Assembly (NCBI RefSeq): GCF_026586625.1
Contig: NZ_JAODIW010000010.1
Coordinates: forward strand, 62,001-126,000
Origin: Halobium salinum
GTDB lineage: Archaea; Halobacteriota; Halobacteria; Halobacteriales; Haloferacaceae
Direction: 5' to 3'
Length of the DNA: 64,000 nucleotides
Part shown: positions 1 to 64,000 of the stretch, piece by piece
How the letters are laid out: every line of letters begins with the position of its first letter
Numbering within the stretch: position 1 is the first letter of the stretch
Notes under the pieces: model-generated
What the model was told of the DNA's origin: nothing
The model's database searches: none
The model's input: the letters and a program-made list of their open reading frames with translations, nothing else
Made by a program: the position numbers and the translations under genes

Positions 1-1246
1 AGAGCGTCTCGACGCCGATTCTGATGGTCTCCTCGTCCACGTCGAACGTCGACGTGTGGTGACCGCCGGGGTGGTCGGTGCCGACGCCGACGTAGGCAGC
101 CTTCCCGCCGCGGTCCTGGACGTGCTGCATCAGGTACGTCGCGTCCTCGCTCCCGCCGAGGTCGTCGCTCCGGAGGACGGAGTCGACGCCGGTGACCCCG
201 CCGGCGACCCCCTCGACCACGTCGACGACCGCGTCGTCGCTGACGGCACTGGGTGCCTCTCCCTCCGTAGAGACGTCGACCTCACAGCCGTGCATGTCCG
301 CGGCGGCCCGGAGGACGCGCTCGGCGCGTTCGTGCATGTACTCCATCAACTCCGTGGTCTCGCCGCGTACCTCGCCCTCGACGAACGCCTCCTCCGGAAT
401 CACGTTCGTCGCCGTCCCGCCGCCGGCCATCCCGGCGTTGACGCGCGTCGCGCCGTCGGAGTGTCGCGAGATGCCGTAGAGGTTCCCGATGGCCGTCGCC
501 ATCGCCTGAATCGCGTTCTCGCCCTCCTCGGGCTTGGCGCCGGCGTGGGCCGGCGCGCCGGTGAACTCCGCGCGGAAGTGATGGACCGCGAGGAAGCCCG
601 AGACGCCGGCGACGACTTCGCCGGTCGGGTGGTCGAGTCCGACGTGTACGGCCAGCAGGTAGTCCACGTCGTCGAGGTGCCCGCCCTCGGTCATCGGCTT
701 CCCGCCGGCGACGAGTTCCTCGCCCGGTTGGAAGAACACCTTCAGCGTCCCCTCGAACTCGCTCTCGGCGACGGCGTCGAGCACGCCGAGTCCGATGGTC
801 GCGTGGGCGTCGTGCCCGCAGGCGTGCATGAACCCCTCGTGCTCCGAGCGGAACCCCTCGGCGGCCGGGCAGTGCGTGTCGTCTTCGGACTCTCGAACGG
901 GGAGTCCGTCGATGTCGACGCGGAGGCCGACGGTCGGACCGTTCTCGTAGTCGCCCTGTCGAAGAACGGCGACGGCGCCGGTGAAACCACCGTCGAGCGT
1001 CTCGAGGAGGTCCGCGCGGGCGCCCGCTTCGCGCGCCTGCTCGAACCACTCGTCGAGTTCGTCGTCGTCGGGGACCGAGAGACGGGTCTCGCCGAGCACC
1101 TCACGGCCGACGTACAGTTCGTCGAGCGGTCGCGTCTCCAGCTCGTCGACGATCCGTGCCGTGGTGTAGAACTCCCGCCAGGCTGGCTCGGGGTGTCGGT
1201 GGAGGTCGCGCCGGACCCTGCGGAGGTCGTCGTAGTCGAGGCTCAT
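1..1246 (-). CDS. M20-family amidohydrolase (3' end outside window)
   Basis: A predicted cytoplasmic zinc hydrolase of the M20 amidohydrolase group, which cleaves N-acyl or similar amide conjugates of amino acids. The sequence shows the N-terminal signature LHRHPE (residues 15-20), a metal-binding segment VDIDGLPV (about 110-117), MHACGHDAH (about 140-148) and a following PGEE that should carry the catalytic Glu. 415 codons are visible and the family is usually 400-440 aa, so only a short C-terminal piece is cut off by the window edge. The ATG at 1246 is chosen because a TATA-like element (ataagtc at 1271-1277) sits about 27 bases upstream, as for a leaderless transcript. The exact substrate cannot be read from the sequence. 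Confidence 0.88.
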   Translation of the reverse strand, partial: MSLDYDDLRRVRRDLHRHPEPAWREFYTTARIVDELETRPLDELYVGREVLGETRLSVPDDDELDEWFEQAREAGARADLLETLDGGFTGAVAVLRQGDYENGPTVGLRVDIDGLPVRESEDDTHCPAAEGFRSEHEGFMHACGHDAHATIGLGVLDAVAESEFEGTLKVFFQPGEELVAGGKPMTEGGHLDDVDYLLAVHVGLDHPTGEVVAGVSGFLAVHHFRAEFTGAPAHAGAKPEEGENAIQAMATAIGNLYGISRHSDGATRVNAGMAGGGTATNVIPEEAFVEGEVRGETTELMEYMHERAERVLRAAADMHGCEVDVSTEGEAPSAVSDDAVVDVVEGVAGGVTGVDSVLRSDDLGGSEDATYLMQHVQDRGGKAAYVGVGTDHPGGHHTSTFDVDEETIRIGVETL

Positions 1247-1269
1247 ACCCGACGGAAGGGTCGGCCGGG

Positions 1270-1277
1270 CATAAGTC
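1270..1277 (-). promoter_or_regulatory. TATA-like element of the M20 gene
   Basis: On the minus strand this reads cttatgcc and is centred about 27 bases before the ATG at 1246. That is the spacing typical of leaderless haloarchaeal transcripts. Confidence 0.45.
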
Positions 1278-1324
1278 CGGCCGGTCGCCGTCGTCCCGTC
1301 GCCCCGTCGTCGGTCCACGCCGAC

Positions 1325-1612
1325 TCATCGGCGGACGGGGACCACACGCGTCGAGAGGAGCCACGCCCCCTTCCGGTCGGGGTCCTCGATGAAGGCGACC
1401 CGCCGGCCACGTCTCTCGCGGTCGCGGCTGTCGTAACTGTCGCGGCGTTCGCGACTCCCGTCGGTCTCCTCACGACTCTCTCCCGCCCCTTCTTCACCGC
1501 TCTCCTCCGCCCCTTCCTCGCGGTACTCGGTGAATCGGGTCTCGAAACGCTCCCACCGGGGGTAGGGTGCCTCGTAGTCCCGCCGAGTCGCCCGTCGGTC
1601 GTCAGTCGTCAC
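1325..1612 (-). CDS. Small charged protein with WLLS-VPVRR tail
   Basis: A 95-aa hypothetical protein. Its first two thirds are an Arg/Glu-rich low-complexity stretch. The last 25 residues look structured and contain AFIEDPDRKGAWLLS followed by VPVRR. The same kind of ending (IAVIDVPSEREMWLLS, then VPVER) occurs in the 70-aa protein at 6034-6246, so the two are paralogous at least at the C terminus. The pattern loosely recalls small haloarchaeal proteins ending in AW(I/L)xS, but I cannot name a family with certainty. The GTG start at 1612 overlaps the upstream zinc-finger gene by 11 bases, which suggests translational coupling within a three-gene operon led by a HalOD1 protein. Confidence 0.6.
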   Translation of the reverse strand: MTTDDRRATRRDYEAPYPRWERFETRFTEYREEGAEESGEEGAGESREETDGSRERRDSYDSRDRERRGRRVAFIEDPDRKGAWLLSTRVVPVRR

Positions 1613-1883
1613 CGGTCACCGCCCGCCGGTACTCCCAGTGGCCCCGACAGTGCTCGGTGCAGAACAGCCGGACGACGAGGTCGTCGCCGCTCCGGTCGAC
1701 CGCCGTGAAGTGCCACTGGCGCGGGTCGAACGCCTCTCCGCACCAGCCACAGTACCCGTCGCGGTCGATACCCGACAGGCCGCTTTCGGCGGGCGTATCG
1801 GGTCTGGAGACTGCGTCGACTGTGTCGAGGGTGTCCGACGGCGTCGCCGACGGCTCGTCGCTACCTGGGCACATCTCCATCAC
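1602..1883 (-). CDS. Small zinc-finger protein
   Basis: A 93-aa protein (90 aa if the ATG at 1874 is used). The C-terminal half has two Cys pairs spaced as a treble-clef-like zinc site: CGWC near residue 46, then a hydrophobic strand and FCTEHCRGHW near residues 73-82. The N-terminal 40 residues are Ser/Thr/Asp-rich and probably disordered. It resembles haloarchaeal proteins with a CxxC...CxxxC layout (possibly DUF7576), but that name is from memory. It is the middle gene of a tight operon: its start lies inside the end of the HalOD1 gene (1861-2232), and its end overlaps the next gene. Confidence 0.7.
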   Translation of the reverse strand: MMEMCPGSDEPSATPSDTLDTVDAVSRPDTPAESGLSGIDRDGYCGWCGEAFDPRQWHFTAVDRSGDDLVVRLFCTEHCRGHWEYRRAVTGDD

Positions 1884-2232
1884 TCGCTCCGGCCGACCGG
1901 CCGACGGGGTGGTTCGACTGAACGGACGCCCCGGCGGCCGGCCCGATGGGTTCGACGGGTTCGACCGTCACCTCGGCCTCGTCGTCGTGACCCACGTCGA
2001 CGACCACCAGCCACTCCTCGACGACGAACGAGACCGTCCCGCGCCGAGGGGTGGCTCGCGGCCCCGACCCGAACAGTTGCGTCAGTGCACTCAGGTCGGC
2101 GTAGTCGTGCAGACAGACGTCGAGTTCGTCGAATTCGACCCCCTTCGCACGGGCGAGTGTCTCTGCGATACCCAAACTCAACTGCCCGTCGCGGTCCGGC
2201 CCCTCCAATCTGATAGTCGCTCGCTGGTTCAT
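1861..2232 (-). CDS. HalOD1 output-domain protein
   Basis: A 123-aa stand-alone HalOD1 (halobacterial output domain 1) protein. HalOD1 is a small domain described as the output module of many haloarchaeal response regulators; its target is unknown. Visible here are the first helix (LSLGIAETLARAKGV), an acidic strand (LDVCLHDYADLSALTQLF) and a beta-hairpin ending GTVSFVVEEWLVVVDV, together about residues 17-85. The remaining 35 residues are a low-complexity tail. There is no receiver domain. It heads an operon of three small genes just downstream of the 1136-aa Bat-like gene. A close paralogue lies at 6243-6563 on the other side of that regulator. Confidence 0.85.
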   Translation of the reverse strand: MNQRATIRLEGPDRDGQLSLGIAETLARAKGVEFDELDVCLHDYADLSALTQLFGSGPRATPRRGTVSFVVEEWLVVVDVGHDDEAEVTVEPVEPIGPAAGASVQSNHPVGRSAGASDGDVPR

Positions 2233-2311
2233 ACCCGGTGGAGGGGAAGCCGCCCCTTACCGATTCGTCGTTGATGTGTTGGGGCCGGAGCCGATTGGGG
2301 GGTAACTATCG

Positions 2312-5300
2312 TTAATCGGTCCCTCGAAGGCTCCCTCGCTCCCCGAACAGCACTTCGAGGAGTGTGCGCTCGCTCGCCCGGATGTGACGGTTCACGGTCG
2401 GCTGGGTGACCCCCAACATCTCGGCGACGTCCTGACCGTTCTTCTCGCGGGGCCACTCGAAGAATCCGGCGTAGTAGGCTGTTCGGAGCACCTCCTCCTG
2501 CCGGTCCGTGAGTCGGTCTCGCACACCGTCTTCGAACTCCCGCCGAGACATGACGGATTCGTCGAGTTCCCGGCGAGCGAGTAACGTCACGTCGCCGAAC
2601 GCGTCCTCGAAGTACGTGATGAACCCTCGAACGTCGGTGCTCGTCGGCACCCTGACGGTGACGGTCGCCCGTCGGTCCGACACGTCGACCGTGTCGAGCA
2701 GCGCACCGCGCTCCAACAGGTCCGAGACGACGGCCGACTCCCCGACGGTGCACTCGAACAGACAGCCGTCGTCGGTCTCGGAGATTACGTCGACTCGTTC
2801 GACGGCCGTCGACGCTTCCGCTTCCCGCCTGACGGTCTCCGCGTCGACCCCCGACGCGCGGAAGAAGAGGTGGGTGAACCCGTCCGTCCGGTGGACGGTG
2901 TTCTCGAGGGTGAAGCGTCCGGCCGTCCCCGTGAGGAACCCGAACAGCGGCGTCTCCGTGGTGGGAACGTCGAACCGCAGTTCGGTACTTCGCTCGCCGA
3001 CGAGCGCCCGCTTCCGGTCGAGGGCGTTCATCGCGTAGCCGATAGTCTCGCCCAGTTCGGCGAGCACCGCGGTCTCCATCGGGTCGAACACGTCCGGCGT
3101 GTCGGCGTACAGAGTCAACACGCCGTGGAGCGTGTCGCGGTACCGAATCGGGACGGTGACACAGGAGCGAAAGCCTCTGGAGAGCGCCGCTTCGCGCCAC
3201 GGCTCGAACGCCGCGGCCGACAGGATGTCGGGTTGGACTTGCGGTTCGCCGGTCTCGACGGCGCGCGCGGCGGGGCCGACGCGTGCCGCGTCGTCGAGCG
3301 GGATGGTGACGTCGTCGAGGTAGCCCGCCCCGGCGCCCGCGCTCGCGGCCGGTTCGACGGCCTTCGCCGCTCGGTCGACGTGACCCACCCAGGCGAACGT
3401 GTACGGCTCGATGTCGACCAGCCGCTCGCACACCCCCCGCTCGATGGCCTCGTGGGAGTCGGCCCCGAGGAGCACGCCCGTGATATCCCGGATGGCACGG
3501 TTGACCCGATTCAGCCGGTCGAGTCGCTCGTTCTTCTCGGCGAGGTCGTCCCGGTGGGCCCGGAGGTCGCTCTCCCTGGCCGCGCGGTCGAGAGCCGCCC
3601 GGGCCGTCGCCCCCAGAACCTCGACGAGCCGCCAGTCGGCGTCGTCGAACTCGTCCGATTCGGGGTCGACGGCGACGAAGACGCCGTGGGAGCCGAGCGA
3701 GCGGACGACGGCGCTCCCGCTCCCGCCGCCGAGGTCGACGACGGTCGACTCGTCGCGGATGAACGCCTCCCAGACGGGGCTCTCGCCGACGGGACCGAGC
3801 AGGGGGTCGTCGACCACCGTCGAGAGCCCCTCCGTCGCGGCGCCGACTTCGAGCCCGCTCCCCGAACCGCTGTCGACCGCGACGTAGGCATATGGTGCGT
3901 CCAGCACCTCGGTTGCCGCCTCGACGACGGTGCGGTGGACGGCCTCGACGGTCTCCGCCTCCGGGAGCTGCCGCGCCCAGGCGGTGAGCGACTCGAGGCG
4001 GGTCGCGCGCTTCCTGACCGCGGTGGTCTCCTCGAACATCCCCACGGCGTAGCGCTCGCCGTCGGACATGACGAACGTCGACCCCCGGAACGCTATCCAC
4101 TTTCGTCGCCCGTCGGGGTATCTGAGCTCGAGTTCGCTGGTCGTCACCGGTTCCTCCGTCTCGAGGGTCCGTCGGAGCGGGTGGTTCTCGCCGGTGACCG
4201 GCTCGCCCTCGTGGTAGATGCGGTACTCCGGGCGGACGTCCGGGAACCGCTCGACGTCGGCCTCTGACACCTCCAGTAGCTCCATCGCCCGGTCGTTCAT
4301 CTGGACGACGGCCATCTCCTCGTCGACGACGACGATGCCGGTCCGCGCGTTCTCGACGACGCTCCGGTTGAGACTGCGCTCGTACTCGAGGCGTTCCTCG
4401 GCGCGTTTCCGGTCGGTGACGTCGCGGAAGTACACCGACAATCCGGTGTCCGAGGGGTACGCGTTCACCTCGAACCAGGTTTCGAGCGGTGGGTAGTACG
4501 CCTCGAACGTGACCGGCTCCTGTGTCTCCATCGCGCGTTCGTACTCGCGCTGGAACGCCGTGTCGACGGCCGCCTCGAAGGTGTCCCACACGGACTCGCC
4601 GAGCAGTTCGGACTCGTCGGCCTCGAGCAGTCGTTCGGCCCGGTCGTTGACGAACGTGAACCGCCACTCCTCGTCCAGCGCGAAGAACGCGTCGGTGATT
4701 CGTTCGAGAACGGCTTCCAACTCCGCTTCGAGCCGGTCGCGTTCGCGCACGTCGCGGACGACGCCCACCCGCCCGTACTCGCCGTTCTCGAGGGGGAAGC
4801 GCGTCACCCGCGCCTCTATCGGGACGGTCCCGCCGTCTCGGGTCGGGAGGTCGGTCCGGAGGGTGACCGCCTCCTCCGTCCCGTCGGCGAGGTCACGTCG
4901 CATCCGGTCGATATCCGCCGCCATCGCCGCTCCGGTCACCGTCTCCGCGTGGGCGCCCAACAGCTCCTCCCGGCTGTACCCGGTCAGGTCGAGGTACGCC
5001 TCGTTGACGGCGACGAACCGGTCGTCGGCGTCGAGGGCGTAGACGCCGTCGCCGACGGTCGCCATCATGGCCTCGTATCGGCGGAGTTCGGCGTCCCGCT
5101 CCGTGCGGTCGGCCGCCGTCGCCTCGGCGGACTGGCTGGTCGTCGGAGGGCCGGGAGGCTCCGCAGGCGTCTCGGTCTCCTCGAGGCGCCCGGTCGCTCC
5201 GTCCACCTCCGTCTCGCCTCGTGCGCCGGATTCCTCCCGAGCGTCCGTCGCCGCGTCGGGTTCGAGCCCCAGTCGGTTACGGAGCGTCCGAGCGAGCACG

Positions 5301-5722
5301 CCGACGCTGGCGGCGTTCTTCCGCTGGACGAACTCCACCGCCGACGTCCCGACCACCGCGTCGGTCGTCGGATCCGACCACGGCCCGAACAGCACCGTGG
5401 GAACGTCCGGCCCGGCCGTCAGCGCGCTCGTCCACTCCCGTCCGACCGCCGCGTCGGCACCGAACTCGACGACGACGGCGCCGACGTCACCGGGAGGGAC
5501 TTCGCTGCCGCCGTCGGTGCCCGCATCGTCGTCCCCGTTCCCGTCGGTGTCGCTACCGACGCCATCGAGCAGTTCGCGGACGCGCTCGGGGGTCGCCCGG
5601 TCGACGACGACGCGCTCGACGAGCGCCGGTCCGAGCGCCGACTCGAGTCGAGCGACCGTCGACCTGTCCGAGTCGACGCTCGCGCTCTCGACGACGTAGA
5701 TGATGTAAATTTCCGATGACAT
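2312..5722 (-). CDS. Bat-like PAS/GAF sensor with HTH-10 DNA-binding domain
   Basis: A 1136-aa cytoplasmic signal-responsive transcriptional regulator of the bacterio-opsin activator (Bat) type. In order it shows a degenerate receiver-like N-terminal domain (about 1-150; no recognisable phosphoacceptor Asp); an acidic linker; three PAS domains (about 215-330, 335-450, 450-570, for example GDGVYALDADDRFVAVNEAY); two GAF domains (about 585-730 and 755-900); a BAT domain (about 915-1075); and a C-terminal HTH-10 ([22 protein letters not shown], interrupted here only by my quoting, then a recognition helix LGVTQPTVNRHI). There is no membrane segment or histidine kinase domain, so signals (redox, light or a ligand) probably act directly on PAS/GAF. 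It is flanked on the same strand by two HalOD1 modules. Its target genes cannot be inferred. Confidence 0.9.
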   Translation of the reverse strand: MSSEIYIIYVVESASVDSDRSTVARLESALGPALVERVVVDRATPERVRELLDGVGSDTDGNGDDDAGTDGGSEVPPGDVGAVVVEFGADAAVGREWTSALTAGPDVPTVLFGPWSDPTTDAVVGTSAVEFVQRKNAASVGVLARTLRNRLGLEPDAATDAREESGARGETEVDGATGRLEETETPAEPPGPPTTSQSAEATAADRTERDAELRRYEAMMATVGDGVYALDADDRFVAVNEAYLDLTGYSREELLGAHAETVTGAAMAADIDRMRRDLADGTEEAVTLRTDLPTRDGGTVPIEARVTRFPLENGEYGRVGVVRDVRERDRLEAELEAVLERITDAFFALDEEWRFTFVNDRAERLLEADESELLGESVWDTFEAAVDTAFQREYERAMETQEPVTFEAYYPPLETWFEVNAYPSDTGLSVYFRDVTDRKRAEERLEYERSLNRSVVENARTGIVVVDEEMAVVQMNDRAMELLEVSEADVERFPDVRPEYRIYHEGEPVTGENHPLRRTLETEEPVTTSELELRYPDGRRKWIAFRGSTFVMSDGERYAVGMFEETTAVRKRATRLESLTAWARQLPEAETVEAVHRTVVEAATEVLDAPYAYVAVDSGSGSGLEVGAATEGLSTVVDDPLLGPVGESPVWEAFIRDESTVVDLGGGSGSAVVRSLGSHGVFVAVDPESDEFDDADWRLVEVLGATARAALDRAARESDLRAHRDDLAEKNERLDRLNRVNRAIRDITGVLLGADSHEAIERGVCERLVDIEPYTFAWVGHVDRAAKAVEPAASAGAGAGYLDDVTIPLDDAARVGPAARAVETGEPQVQPDILSAAAFEPWREAALSRGFRSCVTVPIRYRDTLHGVLTLYADTPDVFDPMETAVLAELGETIGYAMNALDRKRALVGERSTELRFDVPTTETPLFGFLTGTAGRFTLENTVHRTDGFTHLFFRASGVDAETVRREAEASTAVERVDVISETDDGCLFECTVGESAVVSDLLERGALLDTVDVSDRRATVTVRVPTSTDVRGFITYFEDAFGDVTLLARRELDESVMSRREFEDGVRDRLTDRQEEVLRTAYYAGFFEWPREKNGQDVAEMLGVTQPTVNRHIRASERTLLEVLFGERGSLRGTD

Positions 5723-6033
5723 TTCGGACGTATCGAACTACTCTACCTACACACGGTCGCACGAGAAATAGGTTGGGGCGGCTCCGTCGCCTGTCGTCTA
5801 ACGATGATAAATTCTCCCCAATCGTGTCCCGGTGTAAAAGAACGGACGTTACGGATACAGCCAACCCACGGGAGCCTGTAGTCGTCGACGGCTCGGACAC
5901 CGCGACCGAGTCAGGCATTCCGGCGCCAGCACGACCGTGCTGGTCGCTGTTTCTCGGTGCGAAACCACGTCGTCGGTGGAGAAGAAGCGACCGACCGCGA
6001 AGCGGAGGTCACGACCCGAGACCACGCCGACGC
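5723..6033. other. Intergenic region upstream of the Bat-like gene
   Basis: About 310 bases with no convincing gene. It should hold the promoter of the minus-strand regulator: on that strand cctatttctc (about 5764-5773) lies 42-51 bases before the ATG at 5722 and is a possible TATA element with a short leader. No strong dyad was seen. Confidence 0.4.
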
Positions 6034-6246
6034 CTATCGCTCGACGGGGACGTAACAGGACGAGAGGAGCCACATCTCCCGTTCCGACGGGACGTCTATC
6101 ACGGCGATGGAGCCGTGTTGGTCGGTGAACTCGGCGAACACCGGGCGGAGCTGGTCGTCGTCCACGTCGGTCCCGGCGGTCCCCGCGTCTGCGGGCCCGA
6201 AGTCGCCTTCGTCGCCGTGGCCCGGTCCCCCGTGGTGTTCGCTCAC
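6034..6246 (-). CDS. Small protein with WLLS-VPVER tail
   Basis: A 70-aa hypothetical protein. The GTG at 6246 is chosen because it overlaps the stop of the HalOD1 gene by four bases (GTGA), a classic coupled arrangement; longer readings extend only through the HalOD1 gene in another frame. The N-terminal half is Gly/Asp/His-rich. The C-terminal half contains DQHGSIAVIDVPSEREMWLL and ends CYVPVER. It matches the tail of the protein at 1325-1612. Function is unknown; the repeated linkage to HalOD1 suggests a partner or regulator of that domain. Confidence 0.65.
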   Translation of the reverse strand: MSEHHGGPGHGDEGDFGPADAGTAGTDVDDDQLRPVFAEFTDQHGSIAVIDVPSEREMWLLSSCYVPVER

Positions 6247-6563
6247 GAGCGACCCCGTTCGGGCGACCCCGTCGCCCCGGCCGGGGTCGACTCGGCCCTG
6301 ATTTCGACGCGGTCGTCCGACTCGACGGTCACCGTCACCAGCACCTCCTCGACCGAGAAGGTGACCGACCCGCGCCGGGTCGGCGCCGTCAGCCCCGACT
6401 CGAAGAGCGCCGTCAGTGCGCTGACGTCGACGTACTCGTGGAGACAGAGGTCGAGGTCGTCCGCCGACGTCCCGCGCGCCTCCGCGATGGTTTCGACGAG
6501 GTACAGACTCAACTTCCCCGGCGACTCCTCCCCGGAAACCGTCGACCACACCGGTTCGTCCAT
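6243..6563 (-). CDS. HalOD1 output-domain protein (second copy)
   Basis: A 106-aa stand-alone HalOD1 protein, clearly homologous to the one at 1861-2232. Matching segments are LSLYLVETIAEARG, DDLDLCLHEYVDVSALTALF and RRGSVTFSVEEVLVTVTV. The last 20 residues are a Gly/Ser/Pro/Arg tail. The ATG at 6563 has a TATA-like cttagaa (minus strand, about 6584-6591) roughly 25 bases upstream. It is translationally coupled to the 70-aa gene that follows. There is no receiver, kinase or transmembrane segment, so it must act through interaction with other proteins or nucleic acid. Confidence 0.85.
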   Translation of the reverse strand: MDEPVWSTVSGEESPGKLSLYLVETIAEARGTSADDLDLCLHEYVDVSALTALFESGLTAPTRRGSVTFSVEEVLVTVTVESDDRVEIRAESTPAGATGSPERGRS

Positions 6564-6789
6564 ACTCCCGGCTGAGTGGTCGTCCTTCTAAGGCGTTCCC
6601 GGTGGATGTATTCGGGGGGGCGCCGGCCGACCCCGTATCATCGTAAATCGGGGCGACACGACCCCGCTTCGAACCCCCCGCGTTTCCGGCGTTTCTCCGG
6701 TCGGGAGCTCCGCAGTCGGTCCCGAGCGGGCGGTCGGCCCCGGAAACCGGTCGAGAGGAGGCCCGGCGACGTGTTGTGCACCCACCAGG

Positions 6790-6796
6790 TTATACA
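6790..6796 (+). promoter_or_regulatory. TATA box of the coiled-coil/HhH gene
   Basis: The sequence ttatac lies about 27 bases before the ATG at 6819, the spacing of a leaderless haloarchaeal promoter. This decides the start over longer in-frame readings. Confidence 0.55.
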
Positions 6797-6818
6797 CCGG
6801 CCGGGCGTACTCTCCCCC

Positions 6819-7976
6819 ATGCTCGTAGTCTGCAAGGACGGGACGACGCTCCGCGCGGGAAGCTACAAGGCGGTCGACTCCGGGGTGGTGCTCTGTGAGG
6901 ACCACAAGCGAAAGAAGGTGGTCGGCTTCGTCGCCGCCGACGAGGTGAAGTACCTCCTCCCGGACGACGAGGACCTCATCGAGAGCCGCGCGGAGTCCAA
7001 CGGGCAATCCGACGATTCTGGGGGGTCCGACTCGGCGACCCGACTCGCCGAGTTCGCCGAGCGCGTCGGCGAGTTCGGGAGTCGACTCGAACGCATCGAG
7101 GAGCGCCTCGACGGGCTCGAGGCGACCGTCTCCGACCGCGAAGACCACGTCGAGTGGCTCGACGACCGGCTCGACGATCACGGGCGCCGACTCGACGAGC
7201 TCGCCGGGTCGCTGAACGACCGGACGACACACATCGACTGGCTCGAGAGCGAACTCGACGACCGAACCGAGCGGCTCGAGCGACTGGAGGGCGACCGCGA
7301 CGCCGTCGCCGACCGCGTCGACGCCGTCGAGGAGGAGGTGACCGCCCGCCGTGAGCACATGGTCGGACTCGGCGAGCGTGTGGGAGCGCTCGAGTCCGCG
7401 GGCGCCGACCGAGCGGGCGAGACGACGGAACTCGGCGAGCGTCTCCGGGGGCTCGAATCGAGCCTCTCCGACCGACTGGACGACCTCGAAGGTCGCGTCG
7501 AGGAGCACGAACGCCGAGGGCACGCCGACGACGGCGACGACGCCGCGTCCGAACTCGACGTCGGCTCCGACCTGTCCGCCGTCGTCGAAGGGGAGGACGA
7601 GGCGGGCGACCGGACGGAGGAGTACACCGACCTCTCGGCCGAACTCGAGTCGGGGAGCGACCTCGAGAACGTCGTCGAAGCCGACGAGGACGAGGCGGAA
7701 GAAGCGGGGACCGACACGGTGCTCGACTCCGGAAGCGACCTCGAAGCGGTCGTCGACACCGACGACGCCAACGACACCGACGACGAGGTGGAGGCTGACG
7801 ACGACGAGTTGGAGTCGCTCACGGGGCTCGGCGAGACGTACGCGAACCGGCTCCGGCGGGCGGGTATCGAGTCGGTCACGGCGCTCGGCGAGGCCAGCGT
7901 CGAGGAGGTCGCCGACGCCGCGGAGGTCGGTGAGGGCCGCGCGAGCGACTGGAAGGAGCAGGCGGCGTCCCGCTGA
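6819..7976 (+). CDS. Coiled-coil protein with GSDL repeats and C-terminal helix-hairpin-helix
   Basis: A 385-aa soluble, very acidic protein. The first 50 residues form a compact domain (MLVVCKDGTTLRAGSYKAVD, then KKVVGFVAADEVKYLLPDDE). Residues of about 65-235 are a long coiled coil with heptad-like repeats such as ERIEERLDGLEATVSDRE. Three copies of a LxxGSDLxxVVE motif follow near residues 245, 276 and 302 in an otherwise Glu/Asp-rich linker. The last 55 residues are a helix-hairpin-helix of the kind that binds DNA or RNA (LTGLGETYANRLRRAGIESV, then VADAAEVGEGRASDW). It could be a scaffold that presents short repeated peptides to a partner and binds nucleic acid at its end. No named family is claimed. 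Confidence 0.75.
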   Translation: MLVVCKDGTTLRAGSYKAVDSGVVLCEDHKRKKVVGFVAADEVKYLLPDDEDLIESRAESNGQSDDSGGSDSATRLAEFAERVGEFGSRLERIEERLDGLEATVSDREDHVEWLDDRLDDHGRRLDELAGSLNDRTTHIDWLESELDDRTERLERLEGDRDAVADRVDAVEEEVTARREHMVGLGERVGALESAGADRAGETTELGERLRGLESSLSDRLDDLEGRVEEHERRGHADDGDDAASELDVGSDLSAVVEGEDEAGDRTEEYTDLSAELESGSDLENVVEADEDEAEEAGTDTVLDSGSDLEAVVDTDDANDTDDEVEADDDELESLTGLGETYANRLRRAGIESVTALGEASVEEVADAAEVGEGRASDWKEQAASR

Positions 7977-8079
7977 GCCGGTCCAACTGGACCGTTCGCG
8001 CCGCCGGCCGCCCGTCGGCCGTCCCGTGTCGGGCCCAGAACACCTGCGAATGCCGGTCTCCGGGACGTGGAGACGGGGC

Positions 8080-8087
8080 TTTTTGAA
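8080..8087 (+). promoter_or_regulatory. TATA-like element of the NhaC gene
   Basis: The stretch tttttgaa is centred about 28 bases before the ATG at 8111. It lies in the 134-base gap after the HhH gene. Confidence 0.4.
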
Positions 8088-8110
8088 CGGGGGCGTTGTA
8101 GCGGTCGGCG

Positions 8111-9658
8111 ATGAGTACGGCGGATATCGACGAGGACAGAGAGAAGAACCGGCTCCGGTTCCGTGGCGGGCGTGCGGCGAGCGCCGTCCCGCTGCTGGTG
8201 TTCGTCGTCTGGGCGGTCGTCCAGAGCGGCCTGCTCGGCATCGGCGACACGACGGGACTGGTGGCCGGGATGCTCATCGCCCTCATCATCGGGCTGTTCC
8301 TGGTGAAGGGCGACTGGAAACGCTACGCGGACGCCGTGTTCGCCGGGATGACGCGGAAGGTCGCGGTGACCGCCGTGGTGGCGTGGCTCTGGGCCGGCAT
8401 GTTCGCCGAGACCATCCAGGTCGGCGGGTTCGTCGACGGTCTCGTCTGGGCCGCCCGCGCCTTCGAGGTGGGCGCGGCGCTGTTCCCGGCCATCACGTTC
8501 CTGCTCGCCGCACTGCTGGCGACGGGCATCGGGACGGGGTACGGCACCGCCATCGCGTTCACGACGCTCGTCTTCCCGGCGGGCGTCCTGCTCGGCGCCG
8601 ACCCGGTACTCCTGTTCGGGGCCATCCTGTCGGGGGCCGTCTTCGGCGACAACCTCGCACCGGTTTCGGACACGACCATCGTGAGTGCGGTCACGCAGAA
8701 CGCCGACATCGGCGGCGTCGTCGCCTCGCGGGTGAAGTACGCCGTCGTCGCCGCCGTCCTCGCGTTCGCGTCGTACCTCTACGCCGGCGCGCAGATGGCC
8801 GGCCAGCCCCTCGACGTGGGCGCACAGCTCCAGCAGGTGAGCCCGTGGGGGCTGCTCCACCTGCTCCCCATCGCCGTGGTCATCTTCACCGCCGTCGCGG
8901 GCCGACACATCATCGAGGCCATCTCGTGGGGCATCGTCTCCGCCGTCGTCCTCAACCTCCTGCTCGGCTGGCTCGGTCTCGTGGACGTGGCCGCGAGCGA
9001 CATGGTCGTGTTTCGGGCGCCGGAGACCTCCGACGTCGCGGCGAGCCTCGCCGGCGCGCCCGTCGTCGGCGCCATCGTCGAGACGGTGCCGCGCGGCGAC
9101 GCGGTCGTCGGCGGGAGCTTCTACGCCGGCGCGTCCGGCTTCTTCCCGCTCATCGTCCTCACGCTCCTGCTCGTGGCGGGCGTGCAGATTATGCGCGACG
9201 GCGGCGGGTTCGACGCCGTCGAGGACTGGCTCCTCTCCAGCGTCGCCACGTCGGTGCGCCGCACCGAACTCACGATGGTGCTCGGGACGGCGCTCGTCAA
9301 CGCCGCCGTGACCATCAACACGGCCGCCGAAATCGCCATCGCGCCGTTCGTCTCGACGCTCGGCCAGCGCTTCAACATCAACGCGTACCGCCGGGCCAAC
9401 ATCCTCGACGCCAACACCTCGGCGCTGGGGTACATCTTCCCGTGGGGCGGCGGCCTGCTCGCGGGGTACTCGGTGATGGTGAGCCTGCCCGACGAGTACG
9501 CCTGGTTCACCGAGGCGATGGTCGTGAACCCGGCGTCCGTCTGGCCGTACGTGTTCCACGGCTGGTTCCTCGTGGCCGTCTTCATCGTGGCGGCGTACAC
9601 CGGCTTCGGGCGCGAGTACGTTCCCGACCGCGCCAGCGAGGAGGTGTCCCGCGTATGA
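8111..9658 (+). CDS. NhaC-family Na+/H+ antiporter
   Basis: A 515-aa polytopic membrane protein that would exchange Na+ for H+ (or a solute such as malate/lactate in some relatives) across the cytoplasmic membrane. The family hallmark GDNLAPVSDTT is at residues 179-189, preceded by GTGYGTAIAFTT (about 141-152). I see 11-12 hydrophobic segments starting at about residue 24. A short cytoplasmic Asp/Glu-rich N terminus precedes the first helix. The stop overlaps the start of the next gene by four bases (ATGA), so the two are translated together. Substrate assignment within the family is not possible from sequence alone. Confidence 0.88.
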   Translation: MSTADIDEDREKNRLRFRGGRAASAVPLLVFVVWAVVQSGLLGIGDTTGLVAGMLIALIIGLFLVKGDWKRYADAVFAGMTRKVAVTAVVAWLWAGMFAETIQVGGFVDGLVWAARAFEVGAALFPAITFLLAALLATGIGTGYGTAIAFTTLVFPAGVLLGADPVLLFGAILSGAVFGDNLAPVSDTTIVSAVTQNADIGGVVASRVKYAVVAAVLAFASYLYAGAQMAGQPLDVGAQLQQVSPWGLLHLLPIAVVIFTAVAGRHIIEAISWGIVSAVVLNLLLGWLGLVDVAASDMVVFRAPETSDVAASLAGAPVVGAIVETVPRGDAVVGGSFYAGASGFFPLIVLTLLLVAGVQIMRDGGGFDAVEDWLLSSVATSVRRTELTMVLGTALVNAAVTINTAAEIAIAPFVSTLGQRFNINAYRRANILDANTSALGYIFPWGGGLLAGYSVMVSLPDEYAWFTEAMVVNPASVWPYVFHGWFLVAVFIVAAYTGFGREYVPDRASEEVSRV

Positions 9659-9927
9659 GCAGCCCGCTGGAGAAGTTCCTGGCCGGCTGGTCGTTCCGGA
9701 CCCGGACGCCGGCGTACGCGGCGGGCGACGAACTCGTCGCGTTCGTCACCGGCCGGGAGGGAGACGCACTCGTCGTGCGCATCGGCGACACCCGACTCCT
9801 GATTCCGGAGGGTGACTCGGGACTCGTCGACCAGCGCGTCAAACTGCGCGTCACGTCGTTCGACACCGACGCCCACCGGGGCGAGGCCGAGGTTCTCGAA
9901 CGGTACGAACTCCAGGACGACGACTGA
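9655..9927 (+). CDS. Small conserved haloarchaeal protein coupled to NhaC
   Basis: A 90-aa soluble protein starting at an ATG that overlaps the antiporter stop. It begins SPLEKFLAGWSFRTRTPAYA and then alternates strands (DELVAFVTGREGDALVVRIG, RLLIPEG, DQRVKLRVTSFD), the look of a small beta-barrel. It resembles the haloarchaeal family I recall as DUF7513, which has a TRAM/OB-like pattern; this is an impression and not a search result. Its coupling to the antiporter suggests a regulatory or accessory role. Confidence 0.7.
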   Translation: MSSPLEKFLAGWSFRTRTPAYAAGDELVAFVTGREGDALVVRIGDTRLLIPEGDSGLVDQRVKLRVTSFDTDAHRGEAEVLERYELQDDD

Positions 9928-9957
9928 GGAGAGCGGAGGAGAAGCGCGTCTGCGCGC

Positions 9958-10287
9958 TCAGTTGTGGCCGCCGAGGGGGTTGCGCTGTTCGACCTCGACC
10001 TCGACGTGGACGCTCGGCGGGAACTCCTTCATCGTCACTTCGCGCGCGATGTGTTCGTTGCCGTGAATCTCCATGCGTCGCGTGTAGACGGTGTAGGTCC
10101 AGTTGCCGTAGCTGTCACCGGGGGCGAGGCTCCGGTACTGCGGGACGCGCTTGCGGTCCGGCGAGTCGGCGTGGGGTCCCTTGCACTCGGCGCCCTTTCG
10201 TTCGAGGAGCCCTTTGAGCCCCTCGACTGTCTCGTCGAGGACGGCCCGGTCCCCGCTCTCGAAGCGAAGTTTGGTTACGAAGGTCAT
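9958..10287 (-). CDS. uS10-like (S10/mL48 family) protein
   Basis: A 109-aa protein with the ribosomal protein S10 fold signature: an N-terminal strand and helix (FVTKLRFESGDRAVLDETVE), a loop with KGPHADSPDRKRVPQYR, and TVYTRRMEIHGNEHIARE near the end, followed by PPSVHVEVEVEQ. The ATG at 10287 is preferred over an upstream GTG because the family begins at this point. True S10 is usually encoded next to translation elongation factor genes; here it stands alone between the NhaC pair and a divergent Nudix gene. It is therefore probably a paralogue with a non-ribosomal or auxiliary ribosomal role. Confidence 0.75.
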   Translation of the reverse strand: MTFVTKLRFESGDRAVLDETVEGLKGLLERKGAECKGPHADSPDRKRVPQYRSLAPGDSYGNWTYTVYTRRMEIHGNEHIAREVTMKEFPPSVHVEVEVEQRNPLGGHN

Positions 10288-10400
10288 CGGTGGTCTTGCA
10301 GGCAGTGGTCGCTCGACGCTCAAAAACCCATCTAACCGGGCCTCGTTTCCGCCTCGACGCGCTCGCGGAGCGTCGACCGCCTCTCGCGTCCGATATTCTC

Positions 10401-10405
10401 TTAAG
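10401..10405 (+). promoter_or_regulatory. TATA-like element of the Nudix gene
   Basis: The core ctcttaagac is centred 25 bases before the ATG at 10428, compatible with a leaderless transcript. Confidence 0.45.
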
Positions 10406-10427
10406 ACATGGGGGATTACATCCGGTA

Positions 10428-10901
10428 ATGACGGTCAAAGCGGTTTCCGCTGGGGCCATCCTCTTCCGCGACACGCGCGGCCGACGGGAGTACTTGCTCC
10501 TGAAGAGCCGCCCCGGGGACTGGGAGTTCCCGAAAGGCGGCGTCGAGGGGGACGAGGAGCTCCAGCAGACGGCGATTCGCGAGGTCAAAGAGGAGGCTGG
10601 CGTCGAGGATTTCAGACTCATCGACGGCTTCCGCGAGGAGTACGACTACGTGTTCGAGGCGGGCGGGAAGACCATCCACAAGACGGTCCACCTGTTCATC
10701 GCCCGGTCGTTCGAGGCCAGCGCGGAACTGTCGAAGGAGCACCGCGACCTCCAGTGGCGCGACTACGAGCAGGCCATCAACACCATCACGCAGGACGGCC
10801 CGCGCGAGATTCTCGAACGCGCCCACGAGTACCTCGACGACCTCGCACAGGAGGCTGAGGGTGAAGAGGACGGCGAGGGCGAACGGACCTACCTCGCGTA
10901 G
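10428..10901 (+). CDS. Nudix hydrolase (Ap4A hydrolase-like)
   Basis: A 157-aa cytoplasmic pyrophosphohydrolase. The complete Nudix box is visible: GG VEGDEELQQTAI REVKEEAG V at about residues 36-58, with the metal-binding REVKEE. The context (KAVSAGAILFRDTRGRREYL, then GDWEFPKG) fits bis(5'-nucleosyl)-tetraphosphatases of the MutT-like group, which would clear dinucleoside polyphosphates. The ATG at 10428 has a TATA-like ttaag at 10401-10405. The C terminus ends in an acidic tail. Substrate is inferred from the family only. Confidence 0.85.
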   Translation: MTVKAVSAGAILFRDTRGRREYLLLKSRPGDWEFPKGGVEGDEELQQTAIREVKEEAGVEDFRLIDGFREEYDYVFEAGGKTIHKTVHLFIARSFEASAELSKEHRDLQWRDYEQAINTITQDGPREILERAHEYLDDLAQEAEGEEDGEGERTYLA

Positions 10902-10940
10902 GCGTCGTCACGTCACCTCCCACCGCACACACTCCGACCC

Positions 10941-12047
10941 GTGAGCACCGACGACGCCGACCACTCCGAGTACGCCGACTTCCCCGGTGACGCCGAGTTC
11001 AACTTCGAACTGCTGACCTGTCGGTGGACCGAACTGGCGTGGCCGCCGGAGGCGGAGGGAGAGCGGCGCGGTCGGAGCAGCGACAGCGCCGTCCTCGTCG
11101 CCCGGCAACTCGGCACCCGGCGGCGTCGCTGGGACACCGTCGTCGTCGAGTGCGACCCCGAAGGGCTGGCCGCCCGCGCCGCCTTCGGCCCCGACGAACT
11201 GGGTTCCGACCTCCTGCACGTCGTCCGCAACGCTCCCGCCGACTGGACGTGGTACCGCGACGCGCTCCCCGACCCCGGCTACTCGTGGCGCTACGTCCGC
11301 GAGGCCATCCACGAGGCCGACGAGCGCGACGCCGTCGAGACGCGTCGCGTCGGCAACCGCATCGAGATTCGACGGGTCGCCCCCTACCCCGACTGGGTCC
11401 GGCGAATCGTCGCCGTCGAGAACAAGCCGGACCTCGACGCCAGCGCGGCCCGGGCGCTCTCTTCCCAGCTGGAACACGACGTGGAGACCGCCCTCGCCGA
11501 CGAGGTGTGGGTCGCCACCGCCGCCACGGGCGACACCGTCGAACCCGCCCTGCTGGGGGACTTCCCCGTCGAGGTCGGCGTGCTCGCGCTCGACTTCGCC
11601 GAGGGCGTCGCCCCCGACTCTGCGGCCGTCGAGTGGCTCCCGAGCGACCTCGACCCGACGCGCGACTCGCCGGGAATGGACCGAGCGGAGAAGGCTCACC
11701 GTCGCCGGCTCATCGCTGAACGCGCCTACGGCCGTGGGTGGCGCTCCTACCTCGACTCGATGCGGCCGGACTGTCGACACTTCGAACTCGTCCGCGCCGG
11801 CGACGCGCTGGTGCCGTGGTGTGCGGCCAAGGAGAAGGTCCAGACCGACCGGGAGTGTCGCGGCGGCTGTCCGGACTTCTCGCCGGAGCCGCCGCAGTGG
11901 CGAGCGAAGGGGTGGCCCATCGAGGGCGGGCCGGGGAAGGGACTACGCCGGCTGTTGGGGCGGCGACGCGAGCGGGCGAGGAAGCGAGAGTCGGCGTCGG
12001 TGCCGCCGACAGCGAGGGAAAATTCCCTCACCGACCGGAGCGAATAA
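10941..12047 (+). CDS. DUF5787-like haloarchaeal protein
   Basis: A 368-aa soluble protein found, as far as I recall, in most haloarchaea as the DUF5787 family. It begins with an acidic leader, then AEFNFELLTCRWTELAWPP and AVLVARQLGTRRRRWDTVVV (residues about 14-75). The middle has RIVAVENKPDLDASAARAL, reminiscent of a nuclease-type 'VENKPDL' motif in which the Glu and Lys could be catalytic. The C-terminal part carries four Cys (about residues 275-320: PDCRHF, PWCAAKEK, DRECRGGCPDF) that could bind zinc or an Fe-S cluster. The GTG start at 10941 is the first in frame after the Nudix gene. Function is unknown; a PD-(D/E)xK-like fold is only an idea. Confidence 0.7.
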   Translation: MSTDDADHSEYADFPGDAEFNFELLTCRWTELAWPPEAEGERRGRSSDSAVLVARQLGTRRRRWDTVVVECDPEGLAARAAFGPDELGSDLLHVVRNAPADWTWYRDALPDPGYSWRYVREAIHEADERDAVETRRVGNRIEIRRVAPYPDWVRRIVAVENKPDLDASAARALSSQLEHDVETALADEVWVATAATGDTVEPALLGDFPVEVGVLALDFAEGVAPDSAAVEWLPSDLDPTRDSPGMDRAEKAHRRRLIAERAYGRGWRSYLDSMRPDCRHFELVRAGDALVPWCAAKEKVQTDRECRGGCPDFSPEPPQWRAKGWPIEGGPGKGLRRLLGRRRERARKRESASVPPTARENSLTDRSE

Positions 12048-12071
12048 ATCGGACTGGTCGGGACTCGAGAT

Positions 12072-12590
12072 GTGCCCCTGGATTCGAAATCGGTCGAACG
12101 GTTCCTCCTCGGGGAGCGGTCCCTCGTCGGAGTTCGGTGGCAGTCGGTCCTCCGATCCGTCGCGTTCTTCGCCGGTGCTGTCCTCCTGCTGTGGTACAGC
12201 CCACAACTGGGCTACTACGGAGACGTAGACAGTATCCTCGAACCAGCGGTCTGGAACGCGTACTTCACGGTTCTCCCGTTCGCGATGGGCCTTCTGTCCG
12301 TCGTGGCGGCCTACCTCGGCTGGCGGGGTGAAGGCCTCGTCGTGACGTGGCTCGCGGTCACCGCCCCATGGCTGGCTGGGACGCTCACCGACCCACCGGC
12401 CGGCCGTATCGTCGACTCGTTTCTCGTGAACCGAGGGTTTGGCGGTCAGTCGTACCCGACTACGTTCCTCGTCAGAGCCGTTCCGCCGGCGGTTTTCGAG
12501 GCCTTCGTCTACTCGCTCCCGTTCGCCGTCGTCGGCTACTTCGTGGGGACCGTACTGCAAAAAATCGACCTCGACGACCGCCGCTCGTAA
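12072..12590 (+). CDS. Small integral membrane protein
   Basis: A 172-aa membrane protein with about four hydrophobic segments: SVAFFAGAVLLLWY (about 29-42), a second near VLPFAMGLLSVVAAYLG (about 67-83), a third near VVTWLAVTAPWLAG (about 89-102) and a last near FVYSLPFAVVGYFVGTVL (about 144-161). It ends in a short charged tail, IDLDDRRS. The start used is a GTG at 12072. An ATG two bases earlier is out of frame. No family is recognised. Confidence 0.6.
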   Translation: MPLDSKSVERFLLGERSLVGVRWQSVLRSVAFFAGAVLLLWYSPQLGYYGDVDSILEPAVWNAYFTVLPFAMGLLSVVAAYLGWRGEGLVVTWLAVTAPWLAGTLTDPPAGRIVDSFLVNRGFGGQSYPTTFLVRAVPPAVFEAFVYSLPFAVVGYFVGTVLQKIDLDDRRS

Positions 12591-12593
12591 CCC

Positions 12594-13106
12594 CTACTCC
12601 ACCACTTCGACCTCGACCTCGTCCAACTCCACGACGCGCCGGAACGTCGGTACCGTCCGGTAGATGACCTCGACGACGTTCTTCCGGCGGAGGCTCTGGA
12701 GGGCGCTGCGCACGTCGCCGGCCTCCGGGTCCACGTCGTACTCCTCGCGGAGCTTGTTCAGGACGCTGACGACGCTCTCGGACCGGTCGTCGGGGCCGGC
12801 GAGGACGCGAAACGCCTGCGCCTGCAGTTCGGGGACGCGAATCACGTCGGGCACCTCGTCGACGGCCTCGCGGGCCTCCTCGGACTCGACGGCGGGTTCG
12901 ATGCCGACGAGTTCGGCGCCCTCCGTCGTCGCGCGGATGAGGCTGTTGTCGTCGCGGAAGTAGTAGTCCTTCAGGTGGTTCTCGAGGTACTGATGGACCT
13001 CGCTCCCGCTCTCCAGGCCCCACTTGTCCTGGAGCTCCTTGTTCTTCGTCGGCTGGAGGCGGACCACGTCGGCGAGGCGTTCCTTCTCCTCGTCCGTCAG
13101 GCTCAT
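12594..13106 (-). CDS. DUF5797-like protein, probable winged-helix regulator
   Basis: A 170-aa soluble protein matching the haloarchaeal family I recall as DUF5797. It starts MSLTDEEKERLADVVRLQPT and continues with TKNKELQDKWGLESGSEVHQ, which reads like a winged-helix start in which a helix recognises a repeat-type target. A middle helix VPELQAQAFRVLAGPDDR and a C-terminal block (VLNKLREEYDVDPEAG, then SALQSLRRKNVVEVIYRT) follow. The second block also looks like a wHTH. The ATG at 13106 is chosen because on the minus strand aaatatgt (13128-13135) lies 22-29 bases upstream. It converges with the membrane protein gene, with three bases between the stops. Confidence 0.7.
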   Translation of the reverse strand: MSLTDEEKERLADVVRLQPTKNKELQDKWGLESGSEVHQYLENHLKDYYFRDDNSLIRATTEGAELVGIEPAVESEEAREAVDEVPDVIRVPELQAQAFRVLAGPDDRSESVVSVLNKLREEYDVDPEAGDVRSALQSLRRKNVVEVIYRTVPTFRRVVELDEVEVEVVE

Positions 13107-13284
13107 ACCCATCGCTTGGCCGACGGTACATATTTCCCTTCTGGAACTCGTGAGCGACCGCGCTCCCACCGGTCGACCCACTTCGCCGCCCCGCCTCGCC
13201 GTCGTCGACGGCGGGACGCCTCGGTGTTTCGGCACCCGGCGCACCCCCCCGAACGGTTATCCGGGTCGCCGGCGACCCCCGAGT

Positions 13285-14061
13285 ATGCCCACGTCCGACA
13301 CGGTTCGCCTCGAGGTCGACGACGACGTCGCCACCCTCACCGTCGACCGCCCGGAGAAGCTCAACTCGCTGAACGTCGAGACGCTCGAGGCGCTGGAGGA
13401 GGCGTTGGCGGCGGCTCGCGAAGCCGAGGCGCGCTGTCTCGTCCTTACCGGCGCGGGCGACGACGCGTTCGTCGCGGGTGCGGACCTCTCGTACATGAAG
13501 GACCTCTCGACGCCCGAGGCGCAGGCGTACGCCGAACTCGGTCACCGCGTCTGTGACGCACTGGAGACGTTCCCCGGGCCGACCATCGCCGCCGTCAACG
13601 GGTACGCCTTCGGCGGCGGCTGCGAGCTGGCGCTGGCCTGCGACCTCCGGGTGGCGAGCGAGCGGGCGACCCTGGGGCAGACCGAAATCGACCTCGGTAT
13701 CGTCCCCGGCTGGGGGGGCACCCAACGCCTCCCGCGGCTCGTCGGCGACGAAATCGCCCGGCGCATGATATTCTTCGGCGACCGCGTCGACGCCGAGGAC
13801 GCCCGCGAACTGGGCCTCGTCGGCGAGGTCGTCGCCCACGACCAGCTCGCGAGTCGGGTGGAGGAGCAGGCGGCCGAACTGGCGTCGAAGCCGCGGTTCG
13901 CCCTGCAGGTCGCGAAGGAGGCGCTAAACGCGGTCCACGAGGAGCCACAGGCGGCGGGGCTCGCCTACGAACGCCGGGCCTGGAGCGGACTGTTCGGCAC
14001 GCACGACCAGCGTGAGGGGATGGAGGCGTTCGTCGAGAAGCGCGACCCGGAGTTCGAGTAG
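13285..14061 (+). CDS. Enoyl-CoA hydratase/isomerase family protein
   Basis: A 258-aa crotonase-fold enzyme that hydrates 2-enoyl-CoA or catalyses a related CoA-thioester reaction in fatty or amino acid breakdown. Visible motifs are LTVDRPEKLNSLN (about 16-28), the oxyanion-hole segment GAGDDAFVAGADL (about 56-68), AAVNGYAFGGGCELALACD (about 101-119) and GIVPGWGGTQRLPRLVG (about 135-151). The catalytic Glu positions of hydratases (CELAL and the EIDLGI region) are present, so hydratase activity is likely. A TATA-like ggttat (13255-13260) lies 27 bases before the ATG, again leaderless. Confidence 0.9.
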   Translation: MPTSDTVRLEVDDDVATLTVDRPEKLNSLNVETLEALEEALAAAREAEARCLVLTGAGDDAFVAGADLSYMKDLSTPEAQAYAELGHRVCDALETFPGPTIAAVNGYAFGGGCELALACDLRVASERATLGQTEIDLGIVPGWGGTQRLPRLVGDEIARRMIFFGDRVDAEDARELGLVGEVVAHDQLASRVEEQAAELASKPRFALQVAKEALNAVHEEPQAAGLAYERRAWSGLFGTHDQREGMEAFVEKRDPEFE

Positions 14062-14242
14062 GTCCGTAGACGGCCCGACAGGGGAACGGGGCGGTCGGGG
14101 AACGGCCCTACCGGCCGAAACGACCGCTACGGCCGTCCTACCGCCACGCTATACTCGACGTACTATTGTAACTAAAACTGACTGTCTCTATATGTTGGTA
14201 TTCAACGATTAACTACATTAGTGGGTAGTGACAGGGCGAAGT

Positions 14243-14449
14243 ATGCGACCGTTCACGAGCATCAGAGCGGCACTCGGTCCGGGAACCGGCAGTGCCTACG
14301 AGTGCAAGTCGTGTGAGGAGACGTTCGACGTCCAGTACCACGTGTGTCCGGCCTGCGACGGGTTCTCCGTCGAGGCGGTCGAGGGCCACTGGGAGGGCGT
14401 CGACCGCCGCGCGCAGGTCGAGGTCGCGGCCGTTCGCGGGCGCCGGTAG
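14243..14449 (+). CDS. Small zinc-ribbon protein
   Basis: A 68-aa protein with two CxxC knuckles, CKSC (about 21-24) and CPAC (about 38-41), forming a zinc ribbon. The rest reads ETFDVQYHVCPACDGFSVEA. The ATG at 14243 is preferred because ttaactac (about 14210-14217) lies 27 bases upstream. Upstream, 14062-14242 has an AT-rich stretch unlike the surrounding DNA that may hold extra regulatory sites. Function is unknown; such proteins often act as small RNA- or DNA-binding or redox proteins. Confidence 0.65.
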   Translation: MRPFTSIRAALGPGTGSAYECKSCEETFDVQYHVCPACDGFSVEAVEGHWEGVDRRAQVEVAAVRGRR

Positions 14450-14594
14450 ACGGGTGGCCGAAGGGCGGTCGCCCTCGATTGACCGTCGGCCGGCGACGAG
14501 TGCGAGGACAGCGACTCGCCGCCCGCGACCGGGCAGTCCTGTGGCGCCGAGGCGGCGCCTCCGGAAGCGTCCGCGACGACAGTTTTCCCCGACC

Positions 14595-14902
14595 TGTGTG
14601 AGCGCGATGACGAGCGTGGGGGCCGCCGAACCCGGCGCCGAACTCCAGCCCGAACAGCACCGACCCCTGGCCCAACCGGGCGTTTATCTGGCCTTCGAGC
14701 GTCACGAACAGCGAGATGTCGACGACCACGCAGACGGTCGCGACGTCGAGGGAGAAGACGGGGTCGAGACCGTTCTCGGCGAGCACGGAGACGGAGAGGT
14801 GTCGGCCGCGGCCGCCTGTGCGTCTTCGGGGTCGGAGACGAGCAGGGTCACGAGCAGCAAACTGGCCGCCGCACCGAGGACGACGACGGCGAGCGACCCC
14901 AT
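14595..14902 (-). pseudogene. Possible broken membrane-protein gene in three frames
   Basis: Reading leftwards from an ATG at 14902, one frame encodes a hydrophobic start MGSLAVVVLGAAASLLLVTL and then loses sense near 14800. A second frame continues from about 14798 with LDPVFSLDVATVCVVVDISL and FVTLEGQINARLGQGSVLFG, to about 14630. A third frame then gives AAPTLVIALTQ to about 14600. Together these would make a three-helix protein of about 100 aa interrupted by two frameshifts. The remainder of the gap 14450-14984 shows nothing else coding. The reading is speculative, because GC-rich DNA yields hydrophobic runs by chance. Confidence 0.3.
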
Positions 14903-14928
14903 CTCGGGGTACGATGCCCCTACGCACA

Positions 14929-14951
14929 GTACATAACTATTATTTATGTAC
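14929..14951. promoter_or_regulatory. Perfect 8-base inverted repeat over a TATA region
   Basis: The sequence is gtacataa, seven bases ctattat, then ttatgtac: a perfect dyad in an AT-rich island. It overlaps the likely TATA element of the downstream gene (start 14985) and faces the start of the possible broken gene at 14902. It looks like an operator for a dimeric regulator at a divergent promoter. Confidence 0.5.
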
Positions 14952-14984
14952 TTTGCCGTCGTCGGTAGGGGCGTGTCCCAGAGC

Positions 14985-15230
14985 GTGAAACTGAACTCGG
15001 TCGAGACGCTGTTCGGCGACCTCGAGTACCCCATCACCCGTAAGGAGGCGTCCGCCGCGTACGCAGGGACGACGCTCCTGCTGGCCGACGGCGAGACGGA
15101 CCTCGGGCGCGTCGTCGCCGAGACCGTGAGCGATACCTTCGAGGGGCCTGACGAGCTGTTCGCCGACCTCCACACGGCGCTCCCCATCGAGGCAGTCGGT
15201 GAGCCCGGTCAGTCCGACGGCGACGCCTGA
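14985..15230 (+). CDS. DUF5789-like small protein
   Basis: An 81-aa protein resembling the haloarchaeal DUF5789 family, whose members start MKLxxxExLFxxxxYP. Here it reads KLNSVETLFGDLEYPITRKE, then an Ala/Thr/Leu segment and DTFEGPDELFADLHTALP. The GTG at 14985 is chosen because it gives this family start. An ATG 39 bases earlier would add an unlikely leader and sits inside the inverted repeat at 14929-14951. The Cys-free, acidic protein is probably a small soluble regulator. Function is unknown. Confidence 0.65.
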   Translation: MKLNSVETLFGDLEYPITRKEASAAYAGTTLLLADGETDLGRVVAETVSDTFEGPDELFADLHTALPIEAVGEPGQSDGDA

Positions 15231-15274
15231 TTCCACCACCCGTCGTGTCGCCGCGAGATGTCGAATCCCGGGGC

Positions 15275-15280
15275 TTAAGT
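15275..15280 (+). promoter_or_regulatory. TATA-like element of the TFS gene
   Basis: The core cttaagt lies about 28-33 bases before the ATG at 15308, which supports leaderless transcription from that start. Confidence 0.5.
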
Positions 15281-15307
15281 ACTAAAACGGCCATACCCCA
15301 TCCTACC

Positions 15308-15628
15308 ATGCAATTCTGCGACGAGTGCGGTTCGATGATGAAGACGGAGGGCGACAAGTGGGTCTGTGGGAGCTGTGGCCACGAGACGATTCGCGACGAG
15401 GCGAAGGAGGCCGCGATGGTCACGACGCAGGGCCAGGAGCAGTCCGAAATCATCGACGTGAGCGACGCCGAGGACACCGGCCTGCCGACGACCAACGCCC
15501 AGTGTCCGAGCTGTGACAACGACCGTGCCTACTGGTACATGCAACAGATTCGCTCGGCCGACGAGTCCGAGACGCGCTTTTTCGTCTGTACCGAGTGCGA
15601 GCACAAGTGGCGCGAAGACGACCACTGA
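15308..15628 (+). CDS. Transcription factor S (TFS, RPB9/TFIIS-like)
   Basis: A 106-aa RNA polymerase cleavage/elongation factor. It has an N-terminal zinc ribbon (CDECGSMMKTEGDKWVCGSC) at about residues 4-23. The C-terminal zinc ribbon has CPSC (about 69-72) and CTEC (about 97-100). The catalytic loop of TFS, RSADESETRF, is present at about 85-94 and contains the acidic pair that induces transcript cleavage in stalled polymerase. The ATG at 15308 is chosen over longer readings because it gives the family start MQFCDECG and a correctly placed TATA element. Confidence 0.93.
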   Translation: MQFCDECGSMMKTEGDKWVCGSCGHETIRDEAKEAAMVTTQGQEQSEIIDVSDAEDTGLPTTNAQCPSCDNDRAYWYMQQIRSADESETRFFVCTECEHKWREDDH

Positions 15629-15698
15629 ACCGACGGGCGCGTAGTCCACCCCCGTGAGACGGCCACGACTCCGTCCGCGACACGAAATTGACATATCC

Positions 15699-16286
15699 GT
15701 GACACACACCCCGACGGTCGCCACCGACCGCCTCGACGGCTGGCGGCTCGTCGAGCGGTCCGAGGACACGCCCTTCGACGTTCGATTCCTGCGGGTCGTG
15801 AGTCACACCGCCGTGTACGAGGACGCCGCGCTCCGTGAGACGCTCTCCGAACGGGCCGGCCTCGACGGCCAGTGGCGCTTCTTTCTCACGAGCCGACTCC
15901 GCCTGCTACCGTCGCCGCCGGGTTCGGCGGCGCTCTCGCGGCTGGTCGCCGGCCGCGCCACCGACGCCTTCGAGCGCCGACTCCAGGAGCGCGGGTTCGA
16001 ACGGGTCGCTCGCGCCGACGCCCGGCCGTTCCGACGGGGCGACGGGACCGAGGCGCGGCTCACCCGCTTCGCCGCCCGCTGCCCCGTCGCGGGGCTCGAC
16101 CTCGACGTGGAGGCGTGGCTCGCGGTGTGGGACGGCGACGCAGACGGGGAGTTCCTCGTCGCCGGCGGCGCGTACCCTCGCCGGGTCGTCTCGAGCGAGT
16201 CGACGGTCGCGGCCGAGGTGGAGTCCCAGTTCGACCCCGGCCGCTTCAAGCGTGAGCTGTTCGACCTCGTCCGGGCGGTCGAGTGA
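15699..16286 (+). CDS. Haloarchaeal conserved hypothetical protein
   Basis: A 195-aa soluble protein starting, in the reading chosen, at a GTG (THTPTVATDRLDGWRLVERS). A GTG at 15654 would add 15 Arg-rich residues. It contains FDVRFLRVVSHTAVYEDAAL, a region RFFLTSRLRLLPSPPGSAAL, a long helix ERRLQERGFERVARADAR, and two strand-rich stretches near the C terminus (EAWLAVWDGDADGEFLVAGG). I recognise no catalytic motif. It follows transcription factor S by 70 bases and may share its transcript. Confidence 0.55.
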   Translation: MTHTPTVATDRLDGWRLVERSEDTPFDVRFLRVVSHTAVYEDAALRETLSERAGLDGQWRFFLTSRLRLLPSPPGSAALSRLVAGRATDAFERRLQERGFERVARADARPFRRGDGTEARLTRFAARCPVAGLDLDVEAWLAVWDGDADGEFLVAGGAYPRRVVSSESTVAAEVESQFDPGRFKRELFDLVRAVE

Positions 16287-16355
16287 GCGACCGAGAGCCT
16301 CCCGACGATTCGTCGAACGGCGGCCGAACGCCGGTGTCGAGGGCCCGCGGGAGCG

Positions 16356-16718
16356 CTACTCCCGGCTTCGGAGGAGAAGCGCCGAGAGGACGGCGACGGG
16401 GTCCAACTCGGCCGGAGCGACGCCCAGCGCGCGGGAGAGGACTCCCGGCGTCGCCCCGACACCGAGCGTCGCGAGCGTTCGTCCGCGGGCGCGGACCAGG
16501 ACGGTCACGTCCGCGGCGTCGAGACCGCCGGCCACCGACTCGAAGGCGAGTGGGAGCGCCCGGCCGGCGCGGAGTAGCGCGAACGCGGCGCGAACCGACG
16601 GCGCCGTGACGACGACGAGGTCGCCGTCGGCACGGACCCGGAGGTCGGCGCCAGCGACCGTCACGTCGAGGTCAGCGTGTACGTCGAGCGGTCGGCGCTC
16701 GCGCTCCGGGGTGCTCAC
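16356..16718 (-). CDS. Protein B of duplicated unknown module (copy 1)
   Basis: A 120-aa protein of unknown function. It opens with a short polar leader and then alternating strands: VHADLDVTVAGADLRVRADG, DLVVVTAPSVRAAFALLRAG, a second strand pair DVTVLVRARGRTLATLGVG, and a C-terminal helix pair (GVLSRALGVAP, LDPVAVLSALLLR). The GTG at 16718 overlaps the stop of gene A (16715-16939) by four bases, so the two are coupled. Its homologue at 17108-17470 shares DLVVV, SRALG and the same order of elements. The fold looks like a small beta-sandwich or a membrane-surface protein; no family is recognised. Confidence 0.7.
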   Translation of the reverse strand: MSTPERERRPLDVHADLDVTVAGADLRVRADGDLVVVTAPSVRAAFALLRAGRALPLAFESVAGGLDAADVTVLVRARGRTLATLGVGATPGVLSRALGVAPAELDPVAVLSALLLRSRE

Positions 16719-16939
16719 TTCCGGTCGCGAGTGTGGATGGTCAACGACCCGTTGACGCGCCAGTGGGCGTGTTCTGCGTCCTCGCCGGCCTTGCTCGGCA
16801 CGTCGACCTCCATGTTCTCGAACTCGTAGGTTATCTCGGCGCCGCGGCCGGTCAGTCGGTCGTACAGGCCGATGGCGAGGTCCGGCCACGTGCGGGTCTC
16901 GTCCATCGATTCGGTGTGGGTCTTGGCGTCAGTTGCCAT
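16715..16939 (-). CDS. Protein A of duplicated unknown module (copy 1)
   Basis: A 74-aa acidic protein, MATDAKTHTESMDETRT followed by the core WPDLAIGLYDRLTGRGAEI, then YEFENMEVDVPSKAGEDAEH and WRVNGSLTIHTR. About 40 of 55 core residues are identical to the 72-aa protein at 17538-17756. The strands alternate like a beta-rich domain preceded by one amphipathic helix. A TATA-like agtatatc lies about 28 bases upstream on the minus strand (16965-16973). It starts the coupled pair A-B. Function is unknown; the tight conservation of the RLTGRGAEI segment suggests a binding surface. Confidence 0.75.
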   Translation of the reverse strand: MATDAKTHTESMDETRTWPDLAIGLYDRLTGRGAEITYEFENMEVDVPSKAGEDAEHAHWRVNGSLTIHTRDRK

Positions 16940-16962
16940 GGTAGCTACGTAGCACCGTGACG

Positions 16963-16973
16963 AGATATACTTT
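16963..16973 (-). promoter_or_regulatory. TATA box of module copy 1
   Basis: On the minus strand this reads agtatatctc, centred about 28 bases before the ATG at 16939. Confidence 0.55.
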
Positions 16974-17107
16974 CCACAATAGACGAATTTGCAAGAAAAT
17001 CTCGGCGACGGACCCGTCCGGGCGGGTGGAGATTCCGGTGCGGGCGCCGGCCGTTTCGACGTGGGGGTCCGGCCGAGGTCCGGTGAAAACGGCGACGACG
17101 GGACGCC

Positions 17108-17470
17108 CTATCGACCGCGGCGGAGTCGGTCGACGCCGGCCAGCACCACGCCGCCGAGGCTCACCTTCGCGGGGGTCGCACCGAGGGCACGGGAGACGAC
17201 GCCGCTCTCGACGCCGGGGCCCAGACGGGCGACGCTCCCGCCGTCGACGCGGACGTCGACGGTGAGGTCGCCGCGGTCGAGCGCCGCGCCGAAGGGGGTG
17301 AGTAGCTGTCGCCCGCCGCGGACCATCGTCGCGGCGGTCCGGAAGTCGGGCGCGTCGACGACGACGAGGTCGCCGTAACCGCGAACCTGCACGGGGCTGC
17401 CGGCGACCGTGAGGGTCAGGTCGGCGTCGACCGCGAGCGGGCGTCCTGACGAGGTGGCCGTGGGGCTCAT
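17108..17470 (-). CDS. Protein B of duplicated unknown module (copy 2)
   Basis: A 120-aa protein homologous to the one at 16356-16718. Matching blocks are DADLTLTVAGSPVQVRGYGD, DLVVVDAPDFRTAATMVRGG, LTVDVRVDGGSVARLG and VVSRALGATPAKVSLGG. It is the same length as copy 1 although the sequence has diverged more than in the A partner. It is 67 bases downstream of its A gene, whereas copy 1 overlaps by four, so the spacing changed after duplication. Function is unknown. Confidence 0.7.
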   Translation of the reverse strand: MSPTATSSGRPLAVDADLTLTVAGSPVQVRGYGDLVVVDAPDFRTAATMVRGGRQLLTPFGAALDRGDLTVDVRVDGGSVARLGPGVESGVVSRALGATPAKVSLGGVVLAGVDRLRRGR

Positions 17471-17537
17471 CGCAGGTCCTCGGAGAGCGCTCGCCCCGTG
17501 TGAGACGAGGGTCTCGGTACGGCTACGACGAGTCCCA

Positions 17538-17756
17538 TCACTCCTCGTCCGGCTCTCGGGTCCGGATACGGACGGTCCCGTCGACGCCCCACTCGGCGTG
17601 GTTCGCGTCCTCGCCGGCGTGGCTCGGCACCGACACCTGCATGTCCTCGAACTCGTACTCGATTTCGGCGCCGCGGCCGGTCAGTCGCTCGTACAGGCCG
17701 ATGGCGAGGTCCGGCCAGTTCTTGGTCTCCTCGACGTCGGGGTTGTCTACGCTCAT
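17538..17756 (-). CDS. Protein A of duplicated unknown module (copy 2)
   Basis: A 72-aa protein with the core WPDLAIGLYERLTGRGAEI, YEFEDMQVSVPSHAGEDANH and WGVDGTVRIRTR, clearly a paralogue of 16715-16939. The C terminus is an acidic EPDEE tail in place of DRK. A TATA-like ctaagtc lies about 28 bases upstream on the minus strand (17782-17788). Each copy therefore has its own promoter. Function is unknown. Confidence 0.75.
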   Translation of the reverse strand: MSVDNPDVEETKNWPDLAIGLYERLTGRGAEIEYEFEDMQVSVPSHAGEDANHAEWGVDGTVRIRTREPDEE

Positions 17757-18005
17757 GCGAACTCGGCTAGGGAGTGTCCCGACTTAGCCCTTCTCGCCGA
17801 AAGTTGAAGACCACGAACGAAAGCGGCAAAGTGAGAAACGGGCGTCTACTGCCTGGCCCATACAGTTAAGACAACACAGTCCTACACCGTGTCTCCGCAC
17901 TGCAGGGCAGGTGAGAGCGACGGCCGGTCGGGGCCGACCGGGAGCAATCAGAGCCGAGACGAATAGGGGCGACTCGGCGCGAACGCAACGTGACGAGGCG
18001 GCGGG

Positions 18006-18830
18006 TCACCGGTTCCGAGCGAACGTGAGGTAGCCCGTGTGGCCGACGCCGGCGGTGGAGGGACGGGTCCCGCGCGAGCCCACGTCGAGGGTGCGCTGGA
18101 TGGTCTCGAACGTCTCCACGTCGTCGAGGTCGGCCTCGCGGGCCGCCTCGACTGACGCGCGGCTGTTCTCGACGAACGGGGAGTAGACGGCGAGGAACCC
18201 GCCGGAGGCGAGCAGGTCGGGTGCGCGGGCGACGACCGCCGGCGCGTTCTCCGTGTCGAGGGTGAGGAGGTCGAACCCGGCCTCGCTGTCGGCGAGGTCG
18301 CCCATCTCGTCGGTGAGGTCGCCGGTGCGCACGTCGACGCGGTCCTCGACACCCGCAAGTTCCATGTTCTCGCGGGCCACGTCGGCGAACTCGGCGTCGC
18401 GCTCGTACGTCGTCACGCGGGCGCCGATGCGCCCGAGGTACGCGGAGAGCACGCCCGTGCCGGTACCGGCGTCGAGGACGCGGTCGCCCGCGGCGGCGCC
18501 GGTGTGGCCGACTATCAGCCCGACGTCGCGGGGCATCATCGGCGCACCGGTGCGCTCGAAGTGGTTGAACAGGTCCGGACCGCGGGGTTTGCGGACGACG
18601 AACTCGTCGCCGAGGTGAGTCTCCAGTACGTCGCCGGCCGCGGCGTCCTCGGGCACCTCCAGCACGCCGAGGTCGGTGTGGAGTTCCTCGCCCGGCGCGC
18701 GGAGGTACTCGCGGTCGCCGTGGACCAGCAGATACTGGGCGGGTCGACCCGACGACTCGCCGTCGTCGAGCGGTTCGTCGGTGGCGGGGTCGCCGTCGTC
18801 GACCTCGGCGGCCGGCGCGTCCTCGCTCAC
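18006..18830 (-). CDS. trmI: tRNA (adenine-N1)-methyltransferase TrmI
   Basis: A 274-aa SAM-dependent methyltransferase predicted to make 1-methyladenosine in the T-loop of tRNA (positions 57/58 in archaea). After an acidic 30-residue leader there is a small beta-domain (YLLVHGDREYLRAPGEE) and the family start RTGAPMMPRDVGLIVGHTG. SAM motif I is VLDAGTGTGVLSAYLG (about residues 119-134), with DLLTLDTENAP in motif IV. The GTG start is four bases after the NAC stop, so NAC and TrmI form an operon, an arrangement I have seen described for archaea. Confidence 0.9.
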   Translation of the reverse strand: MSEDAPAAEVDDGDPATDEPLDDGESSGRPAQYLLVHGDREYLRAPGEELHTDLGVLEVPEDAAAGDVLETHLGDEFVVRKPRGPDLFNHFERTGAPMMPRDVGLIVGHTGAAAGDRVLDAGTGTGVLSAYLGRIGARVTTYERDAEFADVARENMELAGVEDRVDVRTGDLTDEMGDLADSEAGFDLLTLDTENAPAVVARAPDLLASGGFLAVYSPFVENSRASVEAAREADLDDVETFETIQRTLDVGSRGTRPSTAGVGHTGYLTFARNR

Positions 18831-18834
18831 TCGA

Positions 18835-19245
18835 CTACTCCAGCCGCGAGACGGCGGCCGCGAGGTCGCCGTCCTCGGCCTCCAGCGCCTCCCGGGCCTC
18901 GCTCTCGCTGGCGCCGGTGCGCTGGGCGACGATTTTCACGTCGGAGTCGGGGATGTCGACGCCGCCGGCGGCGTCGCGAACCTCCGCCTCCGAGCCGGCC
19001 GTCTCCTCGGCCTCGGCGGCGGCGCCCGCTCCCGCGCCGCGTTCGCGGCTCTGGGGCTCGCCGACAATCTGGTAGGTCTCCTGACCCTGGGCGTCCATCT
19101 TGGTCACTTGCGCGTCCGAGAAGTACAGCTCCTCGTCGGCCGTGCGGATGATGACCTCCTCGGCGTCGATTTCGTCGACGTCGATGCCCATCTGTTTCAT
19201 CATCTGCTTCATCTTCCGTGGGTTCATGCCGCCTCCTCCGAACAT
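18835..19245 (-). CDS. nac: Nascent polypeptide-associated complex protein (archaeal NAC)
   Basis: A 136-aa ribosome-associated chaperone that binds nascent chains as a homodimer. The N terminus is the family start [20 protein letters not shown], followed by the NAC domain ([20 protein letters not shown], then YQIVGEP; about 30-65). An acidic Ala/Glu linker leads to a C-terminal UBA domain ([20 protein letters not shown], then [19 protein letters not shown]). The ATG at 19245 is set by the family start and by a cttttt TATA-like element on the minus strand at about 19269-19276. Confidence 0.95.
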
Positions 19246-19387
19246 ACCCGGAGCGTCGCGGTGGCGGGCAAAAAGCGTGGCGAAGCGGGTGACGCGACCC
19301 ACGGCTGCCCGTCCGTGGAGGGCCGCACGCGCCGGGACAACGCATAAACGGATGCGGCCCCAGCAGTTCGAGTAACAGCCGACTCCG

Positions 19388-21568
19388 ATGTCAGAGAGCG
19401 AGCAGCAGTCAGGACACGTCCCCGATGGCCACGCGGCGGAGCCCCCGCTGTGCGTTCTCCTCGTGGATGCGGCGCCGACGGTGGCCGAGAGCCTCTCCGC
19501 GGCGCTCGATGCGGTCGACCGCCCGGTGGAACTCGTCGTCGAGCGGACCACGGACGACGCTCTCGACCGGCTCCGCTCGACGGAACTCCACTGTGTCGTC
19601 GCCGGCCACGACGAGGGGGGCGTCGACGGGCTCTCCCTCCTGAACACGGTCCGCGACACCGGGTACGAGGTCCCGTTCGTCCTCTTTCCGGCGGCGGGGA
19701 GCGAGCGCCTCGCCAGCCGCGCCATCTCGGCGGGCGTCACCGACTACGTCAGTCGGTCCGGGGAGGGGTCGTACGCCGACCTGGCCGAGCGCGTCGCGAC
19801 CCTCGCCGGAAAGTCCCGGCCGGGGGCGGCGATTCGGGGTCCCGAGGGCGCCGTCCGGGAGATGTACGAGGTCGTCTCCGACCGACAGCGGTCCTTCGAG
19901 AGGAAAATCGACGCGCTGCTCGAAGTCGGCCAGGAGGTGCTCGGCACCGACTACGCCACCCTCTCTCACGTCCGCGGCGACGAGTACGTCTTCGAGGCGG
20001 TCAGGGCGCCCGACGACACCATCGAGGTCGGCGACACCCTCCCGCTGTCGGCGACGAGCTGCGAGCGGGTCGTCACCACCGAGCGGACGCTCGTGGTCGA
20101 GGATATCGGCACCGACCCGGAGCTCTCTCAGCGGATGGGGTACACGGACTGGGGAATCTCCTGTTACCTCGGCGCGCCCGTCTTCGCGGACGAGGAGGTG
20201 TACGGGACGTTCTGTTTCTACGACGACACCCCGCGTCGGCGGGAGTTCGCCCCGTGGCAGGTGACCGTCGTCGACCTCATGGGTCGGTGGGTGAGCTACG
20301 AGCTGGAGCGCCAACGGACGAAGGAGCGTCTGGGAGCGCTCGACGACCTCAACCAGGTCTCGAGGGAGGTGACGGCGTCGGTCGTCGAGCAGTCCTCCCG
20401 CGAGGAGATCGAGCGGACGGTCTGTGAGACGCTCGTCGACTCCGAGGCCTACGCGCTCGCCTGGGTCGCCGAGGCGTCGGTCGGCGGCGACGCGACGGTC
20501 CGGGCGGCCGCGAGCGGCGACGGCTTCCTCGCCGACGCCGGAGACGGGTCGTTCGAGGGTGTGACCGTCGACACCCTGGCCGACACCGGCGGGGACGACC
20601 CCGAGCCCGAGCGCCTCGGTCCGACCGACCGGGCGCTCCGGACCGGGGAGATGGTCGTCGTCGACGACGCCTACGACCGCCCCGGCGAGACGGCGTGGCG
20701 CGTCCGCCCCCGCGAGCACGAGTTCCGGTCGGTCGCGGCGGTACCGATTCGCCACGACGAGACGCTGTACGCGGTTCTGACGGTGTACGCCGAGCGCCCC
20801 TCGGCGTTCAGCGGGGAGGAGGGCGCAGTGGTGCGACACCTCGGGGAGATGGTGGGTCACGCCATCGCGGCGACCGACCGCAAGCGGGCACAGCTTCGCG
20901 ACGAGGTGGTGGAACTCGAGTTCCGTATCGAGGGGTTACTGTCGAAGTACGGTGTCCCGCCCACCGACGAACCGGTGCGCTTCGACCGCGTCGTCTCGCT
21001 CGACGAGGACTTCCTGCTGTTCGGCGGCGCCCCCGAGTCCGAGCGCGGGACGGTCGAGGCGCTCGTCGAGCGCACGCCCCAGTTCGAGGACCTCACCGTC
21101 GAGAGCCGCGACGGCGGCGGGATGCGGTTCCAGCTCCACGTCTCGGAGGCGTCGGTGTTCACGACCGCGACGGCCCTCGGCGGGCGTCTGACCGCCGCGA
21201 CCGTCGACGACGACGCCCTCCGACTCGTCGTCGAACTCCCCCTCAACGTCGACGCGAAGGAGGTCTCGCGGCGGGTGACCGAGGCCGCACCGAGCGCGAC
21301 GGTGCTGGCGAAGCGCCAGACGACCCGTCGCGAACCGTCGGCGGGCGGCGGACGACCGGCCGCGCTCGACGAGCTGACCGAGAAGCAGCGCAACGCGCTC
21401 GAGACCGCGTACCGGGCCGGGTTCTTCGAGTGGCCCCGCGAGCGGACCGGCGAGTCCATCGCGTCCGCCCTCGAAGTCTCCCCGCCGACGTTCCACCAGC
21501 ACCTCCGAATCGCCCAGGGGAAGGTGTTCGACACCGTGTTCGACGAGCGCGCCGGCGACGGCGGCTGA
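19388..21568 (+). CDS. Bat-like GAF regulator with receiver-like domain and HTH-10
   Basis: A 726-aa soluble transcriptional regulator. The N-terminal domain (about 20-135) is receiver-like ([19 protein letters not shown]), but the usual phosphoacceptor Asp is replaced: the segment reads [17 protein letters not shown]. Two GAF domains follow (about 175-310 and 325-490), the first with the paired [20 protein letters not shown] seen in redox- or light-linked GAFs. Then come a BAT domain (about 510-645) and the HTH-10 ([20 protein letters not shown], then [17 protein letters not shown]). There is no PAS domain, unlike the other Bat-like protein here. It is likely monocistronic. Signals and targets are unknown. 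Confidence 0.88.
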
Positions 21569-21676
21569 GCGCCACTCCGGCCGACAGACGTCGCCACCGA
21601 TACCGCGTCGGCGTCCGCGTCCGTGTCCGCGTTCCGCCGACCGTAGCTTCTTGCCGTCCGGCGCCGACCGTCCGGT

Positions 21677-22471
21677 ATGTACGTCGCCGACCAGACCTGG
21701 CCGGAGTTGGGAGACTACGTCGCCTCGGAGTCGGTCGCGGTGGTGCCGTTGGGGTCGACCGAACAGCACGGGCCGCACCTCCCGCTGTCGACCGACCACG
21801 TCATCGCCGAGTCGCTGGCGCGGGAGGCCGCGAGCCGGACGGGCTTCCTCTGTACGCCCACGGTGAACGTCGGCGTCTCGCCGCACCACCGGCAGTTCCA
21901 CGGCACCATGTGGGTCGACGCGCCGCAGTTCCGCGACTACGTCGAGTCCATGACGCGGAACCTCACCTACCACGGGGTCGACCGCGTCGTCTACGTCAAC
22001 GCCCACGGCGGCAACGTCCAGCACCTCCGCGAGGTGGGTCGACGGCTGCGCGACGCCCGCGAGGCGTACGCGGTCGAGTGGATGTGGAACGACTCGATTC
22101 CCGAACTCGTCGACGAACTGTTCGAGACGCCCGGGCCCCACGGCGGGCCGAAGGAGACCTCGATGATGCTCCACCTCGACCCCCGGCACGTCCGCTCCGA
22201 GCGCCTCGTCGACGCCGCCGAGAACGGGCTCACGGACTGGTCGGACCCCGAAACCGTCAGGTACGGCTCGCGGACGTTCTACGACGCCATCGACAACACC
22301 GCAAACGGCGTGCTCGGCGACCAGACCGACGCCACCGCCGAGAAGGGCGAGCGGCTGTTCGAGGCCGCGACCGAACAGCTGGTCCGCCTGCTCCGTTGGC
22401 TCGACGACCAGCCGTTCGAGGACCTCATGCCGAGAGACCACGTCGACCCACAGCCCGGCAGTCGGCGCTGA
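21677..22471 (+). CDS. Creatininase-family amidohydrolase
   Basis: A 264-aa metal-dependent hydrolase of the creatininase superfamily. Metal-binding motifs are intact: PLGSTEQHGPHLPLSTD (about 28-44) supplies Glu, His and Asp; YVNAHGGNVQHL (about 107-118) and GGPKETSMML (about 155-164) complete the site. In archaea members of this family include ArfB, the formamide hydrolase of F420 and riboflavin biosynthesis, as well as true creatininase-like enzymes. This protein could be ArfB, but no other F420 gene is nearby, so the call stays at family level. Confidence 0.88.
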   Translation: MYVADQTWPELGDYVASESVAVVPLGSTEQHGPHLPLSTDHVIAESLAREAASRTGFLCTPTVNVGVSPHHRQFHGTMWVDAPQFRDYVESMTRNLTYHGVDRVVYVNAHGGNVQHLREVGRRLRDAREAYAVEWMWNDSIPELVDELFETPGPHGGPKETSMMLHLDPRHVRSERLVDAAENGLTDWSDPETVRYGSRTFYDAIDNTANGVLGDQTDATAEKGERLFEAATEQLVRLLRWLDDQPFEDLMPRDHVDPQPGSRR

Positions 22472-22556
22472 GCCTCGGGTCCCGACGGTCGTGTCTTCGG
22501 CCCGACCGAACGGGCGCTCTGGAAACCCCTTTAGCTCCCCCCTGTCAGGACGTGGT

Positions 22557-23645
22557 ATGGACCCCCGTATCGAGGAACACGCGGAGATTCTGGTGGACTA
22601 CAGCATCGAGGCCGAGGCCGGCGACGAGGTGGTCCTGATGGCCCCGCGCGAGGCCGAGGACCTCGCAGTGGCCGTGTCGGGGCTGCTCGGGAAGCGCGGC
22701 GCCAACGTCACCCACCTCGGCGGGTCGGCACGGCGTCGGCGGGCGTACCTCAGAGCCAGCGACCCGGAGTCGTTCGAGACCTCGGAAGTAGCGCTCGCGG
22801 CGTTCGAGACCGCAGATGCCTTTATCGGCATCGGCGGGGCGACGAACGCCCACGAGACCAGCGACGTGCCGCCGGAGACGACGGCGGCCTACGGACGGGC
22901 ACAGAAACCGATTCAGGAGGCGTACCTCGACACCGACTGGGTGGGCACGCAGTACCCGACGCCCGCCGACGCCCAGACCGCCGGGATGTCGACCGAGGCC
23001 TACGAGGAGTTCGTCTGGAACGCGGTCAACCGCGACTGGGAGGAACAACGCGAGTACCAGGAGGGGTTCGTCGACGTTCTCGACCCCGCCGACGAGGTCC
23101 GAATCGTCAGCGGCGACACCACCGACGTCACCCTCGACGTCTCGGGGATGCGCGCCTGCAACGACCACGGGCGAATCAACGTGCCCGCCGGCGAGGTGTT
23201 CACCGCGCCGAACCGCGACGGCGTCGACGGCGAGGTGCTGTTCGACCTGCCGGTCATCACCCGCGGCCACGAGGTCGAAGCGGCCCGCCTCGTCTTCGAG
23301 GACGGCGTGGTGGTCGAGCACTCGGCGGAGACCAACGAGGAGGCCCTGACCGCGCAGTTGAACACCGACGAGGGGTCGAACCGCCTCGGCGAACTCGGCA
23401 TCGGGATGAACCGCGGCATCGACCGGTTCACGAAGAACATTCTGTTCGACGAGAAGATGGGAGACACGGTCCACATGGCCATCGGGATGGCCTACGAGGA
23501 GTGTGTCCCCGAGGGGAAGGAGCGAAACGACAGTTCGGTCCACACCGACATGCTCGTCGACATGAGCGAGGACTCCCACATCGAAATCGACGGCGAGGTC
23601 GTCCAGCGGAACGGGCGGTTCTTCTTCGAGGACGGGTTCGAATAG
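22557..23645 (+). CDS. M29-family aminopeptidase
   Basis: A 362-aa metalloaminopeptidase of the AmpS/aminopeptidase T type that removes N-terminal residues from peptides. The C-terminal metal ligands are present: GEVLFDLPV, LGELGIGMN, FDEKMGDTVHMAIGMAYEE and HTDMLVDM. The N-terminal domain starts with MDPRIEEHAEILVDYSIEAE. The ATG at 22557 has a ttta-containing element about 26 bases upstream (22529-22533). The last 15 codons are duplicated in frame after the stop (see the repeat at 23596-23764). Confidence 0.9.
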   Translation: MDPRIEEHAEILVDYSIEAEAGDEVVLMAPREAEDLAVAVSGLLGKRGANVTHLGGSARRRRAYLRASDPESFETSEVALAAFETADAFIGIGGATNAHETSDVPPETTAAYGRAQKPIQEAYLDTDWVGTQYPTPADAQTAGMSTEAYEEFVWNAVNRDWEEQREYQEGFVDVLDPADEVRIVSGDTTDVTLDVSGMRACNDHGRINVPAGEVFTAPNRDGVDGEVLFDLPVITRGHEVEAARLVFEDGVVVEHSAETNEEALTAQLNTDEGSNRLGELGIGMNRGIDRFTKNILFDEKMGDTVHMAIGMAYEECVPEGKERNDSSVHTDMLVDMSEDSHIEIDGEVVQRNGRFFFEDGFE

Positions 23646-23764
23646 CCGTTTCTCGGTGTTTTGGTCCAGATTTTGCGAGGGAGCGAACGGAGTGAGCGAC
23701 CGAGTAAAAGGTGGGCGCAGGTCGTCCAGCGGAACGGGCGGTTCTTCTTCGAGGACGGGGTCGA
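23596..23764 (+). repeat. Direct repeat of aminopeptidase 3' end, 123-base offset
   Basis: Bases 23596-23641 (end of the aminopeptidase gene) recur at 23719-23764 with one mismatch; the first 41 bases are identical. The offset is 123 bases, exactly 41 codons, and no other stop lies between, so reading through the TAG at 23643-23645 would add a second copy of the tail VVQRNGRFFFEDG before a TAG at 23770-23772. Between the copies is gagcgaacggagtgagcga, a short palindrome-like run common in haloarchaeal intergenic DNA. Confidence 0.85.
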
Positions 23765-23802
23765 GGGGTAGTCGGCCACCTCCCCCGACGGGGCCGGCGA
23801 CC

Positions 23803-24621
23803 TCACGACGTGAGCGCCACGTACGGACCGAGGCAGACCAGAATCACCGCGAGGACGCGCTTCAGTTTCGCCGCCGGGACGCGGTGGGCGACCCGCCAGC
23901 CGACGAGCACGCCGAGCAGTTCCGGCACACCGACCAGCGCCGCCAGCGGGAGCGAGACGGCCCCCTGAGCGAAGTAGCCGCCCGCCGCGAAGCCGGAGAC
24001 GAACACCGACTGCACCTGCGCGGCCGCGACCGCCGCGAGCATCGGGACGCCGCCGGCGACGAGAATCGGCACCGCGAGGACGGGGCCGCCGACGCCGAGG
24101 AGCCCCCCGGCGGTGCCGACGAACAGGCCGACGACGGTCGCTCGCACGGGACCGAAACCGTCGGCGAACCGGCCGCCGTCGGTGGCAGTCGACGACGACC
24201 GGTCGCCCTCCGCCGAATCGCCCCCAGACGAACCGCCGGCCCGACGCCAGACGAGCACGCCCACCGCGACGAGGAAGACGCCGAGCAGGAGGCCGAACAG
24301 ACGCTCGGAGACGACCGCGTTGAGTCGGACGCCGAGGAGCGCGCCGGCGACGCCGCCGCCGCTCAGGCCGGCCGCGAGCCGGAGTCGACGGCGGTCGGCG
24401 AGCTCGCCCGACCGGAGGTAAGAGAGGGTCCCGAGCAGGCCGGTGAAGACGAACGTCGCCGTCGCGGTGCCCGCCACCGTCGCCGAGGGGAACGGCGTCA
24501 GTGCGAACAGCGCGACGGTGAGGAACACCCCGCCGGGTCCGACGGCGGTGATGCCGACACCGGCGCCGAAGGCGACGAGGACGAGGGCGAGGAGCACGGG
24601 GAGGGCGAGGTCGAGAGGCAC
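23803..24621 (-). CDS. TauE/SafE-family membrane permease
   Basis: A 272-aa membrane protein of the sulfite exporter TauE/SafE family, thought to move small sulfur or organic anions across the cytoplasmic membrane. It has the two-half structure of the family. The first half contains GAGVGITAVGPGGVFLTVAL (about 18-37) and TATATFVFTGLLGTLSYLRS. The second has GLFVGTAGGLLGVGGPVLAV (about 168-187) and AAAQVQSVFVSGF. A Gly/Ser/Asp linker separates them. It uses a GTG start at 24621. The actual substrate is not determinable. Confidence 0.85.
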   Translation of the reverse strand: MPLDLALPVLLALVLVAFGAGVGITAVGPGGVFLTVALFALTPFPSATVAGTATATFVFTGLLGTLSYLRSGELADRRRLRLAAGLSGGGVAGALLGVRLNAVVSERLFGLLLGVFLVAVGVLVWRRAGGSSGGDSAEGDRSSSTATDGGRFADGFGPVRATVVGLFVGTAGGLLGVGGPVLAVPILVAGGVPMLAAVAAAQVQSVFVSGFAAGGYFAQGAVSLPLAALVGVPELLGVLVGWRVAHRVPAAKLKRVLAVILVCLGPYVALTS

Positions 24622-24758
24622 GGGTAGTGTGTGGTGTTAGGTCGCTGTGGTCGCGGCGAACGTTTCAGCCCGACGGTTCGGTCGGGTCGAGTCGAATCGA
24701 GTGCCGGGAGGCGGAGCGTCGCGCCGGCTCGGTGTCGGCGCGTCGGTGCCTCGGCGCC

Positions 24759-26039
24759 TCAGAGGCCGCCGCCGAAGATGGCGGCGAAGACGCCCTCGGC
24801 CGAACTGACGGCGAGGTACAGCGCCAGTACGACGAGTGCGCTGTTGAGGACGTTGAGCTTCCAGCCGTTGGTGTACTCGCCCATCGTCTCGCTGTCGTTG
24901 ACCGCCCACAGCAGCAGCGCGGCGGTGATGGGGAGACCGACGACGCCGTTGTACGCCGGGAAGAGAATGATCATGTCGACGACGCTCAGCCCGAAGAAGA
25001 TGTGGACGAGCGGGGAGAGCCCGCTGATGGCGACGCCGACGACGTAGACGAGGCGGAAGGTGCGGTCCTCGCTGGTCACGTCGATACCCATCGCCTTCGG
25101 AATCATGTAGGCGGGCGCCCAGAGGATGGGGATGATGCTGTTGAACGCGGCGGCGACGGCGCCGACGATGAACAGCACCATCGCCCACTCGCCGAGGATG
25201 TCGGCGAGCGCGAGGCCGGGCGTGAGGAAGTTGTCGAGTTGGGTGATGCCGGCGGGTCGGAGGATGGCCGCGGCGGCGACGACGATGGCGACCGTCGTCA
25301 GTCCGCCGACCATGTAGCCGACGCCGAGGTCCTGACGGATGTCGGAGAGGTCGCTCGCGGAGTTCCACCCTTTCTCCTCGACGAGCGTCGCTTCGAGGAA
25401 GAAGTTGGGCCACAGCGCGGTCGTGCCGAGAATACCGACGACGAGGGTAACGGCGCCGGCCTCGGGGACGCCGGGGACGAATCCGGCCGCGATGTCGCCC
25501 AGGTCGGGCGTCGCGGCGGTCGCGACGACGAGGTAGGCGACGAGCAGGCCGAGCATCATCCCCGTCATGATGCGTTCGACGTAGCTGTAGCCGAGGATGC
25601 CGACGACCATCGCGAGCAGCGCGGTGACGACCGCGAGCGGCATCCAACCGACGACGCCGCCGAACAGGAGCGAGATGCCCTTGCCGACGGCGGCGGTGAG
25701 TTCGAGTCCCCACGCGACACAGCCCACCGAGAGCAGGACGGCGAGGGCGGTGGCGCCACCCCGTCCCAACTTGCGTCGCATGAAGTCGGTGAGCGAGTCG
25801 CCGAAGATGCCGAGGCGGGCGCTCATGTCCTGAGCCATGAAGCCGAGCAGGACGGCGCCGCCGATGGCCCACAGCAGGGCGTACCCGTACTGCACCCCGG
25901 CCGAGCTGGCGATGAACACCGAGCCCGAACCGAAGTAGCTGGCCACCATCACGAACGCGAGGCCGTACCGGGCGAAGAAGTCGGTCAGTACCGAGAGCGG
26001 TCCGTCGGAGTCGTTGTGTGTCGAAGTTCGTTGTGCCAT
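24759..26039 (-). CDS. NRAMP-like transporter lacking canonical metal motifs
   Basis: A 426-aa polytopic membrane protein with the length, about 11 hydrophobic segments and layout of NRAMP (divalent metal:H+ symporter) proteins. The TM1 position where NRAMPs have DPGN reads GSGS (residues 37-40, YFGSGSVFIASSAG). The TM6 position where they have MPH reads WPNFF (210-214, LWPNFFLEATLVEEKGWN). The metal-coordinating Asp, Asn and Met are therefore not visible. It is probably a distant member with another substrate. The ATG at 26039 is used; one at 26048 would add three residues. Upstream is a 309-base non-coding region with an imperfect dyad. Confidence 0.75.
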   Translation of the reverse strand: MAQRTSTHNDSDGPLSVLTDFFARYGLAFVMVASYFGSGSVFIASSAGVQYGYALLWAIGGAVLLGFMAQDMSARLGIFGDSLTDFMRRKLGRGGATALAVLLSVGCVAWGLELTAAVGKGISLLFGGVVGWMPLAVVTALLAMVVGILGYSYVERIMTGMMLGLLVAYLVVATAATPDLGDIAAGFVPGVPEAGAVTLVVGILGTTALWPNFFLEATLVEEKGWNSASDLSDIRQDLGVGYMVGGLTTVAIVVAAAAILRPAGITQLDNFLTPGLALADILGEWAMVLFIVGAVAAAFNSIIPILWAPAYMIPKAMGIDVTSEDRTFRLVYVVGVAISGLSPLVHIFFGLSVVDMIILFPAYNGVVGLPITAALLLWAVNDSETMGEYTNGWKLNVLNSALVVLALYLAVSSAEGVFAAIFGGGL

Positions 26040-26348
26040 TATGTGCATTCCGGCGCCGACACGGCGACGAGCGGGGGAGAGAGACGTCTCTCCGGTCGCA
26101 GATGTCGGTCGCAGAGACCGTAGAGCGGGGCGTGCCCCCCTACTTAGTCGTCTCTCGCTTCGAAGGGGCCACTCAAAAGGCTACTCGCCGTTCTCGGGAG
26201 TCATACCCTTTGATAACAAGGGGTTGATGCGCATACCACGGGGGAGCGGTCGGTCCCCACTCGTCGGCGTCGAGGGGACGCCGGAACCCGTGACCGCCGA
26301 CGGTCGAATCTCGCTAGGACCGCCACGCAGTGGGACTCGCCGACCCCG
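26040..26348. other. Non-coding region between NRAMP-like and methyltransferase genes
   Basis: About 310 bases with no supported gene. It should contain the promoter of the minus-strand transporter. The imperfect inverted repeat accctttg-ataa-caaggggt at 26205-26224 (one mismatch) may be an operator, but it is 165 bases from the start codon. Confidence 0.35.
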
Positions 26349-27026
26349 TCACAGGCGAGTGGTCACCGCCAGCCCGCTGCCCACCGGGAGCGCGACCGTC
26401 TCGAACCCCTGCGCCGCTCGGACGGTGTCGAGGTACTCGGCGATGCCTCTCGTCTCCGCGTTCTCCCCGTCGAGCGCGTCGTCGACGCTCGTACCGTCGT
26501 CGCCCTCGAGATACGCGAGCAGCGCGTCGAACGCTATCGGCCCGCGCATCAGGTTGTCCGCGACGACCACACCGCCGGGAGCCACCTTCCCGCGGACTTT
26601 CTCGAACGCCTCCGCGTAGCGCTCCTTCTCGTGGTCGACGAGCACCACGTCGAACGGGCCGTCGTACTCGTCGACGATGTCGACGGCGTCGCCGCCCTCG
26701 AACGTCGCTCGCTCCGTCAGGCCGGCGCGCCCGAAGAACTCGCGGGCCATGTCGAGTTCGTCGGCGTCGAACTCGGTCAGGACGACGTGGCCGCCGTCCA
26801 TCCCGCGGAGGAACCAGTACGCCGAGTAGCCGTATCCGGAGCCGAACTCGAACACCGACTCGGCGGCGGTGAGGCGCGCGAGCAGTCGGAGCACGGCGCC
26901 CGACTCGGGGCCGATGATGGGAAAACCGTTCTCGGCGGCGTAGTCGGCCATCTCCGTCTGAATCGCGTCGTGGTCGGGGCCGACCGCGCGCAGATACCGA
27001 CGGGTCGCCTCGGGGACGATATCCAT
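26349..27026 (-). CDS. O-methyltransferase-like SAM enzyme
   Basis: A 225-aa class I methyltransferase similar to catechol/caffeoyl-CoA O-methyltransferases. SAM motif I is FEFGSGYGYSAYWFLRG (about 59-75). Downstream are VLTEFDADELDMAREFFGRA, FDVVLVDHEKERYAEAFEKV and VVVADNLMRG, which hold the metal-binding and catalytic positions of this family. The ATG at 27026 gives the usual start (MDIVPEATRRYLRAVGP); longer readings would include a short tandem repeat. The substrate is unknown. Confidence 0.85.
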   Translation of the reverse strand: MDIVPEATRRYLRAVGPDHDAIQTEMADYAAENGFPIIGPESGAVLRLLARLTAAESVFEFGSGYGYSAYWFLRGMDGGHVVLTEFDADELDMAREFFGRAGLTERATFEGGDAVDIVDEYDGPFDVVLVDHEKERYAEAFEKVRGKVAPGGVVVADNLMRGPIAFDALLAYLEGDDGTSVDDALDGENAETRGIAEYLDTVRAAQGFETVALPVGSGLAVTTRL

Positions 27027-27070
27027 GTCCCCGAGTCGCCGTCGCGGGGCTTCAACGTTGGCGACGACGG

Positions 27071-27134
27071 GTCGGTGCATCTGCACGTCGGCGTGTCGGT
27101 GCGTCGGTGCATCTGCGCGTCGGCGTGTCGGTGC
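27071..27134 (+). repeat. Two tandem 32-base repeats
   Basis: 27071-27102 and 27103-27134 are consecutive copies of a 32-base unit differing at one base (a/g at position 15 of the unit). Each begins gtcggtgcatctgc and ends gtgtcggtgc. They lie between the divergently transcribed methyltransferase and beta-helix genes and are not needed for either reading frame. Confidence 0.8.
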
Positions 27135-27204
27135 GTCGGCGACGAGGGCCGGTCGGGTCGGTCCCCCGAAGCTACTTCGTGCTACGAAAGTGAACTGTGA
27201 ACGA

Positions 27205-29049
27205 ATGGCAACCGACGACAGCCCCGTACCGTCCGGTCTCTCGCGTCGTGCCTACCTGAAACTCGCCGGTGCCACGGCGGGCGCTGCCGCTCTCGGGACC
27301 GGGGACGCCGGGACTCGGAGCCGGGACGGAACCGTCGGGGTCGACCGACGGACGCGACGCACCGACTACTGGACCGGACCGGAGCGCGAGGCGCCGGCGG
27401 GCGCGTCGCCCGGTGCACGGTACTTCGCCACCGACACGGGGCGCCAGCTGGTCGCGACCCGGTCGGGCTGGGAGCCACAGGGGTTCTCGGGACCGTACGT
27501 CCGCGCCGGCCGCATCGCCGGCGTCGCCGACCACGTCGTCACGACGACCGCGGAGCTGGAGGCGGCCTTCGACGACCTCCGCGAGGGTGACACCGTCTCC
27601 CTCGCCCCCGGAACCTACCGTCCGAGCCGGTGGCTCGCCATCGACGTGTCGGGCGTCACGGTCGTCGGGGCGTCCCGCCGGGAGACGCTCGTCAAGCCGG
27701 CCGACGGGTCGAACGTCGGCGGGTTCCACGTCGGCCGCGGTCGCCGCGTCGAGAACGTCACCATCAGCGGGGTCGGCTTCGACGGCAACGACCGGCGGAT
27801 GGACCAGTCGGTACGCCGGCTCCACGGGTTCCTCGTGGAGGACGCGCGCAACGTCACCGTCCGAGACTGCTATGCGACCCGTACGTCGCCGTACCACGTC
27901 CACGACGCCGGCGGGAGCGGGTTCACGGTCCGGAAGGACGCCCAAGAGGTCGCGCTCGTGGGCAACTTCACCGAGGACATCGGCGACCGCTCCATCCAGA
28001 TCGCCGGTGACGGCATCCTCGTCCGCGGGAACCGCCTCACGAACGGGTTCGACCGGTCCATCTCCCTCGACGTGCGCCACCCCGACGGGAACAAGTACTA
28101 CTCGCGGAACGTCTCCGTGGTGAACAACCTCGGTCGGGAGAACTCCGACGGCTCCGTCGTCGGCGCCTCCCAAGGAACCCCGAAGCGCCCCGGTGCCGGC
28201 AACTACGCCATCCTCGGCAACGTCGCCCGCGGGAGACACCGACGGACGGTGTACATGGGCATCTCGGAGGACGTCCGCAACGTCGCCGTCGTCGGCAACT
28301 CGGGCTGGCAGGGAGCGTTCGACGAGGACCGTTCCGGCGTGTATCTCTCGGGGGCCGTCTCGAACGCCGTCGTCGTCGGGAACACGTTCCGGGCGTACTC
28401 CAAGGAGGGAATCGAGGTGGACACGACGGGACGGGACGTCGCGGTCGTCGGTAACTCGGTGCTGGACCCGGCCGGCGACGGGATTCGGGTCGACGCCGAC
28501 GACGCCCTCGTGACCGCGAACCTGGTCTCGGACGCGGGCGGGGCCGGAATCGCGGTGGCCGACGACGCCGCACGCGTCACGGTGTCGAACAACCACGTGC
28601 GGCGGGCGGGGAGCGACGGCGTCCGAATCGGCGGGACGGACTGCCTCGTCGCGACTAACGCGGTCGGCGACTCGGGTCGACGCGCCGCCGCCGCCGAAGT
28701 GCGCGTCGACGGGGCCGACGCGCTCGTGACCGGGAACAAGCTGGTCGGCGGCGCCGACGCGGACGGGTGGGCCGTCACGGCCCCGAGTGCCCGCCTCCAG
28801 GGGAACGCCCCGCCGGTCGACCGACCGACGTCGGTCACCGTCCGCGACGGTTCGGCCCGCCTGCGGTTCGACCGGCCGTTCGCCGAGAAACCGGTCGTCG
28901 ACGTGACCCCCGAGTCGCCGGCGACGTGGGGCGTGGACTACCGGCGCGACGCGAGCGGCGCCTACGTCGGTGCCGACCTCCGGTTCGTCGGCCCGACCGG
29001 GGAGCCGGCGGACCTAAACGCCCGGGTCAGGGTGCGCGACTCGCGCTGA
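27205..29049 (+). CDS. Tat-exported right-handed beta-helix protein
   Basis: A 614-aa secreted protein. A twin-arginine signal is at residues 13-31 (SRRAYLKLAGATAGAAALG). From about residue 130 to 560 runs a long series of short repeated strands (VVGNS, VTVRDC, NVAVVGN and similar with alternating Asn/Val), the pattern of a pectate-lyase-like right-handed parallel beta-helix. The last 60 residues form another beta-rich domain (SVTVRDGSARLRFDRPFAEK). It may bind or cleave a polysaccharide at the cell surface. No catalytic residue set is obvious, so an enzyme activity is not claimed. Confidence 0.8.
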   Translation: MATDDSPVPSGLSRRAYLKLAGATAGAAALGTGDAGTRSRDGTVGVDRRTRRTDYWTGPEREAPAGASPGARYFATDTGRQLVATRSGWEPQGFSGPYVRAGRIAGVADHVVTTTAELEAAFDDLREGDTVSLAPGTYRPSRWLAIDVSGVTVVGASRRETLVKPADGSNVGGFHVGRGRRVENVTISGVGFDGNDRRMDQSVRRLHGFLVEDARNVTVRDCYATRTSPYHVHDAGGSGFTVRKDAQEVALVGNFTEDIGDRSIQIAGDGILVRGNRLTNGFDRSISLDVRHPDGNKYYSRNVSVVNNLGRENSDGSVVGASQGTPKRPGAGNYAILGNVARGRHRRTVYMGISEDVRNVAVVGNSGWQGAFDEDRSGVYLSGAVSNAVVVGNTFRAYSKEGIEVDTTGRDVAVVGNSVLDPAGDGIRVDADDALVTANLVSDAGGAGIAVADDAARVTVSNNHVRRAGSDGVRIGGTDCLVATNAVGDSGRRAAAAEVRVDGADALVTGNKLVGGADADGWAVTAPSARLQGNAPPVDRPTSVTVRDGSARLRFDRPFAEKPVVDVTPESPATWGVDYRRDASGAYVGADLRFVGPTGEPADLNARVRVRDSR

Positions 29050-29109
29050 GGTGGTGACGACGCGGCGAACGCCCCGTGTCCAGACCGGCTCCGGACCGCG
29101 TTTCAACGC

Positions 29110-29115
29110 TTAAGT
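29110..29115 (+). promoter_or_regulatory. TATA-like element of the mutase gene
   Basis: The core cttaagt lies about 27 bases before the ATG at 29140, as for a leaderless transcript. Confidence 0.5.
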
Positions 29116-29139
29116 CGGCGCCGTCCGTCAGGAACGACA

Positions 29140-30825
<1,686 letters not shown>

Positions 30826-30942
30826 GCTTCGAGCGGGCATGGCGGGGTCCGGCGGGGCTCGGCGGAGTCCGAACCGGGACGGGGTCCCGAGCCTGCCGGC
30901 GACAAGGGAAGACGTAAGTAGGGGACACCACTGGAGTCGAAC

Positions 30943-31083
30943 GTGTTCGACCGGGCCTTCTCACTACGACGAGGCGAGACCGCCGACCTCCGAGAGTGTC
31001 GCCGCTGCGGCACGGCGGTGGGCGAGGGGTCGGTAGCGTGTCCGGAGTGCGAGTCGACCGAAATCGCGACGTACTCGTTCTGA
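30943..31083 (+). CDS. Zinc-ribbon microprotein (46 aa)
   Basis: A 46-aa protein: FDRAFSLRRGETADLRE, then CRRCGTAVGEGSVACPEC and STEIATYSF. The two CxxC knuckles form a rubredoxin-like zinc ribbon. A GTG start at 30943 is supported by gtaagta (30914-30920) about 26 bases upstream, and the reading uses the high-GC third-position bias of its neighbours. It lies between the mutase gene and the convergent TFB gene. Proteins of this size are easily missed; its role is unknown. Confidence 0.7.
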   Translation: MFDRAFSLRRGETADLRECRRCGTAVGEGSVACPECESTEIATYSF

Positions 31084-31115
31084 TTGCGGCTGCCGCGGGG
31101 CCGCCCCGGAGCCGA

Positions 31116-32171
31116 CTACCTCACGCCGTCGAGCAGGTTCAGCGCCTCCACCTGCTCGTGGTAGCGGTTGCGAATCGTCACCTCGGTGACGCCGGCGGCC
31201 GCCGCCACGTCGGATTGGGTACGCTTCTCGCCACAGAGCATGGCGGCGGTGTACACCGCGGCGGCGGCACAGCCGGTAGGGGAGCGCCCGGAGCAGTGGC
31301 CCGCTTCGGCCGAAATCGCGAGCACCTCGGCGGCCTTCGCGTGCGTCTCGGCCGAGAGGTCGAGTCGGGAACAGAACCGCGGGAGGTACGCCGTCGGTTC
31401 GACCGGGCGCAGTTCGAGACCGAGGTTCGACGAGAGGTGCCGGGAGGCCCGGGCGACGTCCTGCTGTTCGACCCGGGAGACGGCCGTCACCTCCGCAAGC
31501 GAGCGCGGGAGGTTCTTCTGTCGACAGGCCACGTACAGCGTCGCGGTGGCGACCGCTTCGATGGACCGGCCCCGAATCAGGTCCTCGGCCAGCGCGCGGC
31601 GGTAGACGACGGCGGCCGTCTCGCGGACGTGCCGGGGGAGCCCGAGCGCGCTCGCCATCCGGTCGAGTTCGGAGAGGGCAAAGCGGAGGTTGCGCTCGCC
31701 GGTCCTGACGGTGCGGACGCGCTGGTGCCACGTCCGGAGGCGCTCGACTCGGCGACGACGCTCGGGTGAGAGCGTCCCGCCGGCGGCGTCGCGGTCGCCG
31801 CGGCCGATTTCGGTCGTGAGCCCGCGGTCGTGGCGGGTCCCGGTGGTCGGGGCGCCGACGCGGGCGCGTGCGTGGTGTTCCTCGCTGGTGTAGGCGCGCC
31901 ACTCCGGACCGTGGTCGACGCGCCGGTCGGCGAGGACGAGTCCGCAGTCGTCACAGGCGGTCTCGCCGTCGGCGGTCTCGCGAGGGGCACCGTCGCACTC
32001 GGGGCAGGTCCGGCGGCGCTCGGAGGGGGTCCGACCTCGGCTTCGAGACCGACTTCGACACCGGTTTCGGGCCCGACACCCGGAACCGCGGTCGGACCCG
32101 GTCGATTCGGTCGACTCGGCGCTCGCACGGGTACGGACACGGCTCTCGGAGGGTGAGTTGTCTGAATACAT
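31116..32171 (-). CDS. Transcription initiation factor TFB with Arg/Ser-rich leader
   Basis: A 351-aa TFIIB homologue that bridges TBP at the promoter and RNA polymerase. After a 52-residue Ser/Arg-rich leader it has the zinc ribbon (CPEC at 56-59, CDDC at 73-76), a B-reader-like DHGPEWRAY (86-94), and two cyclin repeats (about 140-225, containing SEL DRMASALGLPRHVRETA, and about 240-325) ending in a helix-turn-helix that reads BRE sequence (SDVAAAAGVTEVTIRNRYHE). The leader is unusual for the family. The ATG at 32171 is chosen; an adjacent ATG at 32174 is equivalent. Haloarchaea carry several TFBs, and this is one of a divergent type. Confidence 0.92.
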   Translation of the reverse strand: MYSDNSPSESRVRTRASAESTESTGSDRGSGCRARNRCRSRSRSRGRTPSERRRTCPECDGAPRETADGETACDDCGLVLADRRVDHGPEWRAYTSEEHHARARVGAPTTGTRHDRGLTTEIGRGDRDAAGGTLSPERRRRVERLRTWHQRVRTVRTGERNLRFALSELDRMASALGLPRHVRETAAVVYRRALAEDLIRGRSIEAVATATLYVACRQKNLPRSLAEVTAVSRVEQQDVARASRHLSSNLGLELRPVEPTAYLPRFCSRLDLSAETHAKAAEVLAISAEAGHCSGRSPTGCAAAAVYTAAMLCGEKRTQSDVAAAAGVTEVTIRNRYHEQVEALNLLDGVR

Positions 32172-32351
32172 CATCTCGGGGGCCGACCGGACGGGCACGC
32201 GATGACAGCGGGGACGGCGGTGGGGTCGGTCTCGGGTCGATGAGTCCGCCGCGTCGGCCGGTGGCCCCGCCGGAGGTAGCACGCGGTCAGCTAAAGGGCT
32301 TCTAACCGAACCGTCGAAAAGAGGGGCGAGGGGAGCGGTCAGCCCCGTGAG

Positions 32352-33722
32352 TCAGTACTTCGGGTCGGCGCCGGTCGTCTCGTAGACGCGGTCCATCAGC
32401 TCGTCGCGGCTCTCCTGCCACGTCGCGAGCGCCGCGGGGCGGCTCGGGTAGCGCTCGTAGTGGCGCATGACCTCCTCGGCGAGCCCCTTCGTCTCGTAGA
32501 AGTTCTTGATGACGCTCCAGTAGCCACGGGAGTCGAAGGCGGTCCGAGCCAGCAGCAGGGGACTCATCGACGTGGTGCCCGAGTAGAGCGCCTCGGCGAG
32601 TTTCTCGCCGGGGAGCGACGCGAGTAGCCCCATCAGGTCGTCGATGTCGATGGCGGTGGAGAGGACGTTGTACACGTCGAGCGCGGCGAAGCGTGCGCCG
32701 AAGTGACCCATGACGCGCTCGTTGTAGCGCCAGAGGGCCTCCTCGCTGGTGTCGCCCGTCTCGACGGCCTCGACGGCCTGTTCGCCCGCGTACTTGCCGG
32801 CGTAGGCGGCGCCCGCGATGCCGCCGCCGGTCGTCGGGTTGACGTGGGCCGCGGCGTCGCCGGCGGCCATGAACCCCGGGGCAACCGCCGAGTCGTAGGG
32901 CCGGCGGGTCGGGAGCGCGGCGCCCAGTTTGTCCTTCACCTCGGCACCCTCGAACTCGGGGCGGTCACGCAGGTCCTCTTTGAGGTCCTCGACGAGCTTC
33001 ATCGGCTCCTCGTTCATCTGGAAGCCGAGGCCGGCGTTGATCTCGGTGTCCGTGCGCGGGAAGTACCAGAGGTAGCCCGCCGCGCGCTTGGTCGGCTTGA
33101 ACACGAGCGCGTCCTTCCACTCGACTTCCTCCTCGACGTCGACGACCTCCCGATACGCGGAGCAGAACTGCGAGTAGGAGACGTTCGTGTCGAAGGTAGA
33201 CTCGGAGAGGTCGGCTTTGTCTTGGAGGAGGGAGAGGGAGCCGGCGCCGTCGATGGTCACGTCGGCCTCGTACTCGACGTCCTCGCCCTTCCGCCTGGCT
33301 TCCAAGCCCGTCACGGTCCCGTCGTCGTCTTGGACGACGTCCTGGACCACGGTGTCGTAGTGGAACTCGGCGCCGGCCTCGTCGGCGCCCTCGATGAGGA
33401 GTCGGCCGTACTCCCAGCGGTCGAGCACGGCGAGTTCGCCCGGGATGGGGATGTCGAGGACGGTGTCGTGGCTCGGAATCTCGAAGCGCCCGTGGGTGAC
33501 GTCCGTGTTGGTGAACGCCGGTTCGATCTGTTCCTTCGGGATGGCCTCGGGGAACGCGTCGGCGCCCTTGAGCGCGTCGCCGCAGGCGATGTGGCCCGCC
33601 TCGTCCTCGTCCTTGCGCTCGACGACGACGACGTCCAGCCCCTCCCGGGCGACGGTCGCGGCCGCGTAACAGCCGGCGGTCCCCGCGCCGACCACCGCGA
33701 CGTCGTACTCGTGGGTAGTCAT
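32352..33722 (-). CDS. Geranylgeranyl reductase-family FAD oxidoreductase
   Basis: A 456-aa flavoprotein predicted to reduce the isoprenoid double bonds of archaeal membrane lipids or a related isoprenoid. The N-terminal FAD-binding motif is DVAVVGAGTAGCYAAATVA (about 7-25). A second family motif FMAAGDAAAHVNPTTGGGI (about 282-300) binds the pyrophosphate. GDALKG near residue 48 and the middle catalytic region YLWYFPRTDTEINAGLG are also typical. On the minus strand ataaagatattt (33748-33759) is an excellent TATA box about 30 bases upstream. It is probably monocistronic. Confidence 0.9.
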   Translation of the reverse strand: MTTHEYDVAVVGAGTAGCYAAATVAREGLDVVVVERKDEDEAGHIACGDALKGADAFPEAIPKEQIEPAFTNTDVTHGRFEIPSHDTVLDIPIPGELAVLDRWEYGRLLIEGADEAGAEFHYDTVVQDVVQDDDGTVTGLEARRKGEDVEYEADVTIDGAGSLSLLQDKADLSESTFDTNVSYSQFCSAYREVVDVEEEVEWKDALVFKPTKRAAGYLWYFPRTDTEINAGLGFQMNEEPMKLVEDLKEDLRDRPEFEGAEVKDKLGAALPTRRPYDSAVAPGFMAAGDAAAHVNPTTGGGIAGAAYAGKYAGEQAVEAVETGDTSEEALWRYNERVMGHFGARFAALDVYNVLSTAIDIDDLMGLLASLPGEKLAEALYSGTTSMSPLLLARTAFDSRGYWSVIKNFYETKGLAEEVMRHYERYPSRPAALATWQESRDELMDRVYETTGADPKY

Positions 33723-33747
33723 GGGCGTGACTCCCGAGGGCGGGAGG

Positions 33748-33759
33748 AAATATCTTTAT
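33748..33759 (-). promoter_or_regulatory. TATA box of the geranylgeranyl reductase gene
   Basis: On the minus strand this reads ataaagatattt, ending 25 bases before the ATG at 33722. It is one of the clearest promoters in the window. Confidence 0.6.
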
Positions 33760-33880
33760 GCCCGATTGTGTTGTTATGCCGAGGTCGGGTTAATTGGGTT
33801 GGTGGTGGAGACGGTACTCTCGGTGTTTCTGCCGTCGTAGCCGTGTCCCAGCAAAGCCCTCCCGCTCTTTGCGAGTTGCT

Positions 33881-33925
33881 CACTGAGCAAAGCTCAGTGG
33901 CATCGCAGAAAGCTTCGCTTTCTGC
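33881..33925. repeat. Two short perfect hairpins
   Basis: Cactgagc-aaa-gctcagtg (33881-33899) and gcagaaagc-ttc-gctttctgc (33905-33925) are adjacent tight hairpins with 3-base loops. Confidence 0.75.
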
Positions 33926-34224
33926 AGACCGCCAGGACCGCAACAGCACAGCCCTCACACCTCCCCAGCCTCCGGGCGGCCGCGGTCCCTCGCACGTCTC
34001 GGCAGCCAACGCGAGACCCGCTTCGCTCGTCTCGCTGGCTCCCGTTCGCCTCCGGCTCACGGGAACCACGGAGGGGCGGCCGGCGCGCGCCTCGCGGCCT
34101 CCGTGCCGCGAGCGCTTCGTGCGAGGGCTGAGCGAGCATAGCGAGCGAAGCGGTTGGGGAGGACGAGGCGCGGTGCGGTGGGTGGGGCTCCGAAAGGGGC
34201 CGCCTACTCGGCGACGGACGGCGT

Positions 34225-34277
34225 TCACGAGAGCGCAGCTCTCGTGAGCCCACGAGAAGTGCCGACGGCACTTCTCG
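34225..34277. repeat. Two long perfect hairpins
   Basis: Tcacgagagc-gca-gctctcgtga (34225-34247) and cgagaagtgcc-gac-ggcacttctcg (34253-34277) have 10- and 11-base stems and 3-base loops. Confidence 0.8.
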
Positions 34278-34385
34278 GGACGACGTAAGCACTACAACGA
34301 CCGAGCGTAGCGAGGGAGTGAAGCGCGCAGCGAGCCGCCCGAATCGAGCAGGCGGGGGCTTTCGCACTCCTAGTTCCAGTACTCG

Positions 34386-34838
34386 TTACCGACTCCAAAC
34401 GAGCGCTCCAAAGAAGGTTCCAATCCACAACAGAGGGAGCACTGCCAGTACAGCGACAGCAAACGCGACGACTGAAGCGTCGCTGTTCCCGAGATTCACG
34501 AGACTTGGCCACAGATAGAGGCCAGCACCGAAGTTGAGTGCGATTCCCAACAAAAGAGTCCCTTGTGACAACCAGTTCTCCGGGACACCAGCGTGGACTT
34601 CTTCCAAGATTCGTAGAACGTCGGACTCCTCCTCTGATTCGCCGTCGGTCTCTTCGACCCACTTCCGAATGTTTCCGAATACGATGAAAGTGACACCCCC
34701 GGAGAGGCCAAGCACGAACAGGACGGGAACAACCCAGAACTCGTCGTCTCCGACGTACAACAGACTGAAAGTAATCACTGGCCAGAAGGCCAGTTCTTCG
34801 CTTCCGAGAGCCGCAGACTTCGGGTCGGTGAAACTCAC
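34386..34838 (-). CDS. Small AT-richer membrane protein
   Basis: A 150-aa membrane protein with about four hydrophobic segments (ELAFWPVITFSLLYVG, VVPVLFVLGLSGGVTFIVFG, GTLLLGIALNFGAGLYLWPS, VVAFAVAVLAVLPLLWIG) and an acidic cytoplasmic loop ETDGESEEESDVL. Codon choice and base composition are visibly more AT-rich than the flanking genes, and it lies next to the hairpin-rich segment. Both suggest recent arrival. No family recognised. Confidence 0.65.
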   Translation of the reverse strand: MSFTDPKSAALGSEELAFWPVITFSLLYVGDDEFWVVPVLFVLGLSGGVTFIVFGNIRKWVEETDGESEEESDVLRILEEVHAGVPENWLSQGTLLLGIALNFGAGLYLWPSLVNLGNSDASVVAFAVAVLAVLPLLWIGTFFGALVWSR

Positions 34839-34908
34839 GATGGAAAAAAGTCGCTAACCTGATAATAATCCATCCCTCGAAAACAGCGACACCGAAGACG
34901 AAGCCCGA

Positions 34909-35979
34909 CTACTCGTCGCCGGACTCGTAGTGCTCGCCAGCCGCCTTTGGAATTCGCGTCCGGCCGAACAGCGCGAGCACGATGATGACCGTCACGTACG
35001 GGATGGTCCGCACGAGCGGCTGGGGCACGGCGAACACGTCGCGTGCCTGCAGGGTCAGCTGCAGGGCGTCCAGCCCGGCGAACAGCATCGTCGACAGCAG
35101 CGCGCCGACCGGGTTGTAGTTGCCGAACAGGTACGTCACGATGGCGATGAACCCTTTCCCGTTCACCATCGTCGAGCCGCTGCCGACGAACTGCCCGATG
35201 GACAGCGACAGCGCGGCGCCGCCGAAGCCACAGAGTACGCCCGAGAGCAACACCGCGGCGTAGCGCACGCGGGTAACGTTCACGCCGGCGGTGTCGAGCG
35301 CCTTCGGGTTCTCCCCGGAGGCGTTCACCCACCGGCCGAACGAGGTGCGGTTGAGCGTCCACCACGAGGCCGCGACGGCCCCGAACATCAGGTAGACGAA
35401 CGGCGTCGCGCTGAACAGCGCCCCGAAGAACGGGATGGACGAGAGTCCCGGAATCACGATGGCGTCCACCGTGTCGACGCTGGCGGTGTTCGGTCCGCCG
35501 TAGACGACCTGCGAGGCGAAGGGCGCGAGACCGAGCGCGATGAGCCAGATGGCGAGCCCGGCGATGATCTGGTCGGCGCGGAACTCGATACACACCACGG
35601 CGAACAGCAGCGCGAGCAGCGTGCTCGCGACGATGCCCGCGGCCAGCCCCATCCAGACGGAGCCGGTCACGTCGGCCATGTAGACGCCGCCGAACGCCGA
35701 GACGATGAGCAGCCCCTCGAGCCCGATGTTGATGACGCCGCTCTTCTCGGCGAAGATGCCGCCGAGCGCGGCGAAGGCGATGGGCACGGAGAGGCGGAGC
35801 GTCGCGGCGAGCGTCGAGCGGTCGGTGAGGATGGCGACGAACCGCCCGGCCTGTGTCTCCGGAAAGGCGAACCCCCAGAGGACGAGGCCGGCGAGCAGCA
35901 CCGCGGCGACGAGGCCGGCGACCCGCTGGGGCGAGAGCTCCCCGTCCGTCAGCCGACCTCTCACGGTCTCGCTACTCAT
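34909..35979 (-). CDS. BMP-type ABC transporter permease (NupQ/YufQ-like)
   Basis: A 356-aa inner-membrane permease of the sugar/nucleoside importer family (branched-chain permease fold, about 9 helices). Typical segments include AFAALGGIFAEKSGVINIGL, EGLLIVSAFGGVYMAD, and RTSFGRWVNASGENPKALDT. It is the last gene of a four-gene operon and overlaps the preceding permease gene by eight bases. The ATG at 35979 gives the family-like start after a charged leader (SSETVRGRLTDGELSPQRVA). It pairs with the 454-aa permease to form the channel. Confidence 0.88.
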   Translation of the reverse strand: MSSETVRGRLTDGELSPQRVAGLVAAVLLAGLVLWGFAFPETQAGRFVAILTDRSTLAATLRLSVPIAFAALGGIFAEKSGVINIGLEGLLIVSAFGGVYMADVTGSVWMGLAAGIVASTLLALLFAVVCIEFRADQIIAGLAIWLIALGLAPFASQVVYGGPNTASVDTVDAIVIPGLSSIPFFGALFSATPFVYLMFGAVAASWWTLNRTSFGRWVNASGENPKALDTAGVNVTRVRYAAVLLSGVLCGFGGAALSLSIGQFVGSGSTMVNGKGFIAIVTYLFGNYNPVGALLSTMLFAGLDALQLTLQARDVFAVPQPLVRTIPYVTVIIVLALFGRTRIPKAAGEHYESGDE

Positions 35980-37336
35980 CGCGCTCACCCCCCTCGGTCG
36001 GGACGCCACTCTCCGCGTCGACGTCGTCCTCCACGTCGCCACGGGAGTCGGCGACCGTACCGCCGTCGGTCACCGGCTGGCCACCCGACCCGCTCGGCCG
36101 GACGGACCACACTCGGGTGCCGATCATCCGGAAGAACTCCGGCATGGCGACGAACAGGATGATGAGCCCGCGGAGCACTCCGACGAGTTGGGGCGGCACG
36201 TCGGTGCCGACGTCGACCACGATGGAGCCGGACTTCAGCACCCCGAAGAGGAGCGCCGCGAAGCCGACCCCGAGCGGGTTGTTACCCGCGAGGATGGAGA
36301 CGGTGATACCGTCGAAGCCGTACGCCGGGACGCCGGTCTGGAAGTTGCCGATAATCATGAGCACGTACACCGCACCACCCATCCCGGCGAGCGCCCCGGA
36401 GAGGGTCATGCTCGCGACGACCGTTCGGGCGGCGTCGACGCCGCCGTACTCGGCCGCCTCGGGCTGGATTCCGCTCGTACGCAGGTCGTAGCCGAAGGAC
36501 GTACGCTCGATAAGCAGGTACACCGCGACGAGCAGCGCGGCCGCCACGACGAACGCGACGAGCGAGAAGTCGTCGCGCGCGCGGAAGATGACGCTCGGGA
36601 ACGTCGCGTACTCCGGCAGCGGCACCGTCTGGGTGGCGACGCTCTCGGGGTCCTGGAAGTGGTCCTGGACGAGGTACAGCGCGACGGCGGTCGCCACGAA
36701 GTTCAACATGATGGTCGTGATGACCTCGTTGGCGTCGGCGTACGCCTTCAGCGCCCCCGGGATGGCCCCGTAGACGCCGCCGACGAACGCGCCGACGGCC
36801 AGGCCGAACGGGAGCAACAGGAGCGTCCCGACGACGCCGGAGACGAGCGTCGACGCCCACAGCGTCGCGACCGCGGAGCCGAGCGCGCCGACGACGAGCT
36901 GGCCCTGCGTCCCGATGTTGAAGATGCCGGCACGAAAGGCGACCGCGACGGCGACGCCGGTGAACATCAGCACCGTCGTCTGTGACAGCGTCGTCGCCAG
37001 CTGCCCGTTGATGAGGTCCGAGGAGAGGTCCCCGAACGCGCCGAGGAACAGCAGGTCGTACACGGTGACGGGGTCGTAACAGAACCCGACGCCGAAGTAC
37101 GTCGTCGCCGCCGTCGAGCAGGTCGTCATCCGCCCGGCGGCGAGGATGAGGACGAACCCGACAGCGACCGACAGCAGGAGCGCCGACACGCTGATGAGCG
37201 CGCGCTCGACGGCCGAGGCCCGCACGAGCCGCTCGATGGCGGCCGGCGCGTCGGACTGTCCGGTGTTCGTCCCGGGCTCGCGCCCGTCGCTGTCTGCGGC
37301 GTCGGTTTCCGTGTTCGGAGTGTCGTCGGAACTCAT
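35972..37336 (-). CDS. BMP-type ABC transporter permease (NupP/YufP-like)
   Basis: A 454-aa permease. A 40-residue acidic N terminus precedes about ten hydrophobic segments. The family landmarks are RAGIFNIGTQGQLVVGALGS, GGVYGAIPGALKAYADANEV and RTSFGYDLRTSGIQPEAAEY. The last 45 residues are a polar, Asp/Glu-rich tail. It overlaps the ATPase gene by four bases. With the 356-aa permease it forms the membrane part of a nucleoside-type importer. Confidence 0.88.
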   Translation of the reverse strand: MSSDDTPNTETDAADSDGREPGTNTGQSDAPAAIERLVRASAVERALISVSALLLSVAVGFVLILAAGRMTTCSTAATTYFGVGFCYDPVTVYDLLFLGAFGDLSSDLINGQLATTLSQTTVLMFTGVAVAVAFRAGIFNIGTQGQLVVGALGSAVATLWASTLVSGVVGTLLLLPFGLAVGAFVGGVYGAIPGALKAYADANEVITTIMLNFVATAVALYLVQDHFQDPESVATQTVPLPEYATFPSVIFRARDDFSLVAFVVAAALLVAVYLLIERTSFGYDLRTSGIQPEAAEYGGVDAARTVVASMTLSGALAGMGGAVYVLMIIGNFQTGVPAYGFDGITVSILAGNNPLGVGFAALLFGVLKSGSIVVDVGTDVPPQLVGVLRGLIILFVAMPEFFRMIGTRVWSVRPSGSGGQPVTDGGTVADSRGDVEDDVDAESGVPTEGGERDE

Positions 37337-38961
37337 CTGGTACCCCCCTCACTTCCGTCGTTCGAGGCCGGCTGCGTCGCCTCGTTCGGCTCCCCGTCGG
37401 TGGCGACGCAACCAGCGTCGCCCGCCTCCGACTCCGGACCGTACCCCTCGGGGTACTCCCCGGCCATCAGCAGGCCGAGTTCCTCCTCGGTGACGGCCTC
37501 GGGGTCGACCACGTCCATGACCTCGCCCTCGTACATGACGGCGAGTCGGTCCGAGAGCCCCTGGACCTCGTCGAGCTTCGAGGAGACCAGGAGGACGGCC
37601 CGGCCCTCGTTGCGGAGGTCGAGCAGGCGGTCGTGGATGAACTCCGTCGAGCCGATGTCCACCCCTCGGGTGGGGTGGGTCGCGACGACGAGTTCCGGGT
37701 CGCGCTCGAACTCCCGGCCGACGATGAACTTCTGCTGGTTCCCGCCGGAGAGCGACCCGGAGGTCGCGTCCGCGTTCGGCGGACGGACGTCGTACTCGGC
37801 GACGATGCGCTCCGCGTGCTCCCGGGTGGCGTCCCAGTCGATGCGGCCGCCGCGGGCGAACGGTGCCGTGTGTTGACTGCCGAGAATGGCGTTGTCGACG
37901 AGGTCGAACTCCATCACGAGCCCGCGCTCCTGGCGGTCCTCCGGGATGTACGCCATCCCCTCGTCGATTCGTCGGCGACGCGACCAGTCGGTGACGTCCG
38001 TCCCCCCGAAGGAGACGGTCCCCGACTCCGGCTGTCGGAGGCCGGTGACGGCCTCGATGAGTTCGGCCTGGCCGTTGCCGTCGACGCCGGCGATGCCGAA
38101 CACCTCGCCCTCGCGTACGTCGAAGGAGACGTCGGAGACGACCTCGACGCCGCGCTCGTCGGTCGCGCGGAGGCCGTCGACGGCGAGCGAGACGGCCCCC
38201 GGCTCCGCCGGCGGCTTGTCGGTCTCCATCAGCACCTCGCGGCCGACCATCAGCTCCGCGAGCTCCTCGCGGGTGGTGGTGTCGGCCTTCACGCTCCCGA
38301 CGTTCTTCCCGTCCCGGAGGACGGTGATGTCGTCGGCGGCGTGCATCGCTTCGCCGAGCTTGTGCGTGATGAAGATAATCGTCTTCCCCTGTGCGGTGAG
38401 CTCCTCCAGCACGGCGAGCAGCTCCTCGACCTCCTGTGGGGTGAGGACGGCCGTCGGCTCGTCGAGGATGAGGACGTCCGCACCTCGATACAGCGCCTTC
38501 AGAATCTCCACGCGCTGCTGAACGCCGACCGACACGTCCTCGACGTCGGCGTCGGGGTCCACGTCGAAGCCGTACCGCTCGGACAGCTCCCGCACCTGCT
38601 CTCGGGCGGCGTCGCGGTCGACCGCGAGCCCGCCCCACTTGCGAGGCTCGTTGCCCAGCGTGATGTTCTCGGCGACCGTCATCGGGTCGACGAGCATGAA
38701 GTGCTGGTGAATCATGCCGACGCCGGCGTCGATGGCGTCCCGCGGCGAGTCGAACTCGCGGGGCTCGCCGTCCACGTACACCTGCCCGGCCGTCGGCTCG
38801 TACAGCCCGTACAGCACGTTCATCAGCGTCGTCTTGCCCGCCCCGTTCTCGCCGAGCAGGGCGTGGACCGTGCCGCGCTCGACTTCGAGGGTCACGTCGT
38901 CGTTGGCGACGACGCCCGGGAAGCGTTTCGTGATTCCGTCGAGTGTGACCGCCGTGCTCAT
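37333..38961 (-). CDS. BMP-type ABC transporter ATPase (tandem NBDs)
   Basis: A 542-aa ATPase with two fused nucleotide-binding domains, the form used by nucleoside/sugar importers. The first has Walker A GENGAGKTT (37-45), signature VSVGVQQRVEI and Walker B LILDEPTAVLT. The second has a degenerate A loop (GVDGNGQAEL), an LSGGNQQKFIVGREFERD signature segment and ATHPTRGVD at Walker B, as is normal for the second half of this family. A 40-residue polar tail ends the protein. It follows the substrate-binding lipoprotein by 12 bases. Confidence 0.92.
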   Translation of the reverse strand: MSTAVTLDGITKRFPGVVANDDVTLEVERGTVHALLGENGAGKTTLMNVLYGLYEPTAGQVYVDGEPREFDSPRDAIDAGVGMIHQHFMLVDPMTVAENITLGNEPRKWGGLAVDRDAAREQVRELSERYGFDVDPDADVEDVSVGVQQRVEILKALYRGADVLILDEPTAVLTPQEVEELLAVLEELTAQGKTIIFITHKLGEAMHAADDITVLRDGKNVGSVKADTTTREELAELMVGREVLMETDKPPAEPGAVSLAVDGLRATDERGVEVVSDVSFDVREGEVFGIAGVDGNGQAELIEAVTGLRQPESGTVSFGGTDVTDWSRRRRIDEGMAYIPEDRQERGLVMEFDLVDNAILGSQHTAPFARGGRIDWDATREHAERIVAEYDVRPPNADATSGSLSGGNQQKFIVGREFERDPELVVATHPTRGVDIGSTEFIHDRLLDLRNEGRAVLLVSSKLDEVQGLSDRLAVMYEGEVMDVVDPEAVTEEELGLLMAGEYPEGYGPESEAGDAGCVATDGEPNEATQPASNDGSEGGTR

Positions 38962-38973
38962 CGGCGGCTCTAA

Positions 38974-40155
38974 TTAGACGTTCGACGGGTCGCTCGGGAC
39001 GGAAATGTCGCCCGAGATGATGCTCTCCCGAACGCTCTCGACCTCCGACTTCACGTCCGACGGGATGTCGGACTTCAACCCCTGCCCGTAGACGAGCGCG
39101 ACGCCGTTCTGTTCGAGGCCGAGCGTCGTCACGCTGCCGCCCTCGAAGTTCCCCTGGACGACGGCCTCGGCCGCGTTGAACACTGCCGTGTCGACGCGCT
39201 TGACCATCGACGCGAGGATGACGTTCTGGTAGCTCGACTTCGTCACCGACTGGTCGCGGTCGACGCCGATGGCGTACGCGCCCTGCTCCTGGGCGGCCTG
39301 GAACACGCCGGTACCAGTGTTCCCCGCGGCGTGGTAGACGATGTCTGCGCCGGCGTTGTACATCGACAGCGCCGCCTCCTTCCCGCCGCTCGGCTCGTTG
39401 AAGCTCCCGACGTACGTCGACTGGACCTGGATGTCCTCGGAGACGTTCTTCACGCCGGCTTTGTACCCGGCCTCGAACTTGCCGATGAGCTCACCCTCGA
39501 CGCCGCCGACGAAGCCGACGACCTTCTCCTCGTTCGTCGAGCCGGCGCCCGCGCTGAACGAGGAGGTTGTGAGCATCCCGGCCATCTGTCCGGCCAGGAA
39601 CGACCCCTCGTGCTCCTTGAACACGTAGCTCGCGACGTTGTCGGCCTCGACGACGCTGTCGACTATCTGGAACGACTGGTCGGGGTACTGCGGGGCGACC
39701 TCGCTCAGGGCGTCCGCCTGCAGGAAGCCGATGCAGGAGACGAGGTCGTAGTTCGGGTCCGTCGAGGAGGCGAACTGCTGTTGGAAGTTCTTGAACTGCG
39801 ACACCTCGTCGGGCTGGGCCTCGTTGTAGCTGATGCCGTACTCGGACTCGGCCTGCTGGATGCCCTGCTGTGCCTGGTCGTTGAACGACCCGTCGCCGAG
39901 CCCGCCGGTCGCGTACACGACGCCGACGTTCACGTCGCTCCCGGAGCCACCGGAGGAGCCGCCGTCGGCGCTCTCGTTGCCGGTCTCGTTCCCGCCGGAC
40001 TCGGAGGTCGTGTCGCCGCCGGCGGTCGTGGTCTCCTCGCCCCCGCCGCTCTCGTTGTCGCCGCCACCCGTCGGCCCGCCGGTACACCCGGCCAGCCCCA
40101 CGAGTCCCGCGATGCCTGTCCCCTTGATGAACGTGCGTCGGTCGAATCGGTCCAT
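38974..40155 (-). CDS. BMP-family substrate-binding lipoprotein
   Basis: A 393-aa extracellular binding protein of the basic membrane protein (BMP/PnrA) family, which captures nucleosides. It has a Tat-type lipoprotein signal (DRRTFIKGTGIAGLVGLAGC, Cys near residue 27), then a Gly/Ser/Glu/Asn/Thr linker typical of haloarchaeal lipoproteins, then the domain (VNVGVVYATGGLGDGSFNDQ). Family motifs such as GFVGGVEGELIGKFEAGYKA and IYVGSF-like segments are visible. The ATG at 40155 gives the twin-arginine start; on the minus strand ctttattc about 30 bases upstream is a TATA-like element. It is the first gene of the operon. Confidence 0.9.
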   Translation of the reverse strand: MDRFDRRTFIKGTGIAGLVGLAGCTGGPTGGGDNESGGGEETTTAGGDTTSESGGNETGNESADGGSSGGSGSDVNVGVVYATGGLGDGSFNDQAQQGIQQAESEYGISYNEAQPDEVSQFKNFQQQFASSTDPNYDLVSCIGFLQADALSEVAPQYPDQSFQIVDSVVEADNVASYVFKEHEGSFLAGQMAGMLTTSSFSAGAGSTNEEKVVGFVGGVEGELIGKFEAGYKAGVKNVSEDIQVQSTYVGSFNEPSGGKEAALSMYNAGADIVYHAAGNTGTGVFQAAQEQGAYAIGVDRDQSVTKSSYQNVILASMVKRVDTAVFNAAEAVVQGNFEGGSVTTLGLEQNGVALVYGQGLKSDIPSDVKSEVESVRESIISGDISVPSDPSNV

Positions 40156-40302
40156 CTCTGTCCGACACAACGTGCACATCCATGAATAAAGCCGTCGTTC
40201 TGCCCCGGTAGCCGGTCCAGCGTCAAACCGGAGGAAAGAAAGTCAGAAGCTATCTTCGGGGCGAAACGACCCCCGAATTCGGTGAGACGGCCGCCGACTC
40301 GA

Positions 40303-41775
40303 CTAACGCTCGGCGGCCGCGACCGCCGACTCGACGACCTCGCGCGCCTCGGCGACGAGTCGCTCGACTTCGTCGCTCTCGGCGTAGATGCGGACGTACG
40401 GCTCCGTCCCGCTCGGCCGCACGAGTACCCACGACCCGTCCGGGAACGAGAGCCGCACGCCGTGCTCCGTCGACGACTCCGCGTCGGGGAACGCCTCCGG
40501 GAGCGCCGTCTCCAGTCCCGCCATCGTCGCCGCCTTCGCGTCGTCGGCACAGGCGATGCTCATCTTCTCGTAGGGGCGCTCGGTGACGGGCGCACGAAGG
40601 GCCGCGAGCCCCTTGCTCGCGACGAGGTCCGCGAGCACGGCCGCGGAGGCGACGCCGTCGATCCAGCCGCCGAATCGGGTGTGGACGTGCTTCCACGGCT
40701 CGGCCGCGAACACCACGTCGCCGCCGTCGGCGCGGGCCGACGCGATGCCCTCGTGGAGCGCCCCCAGTCGGACACGCTCGACCCGCCCGCCGGCGGCCTC
40801 GACGCGTTCGTCGATGCGCCCGGAGGCGTTCGGCGTCGTGACGACGACCGGGTCGTCGACTCCTGCCTCCGCCTCGACGCTCCGGACGTAGTGCTCCGCG
40901 AGAATCGCGACGACGGTGTCCTCGTGGACGACCTCGCCGTCGGGCGCGACGACGACGATGCGGTCGGCGTCGCCGTCGTGACCGAGTCCGAAGTCGAACG
41001 GCTCACCGGAGTCCTCGGCGTCGGCGAGGAACTCGCGGAGGTCGTGGAGGGACTCGGGCGTCGGTTTGCTCTCGCGGCCGGGGAAGTGGCCGTCGACGTT
41101 CGCGTTGAGCGTGACGACCTCGGCGCCGAGCGCCCGCAGGACCTGCGGTGTCGCGACCGACCCCATCCCGTTGCCGCAGTCGGCGGCGACGCGAAGGCCG
41201 TCGAGGGGGGTCGCAGGCGTCTCGTCCCCGTCGCCCTCGCCGTCGAGACCGGCGCCGACACCGGGGTCGACGCTCGCCGACCCCGTCTCCCGGACGTAGT
41301 CGGCGACGGCCCGCCGATAAGCCCGGAGGGGGGACTCCTCGCCCGCCTCGCCCCAGTGGTCCCACGGGGCAGGTCGGTTGTCGCCGCCGACACGCTCCTC
41401 GACCGCCTCCTCCTTCCCTCGCGGAATCTCCTCGGCGTCGTCGAACACCTTGATGCCGTTGTCCGTCGGCGGGTTGTGCGAGGCGGTGAGCATCACGCCG
41501 TGTCGCCCGCGCGAGGCGAACGCCAGCGCCGGCGTCGGGAGCACCCCGACGCGGACCACGTCGGCGCCGGCGGAGGTGACCCCCGACTCGACGGCGGCGA
41601 CGAGCGACGGCCCGGTGACACGCCCGTCGCGGCCGACGACGACTTCGGGTGTCTCGTCCGCCGCGGAGGCCGCGACCGCCTCGGCACCGACCGCCCGCCC
41701 GACCGAGAGCGCCAGCTCCGGGGTGACGCGCTCCTCGGCGCTCCCCCGGATGCCGGCCGTTCCGAACAGGTTCAT
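40303..41775 (-). CDS. Phosphohexomutase (phosphoglucosamine/phosphomannomutase type)
   Basis: A 490-aa alpha-D-phosphohexomutase that moves phosphate between C1 and C6 of a sugar phosphate. All four loops are present: phosphoserine TASHNPPTDNG (about 97-107), metal-binding DGDADR (about 264-269), sugar-binding AEPWKH and phosphate-binding RPSGTEPYVR (about 451-460). Substrate (glucosamine, mannose or glucose phosphate) cannot be set. Compared with bacterial GlmM (about 445 aa) it has an acidic insertion near residue 170. A cttaga-like element about 27 bases before the start (41799-41805, minus) suggests a leaderless transcript. Confidence 0.9.
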   Translation of the reverse strand: MNLFGTAGIRGSAEERVTPELALSVGRAVGAEAVAASAADETPEVVVGRDGRVTGPSLVAAVESGVTSAGADVVRVGVLPTPALAFASRGRHGVMLTASHNPPTDNGIKVFDDAEEIPRGKEEAVEERVGGDNRPAPWDHWGEAGEESPLRAYRRAVADYVRETGSASVDPGVGAGLDGEGDGDETPATPLDGLRVAADCGNGMGSVATPQVLRALGAEVVTLNANVDGHFPGRESKPTPESLHDLREFLADAEDSGEPFDFGLGHDGDADRIVVVAPDGEVVHEDTVVAILAEHYVRSVEAEAGVDDPVVVTTPNASGRIDERVEAAGGRVERVRLGALHEGIASARADGGDVVFAAEPWKHVHTRFGGWIDGVASAAVLADLVASKGLAALRAPVTERPYEKMSIACADDAKAATMAGLETALPEAFPDAESSTEHGVRLSFPDGSWVLVRPSGTEPYVRIYAESDEVERLVAEAREVVESAVAAAER

Positions 41776-41985
41776 GGCCGGGGATGTGCGCCGGGGGCAC
41801 TTAGATGGGGTCGATTCGGGGCGCTCGTCGCACGTCGGCGATCAGTTCTCCCCGGTGGCGTTCCCCCTTCTGCCCTCACGCCAGGCACATATTCCACCGC
41901 GCTCGCTACTTCACGTTCTAGTCCAGATTAGTGAATAATAAGAAGTTTTAAATTACAGACCGAGAGGAAATCACTCCAGGCGACG

Positions 41986-44900
41986 ATGAACGAAGCCCTG
42001 ACGGTCGCACTACTCCTCGTAGTGGCCACGCTCGCCAACGTGGGAGTCGCGACCCCGACGAACGAAGCACCCCTGGTCGACGCCGGACTCGACCAGACGG
42101 TCGAACGGAACACGAGAATCGCACTCGACGGGACCGGAACCCGAGACCCGGACGGGGACGTCGTCTCGTATCAATGGTCAATCGAGACGCCTGCCGGGAC
42201 GGCCACCACCCCGACGGACGCCACTGACCCGCAGACGTCCTTCACACCCACCGAACTCGGCCGATACGCGGTGACGCTCACCGCGACCGACGACGACGGT
42301 CGGGAGCGGAGCGACACTCTCTACGTCGACGTCGTTCGAGGAGACGCACCGACGGTGGCGGTGTCGGGTCCGGCTCGGTCTACCGTCGGTACCACCGAAA
42401 CCTATCGCGCAAACGTGTCACGAGGCAGCGCACCGCTCCGCCGTATCGTTTGGCAGGTCGACGGTCGGACCGTCGCACGGCGCACTGTCGCCGACGGGGG
42501 CGACGGCACGGTATCAGTCTCCTTTGTGACGCCCGGTCCGCACGATGTCACCGCGACGGTCGTCGACGACGACGGCCTCAACGCCACGGACGCCGTGTCG
42601 GTTCGTGCGGAGCGGGCTTCCCCCGTCGGGCCGAGTGGGGGGGCGACCGGAAGTCAGCCGACGGTCGCCGACCGGCAGAGCCCGACCGTCCGCGGACCGA
42701 AGCTCCTCACCGGTACTGCACCGTTCGATTCGACGTACCGCCTCTCGGGCGGCGGTGACGCAGTGCAGACGGTTCGGTGGGTCACCGACCGCACGCTCGC
42801 CTCCCGAGGAAAGAGCGCCACGGTGTCGTGGCGGCCGGGGGACCACGACATCCACGCAATCGTCAGGTACGAGGATGGCTCACGAGACGTGGCGCAGTTC
42901 GCCGACGGGTCGACGGGCGTGACCGTCGACCCCGCTCCGACGGTGGAGATTCCGGCACTCACCGGGCGCAACGGTCTCTCCGGGCGCGGGCTCGCGAGCG
43001 ACAGCTACGGAAACCTCCGCTCTCTGGATGTCTCGGTCGACGGTCGGACCGTGAAACGCTGGCCCGAACAGACCGTCGGGTCGCGTGGAGAACAGGCAAC
43101 GGAGCGGACGGTCCGGTTCGCGGTTCCGGGAGCCCAAGTGAACCGAAACCACACGGTCGTCGTGACCGCGGTCGACGGCCGCGGACAGCGCGTGAAGGTG
43201 TCGCGCGAAGTCCCCGTCTCCGGAACGCCCGAAGTCGTCAGAGCCGAGTTCGTCAACGGGCCAGTCGATTCGTATCACGAGCGGCTCGATCCCGAGCGAT
43301 ACGCGGCTAAGCACGTGCTGGAGATCGATTTGAATGGGGTTCCGAAGGAGAACATAGATTGGCTGCACGCGGTAAAAAAATCTGATAAAGTAAGGAAGAT
43401 GAACACAGGTGGTTACCAGCCATCTGCTGATTATTATAGACCAAATGATACTCTGGTAGTTAGGTCGTACTGGATGAGTCCTCAGCCACTAGAATCTAAT
43501 CTCAAAACCTACGTATCTAGCAAAAGCGCATGGAGTGTGATTCAGGAGAGCAGTATAGATGTTCAGAATAGTCCTCCTGTGCTCAGACTAGACGTTAGAC
43601 CCGAGAAACAGAAACACTACGCGATGGCGTGGGACGTAGTTGTAGACGCCAGTGACTCCTTCGACCCTGATGGCGATCGAGTGGAATACATCTGGAAGCA
43701 TGGTGCCACACCGACCAGTGGGGACAACACTACTGCGCGGTTCAGCATGGTTCGCAATGCCTCGCTGGTTCTCAGAGATGGAGAGGGGCACGCCACACGA
43801 AAGCCGTTTAGTTATCTCGATTACATTGTCCCCCCGATCAAACAGGTAGAAGTAGTGAGCGAGGGGCCTTACCGACCCAACGATACGGTACGTGTTGCCG
43901 TTGAAACGAGAAAATACCGCCTCAGTAAGAATAGTTACAAGCTGAATTTGGAGCTCGGAATAGAAGAAACAGAGGCAGATATCGTCGAATGGAACCGGCA
44001 TCAGACGAATCCCGAGAGCATTCAGGAGGTTCGTCAATGGACAGGGGTCATCGAGGTTCCCGCCTCAGAGTTCCTGAAGAACGATCAGAAGCGAGTCAGC
44101 GTGTTCAACGATGTTCGGCCCGAAGACGCGAACGAGGCGGAGATACCCGACGTAACGGTAGTGAATGGGGTACGCAAGAAGTACGACGGCGTCTTTGCGG
44201 AGAACGTCCGATACGTCGTCGAGAAGCCAATCATCCACAAAGAGCAGGTCACATCACAGTACGCGCGTGATCGCTATCTCCGTCGAGGTTACTCGGTCAC
44301 GAACAAGGAGACGGCTCGAGAGTACGTAGCGAAGGAGCGCGTGAAAATCGAAGAAGCCGAGCGTGAGACCCGGTCTAGAGGCTTTTCGACCGCGTCAATG
44401 CGACGGCTGTTCTTACAGTCGAACGACGAGTGGCAAACCGGGGGTATCGACACTCAGACGGTTGCGGAGACCGTCCACGAAACCGAGTGGAGGAGTTCAA
44501 GAGGTGGGAGAGGGACGTTCACCGGCGAAATGAGACGTGTGAAGACACAGTCGGCGAACTATCGAACGAAGAAGCAGTTCGAGTACACACGGGAGATCGA
44601 ACACACCGGGACACGAGAGGTCACGTACTGGGATACTGTGACCAGAACGGAGACGTACACGAAGGACATCACGACGTGTTTGCCGTACGGCTGTTTCGAG
44701 ACGACTCGGACGTTCACCCGGACCGAGAGGGATCGCGTCCGGCGTAGCTACACAGACACATACACCTACACTACCGCCGAGACCGAGACGTACTGGTCGT
44801 TCAGCAAGTACGCCCCGAATCACGACTTCACCGGTCACTCTCGTCAGGTGAAGGTGCGGGACGCGCGATACGAGACACAGTACGAGTTCGGGTACGATCG

Positions 44901-45357
44901 GACGGTCCAACGAAGCGTTCGAACCTACCACGCGACTCGGCAAGTCGTGGTCGAACCTGCGCGCTACGAGTGGCAGGTGGATCGCACGTTCGACGACGCT
45001 GCAAGTGCGTATTCGTACAGCCAGCGAAATCGGGCACAGATAGAGCAACAGACCGTGGTGAACGCGTGGACTGTCGAGAAGCAGACTGGTACGTCGAAAG
45101 AAATATCAAGCACATCTCGGGACTGGAACAATGTGGTCGAGACACGTGCCGACGTCCTCGGACAAGTGAGCGTCGTGGGGACGAATCCGGAGACCGGTGA
45201 GGAGCGAGTGGTCAGTCAGAGATTCTTCGACAAATCAGTGTCCGTTCAGGGTGTAGCGACGAAATCCGAGTTGGCTGATTCGGTAGTTGGAGAGCAGAGC
45301 GAGAGATGCGAGGGTGTAGCGTCGGAATACCAGCAGGAGTGTTCAACCGTTGTATAG
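41986..45357 (+). CDS. Large PKD-domain surface protein
   Basis: A 1123-aa predicted secreted protein. A hydrophobic signal segment (about 6-22) is followed by a PKD domain with DPDGDVVSYQWSI (about 54-66) and RYAVTLTATDDDG, a second PKD-like domain (about 122-210), and a third near 540-615 (SFDPDGDRVEYIW). The C-terminal half is rich in Tyr, Thr, Arg and Glu, with a TTCLPYGCFETT Cys pair. There is an internal repeat: FTGEMRRVKTQSANYRTKKQ at about 845 and FTGHSRQVKVRDARYETQYE at about 948. It has no transmembrane anchor. From about base 43310 the DNA is markedly more AT-rich than before. It overlaps the next gene by eight bases. Confidence 0.75.
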   Translation: MNEALTVALLLVVATLANVGVATPTNEAPLVDAGLDQTVERNTRIALDGTGTRDPDGDVVSYQWSIETPAGTATTPTDATDPQTSFTPTELGRYAVTLTATDDDGRERSDTLYVDVVRGDAPTVAVSGPARSTVGTTETYRANVSRGSAPLRRIVWQVDGRTVARRTVADGGDGTVSVSFVTPGPHDVTATVVDDDGLNATDAVSVRAERASPVGPSGGATGSQPTVADRQSPTVRGPKLLTGTAPFDSTYRLSGGGDAVQTVRWVTDRTLASRGKSATVSWRPGDHDIHAIVRYEDGSRDVAQFADGSTGVTVDPAPTVEIPALTGRNGLSGRGLASDSYGNLRSLDVSVDGRTVKRWPEQTVGSRGEQATERTVRFAVPGAQVNRNHTVVVTAVDGRGQRVKVSREVPVSGTPEVVRAEFVNGPVDSYHERLDPERYAAKHVLEIDLNGVPKENIDWLHAVKKSDKVRKMNTGGYQPSADYYRPNDTLVVRSYWMSPQPLESNLKTYVSSKSAWSVIQESSIDVQNSPPVLRLDVRPEKQKHYAMAWDVVVDASDSFDPDGDRVEYIWKHGATPTSGDNTTARFSMVRNASLVLRDGEGHATRKPFSYLDYIVPPIKQVEVVSEGPYRPNDTVRVAVETRKYRLSKNSYKLNLELGIEETEADIVEWNRHQTNPESIQEVRQWTGVIEVPASEFLKNDQKRVSVFNDVRPEDANEAEIPDVTVVNGVRKKYDGVFAENVRYVVEKPIIHKEQVTSQYARDRYLRRGYSVTNKETAREYVAKERVKIEEAERETRSRGFSTASMRRLFLQSNDEWQTGGIDTQTVAETVHETEWRSSRGGRGTFTGEMRRVKTQSANYRTKKQFEYTREIEHTGTREVTYWDTVTRTETYTKDITTCLPYGCFETTRTFTRTERDRVRRSYTDTYTYTTAETETYWSFSKYAPNHDFTGHSRQVKVRDARYETQYEFGYDRTVQRSVRTYHATRQVVVEPARYEWQVDRTFDDAASAYSYSQRNRAQIEQQTVVNAWTVEKQTGTSKEISSTSRDWNNVVETRADVLGQVSVVGTNPETGEERVVSQRFFDKSVSVQGVATKSELADSVVGEQSERCEGVASEYQQECSTVV

Positions 45358-46303
45358 AAGATTAGCATACAAGTCACTCCTCCCAGTTCTAATTGTGGCG
45401 ATGATGATTGTCGGCGGTGCTGCCGGCACTGGTGATATATCCAAAAATGAATATGGTGAACGACAAATAAATTCGTTTGAAGGTATAGAATATACCCTTT
45501 CTTACGACCGGCACGGAAAAATCCGCGTGACTGCACAGAATAGCGAGAGTAAAACCATCACCAGTGGCTTCTCAATATGGGTCGATAACGAGGAGCTCAC
45601 TGAACAGGAATTCGCCATTTCCCCTGGAGATGTGGAGAGATGGTCGTTCAATACGAGCCGAGGCTTTGACGTCACCAAAGACGAGCACACCGTCGATTTC
45701 TCGACCTTCGGGAACTCGACCAGCTACAACATCACCCGAGACATAGAGACCGCGGACGCCGAAGCCTACCCGACACCCTACATCGGGAACGTCACTGTAA
45801 CCGAGGGCACCGTCGACGGGGAGACCTCGTCCGTAGCGAAGGTGGAGATCGTCAACCCCGGCCCACAGACGTACGGAATGAAGCTCTTGGTGAACACCGA
45901 GGGCACGGACGGGAGCTTCTACGCCGTCGGAATCCCATCGTATTCGAGCGAGACCTTCACCGTCGAGCTACTGGAACCCGTCGGCGACAAGATTGCGGGT
46001 GAAGGACGCCTCTACACCGAGCGACCGAGGGACACGGAAGGAGCTCTCGATCAAGTCGAATTCGTCGGCTCGCCGGACTCGAAAACGAAGCAGTGGAACA
46101 CTTCTTACGAACCGGCGAGGGGGCCGTGGCTCGACAATTCCTACGAGTACGAGAACGAGTCCATCGACACAGACATGGACAACCGCGAGAACGCCAACCC
46201 GTTCGACGACCCGGACCGACGAAAAGAGGTGAACGCTATCGCCCTCACCCTCGTCGCCCTCTTTGGCGTGCTCGCCTACAGGAAGCTCAATCGTTCTTCT
46301 TGA
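45350..46303 (+). CDS. Membrane-anchored extracellular partner protein
   Basis: A 317-aa protein with an N-terminal signal segment (LLPVLIVAMMIVGGAAG, about 10-26), an extracellular beta-rich body (residues 30-280; YTLSYDRHGKIRVTAQN, FSIWVDNEELTEQEF), an acidic Glu/Asp stretch and a C-terminal anchor AIALTLVALFGVLAYRKLNR. The start is a TTG at 45350 overlapping the stop of the PKD gene. The first third of the gene is AT-rich, the rest is GC-rich. Its anchor and coupling suggest it holds the PKD protein at the cell surface. Confidence 0.75.
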   Translation: MYRRLAYKSLLPVLIVAMMIVGGAAGTGDISKNEYGERQINSFEGIEYTLSYDRHGKIRVTAQNSESKTITSGFSIWVDNEELTEQEFAISPGDVERWSFNTSRGFDVTKDEHTVDFSTFGNSTSYNITRDIETADAEAYPTPYIGNVTVTEGTVDGETSSVAKVEIVNPGPQTYGMKLLVNTEGTDGSFYAVGIPSYSSETFTVELLEPVGDKIAGEGRLYTERPRDTEGALDQVEFVGSPDSKTKQWNTSYEPARGPWLDNSYEYENESIDTDMDNRENANPFDDPDRRKEVNAIALTLVALFGVLAYRKLNRSS

Positions 46304-46307
46304 GAGG

Positions 46308-47474
46308 CTACTCCTCGTCTCGCACCACGTTTTCCGGACTCCGCGGGTGGTACTCCGTCCGGTACTCACCCGGCTTTCCATCCAGGCGGTCCGGGTTGAT
46401 GCGCCCGCCCAAGAGCATGAAGTCCAGAATCGTCAGCGCGAACATCGCCTCCACGACGGGTACGCCACGCGGCGGCAACACCGGGTCGTGGCGACCGACG
46501 ACCTGGATCTCCTTCTCCTCGCCGGTCTCCCAGTCGACCGTCTTCTGCTCTTTCGGAATCGACGTGGGCGCGTGGAGCGTCACTTCGCCGAACACCGGCT
46601 GGCCGGTCGTGATGCCGCCCTGAATCCCGCCGTGGTCGTTGCCGACCGGCTCGGGGACGCCCTCGTCGTCGAACTGCCAGTCCTCGTTGCGCTCCGACCC
46701 GGTGTAGGTCCGCGCCTCGCGACCGAGGCCGAACTCGAACGAGGAGGCCGCCGGCACCGACATCATCGCCTGCCCTAACCGGGCGGAGAAGGAGTCGAAG
46801 CGCGGCGCGCCCAATCCTCGGGGAACGCCGCGCGCCTCGAAGTAGATGCTCCCGCCGATGGAGTCGCCCTGCTTCTGGTACTCTTCGATGCGTTCGAGCA
46901 TCTTCTCAGCCGCGTCGAGGTCCGCACAGCGAACGTCGTTCTCCTCGGAGTGCTCCAACAGCTCCTTCCAGCTCACGTCGCCGGCCTCGATGTCGCCGAT
47001 CTGGTTGACGTGCGCCTTCACCTCGACGCCCTCGGTTGCGAGAATCTCCTGGGCGATGGCGCCGGCGGCGACCCAGTTCACCGTCTCGCGCGCGCTGGAG
47101 CGGCCGCCGCCGCCCCAGTTGCGCGTGCCGAACTTCGCGGAGTAGGTGAAGTCCCCGTGGCTGGGTCGCGGTGCGGTGACGAACGGTTCGTACTTCCCCG
47201 AGCGCGCGTCCTTGTTCTGGATGACCATCCCGATGGGGGTGCCCGTCGTGTAGCCGTCCTGCACTCCACTCTTGATGGACACCTCGTCGGGCTCGCCGCG
47301 GCTGGTGGTGATCATCGACTGCCCGGGCTTTCGCCGGTCGAGTTCGCGCTGGATGCGTTTCTCCGAGAGTTCGAGCCCGGCGGGACAGCCCGAGACGGTA
47401 ACGCCCATGGCTTCGCCGTGGCTCTCGCCGAAGGTGGTGACTTGGAAGAGCCGACCGAAGCGGTTGCCGTTCAT
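46308..47474 (-). CDS. aroC: Chorismate synthase
   Basis: A 388-aa enzyme that makes chorismate from 5-enolpyruvylshikimate-3-phosphate using reduced flavin, the last step of the shikimate pathway. Family motifs are RLFQVTTFGESHGEAMGVTV at the start, RPSHGDFTYSAKFGTRNW and the flavin-binding WGGGGRSSARETV (about 123-135). The C-terminal signature is VVGRHDPVLPPRGVPVVEAM. The ATG at 47474 gives the standard N terminus. It is the last gene of a same-strand set with the phosphatase-like gene and aroA. Confidence 0.96.
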   Translation of the reverse strand: MNGNRFGRLFQVTTFGESHGEAMGVTVSGCPAGLELSEKRIQRELDRRKPGQSMITTSRGEPDEVSIKSGVQDGYTTGTPIGMVIQNKDARSGKYEPFVTAPRPSHGDFTYSAKFGTRNWGGGGRSSARETVNWVAAGAIAQEILATEGVEVKAHVNQIGDIEAGDVSWKELLEHSEENDVRCADLDAAEKMLERIEEYQKQGDSIGGSIYFEARGVPRGLGAPRFDSFSARLGQAMMSVPAASSFEFGLGREARTYTGSERNEDWQFDDEGVPEPVGNDHGGIQGGITTGQPVFGEVTLHAPTSIPKEQKTVDWETGEEKEIQVVGRHDPVLPPRGVPVVEAMFALTILDFMLLGGRINPDRLDGKPGEYRTEYHPRSPENVVRDEE

Positions 47475-47565
47475 GGTCGCCGTCGGCGCTCCCGGCACTT
47501 AGCGTTTGTAGAAGGCGCAACGGTGCGAGCAGGGGGAGGACGCGGTCGGCGTCGGTGACGACAGG

Positions 47566-48849
47566 CTACCGCAGGTCCGCCAGCCGCGCCGTTCCGAAGG
47601 GAACGAGCATCTCCTCTTCGGTCATCCCGCCGTGCATCCCGACGAGGCCGATATGGTCCGCCTCGTACCAGACGCCCTTCGATTTCGGGACGACGACGAG
47701 GTCGCCACATCGCTCGCGGAACGTCTCCGAGTAGTCCCCCGGCCCCCACAGTTCGCGGTCGATGGCCTCGTCCCTCGTGAGCACCAGCGCGTCGAACGCG
47801 CGGTCGACGATGCGGCGGGCCGCCGCCTCGACCCCTTCTGTGGTCCAGTCTCCGTACTTGTCTCTGAGGTGCAAGTGGAGCTGTCGCGGACTGCCGGTCG
47901 GCGGCACGGCGGTCCCGTCGTCGCGGCGCTCGAACAGCCCCCAGAGTGGCGCGAACCACGGGTCGCGAAGGTCGACGTTCGTATTCGGGTCGGTGTCGAC
48001 GTGGCCGTGGTCGGCGGTGACGACGACAGCGGTATCCTCGGCCGTCTCGTCGCTCACCTTCGAGAGGCCGCGGCTAACCGCGTCGTCGACACCGACGAGC
48101 GTCTCGTGGTACTCTTCGGAGCGAGTCCCGGACCGGTGGCTCGCGGCGTCGACGTGCGGAAGGTAGGCGAACGTCACCGACCGAGGCCCACCCCCCTCGA
48201 CCGTCTCCCCGAGTCGGTCGGCGAACTCGCCGAGGCCGTCGTAGCCGACGGCCCGGCGGTTCTCACTCGCGATGGCCGTCGGGACCAGGAGGTGGGTGTC
48301 GACGCCGGTCTCGGACTCGGTCGCGTCGTAGTGGTCGGGCACGACGTAGAGGTCCCCGCGCTCGAAGTCCGGATACACCTCGGGCACCGGCGGCCCGTTC
48401 ATCGTCGTGAACGGGAGCGCCTCCACGACGTGGTCCAACTCGGGTACGTGCTGGAACCAGCCGTGGACACCGTGTTCGTGCGGGTAGTTCGCGGTGTGGT
48501 ACGTCGGGATGGCCGACGCCGTCTCCGAGGGGAAGACGGAGGTGAGCGGCGTGACCGTCCCGGTTTCCTCCACCGCCGGGAGGAGACCCATCGTCTCGTC
48601 GTCGACGTGGCAGGACCACTGTTCGTAGCCGAAACCGTCGACGAGGAGGACGACGACGTGGTCGAGGCCGCCCCGACCGAGCGCGGCGTCGACGGCGTCA
48701 CTCGGGAGCGTCGGTCCGATATCGGCACCGAACAGGTCGTAGACGGTGCCGGGGACGCTCGCGAAGCAGTAATCCTCGTAGGCCGGGAACACGTATCCGT
48801 CCGCCGACTGGCGGTCGAGGAGGTCGGCGGCGAGGTCGTCGCGTCGCAT
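47566..48849 (-). CDS. Alkaline-phosphatase-superfamily (phosphodiesterase-type) protein
   Basis: A 427-aa metal-dependent hydrolase of the alkaline phosphatase/nucleotide pyrophosphatase superfamily. The metal and nucleophile sites are visible: LLVDGFGYEQW (about 68-78), SVFPSETASAIPTYH (about 104-118), LPHVDAASHRSG (about 217-228), VTADHGHV and GMHGGMT near the C terminus. There is no signal peptide, so it probably acts in the cytoplasm. It lies between aroA and aroC, with gaps of 66 and 91 bases. A role in the aromatic pathway is inference only. Confidence 0.82.
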   Translation of the reverse strand: MRRDDLAADLLDRQSADGYVFPAYEDYCFASVPGTVYDLFGADIGPTLPSDAVDAALGRGGLDHVVVLLVDGFGYEQWSCHVDDETMGLLPAVEETGTVTPLTSVFPSETASAIPTYHTANYPHEHGVHGWFQHVPELDHVVEALPFTTMNGPPVPEVYPDFERGDLYVVPDHYDATESETGVDTHLLVPTAIASENRRAVGYDGLGEFADRLGETVEGGGPRSVTFAYLPHVDAASHRSGTRSEEYHETLVGVDDAVSRGLSKVSDETAEDTAVVVTADHGHVDTDPNTNVDLRDPWFAPLWGLFERRDDGTAVPPTGSPRQLHLHLRDKYGDWTTEGVEAAARRIVDRAFDALVLTRDEAIDRELWGPGDYSETFRERCGDLVVVPKSKGVWYEADHIGLVGMHGGMTEEEMLVPFGTARLADLR

Positions 48850-48915
48850 GTGACGACCGATTCGGGCCCCGAAGAAGAGCCTGCCGGAGGGGTGTGACCG
48901 TGTACCGTGACCGTC

Positions 48916-50271
48916 TCAGTCCACGAGGTCCACGTCGGCGCCGATGTCTCCGAGCGTCTCGAAGAAGTCCGGGAACGACACGTCGACGTGTTCCGCGCCC
49001 GCGACGCGAGTCTCGCCGTCGGCGACGAGCCCGGCGACCGTGAGCGACATGACGATTCGGTGGTCGGCGCGCCCGTCGACGTCGGCGCCGACGAGGTCCG
49101 TCCTGCTTCCGTGGACCGTCAGGACGTCCCGCTCCTCAGTCACCTCGACGCCCATCTTCCCGAGTTCCTCGGCCATCGCGCTCACGCGGTCGGTCTCCTT
49201 GTATCGGACGTGCTCGCAGTTCGTGATGCGCGTCTCGCCGTCGGCGACGGCCCCGAGGACCGCGATGGTCGGCAGGAGGTCCGGCGTGTCGCCCACGTCG
49301 ACTTCGACGCCCGAGAGCGACGAGGCGCGAACGACCAGTTCGCCCGCCTCGCGGTCCCACTCCACGTCGGCGCCCATGCGCTCCAGAATCTCGACGATAG
49401 CGGTGTCCCCCTGTGCGCTCGGGACGGCCCCCTCGACGACGACGGACGCGCCCTCCTCGGCGGCGACCGCCCCCGCCGCGAGGAGGTAGGAGATGGAGGA
49501 GAAGTCGCCGGGAACGTGGTACTCGCCGCCCTCGGGCGAGTAAGACTGCCCGCCGTCGACGTGGAATCCCGTCGCGTCGGCAGTGTCGTGGTCGTCGTCT
49601 TCTCCCTCGAACACCGCCGTCGCCTCCACCCCAAAGTCGGCGAGCAGTTCGAGCGTGATGTCGACGTACGGTGCCGACTTCAGCTCGGTTTCGAGGTCGA
49701 TGTCCACACCCTCGTCGGTCACCGCGCCGGCCATCAGGAGCGCGGTGATGTACTGCGAGGACACGTCGCCCGGGATGGACACCTCGCCGCCGGCGGTCGG
49801 CCCCTTGAGGACGAGCGGCGCCTGTCCGTTCCCACGGGTGCTCTCCGCGCGACCGCCGAGCGCGTCGAGGGCGTCGAGCAGGGGCCCCTGCGGTCGCGAG
49901 CGCAGGGAGCCGTCGCCGGTGAGCACCGTGATGCCGTCGGCGAGGCCGGCACAGCCGGTGACGAGACGCATCGTCGTCCCGCTGTTGGCGCAGTCGATGA
50001 CGTCGTCGGGCACGCCCGGCCGGCCGTCGAAACCGGTCACGTCGAGCGCCGTCACGTCCCCGTCGCCGTCGGCGTCGGTCGAGCGCTCCACGGACCCACC
50101 GAACGCCTCGACCGACCGCATCGTCGCCTCGGTGTCGGCGGAGACGAGCGGGTTCAGCACCCGTGCCCCGTCGGCGTAGCCGGCGGCGAGAATCGCTCGG
50201 TGCGTGTAACTCTTCGAGGGCGGGGCCCGCGTCCGGCCCTCCACCCACGACTTCGAGATGACGGCGTCCAT
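48916..50271 (-). CDS. aroA: 3-phosphoshikimate 1-carboxyvinyltransferase (EPSP synthase)
   Basis: A 451-aa enzyme that joins phosphoenolpyruvate and shikimate-3-phosphate, the sixth step of the shikimate pathway. Motifs seen are [10 protein letters not shown] (about 17-26), [12 protein letters not shown] (about 93-104), PGDVSSQY and the C-terminal HVRYKETDR and [12 protein letters not shown]. The order of two repeated domains is normal. The ATG at 50271 gives the usual MDAVIS start. The next genes on the strand are the phosphatase-like gene and aroC. Confidence 0.96.
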
Positions 50272-50395
50272 GCGTCGACGGTTCGGCGCCCGTGCCATGA
50301 GGCTACCGGAGGTGGCCGTTTTTCGCGGGACGGTCCGGAGACGAGTCGAGGGCGTCGTCGACGACGACACGGTCACGGCGCACCGGGAGGACAAT

Positions 50396-50402
50396 CGTTT
50401 TG
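50396..50402 (+). promoter_or_regulatory. TATA-like element of the M24 peptidase gene
   Basis: The stretch cgttttg lies 27 bases before the ATG at 50426. Confidence 0.45.
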
Positions 50403-50425
50403 CCGGCCCCCCGTCAGGGTCACGC

Positions 50426-51622
50426 ATGGACCCGGACCTCTCCGCGCTCGACGAGTTCCTCCGCGAGGAAGGGTACGACGGCTACCTCGTACAAGCCGCG
50501 AGCGACGACTCCGACCAGCGGTACCTCTCCGGCTTCGACGCCCCGGACCCGTTCACCACCCTCCACACCCCCGAGGGCACCCACCTGCTCGTCTCCGGGC
50601 TGGAGTACGGGCGGGCGACCAAGGAGGCCCGGGCCGACTCGGTCGCCCACAGCGCTCGCGTCGACGCCGAGGCGGACACCCGAAAGAGCGAGGACGACGA
50701 CGGGACCGACTCCCTCGCCGACCGCACCTCGACGCTCGCCGCCTTCCTCGACAGCCACGGTGTCGAGCGCGTCACGACGCCCTACGAGTTCCCGCTCGGC
50801 GCCGCCGACGGCCTCCGGACGCACGGTGTCGGCGTCGACGCCGACCCCGAGGACCGCATCGAACGCATCCGCGCGGTGAAGACCGACGAGGAGGTCGAAC
50901 ACGTCCGTGCCGCCCAGAAGGCGAACGAGGCGTCGATGCACGCCGCCGAAGACCTGATTCGCGCCGCCGACGTCGGCGACGACGGCGTGCTCCGCTACGA
51001 GGGCGAGACGCTCACCAGCGAGCGCGTGAAAGAGGAGATCGAGGTCGCGCTCCTACGCGAGGGGTGTGCGCTCGACGAGACCATCGTCGCCTGCGGCGCC
51101 GACGCGGCCGACCCCCACGACCGGGGGAGCGGTCCGCTCCGCGCGAACGAGGGTATCATCGTCGACATCTTCCCGCGCTCGAAGACGACGAAGTATCACG
51201 CCGACATGACCCGAACGTTCTGCAAGGGCGAGCCGAGCGACACCCTGCGGGAGTGGTACGACCTGACCCACGAGGCGCTCGACGCCGCCCTCGACGCCGT
51301 CGAACCGGGGGTCACGGGCGAGGCCGTTCACGACGCCGCCTGCGACGTGTACGAGGAGGCCGGGCTCCCGACGCTACGCTCCGACCCGACGACCGAGACG
51401 GGGTTCATCCACTCGACGGGCCACGGCGTCGGTCTCGACGTCCACGAGAAGCCGCGCGTCGCCCCCGACGGCGAGGAGCTGGAGTCGGGCCACGTCATCA
51501 CGGTCGAGCCGGGACTGTACGACCCCGCCGTCGGCGGGGTCCGCATCGAGGACATCGTCGTCGTCACCGAGGACGGCCACGAGAACCTCACGGAGTACCC
51601 GGTCGAGTTCGTCGTCGAGTAG
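50426..51622 (+). CDS. M24-family Xaa-Pro-type peptidase
   Basis: A 398-aa cytoplasmic peptidase of the aminopeptidase P group that removes residues before proline. The N-terminal creatinase-like domain (about 1-170) precedes the pita-bread catalytic domain. The five metal ligands are visible: [20 protein letters not shown] (two Asp), STGHGVG (His), TVEPGLY (Glu) and RIEDIVVV (Glu). It runs divergently from aroA, with 154 bases between the starts. Confidence 0.9.
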
Positions 51623-51719
51623 CCGGGCTCGTCCGGAAGTCCGAGAGGTGAAGAGCGGACGCGGACGGGGAGTGAAAGAGGGTGCGAGACGAAGAGGGCA
51701 GAACGCGGCTCGAGCCGTC

Positions 51720-52178
51720 TCAGCAGCCGAGGATGTCGCGCAGCTCCGCCTCGGTGTCCTCGGTGGCGGGGCCCGTCGTCGTCCACCGGACGTCGTCGCC
51801 GTCGAGCAGCATCGTGTACCCGTGGGTTTCGTCGCCGTCCAGCGAGAGCGCCGCGCGGAGGCCGCGTTCGTCCGTGTGGAGCGTCAGCGCCGAGGAGTCG
51901 TCGGCGTCGGCGGCCCGAACGGCGGGGCCGCCGTCGGTCACCGGTCGTCCGCCGTCCCGGCCGCGCTGGTGGACCTGGACCTCGTGCCACCCCAACTCCG
52001 GAGAGTCGCCGGCGAGACTGTCGACGAGCGAGCGCCACGTCGAGGCGTCCTCCGGGTCCGAACCGAACGAGACGTGCACGAGCGACGGCGTGCCGTCGAG
52101 GTCGTCCGGGAGGTCGTACCGACGCCCGTCTGACCCGACAGCTGACACGAAGGGGAACTTCACAGCGACACGACGCAC
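51720..52178 (-). CDS. Haloarchaeal hypothetical protein
   Basis: A 152-aa acidic protein. It begins RRVAVKFPFVSAVGSDGRRY, then DLDGTPSLVHVSFGSDPEDA and TWRSLVDSLAGDSPELGWHE, ending in DILGC. The alternation of strand, helix and strand recalls the thioredoxin fold, but no active-site Cys pair is present. The final Cys is at the C terminus. No family recognised. Confidence 0.55.
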   Translation of the reverse strand: MRRVAVKFPFVSAVGSDGRRYDLPDDLDGTPSLVHVSFGSDPEDASTWRSLVDSLAGDSPELGWHEVQVHQRGRDGGRPVTDGGPAVRAADADDSSALTLHTDERGLRAALSLDGDETHGYTMLLDGDDVRWTTTGPATEDTEAELRDILGC

Positions 52179-52294
52179 GGCGGACGGTTAAGTAAGTGGG
52201 CCGATAGCACGTCACCCTGTGGGTAACGTGTCCTTACAAAACGTTCGTGACTGTCGCGGGTCGCGACCGACTTCGGCCTGTAGAGGCCTCGATT

Positions 52295-53158
52295 CTACCG
52301 GTTATTCGATTCGTACTCGGGGTCGAACAACCGAGCCGAGCTCGGACCGGGCTCCTCGCCCTCGACGACCGCGTAGTCGTCGAACGTCTCGGCGCCGGCC
52401 TCGCGCAGCACGTCCTCGTCGTACAGCGCGTGTCCGGTGAACTCGTCGGGGTCCCGCGAGAGCACTTCGAGGGTCGCGTCCGCGACGATTTCCGGCGTCC
52501 GCCAGTCCTCCGGTTGGCCGAGTTCGAAGTGGCGGGTCGCCTCCGTCTCGATGGCCGCGACCGGCCAGAGCGCGTTGGCGGCGACCCCCTGTCCCGCCAG
52601 CTCTCCCGCGAGGGACTTCGCGAGGAACGTCATGCCGAGTTTCGACAGCGCGTATGGGGCCTTCCCGGGTGCGGCGTCGATGGACTGCGGCGGCGACATG
52701 TTGAGGACGTGCCCACCGTCGCCATCGAGTAGGTGGGGGAGCGCGGCGTGAGTCGTCGTGTACGCTCCGCGCGCGTTGACGCCCATGAGGAGGTCGAAGC
52801 GCTTCGGCGGCGTGTCGGCGACGTTGCCGAAGTGGATGGCGCCGGCGTTGTTGACGACGAAGTCGAGCCGACCCCACTCGTCGACGGTCCGGTCGACGGC
52901 GGACTGGACGCTCTCCTCGTCGCGGACGTCGAGTTCGACGTAGATGGACTCGCCGCCGCGCTCGCGAATCTCCTCGGTCGTCTCGACGATGGTACCCGGC
53001 AGTCGGTCGTGGCCGTCGACGGTCTTCCCCGTCGAGACGACGCGGACGCCGTGGTCCGCGAGCGCGAGCGCGAGCGCCTTCCCGATGCCGCGACTGGTCC
53101 CGGTGACGAACGCGACGCGGTCCTCGAAGTCGAGCGGTCCAGTGGGTGTGTGGCTCAT
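52295..53158 (-). CDS. Short-chain dehydrogenase/reductase
   Basis: A 287-aa NAD(P)-dependent oxidoreductase. The Rossmann motif TGTSRGIGKALALAL (about 19-33), NNAG (about 100-103) and the catalytic YALSK (about 167-171) are present, with the catalytic Ser in NMSPPQS. It resembles the HSDL2-like group. It uses the ATG at 53158; a longer reading would add five residues. It is separated from the divergent TyrA gene by about 300 bases. Substrate unknown. Confidence 0.87.
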   Translation of the reverse strand: MSHTPTGPLDFEDRVAFVTGTSRGIGKALALALADHGVRVVSTGKTVDGHDRLPGTIVETTEEIRERGGESIYVELDVRDEESVQSAVDRTVDEWGRLDFVVNNAGAIHFGNVADTPPKRFDLLMGVNARGAYTTTHAALPHLLDGDGGHVLNMSPPQSIDAAPGKAPYALSKLGMTFLAKSLAGELAGQGVAANALWPVAAIETEATRHFELGQPEDWRTPEIVADATLEVLSRDPDEFTGHALYDEDVLREAGAETFDDYAVVEGEEPGPSSARLFDPEYESNNR

Positions 53159-53459
53159 GTCCTCGCGTTGCACGGGTGGGGTCTTGATGGTTCGTCAACG
53201 CCGGACACGGTGTCGGGGGTTCACGCCGAGGGCTGGGCACTCGGAGTCGAACCCGATGCTTTTTCCTCGTCGGACCGGATGGACGACACGCCTGCATCAC
53301 GCAGGCACCTCGTGCCGGAATGCCAGTCCCCACCCGGGACACGGCGTTCCGGCATGGGGACACTCATACCGACTCCACGACCCGGAGCCACGGCCACGTC
53401 GGTCCGCTCACCCGCTCGCATCGAACTCCTTTTGGAACGCGACGGGCTACCCGAGCACC
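53159..53459. other. Divergent intergenic region with hairpins
   Basis: About 300 bases between the SDR and TyrA starts. It holds two inverted repeats: gcctgc-atcac-gcaggc at 53290-53306, and a 12-base stem with one G-U pair, 53313-53324 with 53343-53354, around an 18-base loop. The stretch ccttttgg (53427-53435) fits a TATA element for the TyrA gene. No gene is supported here. Confidence 0.55.
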
Positions 53460-54233
53460 ATGCAACTGCTGATCGTCGGCGCCGGCGCGATGGGTCGATG
53501 GGTCGCCCGCACCGTCGACGCCGACGTGACCTTCGCCGACGTGGAGGCGGCGGCCGCAGACGAGGCCGCCGCCGACTGCGGCGGGTCGTCCGCCCCGGTC
53601 GACACCGACCGCCGGTTCGACGCCGTCTGTCTCGCCACACCCATCTCGGCGGCCGCCGACACCGTCGAGTCGTTCGCGCCGAACGCCGAGACGGCGATGT
53701 TCGACGTGACGGGGTCGATGGCCGCACCGGTCGCCGCGATGCGCCGGGCGTTCGACGGTGAACGCGTCTCTCTCCACCCGCTGTTCGCCCCCGAGAACGC
53801 CCCGGGCAACGTCGCCGCCGTCACCGACGAGGCCGGTCCACTCACGGACGGAGTTCGAGCGGACCTCGAGGACGCCGGGAACCACACCTTCGAGACGACC
53901 GTCGACGAGCACGACCGGGCGATGGAGACCGTCCAGTCGAAGGCTCACGCGGCGACCCTCGCCTACGCCCTCGCGGCCGAGGACGTGCGCGAGGAGTTCG
54001 CCACGCCCGTCTCGGCCGCGCTCGACGACGTGGTCGAAACCGTCACCGACGGCACCCCGCGCGTGTACGCGGAGATTCAGGAGACGTTCCCCGGGAGCGA
54101 CGCGGTCGCCGACGCCGCGGCCCGCCTCGCAGACGCCGACCGCGAGGGGTTCGAGGCGCTGTACCGTGAGGCGAGCGAGCGTCGTCGGGGGGAGTCTCCG
54201 GCCGACCGCCAGTCGCGAGGTGAGGACCGATGA
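53460..54233 (+). CDS. Prephenate dehydrogenase-like protein (TyrA)
   Basis: A 257-aa NAD-binding enzyme of the prephenate dehydrogenase group, for tyrosine synthesis. It shows the nucleotide fold MQLLIVGAGAMGRWVARTVD (1-20), the VCLATPISAA segment (about 57-66), DVTGSM and HPLFAPENAP (about 103-112) and, near the end, the helical dimerisation domain (KAHAATLAYALAAEDVREEF). Many TyrA enzymes are longer; this is the compact haloarchaeal type. Its stop overlaps the next gene by four bases (ATGA). Confidence 0.85.
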   Translation: MQLLIVGAGAMGRWVARTVDADVTFADVEAAAADEAAADCGGSSAPVDTDRRFDAVCLATPISAAADTVESFAPNAETAMFDVTGSMAAPVAAMRRAFDGERVSLHPLFAPENAPGNVAAVTDEAGPLTDGVRADLEDAGNHTFETTVDEHDRAMETVQSKAHAATLAYALAAEDVREEFATPVSAALDDVVETVTDGTPRVYAEIQETFPGSDAVADAAARLADADREGFEALYREASERRRGESPADRQSRGEDR

Positions 54234-55771
54234 TAGACCGCGACTCCGTCCGCTCGAACGCGAAGTACCTCCGGAACGTCCGCCCGGTCGACCCCGACGA
54301 GATAGCGGAGTACGTCGAGGGCCACCCGCATCCGGGCGTCGTCCGCACCGTCCTGCGCGAAGAGGCGTTCGACCTCGGTCTCGTCGAACGCGAGGACGGC
54401 ACCTTCGTCCCCGTCCCCGAGGAGCCCGTCTCGCCGCCGAACTGGCGCCCCGAGGCGTTCCCGGACGCGTACGCCTTCGCCGTCGAGGACTTGCTCGTCG
54501 GCCGTCACGGCGCCAACTGGCACCTCGGGGAATCCGGTGACGCCCTCCGCGAGGCGGTGCGCCGGCTGAAGACCGACTACCTCTACGGCAACGACGTCGA
54601 GTACGACGAGACCGCCGCACTGGGCTACGCGCTCTATCACCTGCCGGACTACTACGCGACGACCGGCTACGTCCTCGACGACCTCGCCGAGAACGGGCTC
54701 CTGCCCCGCAAACTGCGGGTGCTCGACGTCGGCGCCGGCGTCGGCAGTCCCGCGCTCGGTCTCCACGACTACCTGCCCGAGGACTCGCTGGTCGACTACC
54801 ACGCCGTCGAACCCAGCGCCGCCGCCGACGTGCTCGACCGCCTCGTGGAGGAGACCACTCGGAACTTCCACACGACGGTCCACCGGACGACGGCGGAGGA
54901 ACTCGACCTCGACGAACTGGTCGGTGGCGAGGGCGGCGACGCCGCGAGCGCCGACGACGGGGGAGCCGACACCGACGCCGCCGCCTTCGACCTCGTCCTC
55001 TTCGGCAACGTCCTCTCCGAACTCGGCGACCCGGTCGCCGTCGTCGAACGCTACCTCGACGTGCTCGCCTCGGACGGGTCGCTCGTCGCAATCGCCCCCG
55101 CCGACCTCGAGACGAGCACCGGCCTTCGGGAGGTCGAGCGCGCGGTCGCCCCCGTCGGCGGCGACGTGACGGTCTACTCGCCGACGCTCCGATTGTGGGA
55201 CGGCGAAACCCCGAGCGACCGCGGGTGGTCGTTCGACGTGCGCGACGACCTCGCCGTTCCGGGGTTCCAACGCCGCCTCGACGAAGGAGCCGGGATGGCC
55301 GGGCAGGATGCGGGCTCGGACGCCGACCACGAACCCGGCGAGTTCGTCAACGTCGACGTGCAGTTCTCCTACTCCATCCTCCGCCTCGACGGCGCCCGCC
55401 GGCTGGACGTGCGCGCCAGCCCCGAGCGCCACGCGAAGATGGCCGAGATGGAGCGCCACGTCACCGAGCGCATCGACCTCGCCGCGGTGAAGTTGAGCCA
55501 CGACTTGGCGGCGCGTCGACGCGAGAGCGGCGGGAACCGAGGCGACCGCGACGACGACCCCAATCCCCTGTTCAAAATCAGCGACGGGAGCGAGTCGGTC
55601 GAACACTACGCCGTCCTGACTCGCGAGTCGGCGCTGAACCGCGACCTGCTGGAGGCCCCCTACGGCGCCGTCCTCGCCTTCGAGAACGTCCTCTGTCTGT
55701 GGAACGACGACGAGGAGGCGTACAACTTGGTCGTCGACGGCGAGACGGTCGTCGACCTGGTGGCCGTCTGA
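54230..55771 (+). CDS. Rsm22-like SAM-dependent methyltransferase
   Basis: A 513-aa protein similar to Rsm22/METTL17, a methyltransferase-fold factor linked to the small ribosomal subunit in mitochondria. SAM motif I is VLDVGAGVGSPALGLHD (about 163-179), preceded by the family block ETAALGYALYHLPDYYATTG and followed by FDLVLFGNVLSELGD. The C-terminal 200 residues are beta-rich and contain RRLDVRASPERHAKM. Conserved Cys that would bind an Fe-S cluster in other members are not obvious. It overlaps the TyrA gene by four bases, so both are probably translated from one mRNA. Confidence 0.8.
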   Translation: MIDRDSVRSNAKYLRNVRPVDPDEIAEYVEGHPHPGVVRTVLREEAFDLGLVEREDGTFVPVPEEPVSPPNWRPEAFPDAYAFAVEDLLVGRHGANWHLGESGDALREAVRRLKTDYLYGNDVEYDETAALGYALYHLPDYYATTGYVLDDLAENGLLPRKLRVLDVGAGVGSPALGLHDYLPEDSLVDYHAVEPSAAADVLDRLVEETTRNFHTTVHRTTAEELDLDELVGGEGGDAASADDGGADTDAAAFDLVLFGNVLSELGDPVAVVERYLDVLASDGSLVAIAPADLETSTGLREVERAVAPVGGDVTVYSPTLRLWDGETPSDRGWSFDVRDDLAVPGFQRRLDEGAGMAGQDAGSDADHEPGEFVNVDVQFSYSILRLDGARRLDVRASPERHAKMAEMERHVTERIDLAAVKLSHDLAARRRESGGNRGDRDDDPNPLFKISDGSESVEHYAVLTRESALNRDLLEAPYGAVLAFENVLCLWNDDEEAYNLVVDGETVVDLVAV

Positions 55772-55800
55772 GAGGAGTAGGGGGAGGAGCGCTCGGTCGC

Positions 55801-56925
55801 TCAGGCCATCCGACCCGCCGTCCGCCCCGTGACGACCCGAGCCGCCCCGTAGCCGCCGACCGCGACGACGACGGCGACGGCGACGACGGCGAACACCGCG
55901 GGCGTGGCGCTTCCGACCGCGAGCCGGGCGGCCGCGTTCGACGGGCCCACCGGCAGCAACGTGGCGCCGCCGAACAGCCCCAGCACGCCGACCGAGTAGA
56001 CGAGTTGGGCGACCTGCCGGTCCGGCGCCGTGAGGGCGACGACCGCGCCGAGTGACGCGACCAGCAGGCCGACGGCCGCCGACAGCAACAGGAGGGCCGG
56101 GAGGTTCGCCACGGGCGTCCCGTTCAGTCGGAGCAGCAGCATCCAGAGCCCGGCCTGCAGGGGGACGAGCCCGGCCGCCGCCGCGAGCTTCCCGTCGACG
56201 ATGCCCGCCAGCGAAATCGGCGCGACCCGCAGGAGTTCGAGCGTGCCGCGGTCGTACTCCTCGGTGATGGAGTCGACCGTCACGGAGCCGGCGATGAACG
56301 CCGGGAGGAAGAGGAGGAGGGGAAGGAGCACGGTGTAGGTGAACCCGAAGTAGGGACTCGACGTCGATTCGGGGGGCAGCGAGAGCGGCTCGAAGTCGAG
56401 GGCCGCCGAGCGCTCCTCGCGTTCGGCGCGCTCGAACTCCCGGAGCGCGTCGCGAAGCGAGACGACGACGACGGTCGACCGGACGCTCTCATCGGGTGCG
56501 ACGGCGGTCACGTGGACCCGCCCGTCCCGCACCGCGGTGTCGAGGACGGCGTCGACGCGGCCCTCTTCGAACGCGAGCGTCGCGCTCCGGCGGTTGGGGT
56601 AGGGCACCGCGTCGATGCCGGACTCCGTGCCCGCCGCGCGCAGGAGGTCGTCGGTCGCCTCACCCGTCACGGCCACGTCGGCCGTGTACCCCTCGACGCT
56701 CCCCGGGTCCGACAGCGAGACGAGGCCGACGACGAGGAAGGAGGAGAAGGAGGCGACGAACAGCTGGATGAGCAGGGCGAGCACGATGGTCTTCTCCGAC
56801 CGGAGCGAGGCGATTTCGCGGCGGGCGACCGTGACCCGGGGGTCGCGGTAGGCGTCGCCGACGGCGTCGCGGGCGGCGGCGAGCCGACCGCGGACGCGCT
56901 CGGTCGCCGAGGGCGACTCAGACAA
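55801..56925 (-). CDS. ABC-2 type permease (NatB-like)
   Basis: A 374-aa ABC-2 membrane protein. One helix (TIVLALLIQLFVASFSSFLV, about 50-69) is followed by a 130-residue extracellular domain and then five helices from about 185 to 365. The motif VTVDSITEEYDRGTLELLRV before the second helix set is typical of NatB/ABC-2 exporters. The gene is last in a three-gene set (ATPase, large permease-protease, this permease); its start overlaps the end of the 650-aa gene by eight bases. Together they would form an exporter, whose substrate is unknown. Confidence 0.85.
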   Translation of the reverse strand: MSESPSATERVRGRLAAARDAVGDAYRDPRVTVARREIASLRSEKTIVLALLIQLFVASFSSFLVVGLVSLSDPGSVEGYTADVAVTGEATDDLLRAAGTESGIDAVPYPNRRSATLAFEEGRVDAVLDTAVRDGRVHVTAVAPDESVRSTVVVVSLRDALREFERAEREERSAALDFEPLSLPPESTSSPYFGFTYTVLLPLLLFLPAFIAGSVTVDSITEEYDRGTLELLRVAPISLAGIVDGKLAAAAGLVPLQAGLWMLLLRLNGTPVANLPALLLLSAAVGLLVASLGAVVALTAPDRQVAQLVYSVGVLGLFGGATLLPVGPSNAAARLAVGSATPAVFAVVAVAVVVAVGGYGAARVVTGRTAGRMA

Positions 56926-58870
56926 GGCCGCTCACCACCGTGGCGACCGCGAGGTTGTACCCCGCGTGCAGCAGCGTCGCGAGGACGAACGCGCCCGCGA
57001 ACGCCTCCCGGCCCCGGCTGGCGCCCGTCGCCGTCGTCGCCGCCGTGACGACGTGGAGCGCGAGCGGCGCGAGCAGGAGCGCCAGTGCGGTCGCCGGCGA
57101 GACGGCGGGGCCGATTCCGGCTCCCGCGGACTCGAAGGCGGCGCGACCGACCGTCAGACTCGGGAGGCCGACCACCTGCACCACGGCGAAGAGTTTCTCG
57201 CCGAGGAAGAAGCCGGTTCCCGAGAGCGCGCCGAGGACGAGCGCCGTCGGGACGGTCCGGGCGAAGCGGGCCTTCGCGAAGCCGGCGTACACGTGGAGGC
57301 TCTTCGCCAACTCCTCGACGGCGGCGATGGCGACGAAGAGGACCGGCAGCGAGAGTTCGAGCGGGAGGACGAACAGCACGGCGACGACGAGCAGTTCGGC
57401 GACGAGGACGAACGGAATCGACAGCGCGGCGAGGGTGAGCATCGACCGCTTCCCCCGAATCCGGGCGTCGAGCGCGTCGAGCGCCTTGAGGGGGACCGCG
57501 CGCTGCGTGAACATGTCCTCCTCGCGGTAGACGCCGACGCCGAGGAGGAAGAGGACGGCGGCACAGCCGACGAACGGGCCGGCCGAGAAGAGGTACTGCC
57601 CCAGCGTCGCGCCGGTGCCCTGGAGGTCCCGGACGACGAGCGTCAGCGGCGAGATGAGCGAGATGGGCGTCACGTCGGCGAACACCGCCGGGACGAACGC
57701 GTAGCTCGTGAGAAACACCGACACCGTCACCGTGAGGAACGTCAGCTCCTTGAAAGACCGCGCGAACATCGCCGCGAGGAACGTCGCCGCGAGGTACAGT
57801 AGCGCGATTGGAACCACCGCGGCGACCGAGAGGGGGCCGCCGCCGACGAGGAGCGCGACGAGCGCCGAGACGGCTGTGAGCCCGAGCACGTAGGGGAGCG
57901 TCTTCCCGGCGACCACCGTCCCGGGGCCGACGGGCGTGACGAGCAGGGGTTCGCCCCGCCGGTTCACGCGTTCGTTGAGGACACTGCCGCCGTACGCCTG
58001 CGCGACGAAGTTCATCGGCACGAGGAAGGCGAAAGCGAGCACGAGCGAGCCGAAGGGGAACGGCGGGCTGATATCCGCCGGCGACCCGGTCGACTCGGTA
58101 CGAAGGACGCCCGAGCCGAGTCCGGGGACCTCGAAGCCGCCGTCGGCACCGGAGTCGGCGGCTGTCCCGCCGCTCTCGGCGTCGTCGGAGTCAGCCGAGC
58201 CCGACGCACCGGAGCTCCCGTCACCACCCGAGTCTCCCGAGGCACCCGGCTCGCCCGCGTCGCTGGAGTCTGACGACGCCTCCGACCCGGAACTCCCGTC
58301 GTCGACCGACCGACCGCCGGCAGAGGCGAGCGTCGGCGCCGAGTCGCGCTCGGCGTACCGGAGCGTGACCAGCACCGGGAACGCCGCTCCCCGGTTCGGC
58401 TCCTCGCCCAGCCGCCGGTCGTTGTAGCGAGCGACCGCGTCCCGGAACGTCGACAGCGCGGCTTGGCCCTTCTGCGAGTCGGCCACGAGCACCGCACCGT
58501 CGCGGACGAGCAGGTCGACGCCGCCCCGGAGTTCACCATCGACGACTTCCGCTTCCGCGGGCGGACGCGCCGCGAGCGCCGACGTGTCCGCGACGGGGTC
58601 GTGGTAGGGGCTGTCGGCGGCGACGCCGACGCGGTAGAGCCCGCTGTCGACGCCGACGCTCCCGACGCCCGAGGCGACCAGCCCGCCGAAGACGCCCCCT
58701 GCGACGAGGAGGACGACTACGGTGACGGCGGCGGTTCGGCGGTCGAACGAGTTCGTCCCCCGGGACACTTCCCAGCGGGCGATGCGCAGGAGGGCGCGGG
58801 TCTCCCGCCGGAGTCGACGGCCGGCGCTTCGGCTCCGACTCCGGAGCCTATCGAGCCGCGAGGTGCTCAC
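56918..58870 (-). CDS. Fusion: ABC-2 permease and PrsW-like intramembrane protease
   Basis: A 650-aa protein. Residues 45-445 have the ABC-2 permease layout: one helix (about 48-70), an extracellular part with a long Ser/Gly/Asp linker (about 189-245), and six helices ending at about 448, with EPLLVTPVGPGTVVAGKTLP near 307. From about 480 a second membrane domain carries the PrsW motifs: AVEELAKSL (EELAK at 519-523), GFFLGEKLF (about 553-561), LHVVTA (about 605) and HAGYN (635-639). PrsW is a membrane metalloprotease that cleaves anti-sigma factors in bacteria. Such a fusion suggests protease-assisted export or processing of the ABC substrate. Confidence 0.8.
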   Translation of the reverse strand: MSTSRLDRLRSRSRSAGRRLRRETRALLRIARWEVSRGTNSFDRRTAAVTVVVLLVAGGVFGGLVASGVGSVGVDSGLYRVGVAADSPYHDPVADTSALAARPPAEAEVVDGELRGGVDLLVRDGAVLVADSQKGQAALSTFRDAVARYNDRRLGEEPNRGAAFPVLVTLRYAERDSAPTLASAGGRSVDDGSSGSEASSDSSDAGEPGASGDSGGDGSSGASGSADSDDAESGGTAADSGADGGFEVPGLGSGVLRTESTGSPADISPPFPFGSLVLAFAFLVPMNFVAQAYGGSVLNERVNRRGEPLLVTPVGPGTVVAGKTLPYVLGLTAVSALVALLVGGGPLSVAAVVPIALLYLAATFLAAMFARSFKELTFLTVTVSVFLTSYAFVPAVFADVTPISLISPLTLVVRDLQGTGATLGQYLFSAGPFVGCAAVLFLLGVGVYREEDMFTQRAVPLKALDALDARIRGKRSMLTLAALSIPFVLVAELLVVAVLFVLPLELSLPVLFVAIAAVEELAKSLHVYAGFAKARFARTVPTALVLGALSGTGFFLGEKLFAVVQVVGLPSLTVGRAAFESAGAGIGPAVSPATALALLLAPLALHVVTAATTATGASRGREAFAGAFVLATLLHAGYNLAVATVVSGLV

Positions 58871-59832
58871 CGACGGGCCTCCGGCGCGTCGGGGGTGTGG
58901 TCCGACGGCGCCCCGTCGGGTGTCCCCCTTTCGGTCTCACCGTCGACCGTCCGCGGGCCGAGCGCGTCGCCGTCGGCGGCGATGTCGAGGAACACCTCCT
59001 CCAGCGAGGGTTCGCGGGTACGGATGTCGTCGACGATCCCGCCGGCGCGTTCGGCGGACTCGCGGACGATTTCGACCGCGTCCATCGACTCGACGACGGC
59101 GCGGTGGCGTTCGCCGGCCGGCGCCGTCTCCGGCGTCGGCACCGTCGTGTAGACGTGGTACTCGGTGATACCGTACTCCTCGCGAATCTCGGGGACGGTA
59201 CCGCGGGCGACGACGGCGCCGCGGTTCATCACCATCACGCGGTCGCAGACGTCCTCGACGTGATAGAGGTTGTGCGCCGAGAAGACGACCGTCTTGCCCG
59301 CCGCGGCGAGTTCCTTCGTGAACTCGAGCACGTAGTTCGTGGTGAGCGGGTCGAGTCCGGAGGCGGGTTCGTCGTAGATGAGCACGTCGGGGTCGTTGAC
59401 GAGCGACCGGGCGATGGCGACCTTTCGTTTCATCCCCTTCGATACGTCGCCGAGGCGGCGGTCCCGGTGTTCGAGTTCGAGGCGGTCGAGCGTGTCGGCG
59501 ACGCGCTCGTCGGCCACCTCGCGGGGCACCTCGTAGAGGTCCGCGAAGAACCGCAGGTAGGAGTGGGCGGTCATGTCCTCGTACAGCGGCGACTCCTCGG
59601 GGAGGAAGCCCAGATGCGAGCGCATCGCGGGGTCGGCGGCGTCGTAGCCGGCGACGGTCGTCTCGCCGCTGGTCGGCTCGACGAGTCCGGCGAGCGTCTT
59701 CAGCGTCGTCGTCTTGCCCGCCCCGTTGGGGCCGACGATGCCGAATATCTCCCCCGGTTCCACGTCGAAACTGCTCCCCCGCACGGCGACGAACTCCCCG
59801 TACACCTTGCGGAGGTCGGTCACGGAAATCAC
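58867..59832 (-). CDS. ABC-2 exporter ATPase (NatA-like)
   Basis: A 321-aa ATPase of the drug/antibiotic/Na+ exporter type. Walker A GPNGAGKTTTLK (about 34-45), the signature VSKGMKRKVAIARSL (about 128-142; the LSGGQ of other ABCs is VSKGM here, typical for this subgroup) and Walker B VLIYDEPASGLDP are present. The C-terminal 60 residues are polar and acidic. A TATA-like cttaacc lies about 27 bases upstream (minus strand, 59855-59861). Its last four bases overlap the permease-protease gene. Confidence 0.9.
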   Translation of the reverse strand: MISVTDLRKVYGEFVAVRGSSFDVEPGEIFGIVGPNGAGKTTTLKTLAGLVEPTSGETTVAGYDAADPAMRSHLGFLPEESPLYEDMTAHSYLRFFADLYEVPREVADERVADTLDRLELEHRDRRLGDVSKGMKRKVAIARSLVNDPDVLIYDEPASGLDPLTTNYVLEFTKELAAAGKTVVFSAHNLYHVEDVCDRVMVMNRGAVVARGTVPEIREEYGITEYHVYTTVPTPETAPAGERHRAVVESMDAVEIVRESAERAGGIVDDIRTREPSLEEVFLDIAADGDALGPRTVDGETERGTPDGAPSDHTPDAPEARR

Positions 59833-60026
59833 GCTCGCCGGGTTCGGCCACTAAAGGTTAAGTTTGGTGACTGTACTAGAATTTTTAGTGTCGGCGCGGT
59901 CGACGGCCGTCGCTAACGCGTCGATTGCGGGAGAATCGTCGGTCGGCGCGACGGTAGTCGTGTGAGTACCGGTAGGTTCAGAGGAGTCGTCGGTCGCGAG
60001 ACGCCCCGTCGGTCACGTCGCTCGAA
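59833..60026. other. Intergenic region before the ABC-2 operon
   Basis: About 190 bases between the ABC-2 operon and the microprotein gene; apart from the ABC-2 TATA element nothing is recognisable. The following 60153-60286 is AT-rich at 60178-60240 and should contain promoters for both the microprotein and the SRPBCC gene. Confidence 0.4.
59855..59861 (-). promoter_or_regulatory. TATA-like element of the ABC-2 operon
   Basis: On the minus strand cttaacc lies about 25-28 bases before the ATG at 59832. The surrounding 40 bases are AT-rich. Confidence 0.5.
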
Positions 60027-60152
60027 TCAGTCCGAAGCCTGCGGTTCCTCGCCCGTCTCCGGCTCTCGACCTCGTTGCCAGACGTTGGTGACCGGTGCGC
60101 CCGACGGTGGTGTGTGGCTGACGTCCTTCATGGTCCGCTTGTCTGCGTTCAT
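60027..60152 (-). CDS. Microprotein (41 aa)
   Basis: A 41-aa protein: MNADKRTMKDVSHTPPSGAP, then VTNVWQRGREPETGEEPQASD. It is polar and has no membrane segment. The segment MKDVSHTPP...VWQRG looks like a conserved short haloarchaeal protein I have seen in outline, but I cannot name it. A TATA-like gttaag/taaac element lies about 30 bases upstream (minus strand, 60178-60190). A second Met at residue 8 could also be the start. Confidence 0.55.
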   Translation of the reverse strand: MNADKRTMKDVSHTPPSGAPVTNVWQRGREPETGEEPQASD

Positions 60153-60286
60153 CGTGGGACTCCGTAGCACATTCCTCCTCTTAACGTTTACTACGGGAAG
60201 GAGTAAGAAGTCATTATCAGTTCAAAGACCTAATACACCTCTAGGCAGGCGCCACCTACTCGGGAGACCGGCTCTAGAAGACGGGT

Positions 60287-60763
60287 ATGGGACTTCGAAT
60301 CGGGCGGACCCCCGACGGGCGGCGCCTCGAGGTCGACCGCGTCGTCGCCGCCGACGTCGACGCGGCGTGGGAATTGCTCGTCGACACCGAGCGTTGGCCG
60401 GAGTGGGGGCCGAGCGTGCGCGCCGTCGACTACGACGGGGAGTCGAACGATGGAGGGGTAATCGGCCCCGACGCGTCCGGCCGCGTTCGCGTCGGCGCCG
60501 TCTGGGTCCCGTTCCGAGTCGAGACGTTCGAGGACGGAACCGGGGACGTCCACGGGTCCGGCGGGAGGGAGAGGCGCCGCTGGACGTGGCGCGTCGCCGG
60601 CGTTCCCGCGACCGGCCACCGCGTCGAATCCCTCCCGGACGGGCGCTGTCGAATCGTCTTCGAGGTGCCGCTCGTCGCTGCCCCGTACGCGGCCGTCTGT
60701 GAACGGGCGCTCTCGCGTATCGAGTCGTTGCTGACGACGGCGGACGGGAGGGGAAACCCTTAG
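60287..60763 (+). CDS. SRPBCC-family (START-like) protein
   Basis: A 158-aa protein with the START/polyketide-cyclase helix-grip fold: LEVDRVVAADVDAAWELLVD at residues 14-33, ERWPEWGPSVRAVDYDG, and a C-terminal helix (APYAAVCERALSRIESLL). It probably binds a hydrophobic ligand. The last four bases overlap the end of the convergent flavin-reductase gene. No operon partner is evident. Confidence 0.75.
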   Translation: MGLRIGRTPDGRRLEVDRVVAADVDAAWELLVDTERWPEWGPSVRAVDYDGESNDGGVIGPDASGRVRVGAVWVPFRVETFEDGTGDVHGSGGRERRRWTWRVAGVPATGHRVESLPDGRCRIVFEVPLVAAPYAAVCERALSRIESLLTTADGRGNP

Positions 60764-61341
60764 TCGGGCCGTTCGAGGGCGAAGCGCTCCCGGGTCGTCG
60801 CGTAGAGACTGCCCGAGAGCCGCCCGACCGCGTCCAACTTCTCCACGTCGAGTTTCCCGTCGGTCGTGGTCTCGTCGGCGACGTGCGCGTAGACGACCTC
60901 GCCGAGCACCATCGTCGACGTGCCCACTTCGAGCGTCTCGTACAGTTCACACTCGAAGGCGACTTTCGCGGCGGCCACGCGCGGAGGGTCGACTGCGACC
61001 GACTCGGCCCGGTCGAGTCCGGCGTGGTCGAACTCGCTCTCGCCGTGGGGGAGCGTGGCGCTCGTCTCGTTCATCGCCTCGGCGAGGTCGCGCGTGACGA
61101 CGTTGACGACGAACTCCTCCGTCTCGATTGCGTTGCGCGGCGAGTCCTTCAGGTCGTCGCCGACGCCGACGGGCGCGAACATGACGACCGGCGGGTCGTA
61201 GGCGACGACGTTGAAGAAGCTGTACGGCGCCAGGTTGTCCACGCCGTCGGGCGAACGGGTGCTCACCCACGCGATGGGCCGGGGGACGACGCTTCCGGCA
61301 AGGAGCCGGTAGGCGCCGAACTCGTCGGGGGTCCCCTCCAT
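60760..61341 (-). CDS. Flavin reductase-like FMN-binding split-barrel protein
   Basis: A 193-aa FMN-binding protein of the flavin reductase family. The N-terminal block YRLLAGSVVPRPIAWVSTRS (about 12-31), NLAPYSFFNVVAYDPPVVMF (about 36-55) and DSPRNAIETEEFVVNVV (about 66-82) are the family signature. It starts directly after the VOC gene stop (no gap), so both form a two-gene operon. It could supply reduced flavin to an oxygenase. Confidence 0.87.
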   Translation of the reverse strand: MEGTPDEFGAYRLLAGSVVPRPIAWVSTRSPDGVDNLAPYSFFNVVAYDPPVVMFAPVGVGDDLKDSPRNAIETEEFVVNVVTRDLAEAMNETSATLPHGESEFDHAGLDRAESVAVDPPRVAAAKVAFECELYETLEVGTSTMVLGEVVYAHVADETTTDGKLDVEKLDAVGRLSGSLYATTRERFALERPD

Positions 61342-62043
61342 TCAGGCGTCCCCCTCGTGTTCGGGGCCCGACTCGCCACGCCAGTCCTTCGCCGACCCGA
61401 CCGCGGCGTCGGGCAGGTCGTTCGGCTCGACGGGGAGACCCAACTCTTCGAGGGCCGCCTCGAGGTGGTCGCCGTCGACGAACTCCGCGCCGGCCTCGAC
61501 GCGGAGCCGCTGGGCGGTCGAGAGCACCTCGCCGCGGCGGTCGTCCGGAATCTCGTACTTGTCGACGACGAGTTCGACGACGAGCCCGTTGTGGTCGCGG
61601 GTGTACAGCGAGTGGAACGCGCCGCGGTCGAACTCGGAGAACCGGTGGTCGGCCTCCCGCAGTCGGTCCTTCGTCGCCTCGAACTCGTCGGGGTCGAGCG
61701 AGAACGCGAGGTGGTGGACGGCGCCGATACCGGGGCGCTGGGGCCCCTCGTGGCTGTCGCGGTCGTCGCTCACGAAGAACGTCACGACCCGCCCGTCGCC
61801 CGAGTCGAAGAAGAGGTGCGTCGCGCTCGGGTCGTCGAGGTTCGGCTGGCGCATCACGAGGCGCATGCCGAGGGTGTCGCGGTAGAACGCGACGGTGTCC
61901 GCCTCGTTGCTCCCGACGAGCGTCACGTGGTCGGTGCCGGTCGTCCGGATGACGCTGTCGGGGAACTCGGCCGTCACCTCGGCCTCGCTGGGGGCGTCGT
62001 CGTCGGATTCGCTCACACCTCGGGGTACGGACGGGAGGGACAT
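61342..62043 (-). CDS. VOC-family (glyoxalase/dioxygenase-like) protein
   Basis: A 233-aa protein with a VOC domain at about 30-165. After a polar leader come TGTDHVTLVGSNEADTVAFY, RDTLGMRLVMRQPN, GAVHHLAFSLD and RDHNGLVVELVVDKY; the metal-binding His and Glu positions are His of TDHVTL, His of VHHLAF and the Glu of VELV. It could be a glyoxalase- or ring-cleaving-dioxygenase-like enzyme. It precedes the flavin reductase with no gap. Confidence 0.82.
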   Translation of the reverse strand: MSLPSVPRGVSESDDDAPSEAEVTAEFPDSVIRTTGTDHVTLVGSNEADTVAFYRDTLGMRLVMRQPNLDDPSATHLFFDSGDGRVVTFFVSDDRDSHEGPQRPGIGAVHHLAFSLDPDEFEATKDRLREADHRFSEFDRGAFHSLYTRDHNGLVVELVVDKYEIPDDRRGEVLSTAQRLRVEAGAEFVDGDHLEAALEELGLPVEPNDLPDAAVGSAKDWRGESGPEHEGDA

Positions 62044-62139
62044 ATCTCCCCGGTAACGGTGGTGTCACCGGCACTCCTGCCCGATTCGGGGAGGGTGTCA
62101 GGAGTCTCGGCAACCGGTTCCGGAGAACACGGGAACTGT

Positions 62140-62155
62140 TTGTAGAAATTTACAA
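62140..62155. promoter_or_regulatory. Palindromic ttgta-N6-tacaa site
   Basis: Ttgta, gaaatt, tacaa form a 5-base inverted repeat in an AT-rich patch. The stretch caccttattaggg follows (62156-62168), the likely promoter of the COG1361-like/RND operon (start 62223). It lies within the 179-base gap to the divergent VOC gene, so it could act as an operator for either. Confidence 0.4.
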
Positions 62156-62222
62156 CACCTTATTAGGGAGCCGTCCGGAGGAGGGGACGAGCGGTGGCTT
62201 CGAGCCACCCGAGAGCCAACAC

Positions 62223-63839
62223 ATGAGACGCAACCAGCTACTGACGATACTGCTCGTCTGCCTACTCACGGTGCCGACCGTCGCACTGGCGGACACGAGC
62301 GGGAGCCCCGACCTGAGCGCGACCGTCCAGAACGGGACGCTCGCCGCCGGCGGGGAGACACAGTTGACCGTCGTGCTCCAGAACAGCGGCGAGGTGACGG
62401 AGAGCTCCAACCCGCAGTTCAACGCGGAGGTGACGACGGCGAAGGGCGTCAAAGCGACGCTCCAGTCGGACGACGCACCGGTCACGGTGAAGTCCGGGAC
62501 GCAGTCCGCCGGGTCGATTCCGAACGGCGGGCTGGCACAGGTGCCCTTCACCGTCACCGTCGACCAGGACGCCGAGCCGGGGACGTACACGCTCCCGGTG
62601 AAGGTGCGGTACACGTACACGAGTGAGGTGGACCAAGTCGGGCAGAGCCAGTCTGCGCCCACCTACGACTACGACACGGAGACCGAGACCGAGACCCTCA
62701 ACGTGAGAGTCACCATCGAGGACCGTGCGCGCTTCCAGGTCGTGAACGCGAGCACCGACGCCCCCGTCGGCGACCGCGGGCCGGTGTCCGTCGCCATCGA
62801 GAACGTCGGGAGCGAGCCCGCGCGTAACGCGAACGTCGCCATCGAGTCCTCGAACGGCGACTTCACCTTCTCCGGCACGCCCTCCGCCTCCAGCTACGTC
62901 GGTCGCTGGGAGCCCGGGGAGGTCCGCAACGTCACCGTCGAGGGGACGTTCGCGGAGGGCGCCGCGGTGCGGAACTACGCGCTCGGCGCGACGGTGAGCT
63001 ACGAGAACACGAACGGGGCGGCGACGCAGTCCGACCGGCTGAACTTCGGCGTGACGCCGACGGCCGAGCAGTCCTTCGAGGTGGAGAACGTGCAGTCGTC
63101 GCTCCGCGTCGGGAGCGAGGGCGCGCTCGAAGGCGAACTCGTCAACACCGGCGAGACGACGGCACGGAACGTCGTCGTCAGCTTCGACCCCGAGAACGGC
63201 AACGTCAACCCGCTGGAGACGGAGTACGCCGTCGGCAATCTGGCGCCCGGCGAACGCGCGAACTTCTCGTTCGACACCGAAGTGACCGACTCCGCCGACG
63301 CCGGTCCGCGACTGTTCTCGCTCGACGTGCGCTACCGCAACGCCGCGGGCGAGCGGCGTGAAGGCGAGTCGCTGGACGTGAGCGCGGCCGTCGAACCCGC
63401 GCGCAAGAAGTTCCTCCTGCAGGGGGTCAACGCCTCCTTCGAACCCGGCGAGAACGGCGAGTTGCTCGTCGAGTTGACCAACAACGACGACGAGACCGTC
63501 CGCGACGTGTCGGCGAAGCTGTTCGTCGACGCGCCGATAACGAGTTCGAACAGCGAGGCGTTCGTCTCCGAGCTCGGCCCCGGCGAGACGACGACGCTGA
63601 AGTTCGGCGCCGGCGTCGCCGGCGACGCCCTCGCCGGGAAGACCTACCCGGTGAGCATGGACTTCCGCTACGAGACGCCCGACGGGGACGCGCGAATCTC
63701 CGAGACGTACCAGGTACCGGTGCAGGTGACCGAACCCGAGGACGACGGTGGCTTCCTCGACGCCTACGGGCTGATCGTCGGCGGCGGGCTCCTGCTCATG
63801 GTCGTCGGCGGGGTCGTCCTCTACTTCCGGAGAGAGTAG
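62223..63839 (+). CDS. COG1361-like exported beta-domain protein
   Basis: A 538-aa protein with a signal sequence (LLTILLVCLLTVPTVALA, about 6-23), repeated beta-sandwich domains of the S-layer/NEW3 type (LSATVQNGTLAAGGETQLTV, VNASTDAPVGDRGPVSVAI, and VLQGVNASFEPGENGELLVEL-like blocks) and a C-terminal membrane helix (LIVGGGLLLMVVGGVVLYF, near 515-535). It ends directly before the RND permease gene. Such proteins accompany RND transporters in haloarchaea, presumably as an extracellular partner. Confidence 0.8.
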   Translation: MRRNQLLTILLVCLLTVPTVALADTSGSPDLSATVQNGTLAAGGETQLTVVLQNSGEVTESSNPQFNAEVTTAKGVKATLQSDDAPVTVKSGTQSAGSIPNGGLAQVPFTVTVDQDAEPGTYTLPVKVRYTYTSEVDQVGQSQSAPTYDYDTETETETLNVRVTIEDRARFQVVNASTDAPVGDRGPVSVAIENVGSEPARNANVAIESSNGDFTFSGTPSASSYVGRWEPGEVRNVTVEGTFAEGAAVRNYALGATVSYENTNGAATQSDRLNFGVTPTAEQSFEVENVQSSLRVGSEGALEGELVNTGETTARNVVVSFDPENGNVNPLETEYAVGNLAPGERANFSFDTEVTDSADAGPRLFSLDVRYRNAAGERREGESLDVSAAVEPARKKFLLQGVNASFEPGENGELLVELTNNDDETVRDVSAKLFVDAPITSSNSEAFVSELGPGETTTLKFGAGVAGDALAGKTYPVSMDFRYETPDGDARISETYQVPVQVTEPEDDGGFLDAYGLIVGGGLLLMVVGGVVLYFRRE

Positions 63840-64000
63840 ATGCGGTATCAGCGGCTGATCGACTGGGTCGACGACCGCATCGTCGAGAGCCCGGGGAAGG
63901 TCATCGTCGCGTTCCTGCTCGTCACCGGGGCGATGGCCGTCGGTCTCGGTAACGTCTCGACGGAGTCGGGCACCGCGCAGTTCGCCGCCGGCATCCCGGC
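63840..64000 (+). CDS. RND-family transporter (5' part only)
   Basis: The first 53 residues of an RND/MMPL-type exporter: MRYQRLIDWVDDRIVESPGK, then the first helix VIVAFLLVTGAMAVGL and the start of an extracellular part. Its ATG directly follows the stop of the COG1361-like gene, so the two are one operon. The rest lies outside the window. Confidence 0.75.
   Translation, partial: MRYQRLIDWVDDRIVESPGKVIVAFLLVTGAMAVGLGNVSTESGTAQFAAGIP

Follow-up and report, generated by a model that had tools for sequence, protein, structure and literature searches.

A tandemly doubled haloarchaeal two-gene unit belongs to a small protein pair shared by archaea and bacteria, with redox and light-related genes among its bacterial neighbours

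We analysed a window of 64,000 nucleotides, that is, the whole stretch of a Halobium salinum contig (G000:C2, haloarchaeal chromosome) above. Read along the minus strand, the genes NAC, a trmI-like tRNA methyltransferase, A2, B2, A1 and B1 follow one another (Table 1). The preliminary description had proposed a tandem duplication of a two-gene module, and all four open reading frames were recovered on the minus strand where they had been placed. The two A proteins are alike (alignment score 236; best of 1000 shuffles, 47), and the B proteins are alike while having diverged more (score 210; best of 1000 shuffles, 79), as had been stated. The genes of copy 1 do overlap, A1 and B1 sharing 4 nt (ATGA), and a gap of 67 nt separates A2 from B2. 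For B1 the start was kept at 16718 as in the preliminary description, and the list of open reading frames gives a longer frame with an upstream GTG. A third, weak A-like gene, absent from the preliminary description, lies on contig C13 of the same genome. Elsewhere in the window, positions 41986-46303 are poor in GC (falling to 56%, compared with about 70%) and contain a 1123-aa open reading frame, by its sequence like a large repetitive surface protein, as well as a 317-aa open reading frame with a hydrophobic segment at its end.

Table 1. Features of the doubled A-B unit and its flanks in the window
Feature	Position	Strand	Basis
Transcription factor S (TFS), conserved downstream neighbour	15245..15628	+	TIGR01384; synteny
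DUF6517-like gene, conserved on the downstream side and convergent with B1	15654..16286	+	Sub-threshold Pfam match (E 8e-4); synteny
B1, extra B copy, 120 aa	16356..16718	-	Frame within a longer ORF from an upstream GTG; 53/108 residues identical to B2
A1, extra A copy, 74 aa	16715..16939	-	ORF; 42/61 aligned residues identical to A2
TATATC, TATA-like element some 30 nt upstream of the A1 ATG	16964..16969	-	Upstream sequence; position read by eye
B2, fast-evolving partner, 120 aa	17108..17470	-	ORF; B profile matches; AlphaFold2 mean pLDDT 80.7
A2, conserved protein, 72 aa	17538..17756	-	ORF; adjoins the trmI-like gene as in relatives L145-L147; groups with five g5 relatives (SH-aLRT 87)
GGGCTAAGTC, weak TATA-like element of A2	17781..17790	-	Resembles CACTAAGTC in five relatives; located by eye
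trmI-like tRNA methyltransferase (Pfam GCD14), conserved haloarchaeal upstream neighbour of the pair	18006..18830	-	Pfam; synteny
NAC, nascent polypeptide-associated complex protein, conserved neighbour	18835..19212	-	NCBIfam and synteny; start chosen by the analyst

Each copy had been credited with a TATA element of its own, which holds clearly for copy 1 with its TATATC and weakly for copy 2, where only the weak GGGCTAAGTC is present. Across 77 haloarchaeal A genes, A+T content peaks at -27 to -34. The five nearest relatives (genus g5) have CACTAAGTC at a similar place upstream of A. The element of copy 2 is thus of the ancestral type, and that of copy 1 differs from it.

No known family was recognised for either protein at the outset, and wider searches in Pfam, NCBIfam and the PDB agree, so that the duplicated module stands as one of proteins outside these collections. 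The window copies of A and B had no Pfam or NCBIfam match above the curated cut-offs, and PDB sequence profiles returned nothing credible for either. When 65 A or A-prime proteins (A-prime being a second A-like family, described below) and 77 B proteins were compared singly with Pfam, in a scan that shows no cut-offs, scattered matches of one or two members appeared, the best at E 0.14 for A and 0.001 for B. Matches to adrenodoxin, CyaGox and Csy4 (E 0.08-0.5) were taken as chance. A and B show no recognisable homology to each other (hhalign probability 0.4%). A is predicted to have about 70 residues forming a helix followed by two strands, in a poor model (pLDDT 64.0), and a fold search with this low-confidence model gave a best Z of 2.5 (4xo2_B, rmsd 4.4, 49 aligned). 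B, with about 110-120 residues, is predicted to fold as beta-beta-beta-alpha-beta-beta-alpha in a fairly good model; its fold search gave no clear match (best Foldseek E 0.17; best VIA Z 4.8, to 5cuk, rmsd 3.8, 66 aligned), and the matches at Z 3-5 (PscP, histidine racemase, pilotins and others) were not used as evidence. Literature searches on LitR and photolyase, DUF2867, DUF2867 with photolyase, haloarchaeal small proteins and HVO_0870, presumably the Haloferax locus of the unit, yielded nothing on A or B.

We further compared the occurrence of the two genes. A was found in 167 of 391 genomes of the class. Two sets of 40 genomes, A-positive and A-negative, were thinned by hand from a random sample, and B occurred in 39/40 of the former and 1/40 of the latter. 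Wherever the places of both were listed (34/34 genomes), B came after A in the same orientation, the matched stretches lying 0-72 nt apart, and start/stop overlaps of the two genes are frequent in both domains. Independent occurrence of the two genes or a match to a known family would have spoken against the preliminary description, and neither was seen. The one A-negative genome with B (G058) carries it directly after a trmI-like gene, with no A seen there (L153, about 5.2-5.6 kb), which looks like a secondary loss of A with B kept; the one A-positive genome with no B match (G184) has a weak A match (E 2.7e-13). Among 100 loci around A, the B profile matched in 94. The six others comprise the A-like gene on C13 (L003), a haloarchaeal locus whose A has no start codon (L046) and four bacterial loci (L045, L047, L051 and L068) that nevertheless have a B-like in-frame open reading frame after A. 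Such a frame follows A in all 12 bacterial loci examined for it, these four and eight planctomycete loci, eight of them at E < 0.01 and four marginal at 0.04-0.65 (L134, 0.04; L051 and L143, one and the same place, 0.058 each; L135, 0.65). These results indicate that A and B are very probably obligate partners. Two irregular B matches were seen as well: in Halobaculum litoreum (L049, about 4999-5607) B is split over two frames by a frameshift or sequencing error, and in a member of Bryobacteraceae a weak B-like frame away from A (L120, 6890-7192, minus strand, G394:C18; E 4e-6) has a TGA inside the matched stretch and adjoins a peptidase-like gene.

Copy number in relatives was checked as well. 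An A-B-A-B array occurs only in the window among the 100 loci, the two B matches of L049 being two frames of one stretch, and relatives carry a single pair at the same place after NAC and the trmI-like gene. In three of them (G022, G019 and G100) the pair lies between a trmI-like gene and DUF6517-like and TFS genes, as in the window. The duplication is therefore local and, among these loci, confined to this genome. The A2-B2 pair next to trmI grouped with the g5 relatives (SH-aLRT 87), and copy 1 was placed nearby without support. A tree uniting the two copies could not be rejected (p-AU 0.44), and uniting them with the g5 relatives as well raised the likelihood by 3.2 units (p-AU 0.605). These observations are most simply explained by tandem duplication in this lineage, with copy 1, and B1 above all, changing faster; copy 2 is the positional ortholog, its A2 corresponding to the single A gene of the relatives, and copy 1 is the extra. 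Horizontal gain of copy 1 had been considered because A1 resembles the A of other families more than it does A2, and these tree tests gave it no support. Gene conversion between A1 and A2, considered for the 54/57 identical bases of the helix, is unneeded, since a planctomycete A is identical to A1 at 53/57 bases there. The dN and dS values of the copies (A, 0.245 and 0.341; B, 0.463 and 0.819) were left unused, as GC bias compresses dS.

A named genome collection contained relatives of A at 68 loci, of which 19 are in records with bacterial names. The bacterial carriers include Gemmatimonadota, Bacteroidetes (L039, represented by one bin whose assignment may be wrong), Krumholzibacteriota, Eisenbacteria, Acidobacteria (including Bryobacteraceae), Planctomycetes, Verrucomicrobia (Haloferula, which we take to belong there), Pseudomonadota and deltaproteobacterial lineages, so that A is sporadic in at least eight bacterial phyla. 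It is rare in the bacterial groups that were surveyed: counting the centre genomes, A occurred in 1/293 genomes of the order of Chromatocurvus and in 2/247, 3/200, 10/246 and 2/47 genomes of the phyla of G402, G391, G396 and G405, respectively. Chromatocurvus halotolerans is one bacterium that carries the pair. In a joint A+B tree, a single branch (SH-aLRT 96) split 77 haloarchaeal rows, both window copies among them, from 17 bacterial rows, and transfer between the domains, if there was any, was therefore not recent. A proteins average 75% identity within haloarchaea and about 57% across domains, compared with 35% and 22% for B. Twelve A residues never vary among 43 sequences drawn from the two domains; the two window copies, which belong to this set, keep all 12, and the A helix is near-invariant as WPxLAIxLYDRLTGRxAxI.

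Haloarchaea also contain a second A-like family, A-prime, which frequently completes an A-B-A-prime set as its third member. It stands just after B in seven loci (L009, L018, L019, L020, L027, L032 and L036) and about 3.4 kb further on in two (L022 and L034), and the window genome has a copy at G000:C13:158873-159055 (L121). In an alignment over both families, A and A-prime have invariant P, W and G residues in common, whereas A-prime is only 21-31% identical to A2, lacks the RLTGR motif and in most proteins bears a C-terminal PLADW-type tail.

We then focused on the genes beside A in 31 separate bacterial loci (the 19 of the named collection, L117-L119, L134-L142 and L144; L143 repeats L051, and L120 was left out as it is not around A). 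The gene caller used yields false frames in GC-rich DNA, and only genes confirmed by profile, phmmer or Pfam were used, the neighbours at representative loci being identified from Pfam. Since the flanks are of unequal length, the neighbour counts are lower bounds, and some loci are kin: L057 and L061-L064 form one close lineage, and L058/L060 and L038/L055 are close pairs. The commonest neighbour is an NAD(P)-binding NmrA-like short-chain dehydrogenase/reductase (SDR) with a C-terminal DUF2867 region (PF05368/PF13460 plus PF11066), which adjoins the pair and is no homolog of it, present in at least 13/31 loci (L039, L045, L051, L058, L060, L067, L117, L134-L138 and L140). A photolyase or photolyase-related protein (DPRP) occurred in at least 5/31 (L038, L045, L055, L117 and L144), an amine-oxidase-type FAD enzyme in at least 4/31 (L038, L040, L055 and L070), and a MerR regulator with a B12-binding domain (L040 and L067) and CIA30 (L038 and L040) in at least 2/31 each. 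At least one of these five was seen in 18/31 loci and none in 13/31, among which are all five loci of the lineage of L057 and L061-L064. Across 30 bacterial genomes with A there are 30 DUF2867 genes, at least one in each of 26 genomes, and an NmrA/DUF2867 gene lies less than 3 kb from A in 13 of the 30 genomes (ten by computed distance; G392, G394 and G401 from loci L039, L045 and L058), against 0.04 expected (Poisson P 2e-28) on a model that treats genomes as independent, which the related planctomycetes are not. This genome-wide count settles the link between the SDR and A in bacteria. Literature searches on the DUF2867 SDR found no function for it. In the deltaproteobacterial lineage of L057 and L061-L064, most A-B pairs are flanked by a fatty-acid desaturase and an aldo/keto reductase, and the three genomes checked (G400, G403 and G404) have no DUF2867 gene.

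Some bacterial loci resemble the light-inducible photolyase clusters governed by LitR/CarH in gene types, having in common with them a MerR regulator with B12-binding domain, a photolyase, a short-chain dehydrogenase and an FAD oxidoreductase (PMC9758184). The genes described for the LitR-type pmlR1 region of Pseudomonas mendocina include phrB together with genes for a short-chain dehydrogenase and an FAD oxidoreductase, and by name no AB-like pair is among them (PMC9758184). The likeness is one of gene types. Most AB loci, in contrast to such clusters, lack the regulator, and the haloarchaeal pairs lie outside any cluster of this kind; for the former reason we do not claim membership.

As the likeliest function we tentatively propose that A and B form an accessory pair assisting NAD(P)- or flavin-dependent enzymes in countering light or oxidative damage, with more confidence for the bacterial clusters that hold a photolyase and a B12-type regulator and less for haloarchaea. 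A bolder version, which is possible but doubtful, would make the pair an undescribed two-protein component of the response to light damage common to archaea and bacteria, acting with an NmrA/DUF2867-type or other NAD(P)/flavin enzyme in chemistry beyond that of DNA photolyases, with the helix of A as the shared docking or active surface. Rather unlikely, in our estimate, is a redox or cofactor accessory role (flavin, NAD(P)H, quinone or lipid chemistry) with no specificity for light, in which the bacterial photolyase neighbours would be bystanders. The prominence of the NmrA/DUF2867 SDR is consistent with it, as are further bacterial neighbours such as aldo/keto reductase, ferric reductase, fatty acid desaturase and polyprenyl synthase, but the clustering of photolyase-type, MerR-B12, FAD oxidase and CIA30 genes at L038, L040, L045, L055, L067, L117 and L144 argues for a tie to light.

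The haloarchaeal neighbourhoods are of another composition. None of the 80 haloarchaeal genomes tested has a DUF2867 protein, which means that the archaeal partner enzyme must differ from the bacterial one, and no photolyase-type gene was matched in the window. DPRP lies within 5 kb of A in 2/49 haloarchaeal loci (L036 and L041), and an NmrA-type SDR directly follows B in L024. DPRP occurred in 31/40 haloarchaea with A against 14/40 without (nominal p 0.0003); as the difference vanished without family f4 (31/39 vs 14/23, p 0.14), it was not used as evidence. The order NAC-trmI-A-B could instead speak for a part in translation or RNA metabolism, the pair being a haloarchaeal appendix of the NAC-trmI operon that aids nascent chains or tRNA modification, and the retention of B alone after trmI in G058 would fit. 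A trmI-like gene, with NAC near it, stands near A in 13/49 haloarchaeal loci (flanks of up to 5 kb) and in 5/8 further relatives, yet the neighbourhood is not constant, since the fetched flanks of the other 36 loci have no trmI-like gene. Set also against this unlikely alternative are the TATA-like element that A has to itself in most haloarchaea and the redox and light genes that make up the Pfam-checked bacterial neighbours (trmI and NAC were outside that check). A toxin-antitoxin or other selfish addiction pair, which the small size, overlapping genes, tandem copy and sporadic bacterial occurrence might call to mind, is very improbable given the conserved chromosomal synteny, the lack of signs of mobility (72,556 plasmid records contained no match to A, and viral contigs gave no relative that could be confirmed) and the conservation of A across domains, which is unusually strong for a toxin or antitoxin.

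Under the proposed accessory role in light or oxidative damage, A and B would be two subunits of one small protein machine encoded by one two-gene unit, probably co-transcribed and forming a complex, with A as the conserved working or interface part and B as its fast-changing partner. The complex may serve as accessory or adaptor to NAD(P)- or flavin-dependent enzymes that handle such damage. In haloarchaea the unit, often located after NAC-trmI, has a TATA-like element to itself. Copy 2 in the window retains the ancestral place and promoter type, and copy 1, diverged most in B, may serve another condition or another partner.

Overall, the AB module reaches beyond haloarchaea, and its tandem doubling is its least interesting part. 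A protein of about 70 residues that is still about 57% identical between haloarchaea and bacteria, and nearly always accompanied by a fast-changing partner, must do something specific, and it is conserved across domains yet covered by no family model among those searched. The bacterial neighbourhoods offer a testable pointer to light or redox damage, and the duplicated copy found here amounts to a natural experiment on the difference that partner B makes.

Follow-up and report, generated by a model that had tools for sequence, protein, structure and literature searches.

A PrsW-type intramembrane protease domain fused to a permease in a conserved archaeal ABC-2 exporter operon

Results

The window analysed here is a 64,000-nucleotide stretch of Halobium salinum DNA (contig NZ_JAODIW010000010.1). 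Its ORF listing contains an overlapping three-gene haloarchaeal operon on the minus strand (55801-59832) with the order ATPase, permease-protease fusion and permease, at exactly the coordinates that a sequence-only reading had given for an ATPase-permease-permease operon. The ATPase gene (58867..59832, minus strand) starts with GTG and encodes a NatA/DrrA-like ABC ATPase of 321 aa (Pfam ABC_tran, 1e-30). Its Walker A (GPNGAGKT), signature (SKGM), Walker B (VLIYDEP) and H-loop (SAH) motifs are all intact in 60 of 60 haloarchaeal orthologues. A 4-nt overlap joins it to the ORF of the fusion protein (56918..58870, minus strand; 650 aa), which has full-length homologues and comprises an ABC-2 permease half and a PrsW-type protease domain. 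An 8-nt overlap then leads into the second ABC-2 permease (55801..56925, minus strand), a 374-aa protein with a TTG start that matches PF12698 above the cut-off (1.3e-14). A cognate ATPase with Walker A, Walker B and signature motifs in the same operon is as expected for an ABC-2 exporter, and the operon product is most likely heteromeric, with one ATPase and two different permease subunits.

The permease half of the fusion occupies residues 1-454 (57509..58870, minus strand). Pfam hmmscan aligned PF12698 with residues 274-444 at 24.2 bits, below the cut-off of 31.6. AlphaFold predicts an amphipathic N-terminal helix, TM1 (44-66), an extracellular domain (68-272) and TM2-TM6 (273-447), and the top Foldseek match of this half is a mycobacterial efflux pump (8k1n, E 0.012, prob 0.99), with NosFY weaker. 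Helix pattern and fold match together agree with a six-TM ABC-2 permease fold. The earlier claim of a full ABC-2 permease half is thus upheld by gene context and predicted structure, but not by Pfam alone. The extracellular loop carries a low-complexity insert rich in Asp, Ser and Gly (residues ~176-262; 58085..58345, minus strand), evident both in the translation and in the AlphaFold pLDDT, which drops below 50 over residues 170-205 and 209-269.

The C-terminal domain (residues 475-650; 56921..57448, minus strand) is predicted by AlphaFold to form five TM helices (475-499, 504-532, 540-571, 592-618 and 621-649), with a pLDDT of 92.4 for residues 455-650. Pfam hmmscan at default settings returned no PrsW match for either the whole fusion protein or its C-terminal piece. 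When the PF13367 model was used in a genome profile search, residues ~479-646 scored 29.8 bits (E 8.6e-7), above the gathering cut-off of 23.5, under which some relatives fall. A second HMM, built from 24 stand-alone PrsWs, matched the C-terminal piece (E 1.6e-5). Disabling the bias filter let it pick up the full fusion protein as well (4e-4), and the best of 200 shuffles, run with --max, reached 0.31. As the full-protein match appears once the bias filter is off, the missed PrsW is a HMMER filter effect rather than an absence. Profile-profile alignment by hhalign of the fused domain with the 24 stand-alone PrsWs gave 97.5% (E 6e-12), and the negative controls gave 3.4% against CPBP proteases and 0.1% against the partner permease.

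These results bear out the proposal of a PrsW-like domain from about residue 480; examining residues 450-650 with several tools yielded PrsW and rejected CPBP. Judged by its profile matches, this part of the middle protein (residues ~475-650) is a PrsW-type glutamic intramembrane protease domain. A CPBP/CAAX identity (PF02517) was rejected on the low hhalign value and the lack of any PF02517 match at the locus; instead of the CPBP/CAAX hallmarks (EExxxR, motif 2 His), the fusion has EELAK and E558. Sequence searches against solved structures, with the fusion protein and with both profiles, gave no match, and a Foldseek search of the isolated domain against PDB gave nothing significant, with APH-1B at rank 17 (E 4.2).

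All motifs of the PrsW family (PF13367) are present, namely EExxK in a TM helix, FxxxE, a TM histidine and HxxxD/N, and they lie precisely where the sequence-only reading had put them (EELAK 519-523, GE 557-558, His 606 and HAGYN 635-639). Motif 1 (E519, E520 and K523 of EELAK; 57302..57316, minus strand) lies in domain helix 2 and is invariant in 67 of 67 fused domains. In motif 2 (F554-xxx-E558-K559; 57194..57211, minus strand), E558 and K559 are found in all 67 and F554 in 66, with Y in the remaining one. The CPBP set has H at the place of E558. K559 is diagnostic of the fused clade, as N stands there in 15 of 17 stand-alone PrsWs. The intramembrane H606 of motif 3 (57053..57055, minus strand) is likewise invariant (67/67), in an LH context where most stand-alone PrsWs have GH; an extra TM histidine is a PrsW trait that is absent in CAAX proteases (PMC4602095). 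Motif 4 (H635-AGY-N639; 56954..56968, minus strand) keeps its H in 67 of 67 domains and ends in N in 62 and in D in 5.

Across the phylum, E519, E520, K523, E558, H606 and H635 are invariant in 40 of 40 proteins as well as in the 67 aligned domains, and of the 20 positions that never vary in the fusion protein, 6 coincide with the eight PrsW motif positions (P 1e-8). The helices predicted by AlphaFold put the motif residues close to mid-membrane. Retention of the active-site residues throughout the phylum argues for an active enzyme, and the fused domain is apparently catalytically competent. We rejected chance or annotation artefact, since the full catalytic set occurs in 80 of 80 named relatives. 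The family motif pattern fits 78 of these, the other two having a long loop insert with every residue kept, and it never matched when the window's protease domain was shuffled 100,000 times. The proposed covalent joining of a protease to an ABC-2 exporter subunit is therefore well supported, with catalytic residues conserved across the phylum.

The fusion is widespread. Full-length homologues occur in 147 of the 171 genomes of the family. Most haloarchaea have the fusion and it recurs throughout the phylum, with mcrA-carrying methanogens among its bearers; it is mostly single-copy despite very different lifestyles. Its absence from the other family genomes indicates that it is not essential everywhere. 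A search for bacterial relatives of the exact fusion covered plasmids and gave a single match, which is haloarchaeal. ATPase, fusion and permease occur together in 135 of 141 loci, and in all 135 complete loci the partner permease is on the strand of the fusion; outside haloarchaea the ATPase orientation is rearranged, with the three genes staying together. In a tree, fused PrsW domains form a single clade (100/100) apart from stand-alone PrsWs, which points to what was probably a single old fusion event. No further gene is conserved beside the triad, the biggest neighbour cluster covering 10 of 61 loci. The small secreted peptides that the sequence-only reading advised looking for nearby did not emerge: the neighbourhood comparison revealed no small secreted peptide gene, halocin-like gene or regulator gene conserved next to the operon.

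Discussion

The operon, the identity of the domain, the conservation of its catalytic residues and the conserved linkage are established at the level of sequence, and what the machine does has to be argued from them. In our view, at somewhat short of even confidence, the machine most likely cleaves hydrophobic peptides within the membrane and couples this to ATP-driven export or to clearing of the membrane. The PrsW-type protease attached covalently to the first permease would cut hydrophobic transmembrane segments inside the bilayer, candidate substrates being left-over signal peptides, lipoprotein signal peptides and small or orphan membrane proteins. The exporter, powered by ATP, would then expel the resulting pieces from the membrane or from the cell, and coupling by fusion may prevent the build-up of cut peptides. 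One machine would thereby do the joint job of S2P-type Eep/RasP and the separate EcsAB/PptAB in Firmicutes. The lack of a conserved dedicated partner gene suits a general substrate. Cleavage of the exported peptide, as suggested earlier, is plausible and near this preferred mechanism, but a dedicated precursor of the bacteriocin kind is made less likely by the lack of any conserved peptide gene beside the operon. Several observations count against cleavage with export: no substrate is co-encoded with the operon; Ecs is paired with an S2P metalloprotease rather than with PrsW, and its permease is likened by function only; the known job of PrsW is to cleave a regulator at site 1; the isolated domain has no significant solved relative; and the fusion is absent in 24 of 171 family genomes. 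More tentatively still, we propose a phylum-wide archaeal machine in which an ABC exporter incorporates an intramembrane protease and TM-peptide cleavage and removal are one ATP-coupled reaction.

The transporter half might instead sense a compound or flux and signal through cleavage of a membrane-tethered regulator by the attached protease, as PrsW acts on RsiW in B. subtilis. We regard this as rather unlikely, and give the earlier suggestion of regulator cleavage during transport the same doubtful standing. Archaea are not known to have sigma or anti-sigma factors, so that RsiW, the anti-sigma factor of the B. subtilis model, lacks a direct equivalent in archaea, and a regulator gene conserved next to the operon is missing too. 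Signalling would nevertheless agree with the best known PrsW role, regulated site-1 cleavage in antimicrobial-peptide resistance (PMC4602095), and ABC permeases act as sensors for the BraS/GraS kinases (PMC5854430). That same tie to peptide resistance (PMC4602095), together with the drug-efflux-like permease fold, would suit a defence or detoxification machine that cleaves membrane-active peptides (halocins, for example) or other foreign hydrophobic compounds and pumps them out. Such a role is improbable given a mostly single-copy gene spread over diverse lifestyles, unlike most defence genes, and no halocin-like gene conserved nearby.

A non-catalytic domain, stabilising or regulating the exporter like an APH-1 subunit, seems more improbable again: one would expect a mere scaffold to have shed some of the catalytic residues, and here every one is invariant phylum-wide, even though the Abi-domain relatives SpdC and Abx1 work through histidine kinase binding and APH-1 is among the weak, non-significant fold matches. 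Least probable in our judgement is protein maturation, with the domain processing the partner permease, its own linker or, sortase-like, secreted proteins delivered by the exporter. Myxosortase, a CAAX/CPBP-family protease, does sort MYXO-CTERM proteins (PMC11980579), but no conserved cleavage motif or partner was found for the fusion, whose ORF stays intact across the phylum.

Full-text literature searches found no prior description of an archaeal PrsW-ABC fusion; this PrsW version matches no named family and appears undescribed. The sole annotated record checked calls it 'ABC transporter permease subunit' with no mention of a protease, a protease family thus being missed by standard annotation. 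How the hydrophobic products of intramembrane proteases are handed over is a largely open question, as is the clearing of spent signal peptides in archaea. A covalent protease-exporter with its active site untouched across the phylum makes a link between cleavage and ABC export testable in genetically tractable haloarchaea. Cleavage and removal as one coupled reaction, if true, would give archaea a way, not known there, to dispose of signal-peptide remnants or to produce secreted peptides.

The fused domain shares EExxK, FxxxE, the TM histidine and HxxxN/D with the PrsW family (PF13367; B. subtilis PrsW, stand-alone H. volcanii HVO_0408), in the same order and at roughly similar spacing, in keeping with the profile match. 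Unlike stand-alone PrsW, it is joined to an ABC-2 permease, forms its own clade, has EK rather than EN in motif 2 and LH rather than GH in motif 3, and lies near or under Pfam detection. The fusion is not the H. volcanii 'PrsW-like' HVO_0408, whose locus number is close to that of RNase W, HVO_0406 (PMC11602121). The window's genome also has an ordinary PrsW, with a gene for a DUF402 (RNase W-like) protein nearby. NF041647 (ABC transporter permease subunit/CPBP intramembrane protease), a bacterial fusion family already catalogued in NCBIfam, resembles the archaeal fusion by model name and length, a single ~640-aa chain holding both a permease and a glutamic intramembrane protease; its protease is CPBP, whereas the archaeal one is PrsW. 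Membership was rejected, as the fusion gave no match at E up to 1 (threshold 435 bits); nothing in the window's genome exceeded the cut-off, and the 374-aa partner permease matched only the N-terminal half of the NF041647 model, and weakly (29 of 435 bits).

EcsAB/PptAB and Eep/RasP likewise tie an ABC exporter functionally to an intramembrane protease, for the release of peptides from lipoprotein signal sequences. Both eep and ecsAB mutants lack linear peptides derived from these sequences (PMC7157817), and in B. subtilis ecs mutants intramembrane proteolysis by RasP is impaired, a 'cleaning function' being proposed for Ecs (PMC2996298). These are separate proteins with an S2P-type protease in Firmicutes, and the likeness is one of proposed function only. 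With NatAB-like ABC-2 exporters, the archaeal operon has in common a NatA/DrrA-like ATPase and ABC2_membrane_3 permeases; it differs in having two different permeases, one of which bears a protease.

Organization of the operon

The genes for the ATPase (58867-59832), the 650-aa fusion protein (56918-58870) and the permease (55801-56925) follow one another in this order on the minus strand of the window (G000:C2:62001-126000), which belongs to a 4.46-Mb haloarchaeal genome. Neighboring ORFs overlap by 4 and 8 nt, suggesting that the three genes may be translationally coupled. About 2.4 kb past the ATPase gene, positions 62223-63839 encode a 538-aa protein that begins like a signal peptide, contains CARDB/NEW3-type repeats and carries a TM helix at its C-terminus; no counterpart of its gene was found next to the operon in relatives.

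A PrsW-type domain at the C-terminus of the permease

The sequence-only reading had placed a PrsW-like domain from about residue 480 of the fusion, and every motif it listed was found at the residues given in the translated ORF. A plain Pfam hmmscan gave no match over the C-terminal third, a result that, taken alone, would have refuted this reading by its own criterion (no match of residues 450-650 to PrsW/CPBP-type proteases). The assignment nevertheless stands: in a profile search of the genome, PF13367 matched residues ~479-646 at 29.8 bits (cut-off 23.5), and comparison of a profile of 67 fused domains with stand-alone PrsWs gave 97.5% (E 6e-12), with EExxK, FxxxE, H and HxxxN in register (PrsW motifs as defined in PMC4602095). 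Control comparisons gave 3.4% against ten CPBP proteases of the window genome and 0.1% against the partner permease. A custom HMM trained on 24 stand-alone PrsWs from across the phylum matched the isolated C-terminal piece under default settings (E 1.6e-5) and the full fusion protein solely with the bias filter off (E 4e-4); the best E value among 200 shuffles searched without filters was 0.31. A CPBP identity was rejected, since motif 2 carries E rather than H, the first motif reads EExxK rather than EExxxR, and PF02517 gives no match at the locus. We are highly confident that a PrsW-type domain, probably active, is joined to an ABC-2 exporter.

Mean pLDDT was 78.6 for the full-length AlphaFold model, mostly >90 in the protease part, and 92.4 for the isolated protease domain. 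The model starts with an amphipathic helix, TM1 and an extracellular domain bearing a disordered acidic insert, followed by TM2-TM6, a short cytosolic linker and five further TM helices, a topology with which loop charges are consistent. Judging from the predicted helix limits, E519/E520, E558, H606 and H635 would all lie close to mid-membrane. In Foldseek searches, the closest match of the permease half was a mycobacterial efflux pump of the ABC-2 type, with NosFY as a weaker match; the protease domain had no significant match among solved structures.

The window genome also encodes an ordinary stand-alone PrsW (145 bits to PF13367); in L064:3998-7249 on contig C13, its gene and a neighboring DUF402 (RNase W-like) gene are separated by a small ORF. 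In H. volcanii, HVO_0408 is a PrsW-like protein and HVO_0406 is RNase W (PMC11602121). Together, these pairs suggest a conserved PrsW/RNase W neighborhood. A tandem pair of CPBP protease genes occupies C13:163949-165249, and PF02517 matches in the genome total 14.

Distribution, linkage and constraint

The fusion occurs in 147 of the 171 genomes of the family, and its protease domain in 287/394 genomes and 66/86 genera of the class. When 295 genomes from the phylum were sampled, 148 matched the fused-domain profile, and many families beyond the class possess the full-length fusion. As mcrA was present in 13 of the 26 genomes tested for it, the fusion occurs in methanogens; several mcrA-negative families carry it too.

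ATPase and second permease genes were both found at 135 of 141 fusion loci. All three genes are co-oriented in haloarchaea, whereas the ATPase gene is divergent at 25 of 26 loci outside them, indicating that the genes remain linked despite operon rearrangement. Beyond these three, no neighbor was common to the loci (top cluster, 10/61 loci), making a peptide precursor or regulator dedicated to the system less likely. In genome G260 (L042:5779-7621), the permease half is split over three reading frames and the protease half is intact; either this copy is disrupted or the sequence contains an error.

Catalytic residues are kept in all 80 named haloarchaea collected. Among 40 fusion proteins from across the phylum, 20 positions are fully invariant, and 6 of these coincide with one of the 8 positions of the PrsW motifs (P 1e-8, hypergeometric test). 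The sole invariant columns of 67 aligned domains (E, E, K, E, K, H, H) comprise the PrsW catalytic set plus K559, a position occupied by N in most stand-alone PrsWs. In an unrooted tree, one branch (support 100/100) splits 41 fused from 30 stand-alone domains. Taken together, the invariant columns and the two-sided tree suggest one old fusion, apparently passed on largely by vertical inheritance while selection maintained catalysis. Halorubrum xinjiangense (L133) and a Halobacteriales MAG (L124) have long insertions in their protease domains, in the loop that joins catalytic helices 1 and 2.

Comparison with known systems

Because NCBIfam already catalogs a permease/CPBP fusion (NF041647), permease-protease fusions are known as a kind; the archaeal PrsW fusion did not match this family. 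No description of an archaeal PrsW-ABC fusion was found in full-text searches of the openly accessible literature. In RefSeq, the copy from Haladaptatus is named 'ABC transporter permease subunit'. Firmicutes offer the best precedent for a link between an ABC exporter and intramembrane proteolysis. By analogy, we tentatively infer, at slightly less than even chance, that the archaeal fusion performs Firmicutes-like cleavage and export within one complex; the protease domain would cleave, and both the nature of what it would cut and the export of the pieces are presumed. In Firmicutes, release of lipoprotein signal sequence-derived peptides requires both eep and ecsAB (PMC7157817), and impaired RasP cleavage in ecs mutants led to the proposal of a membrane 'cleaning function' (PMC2996298).
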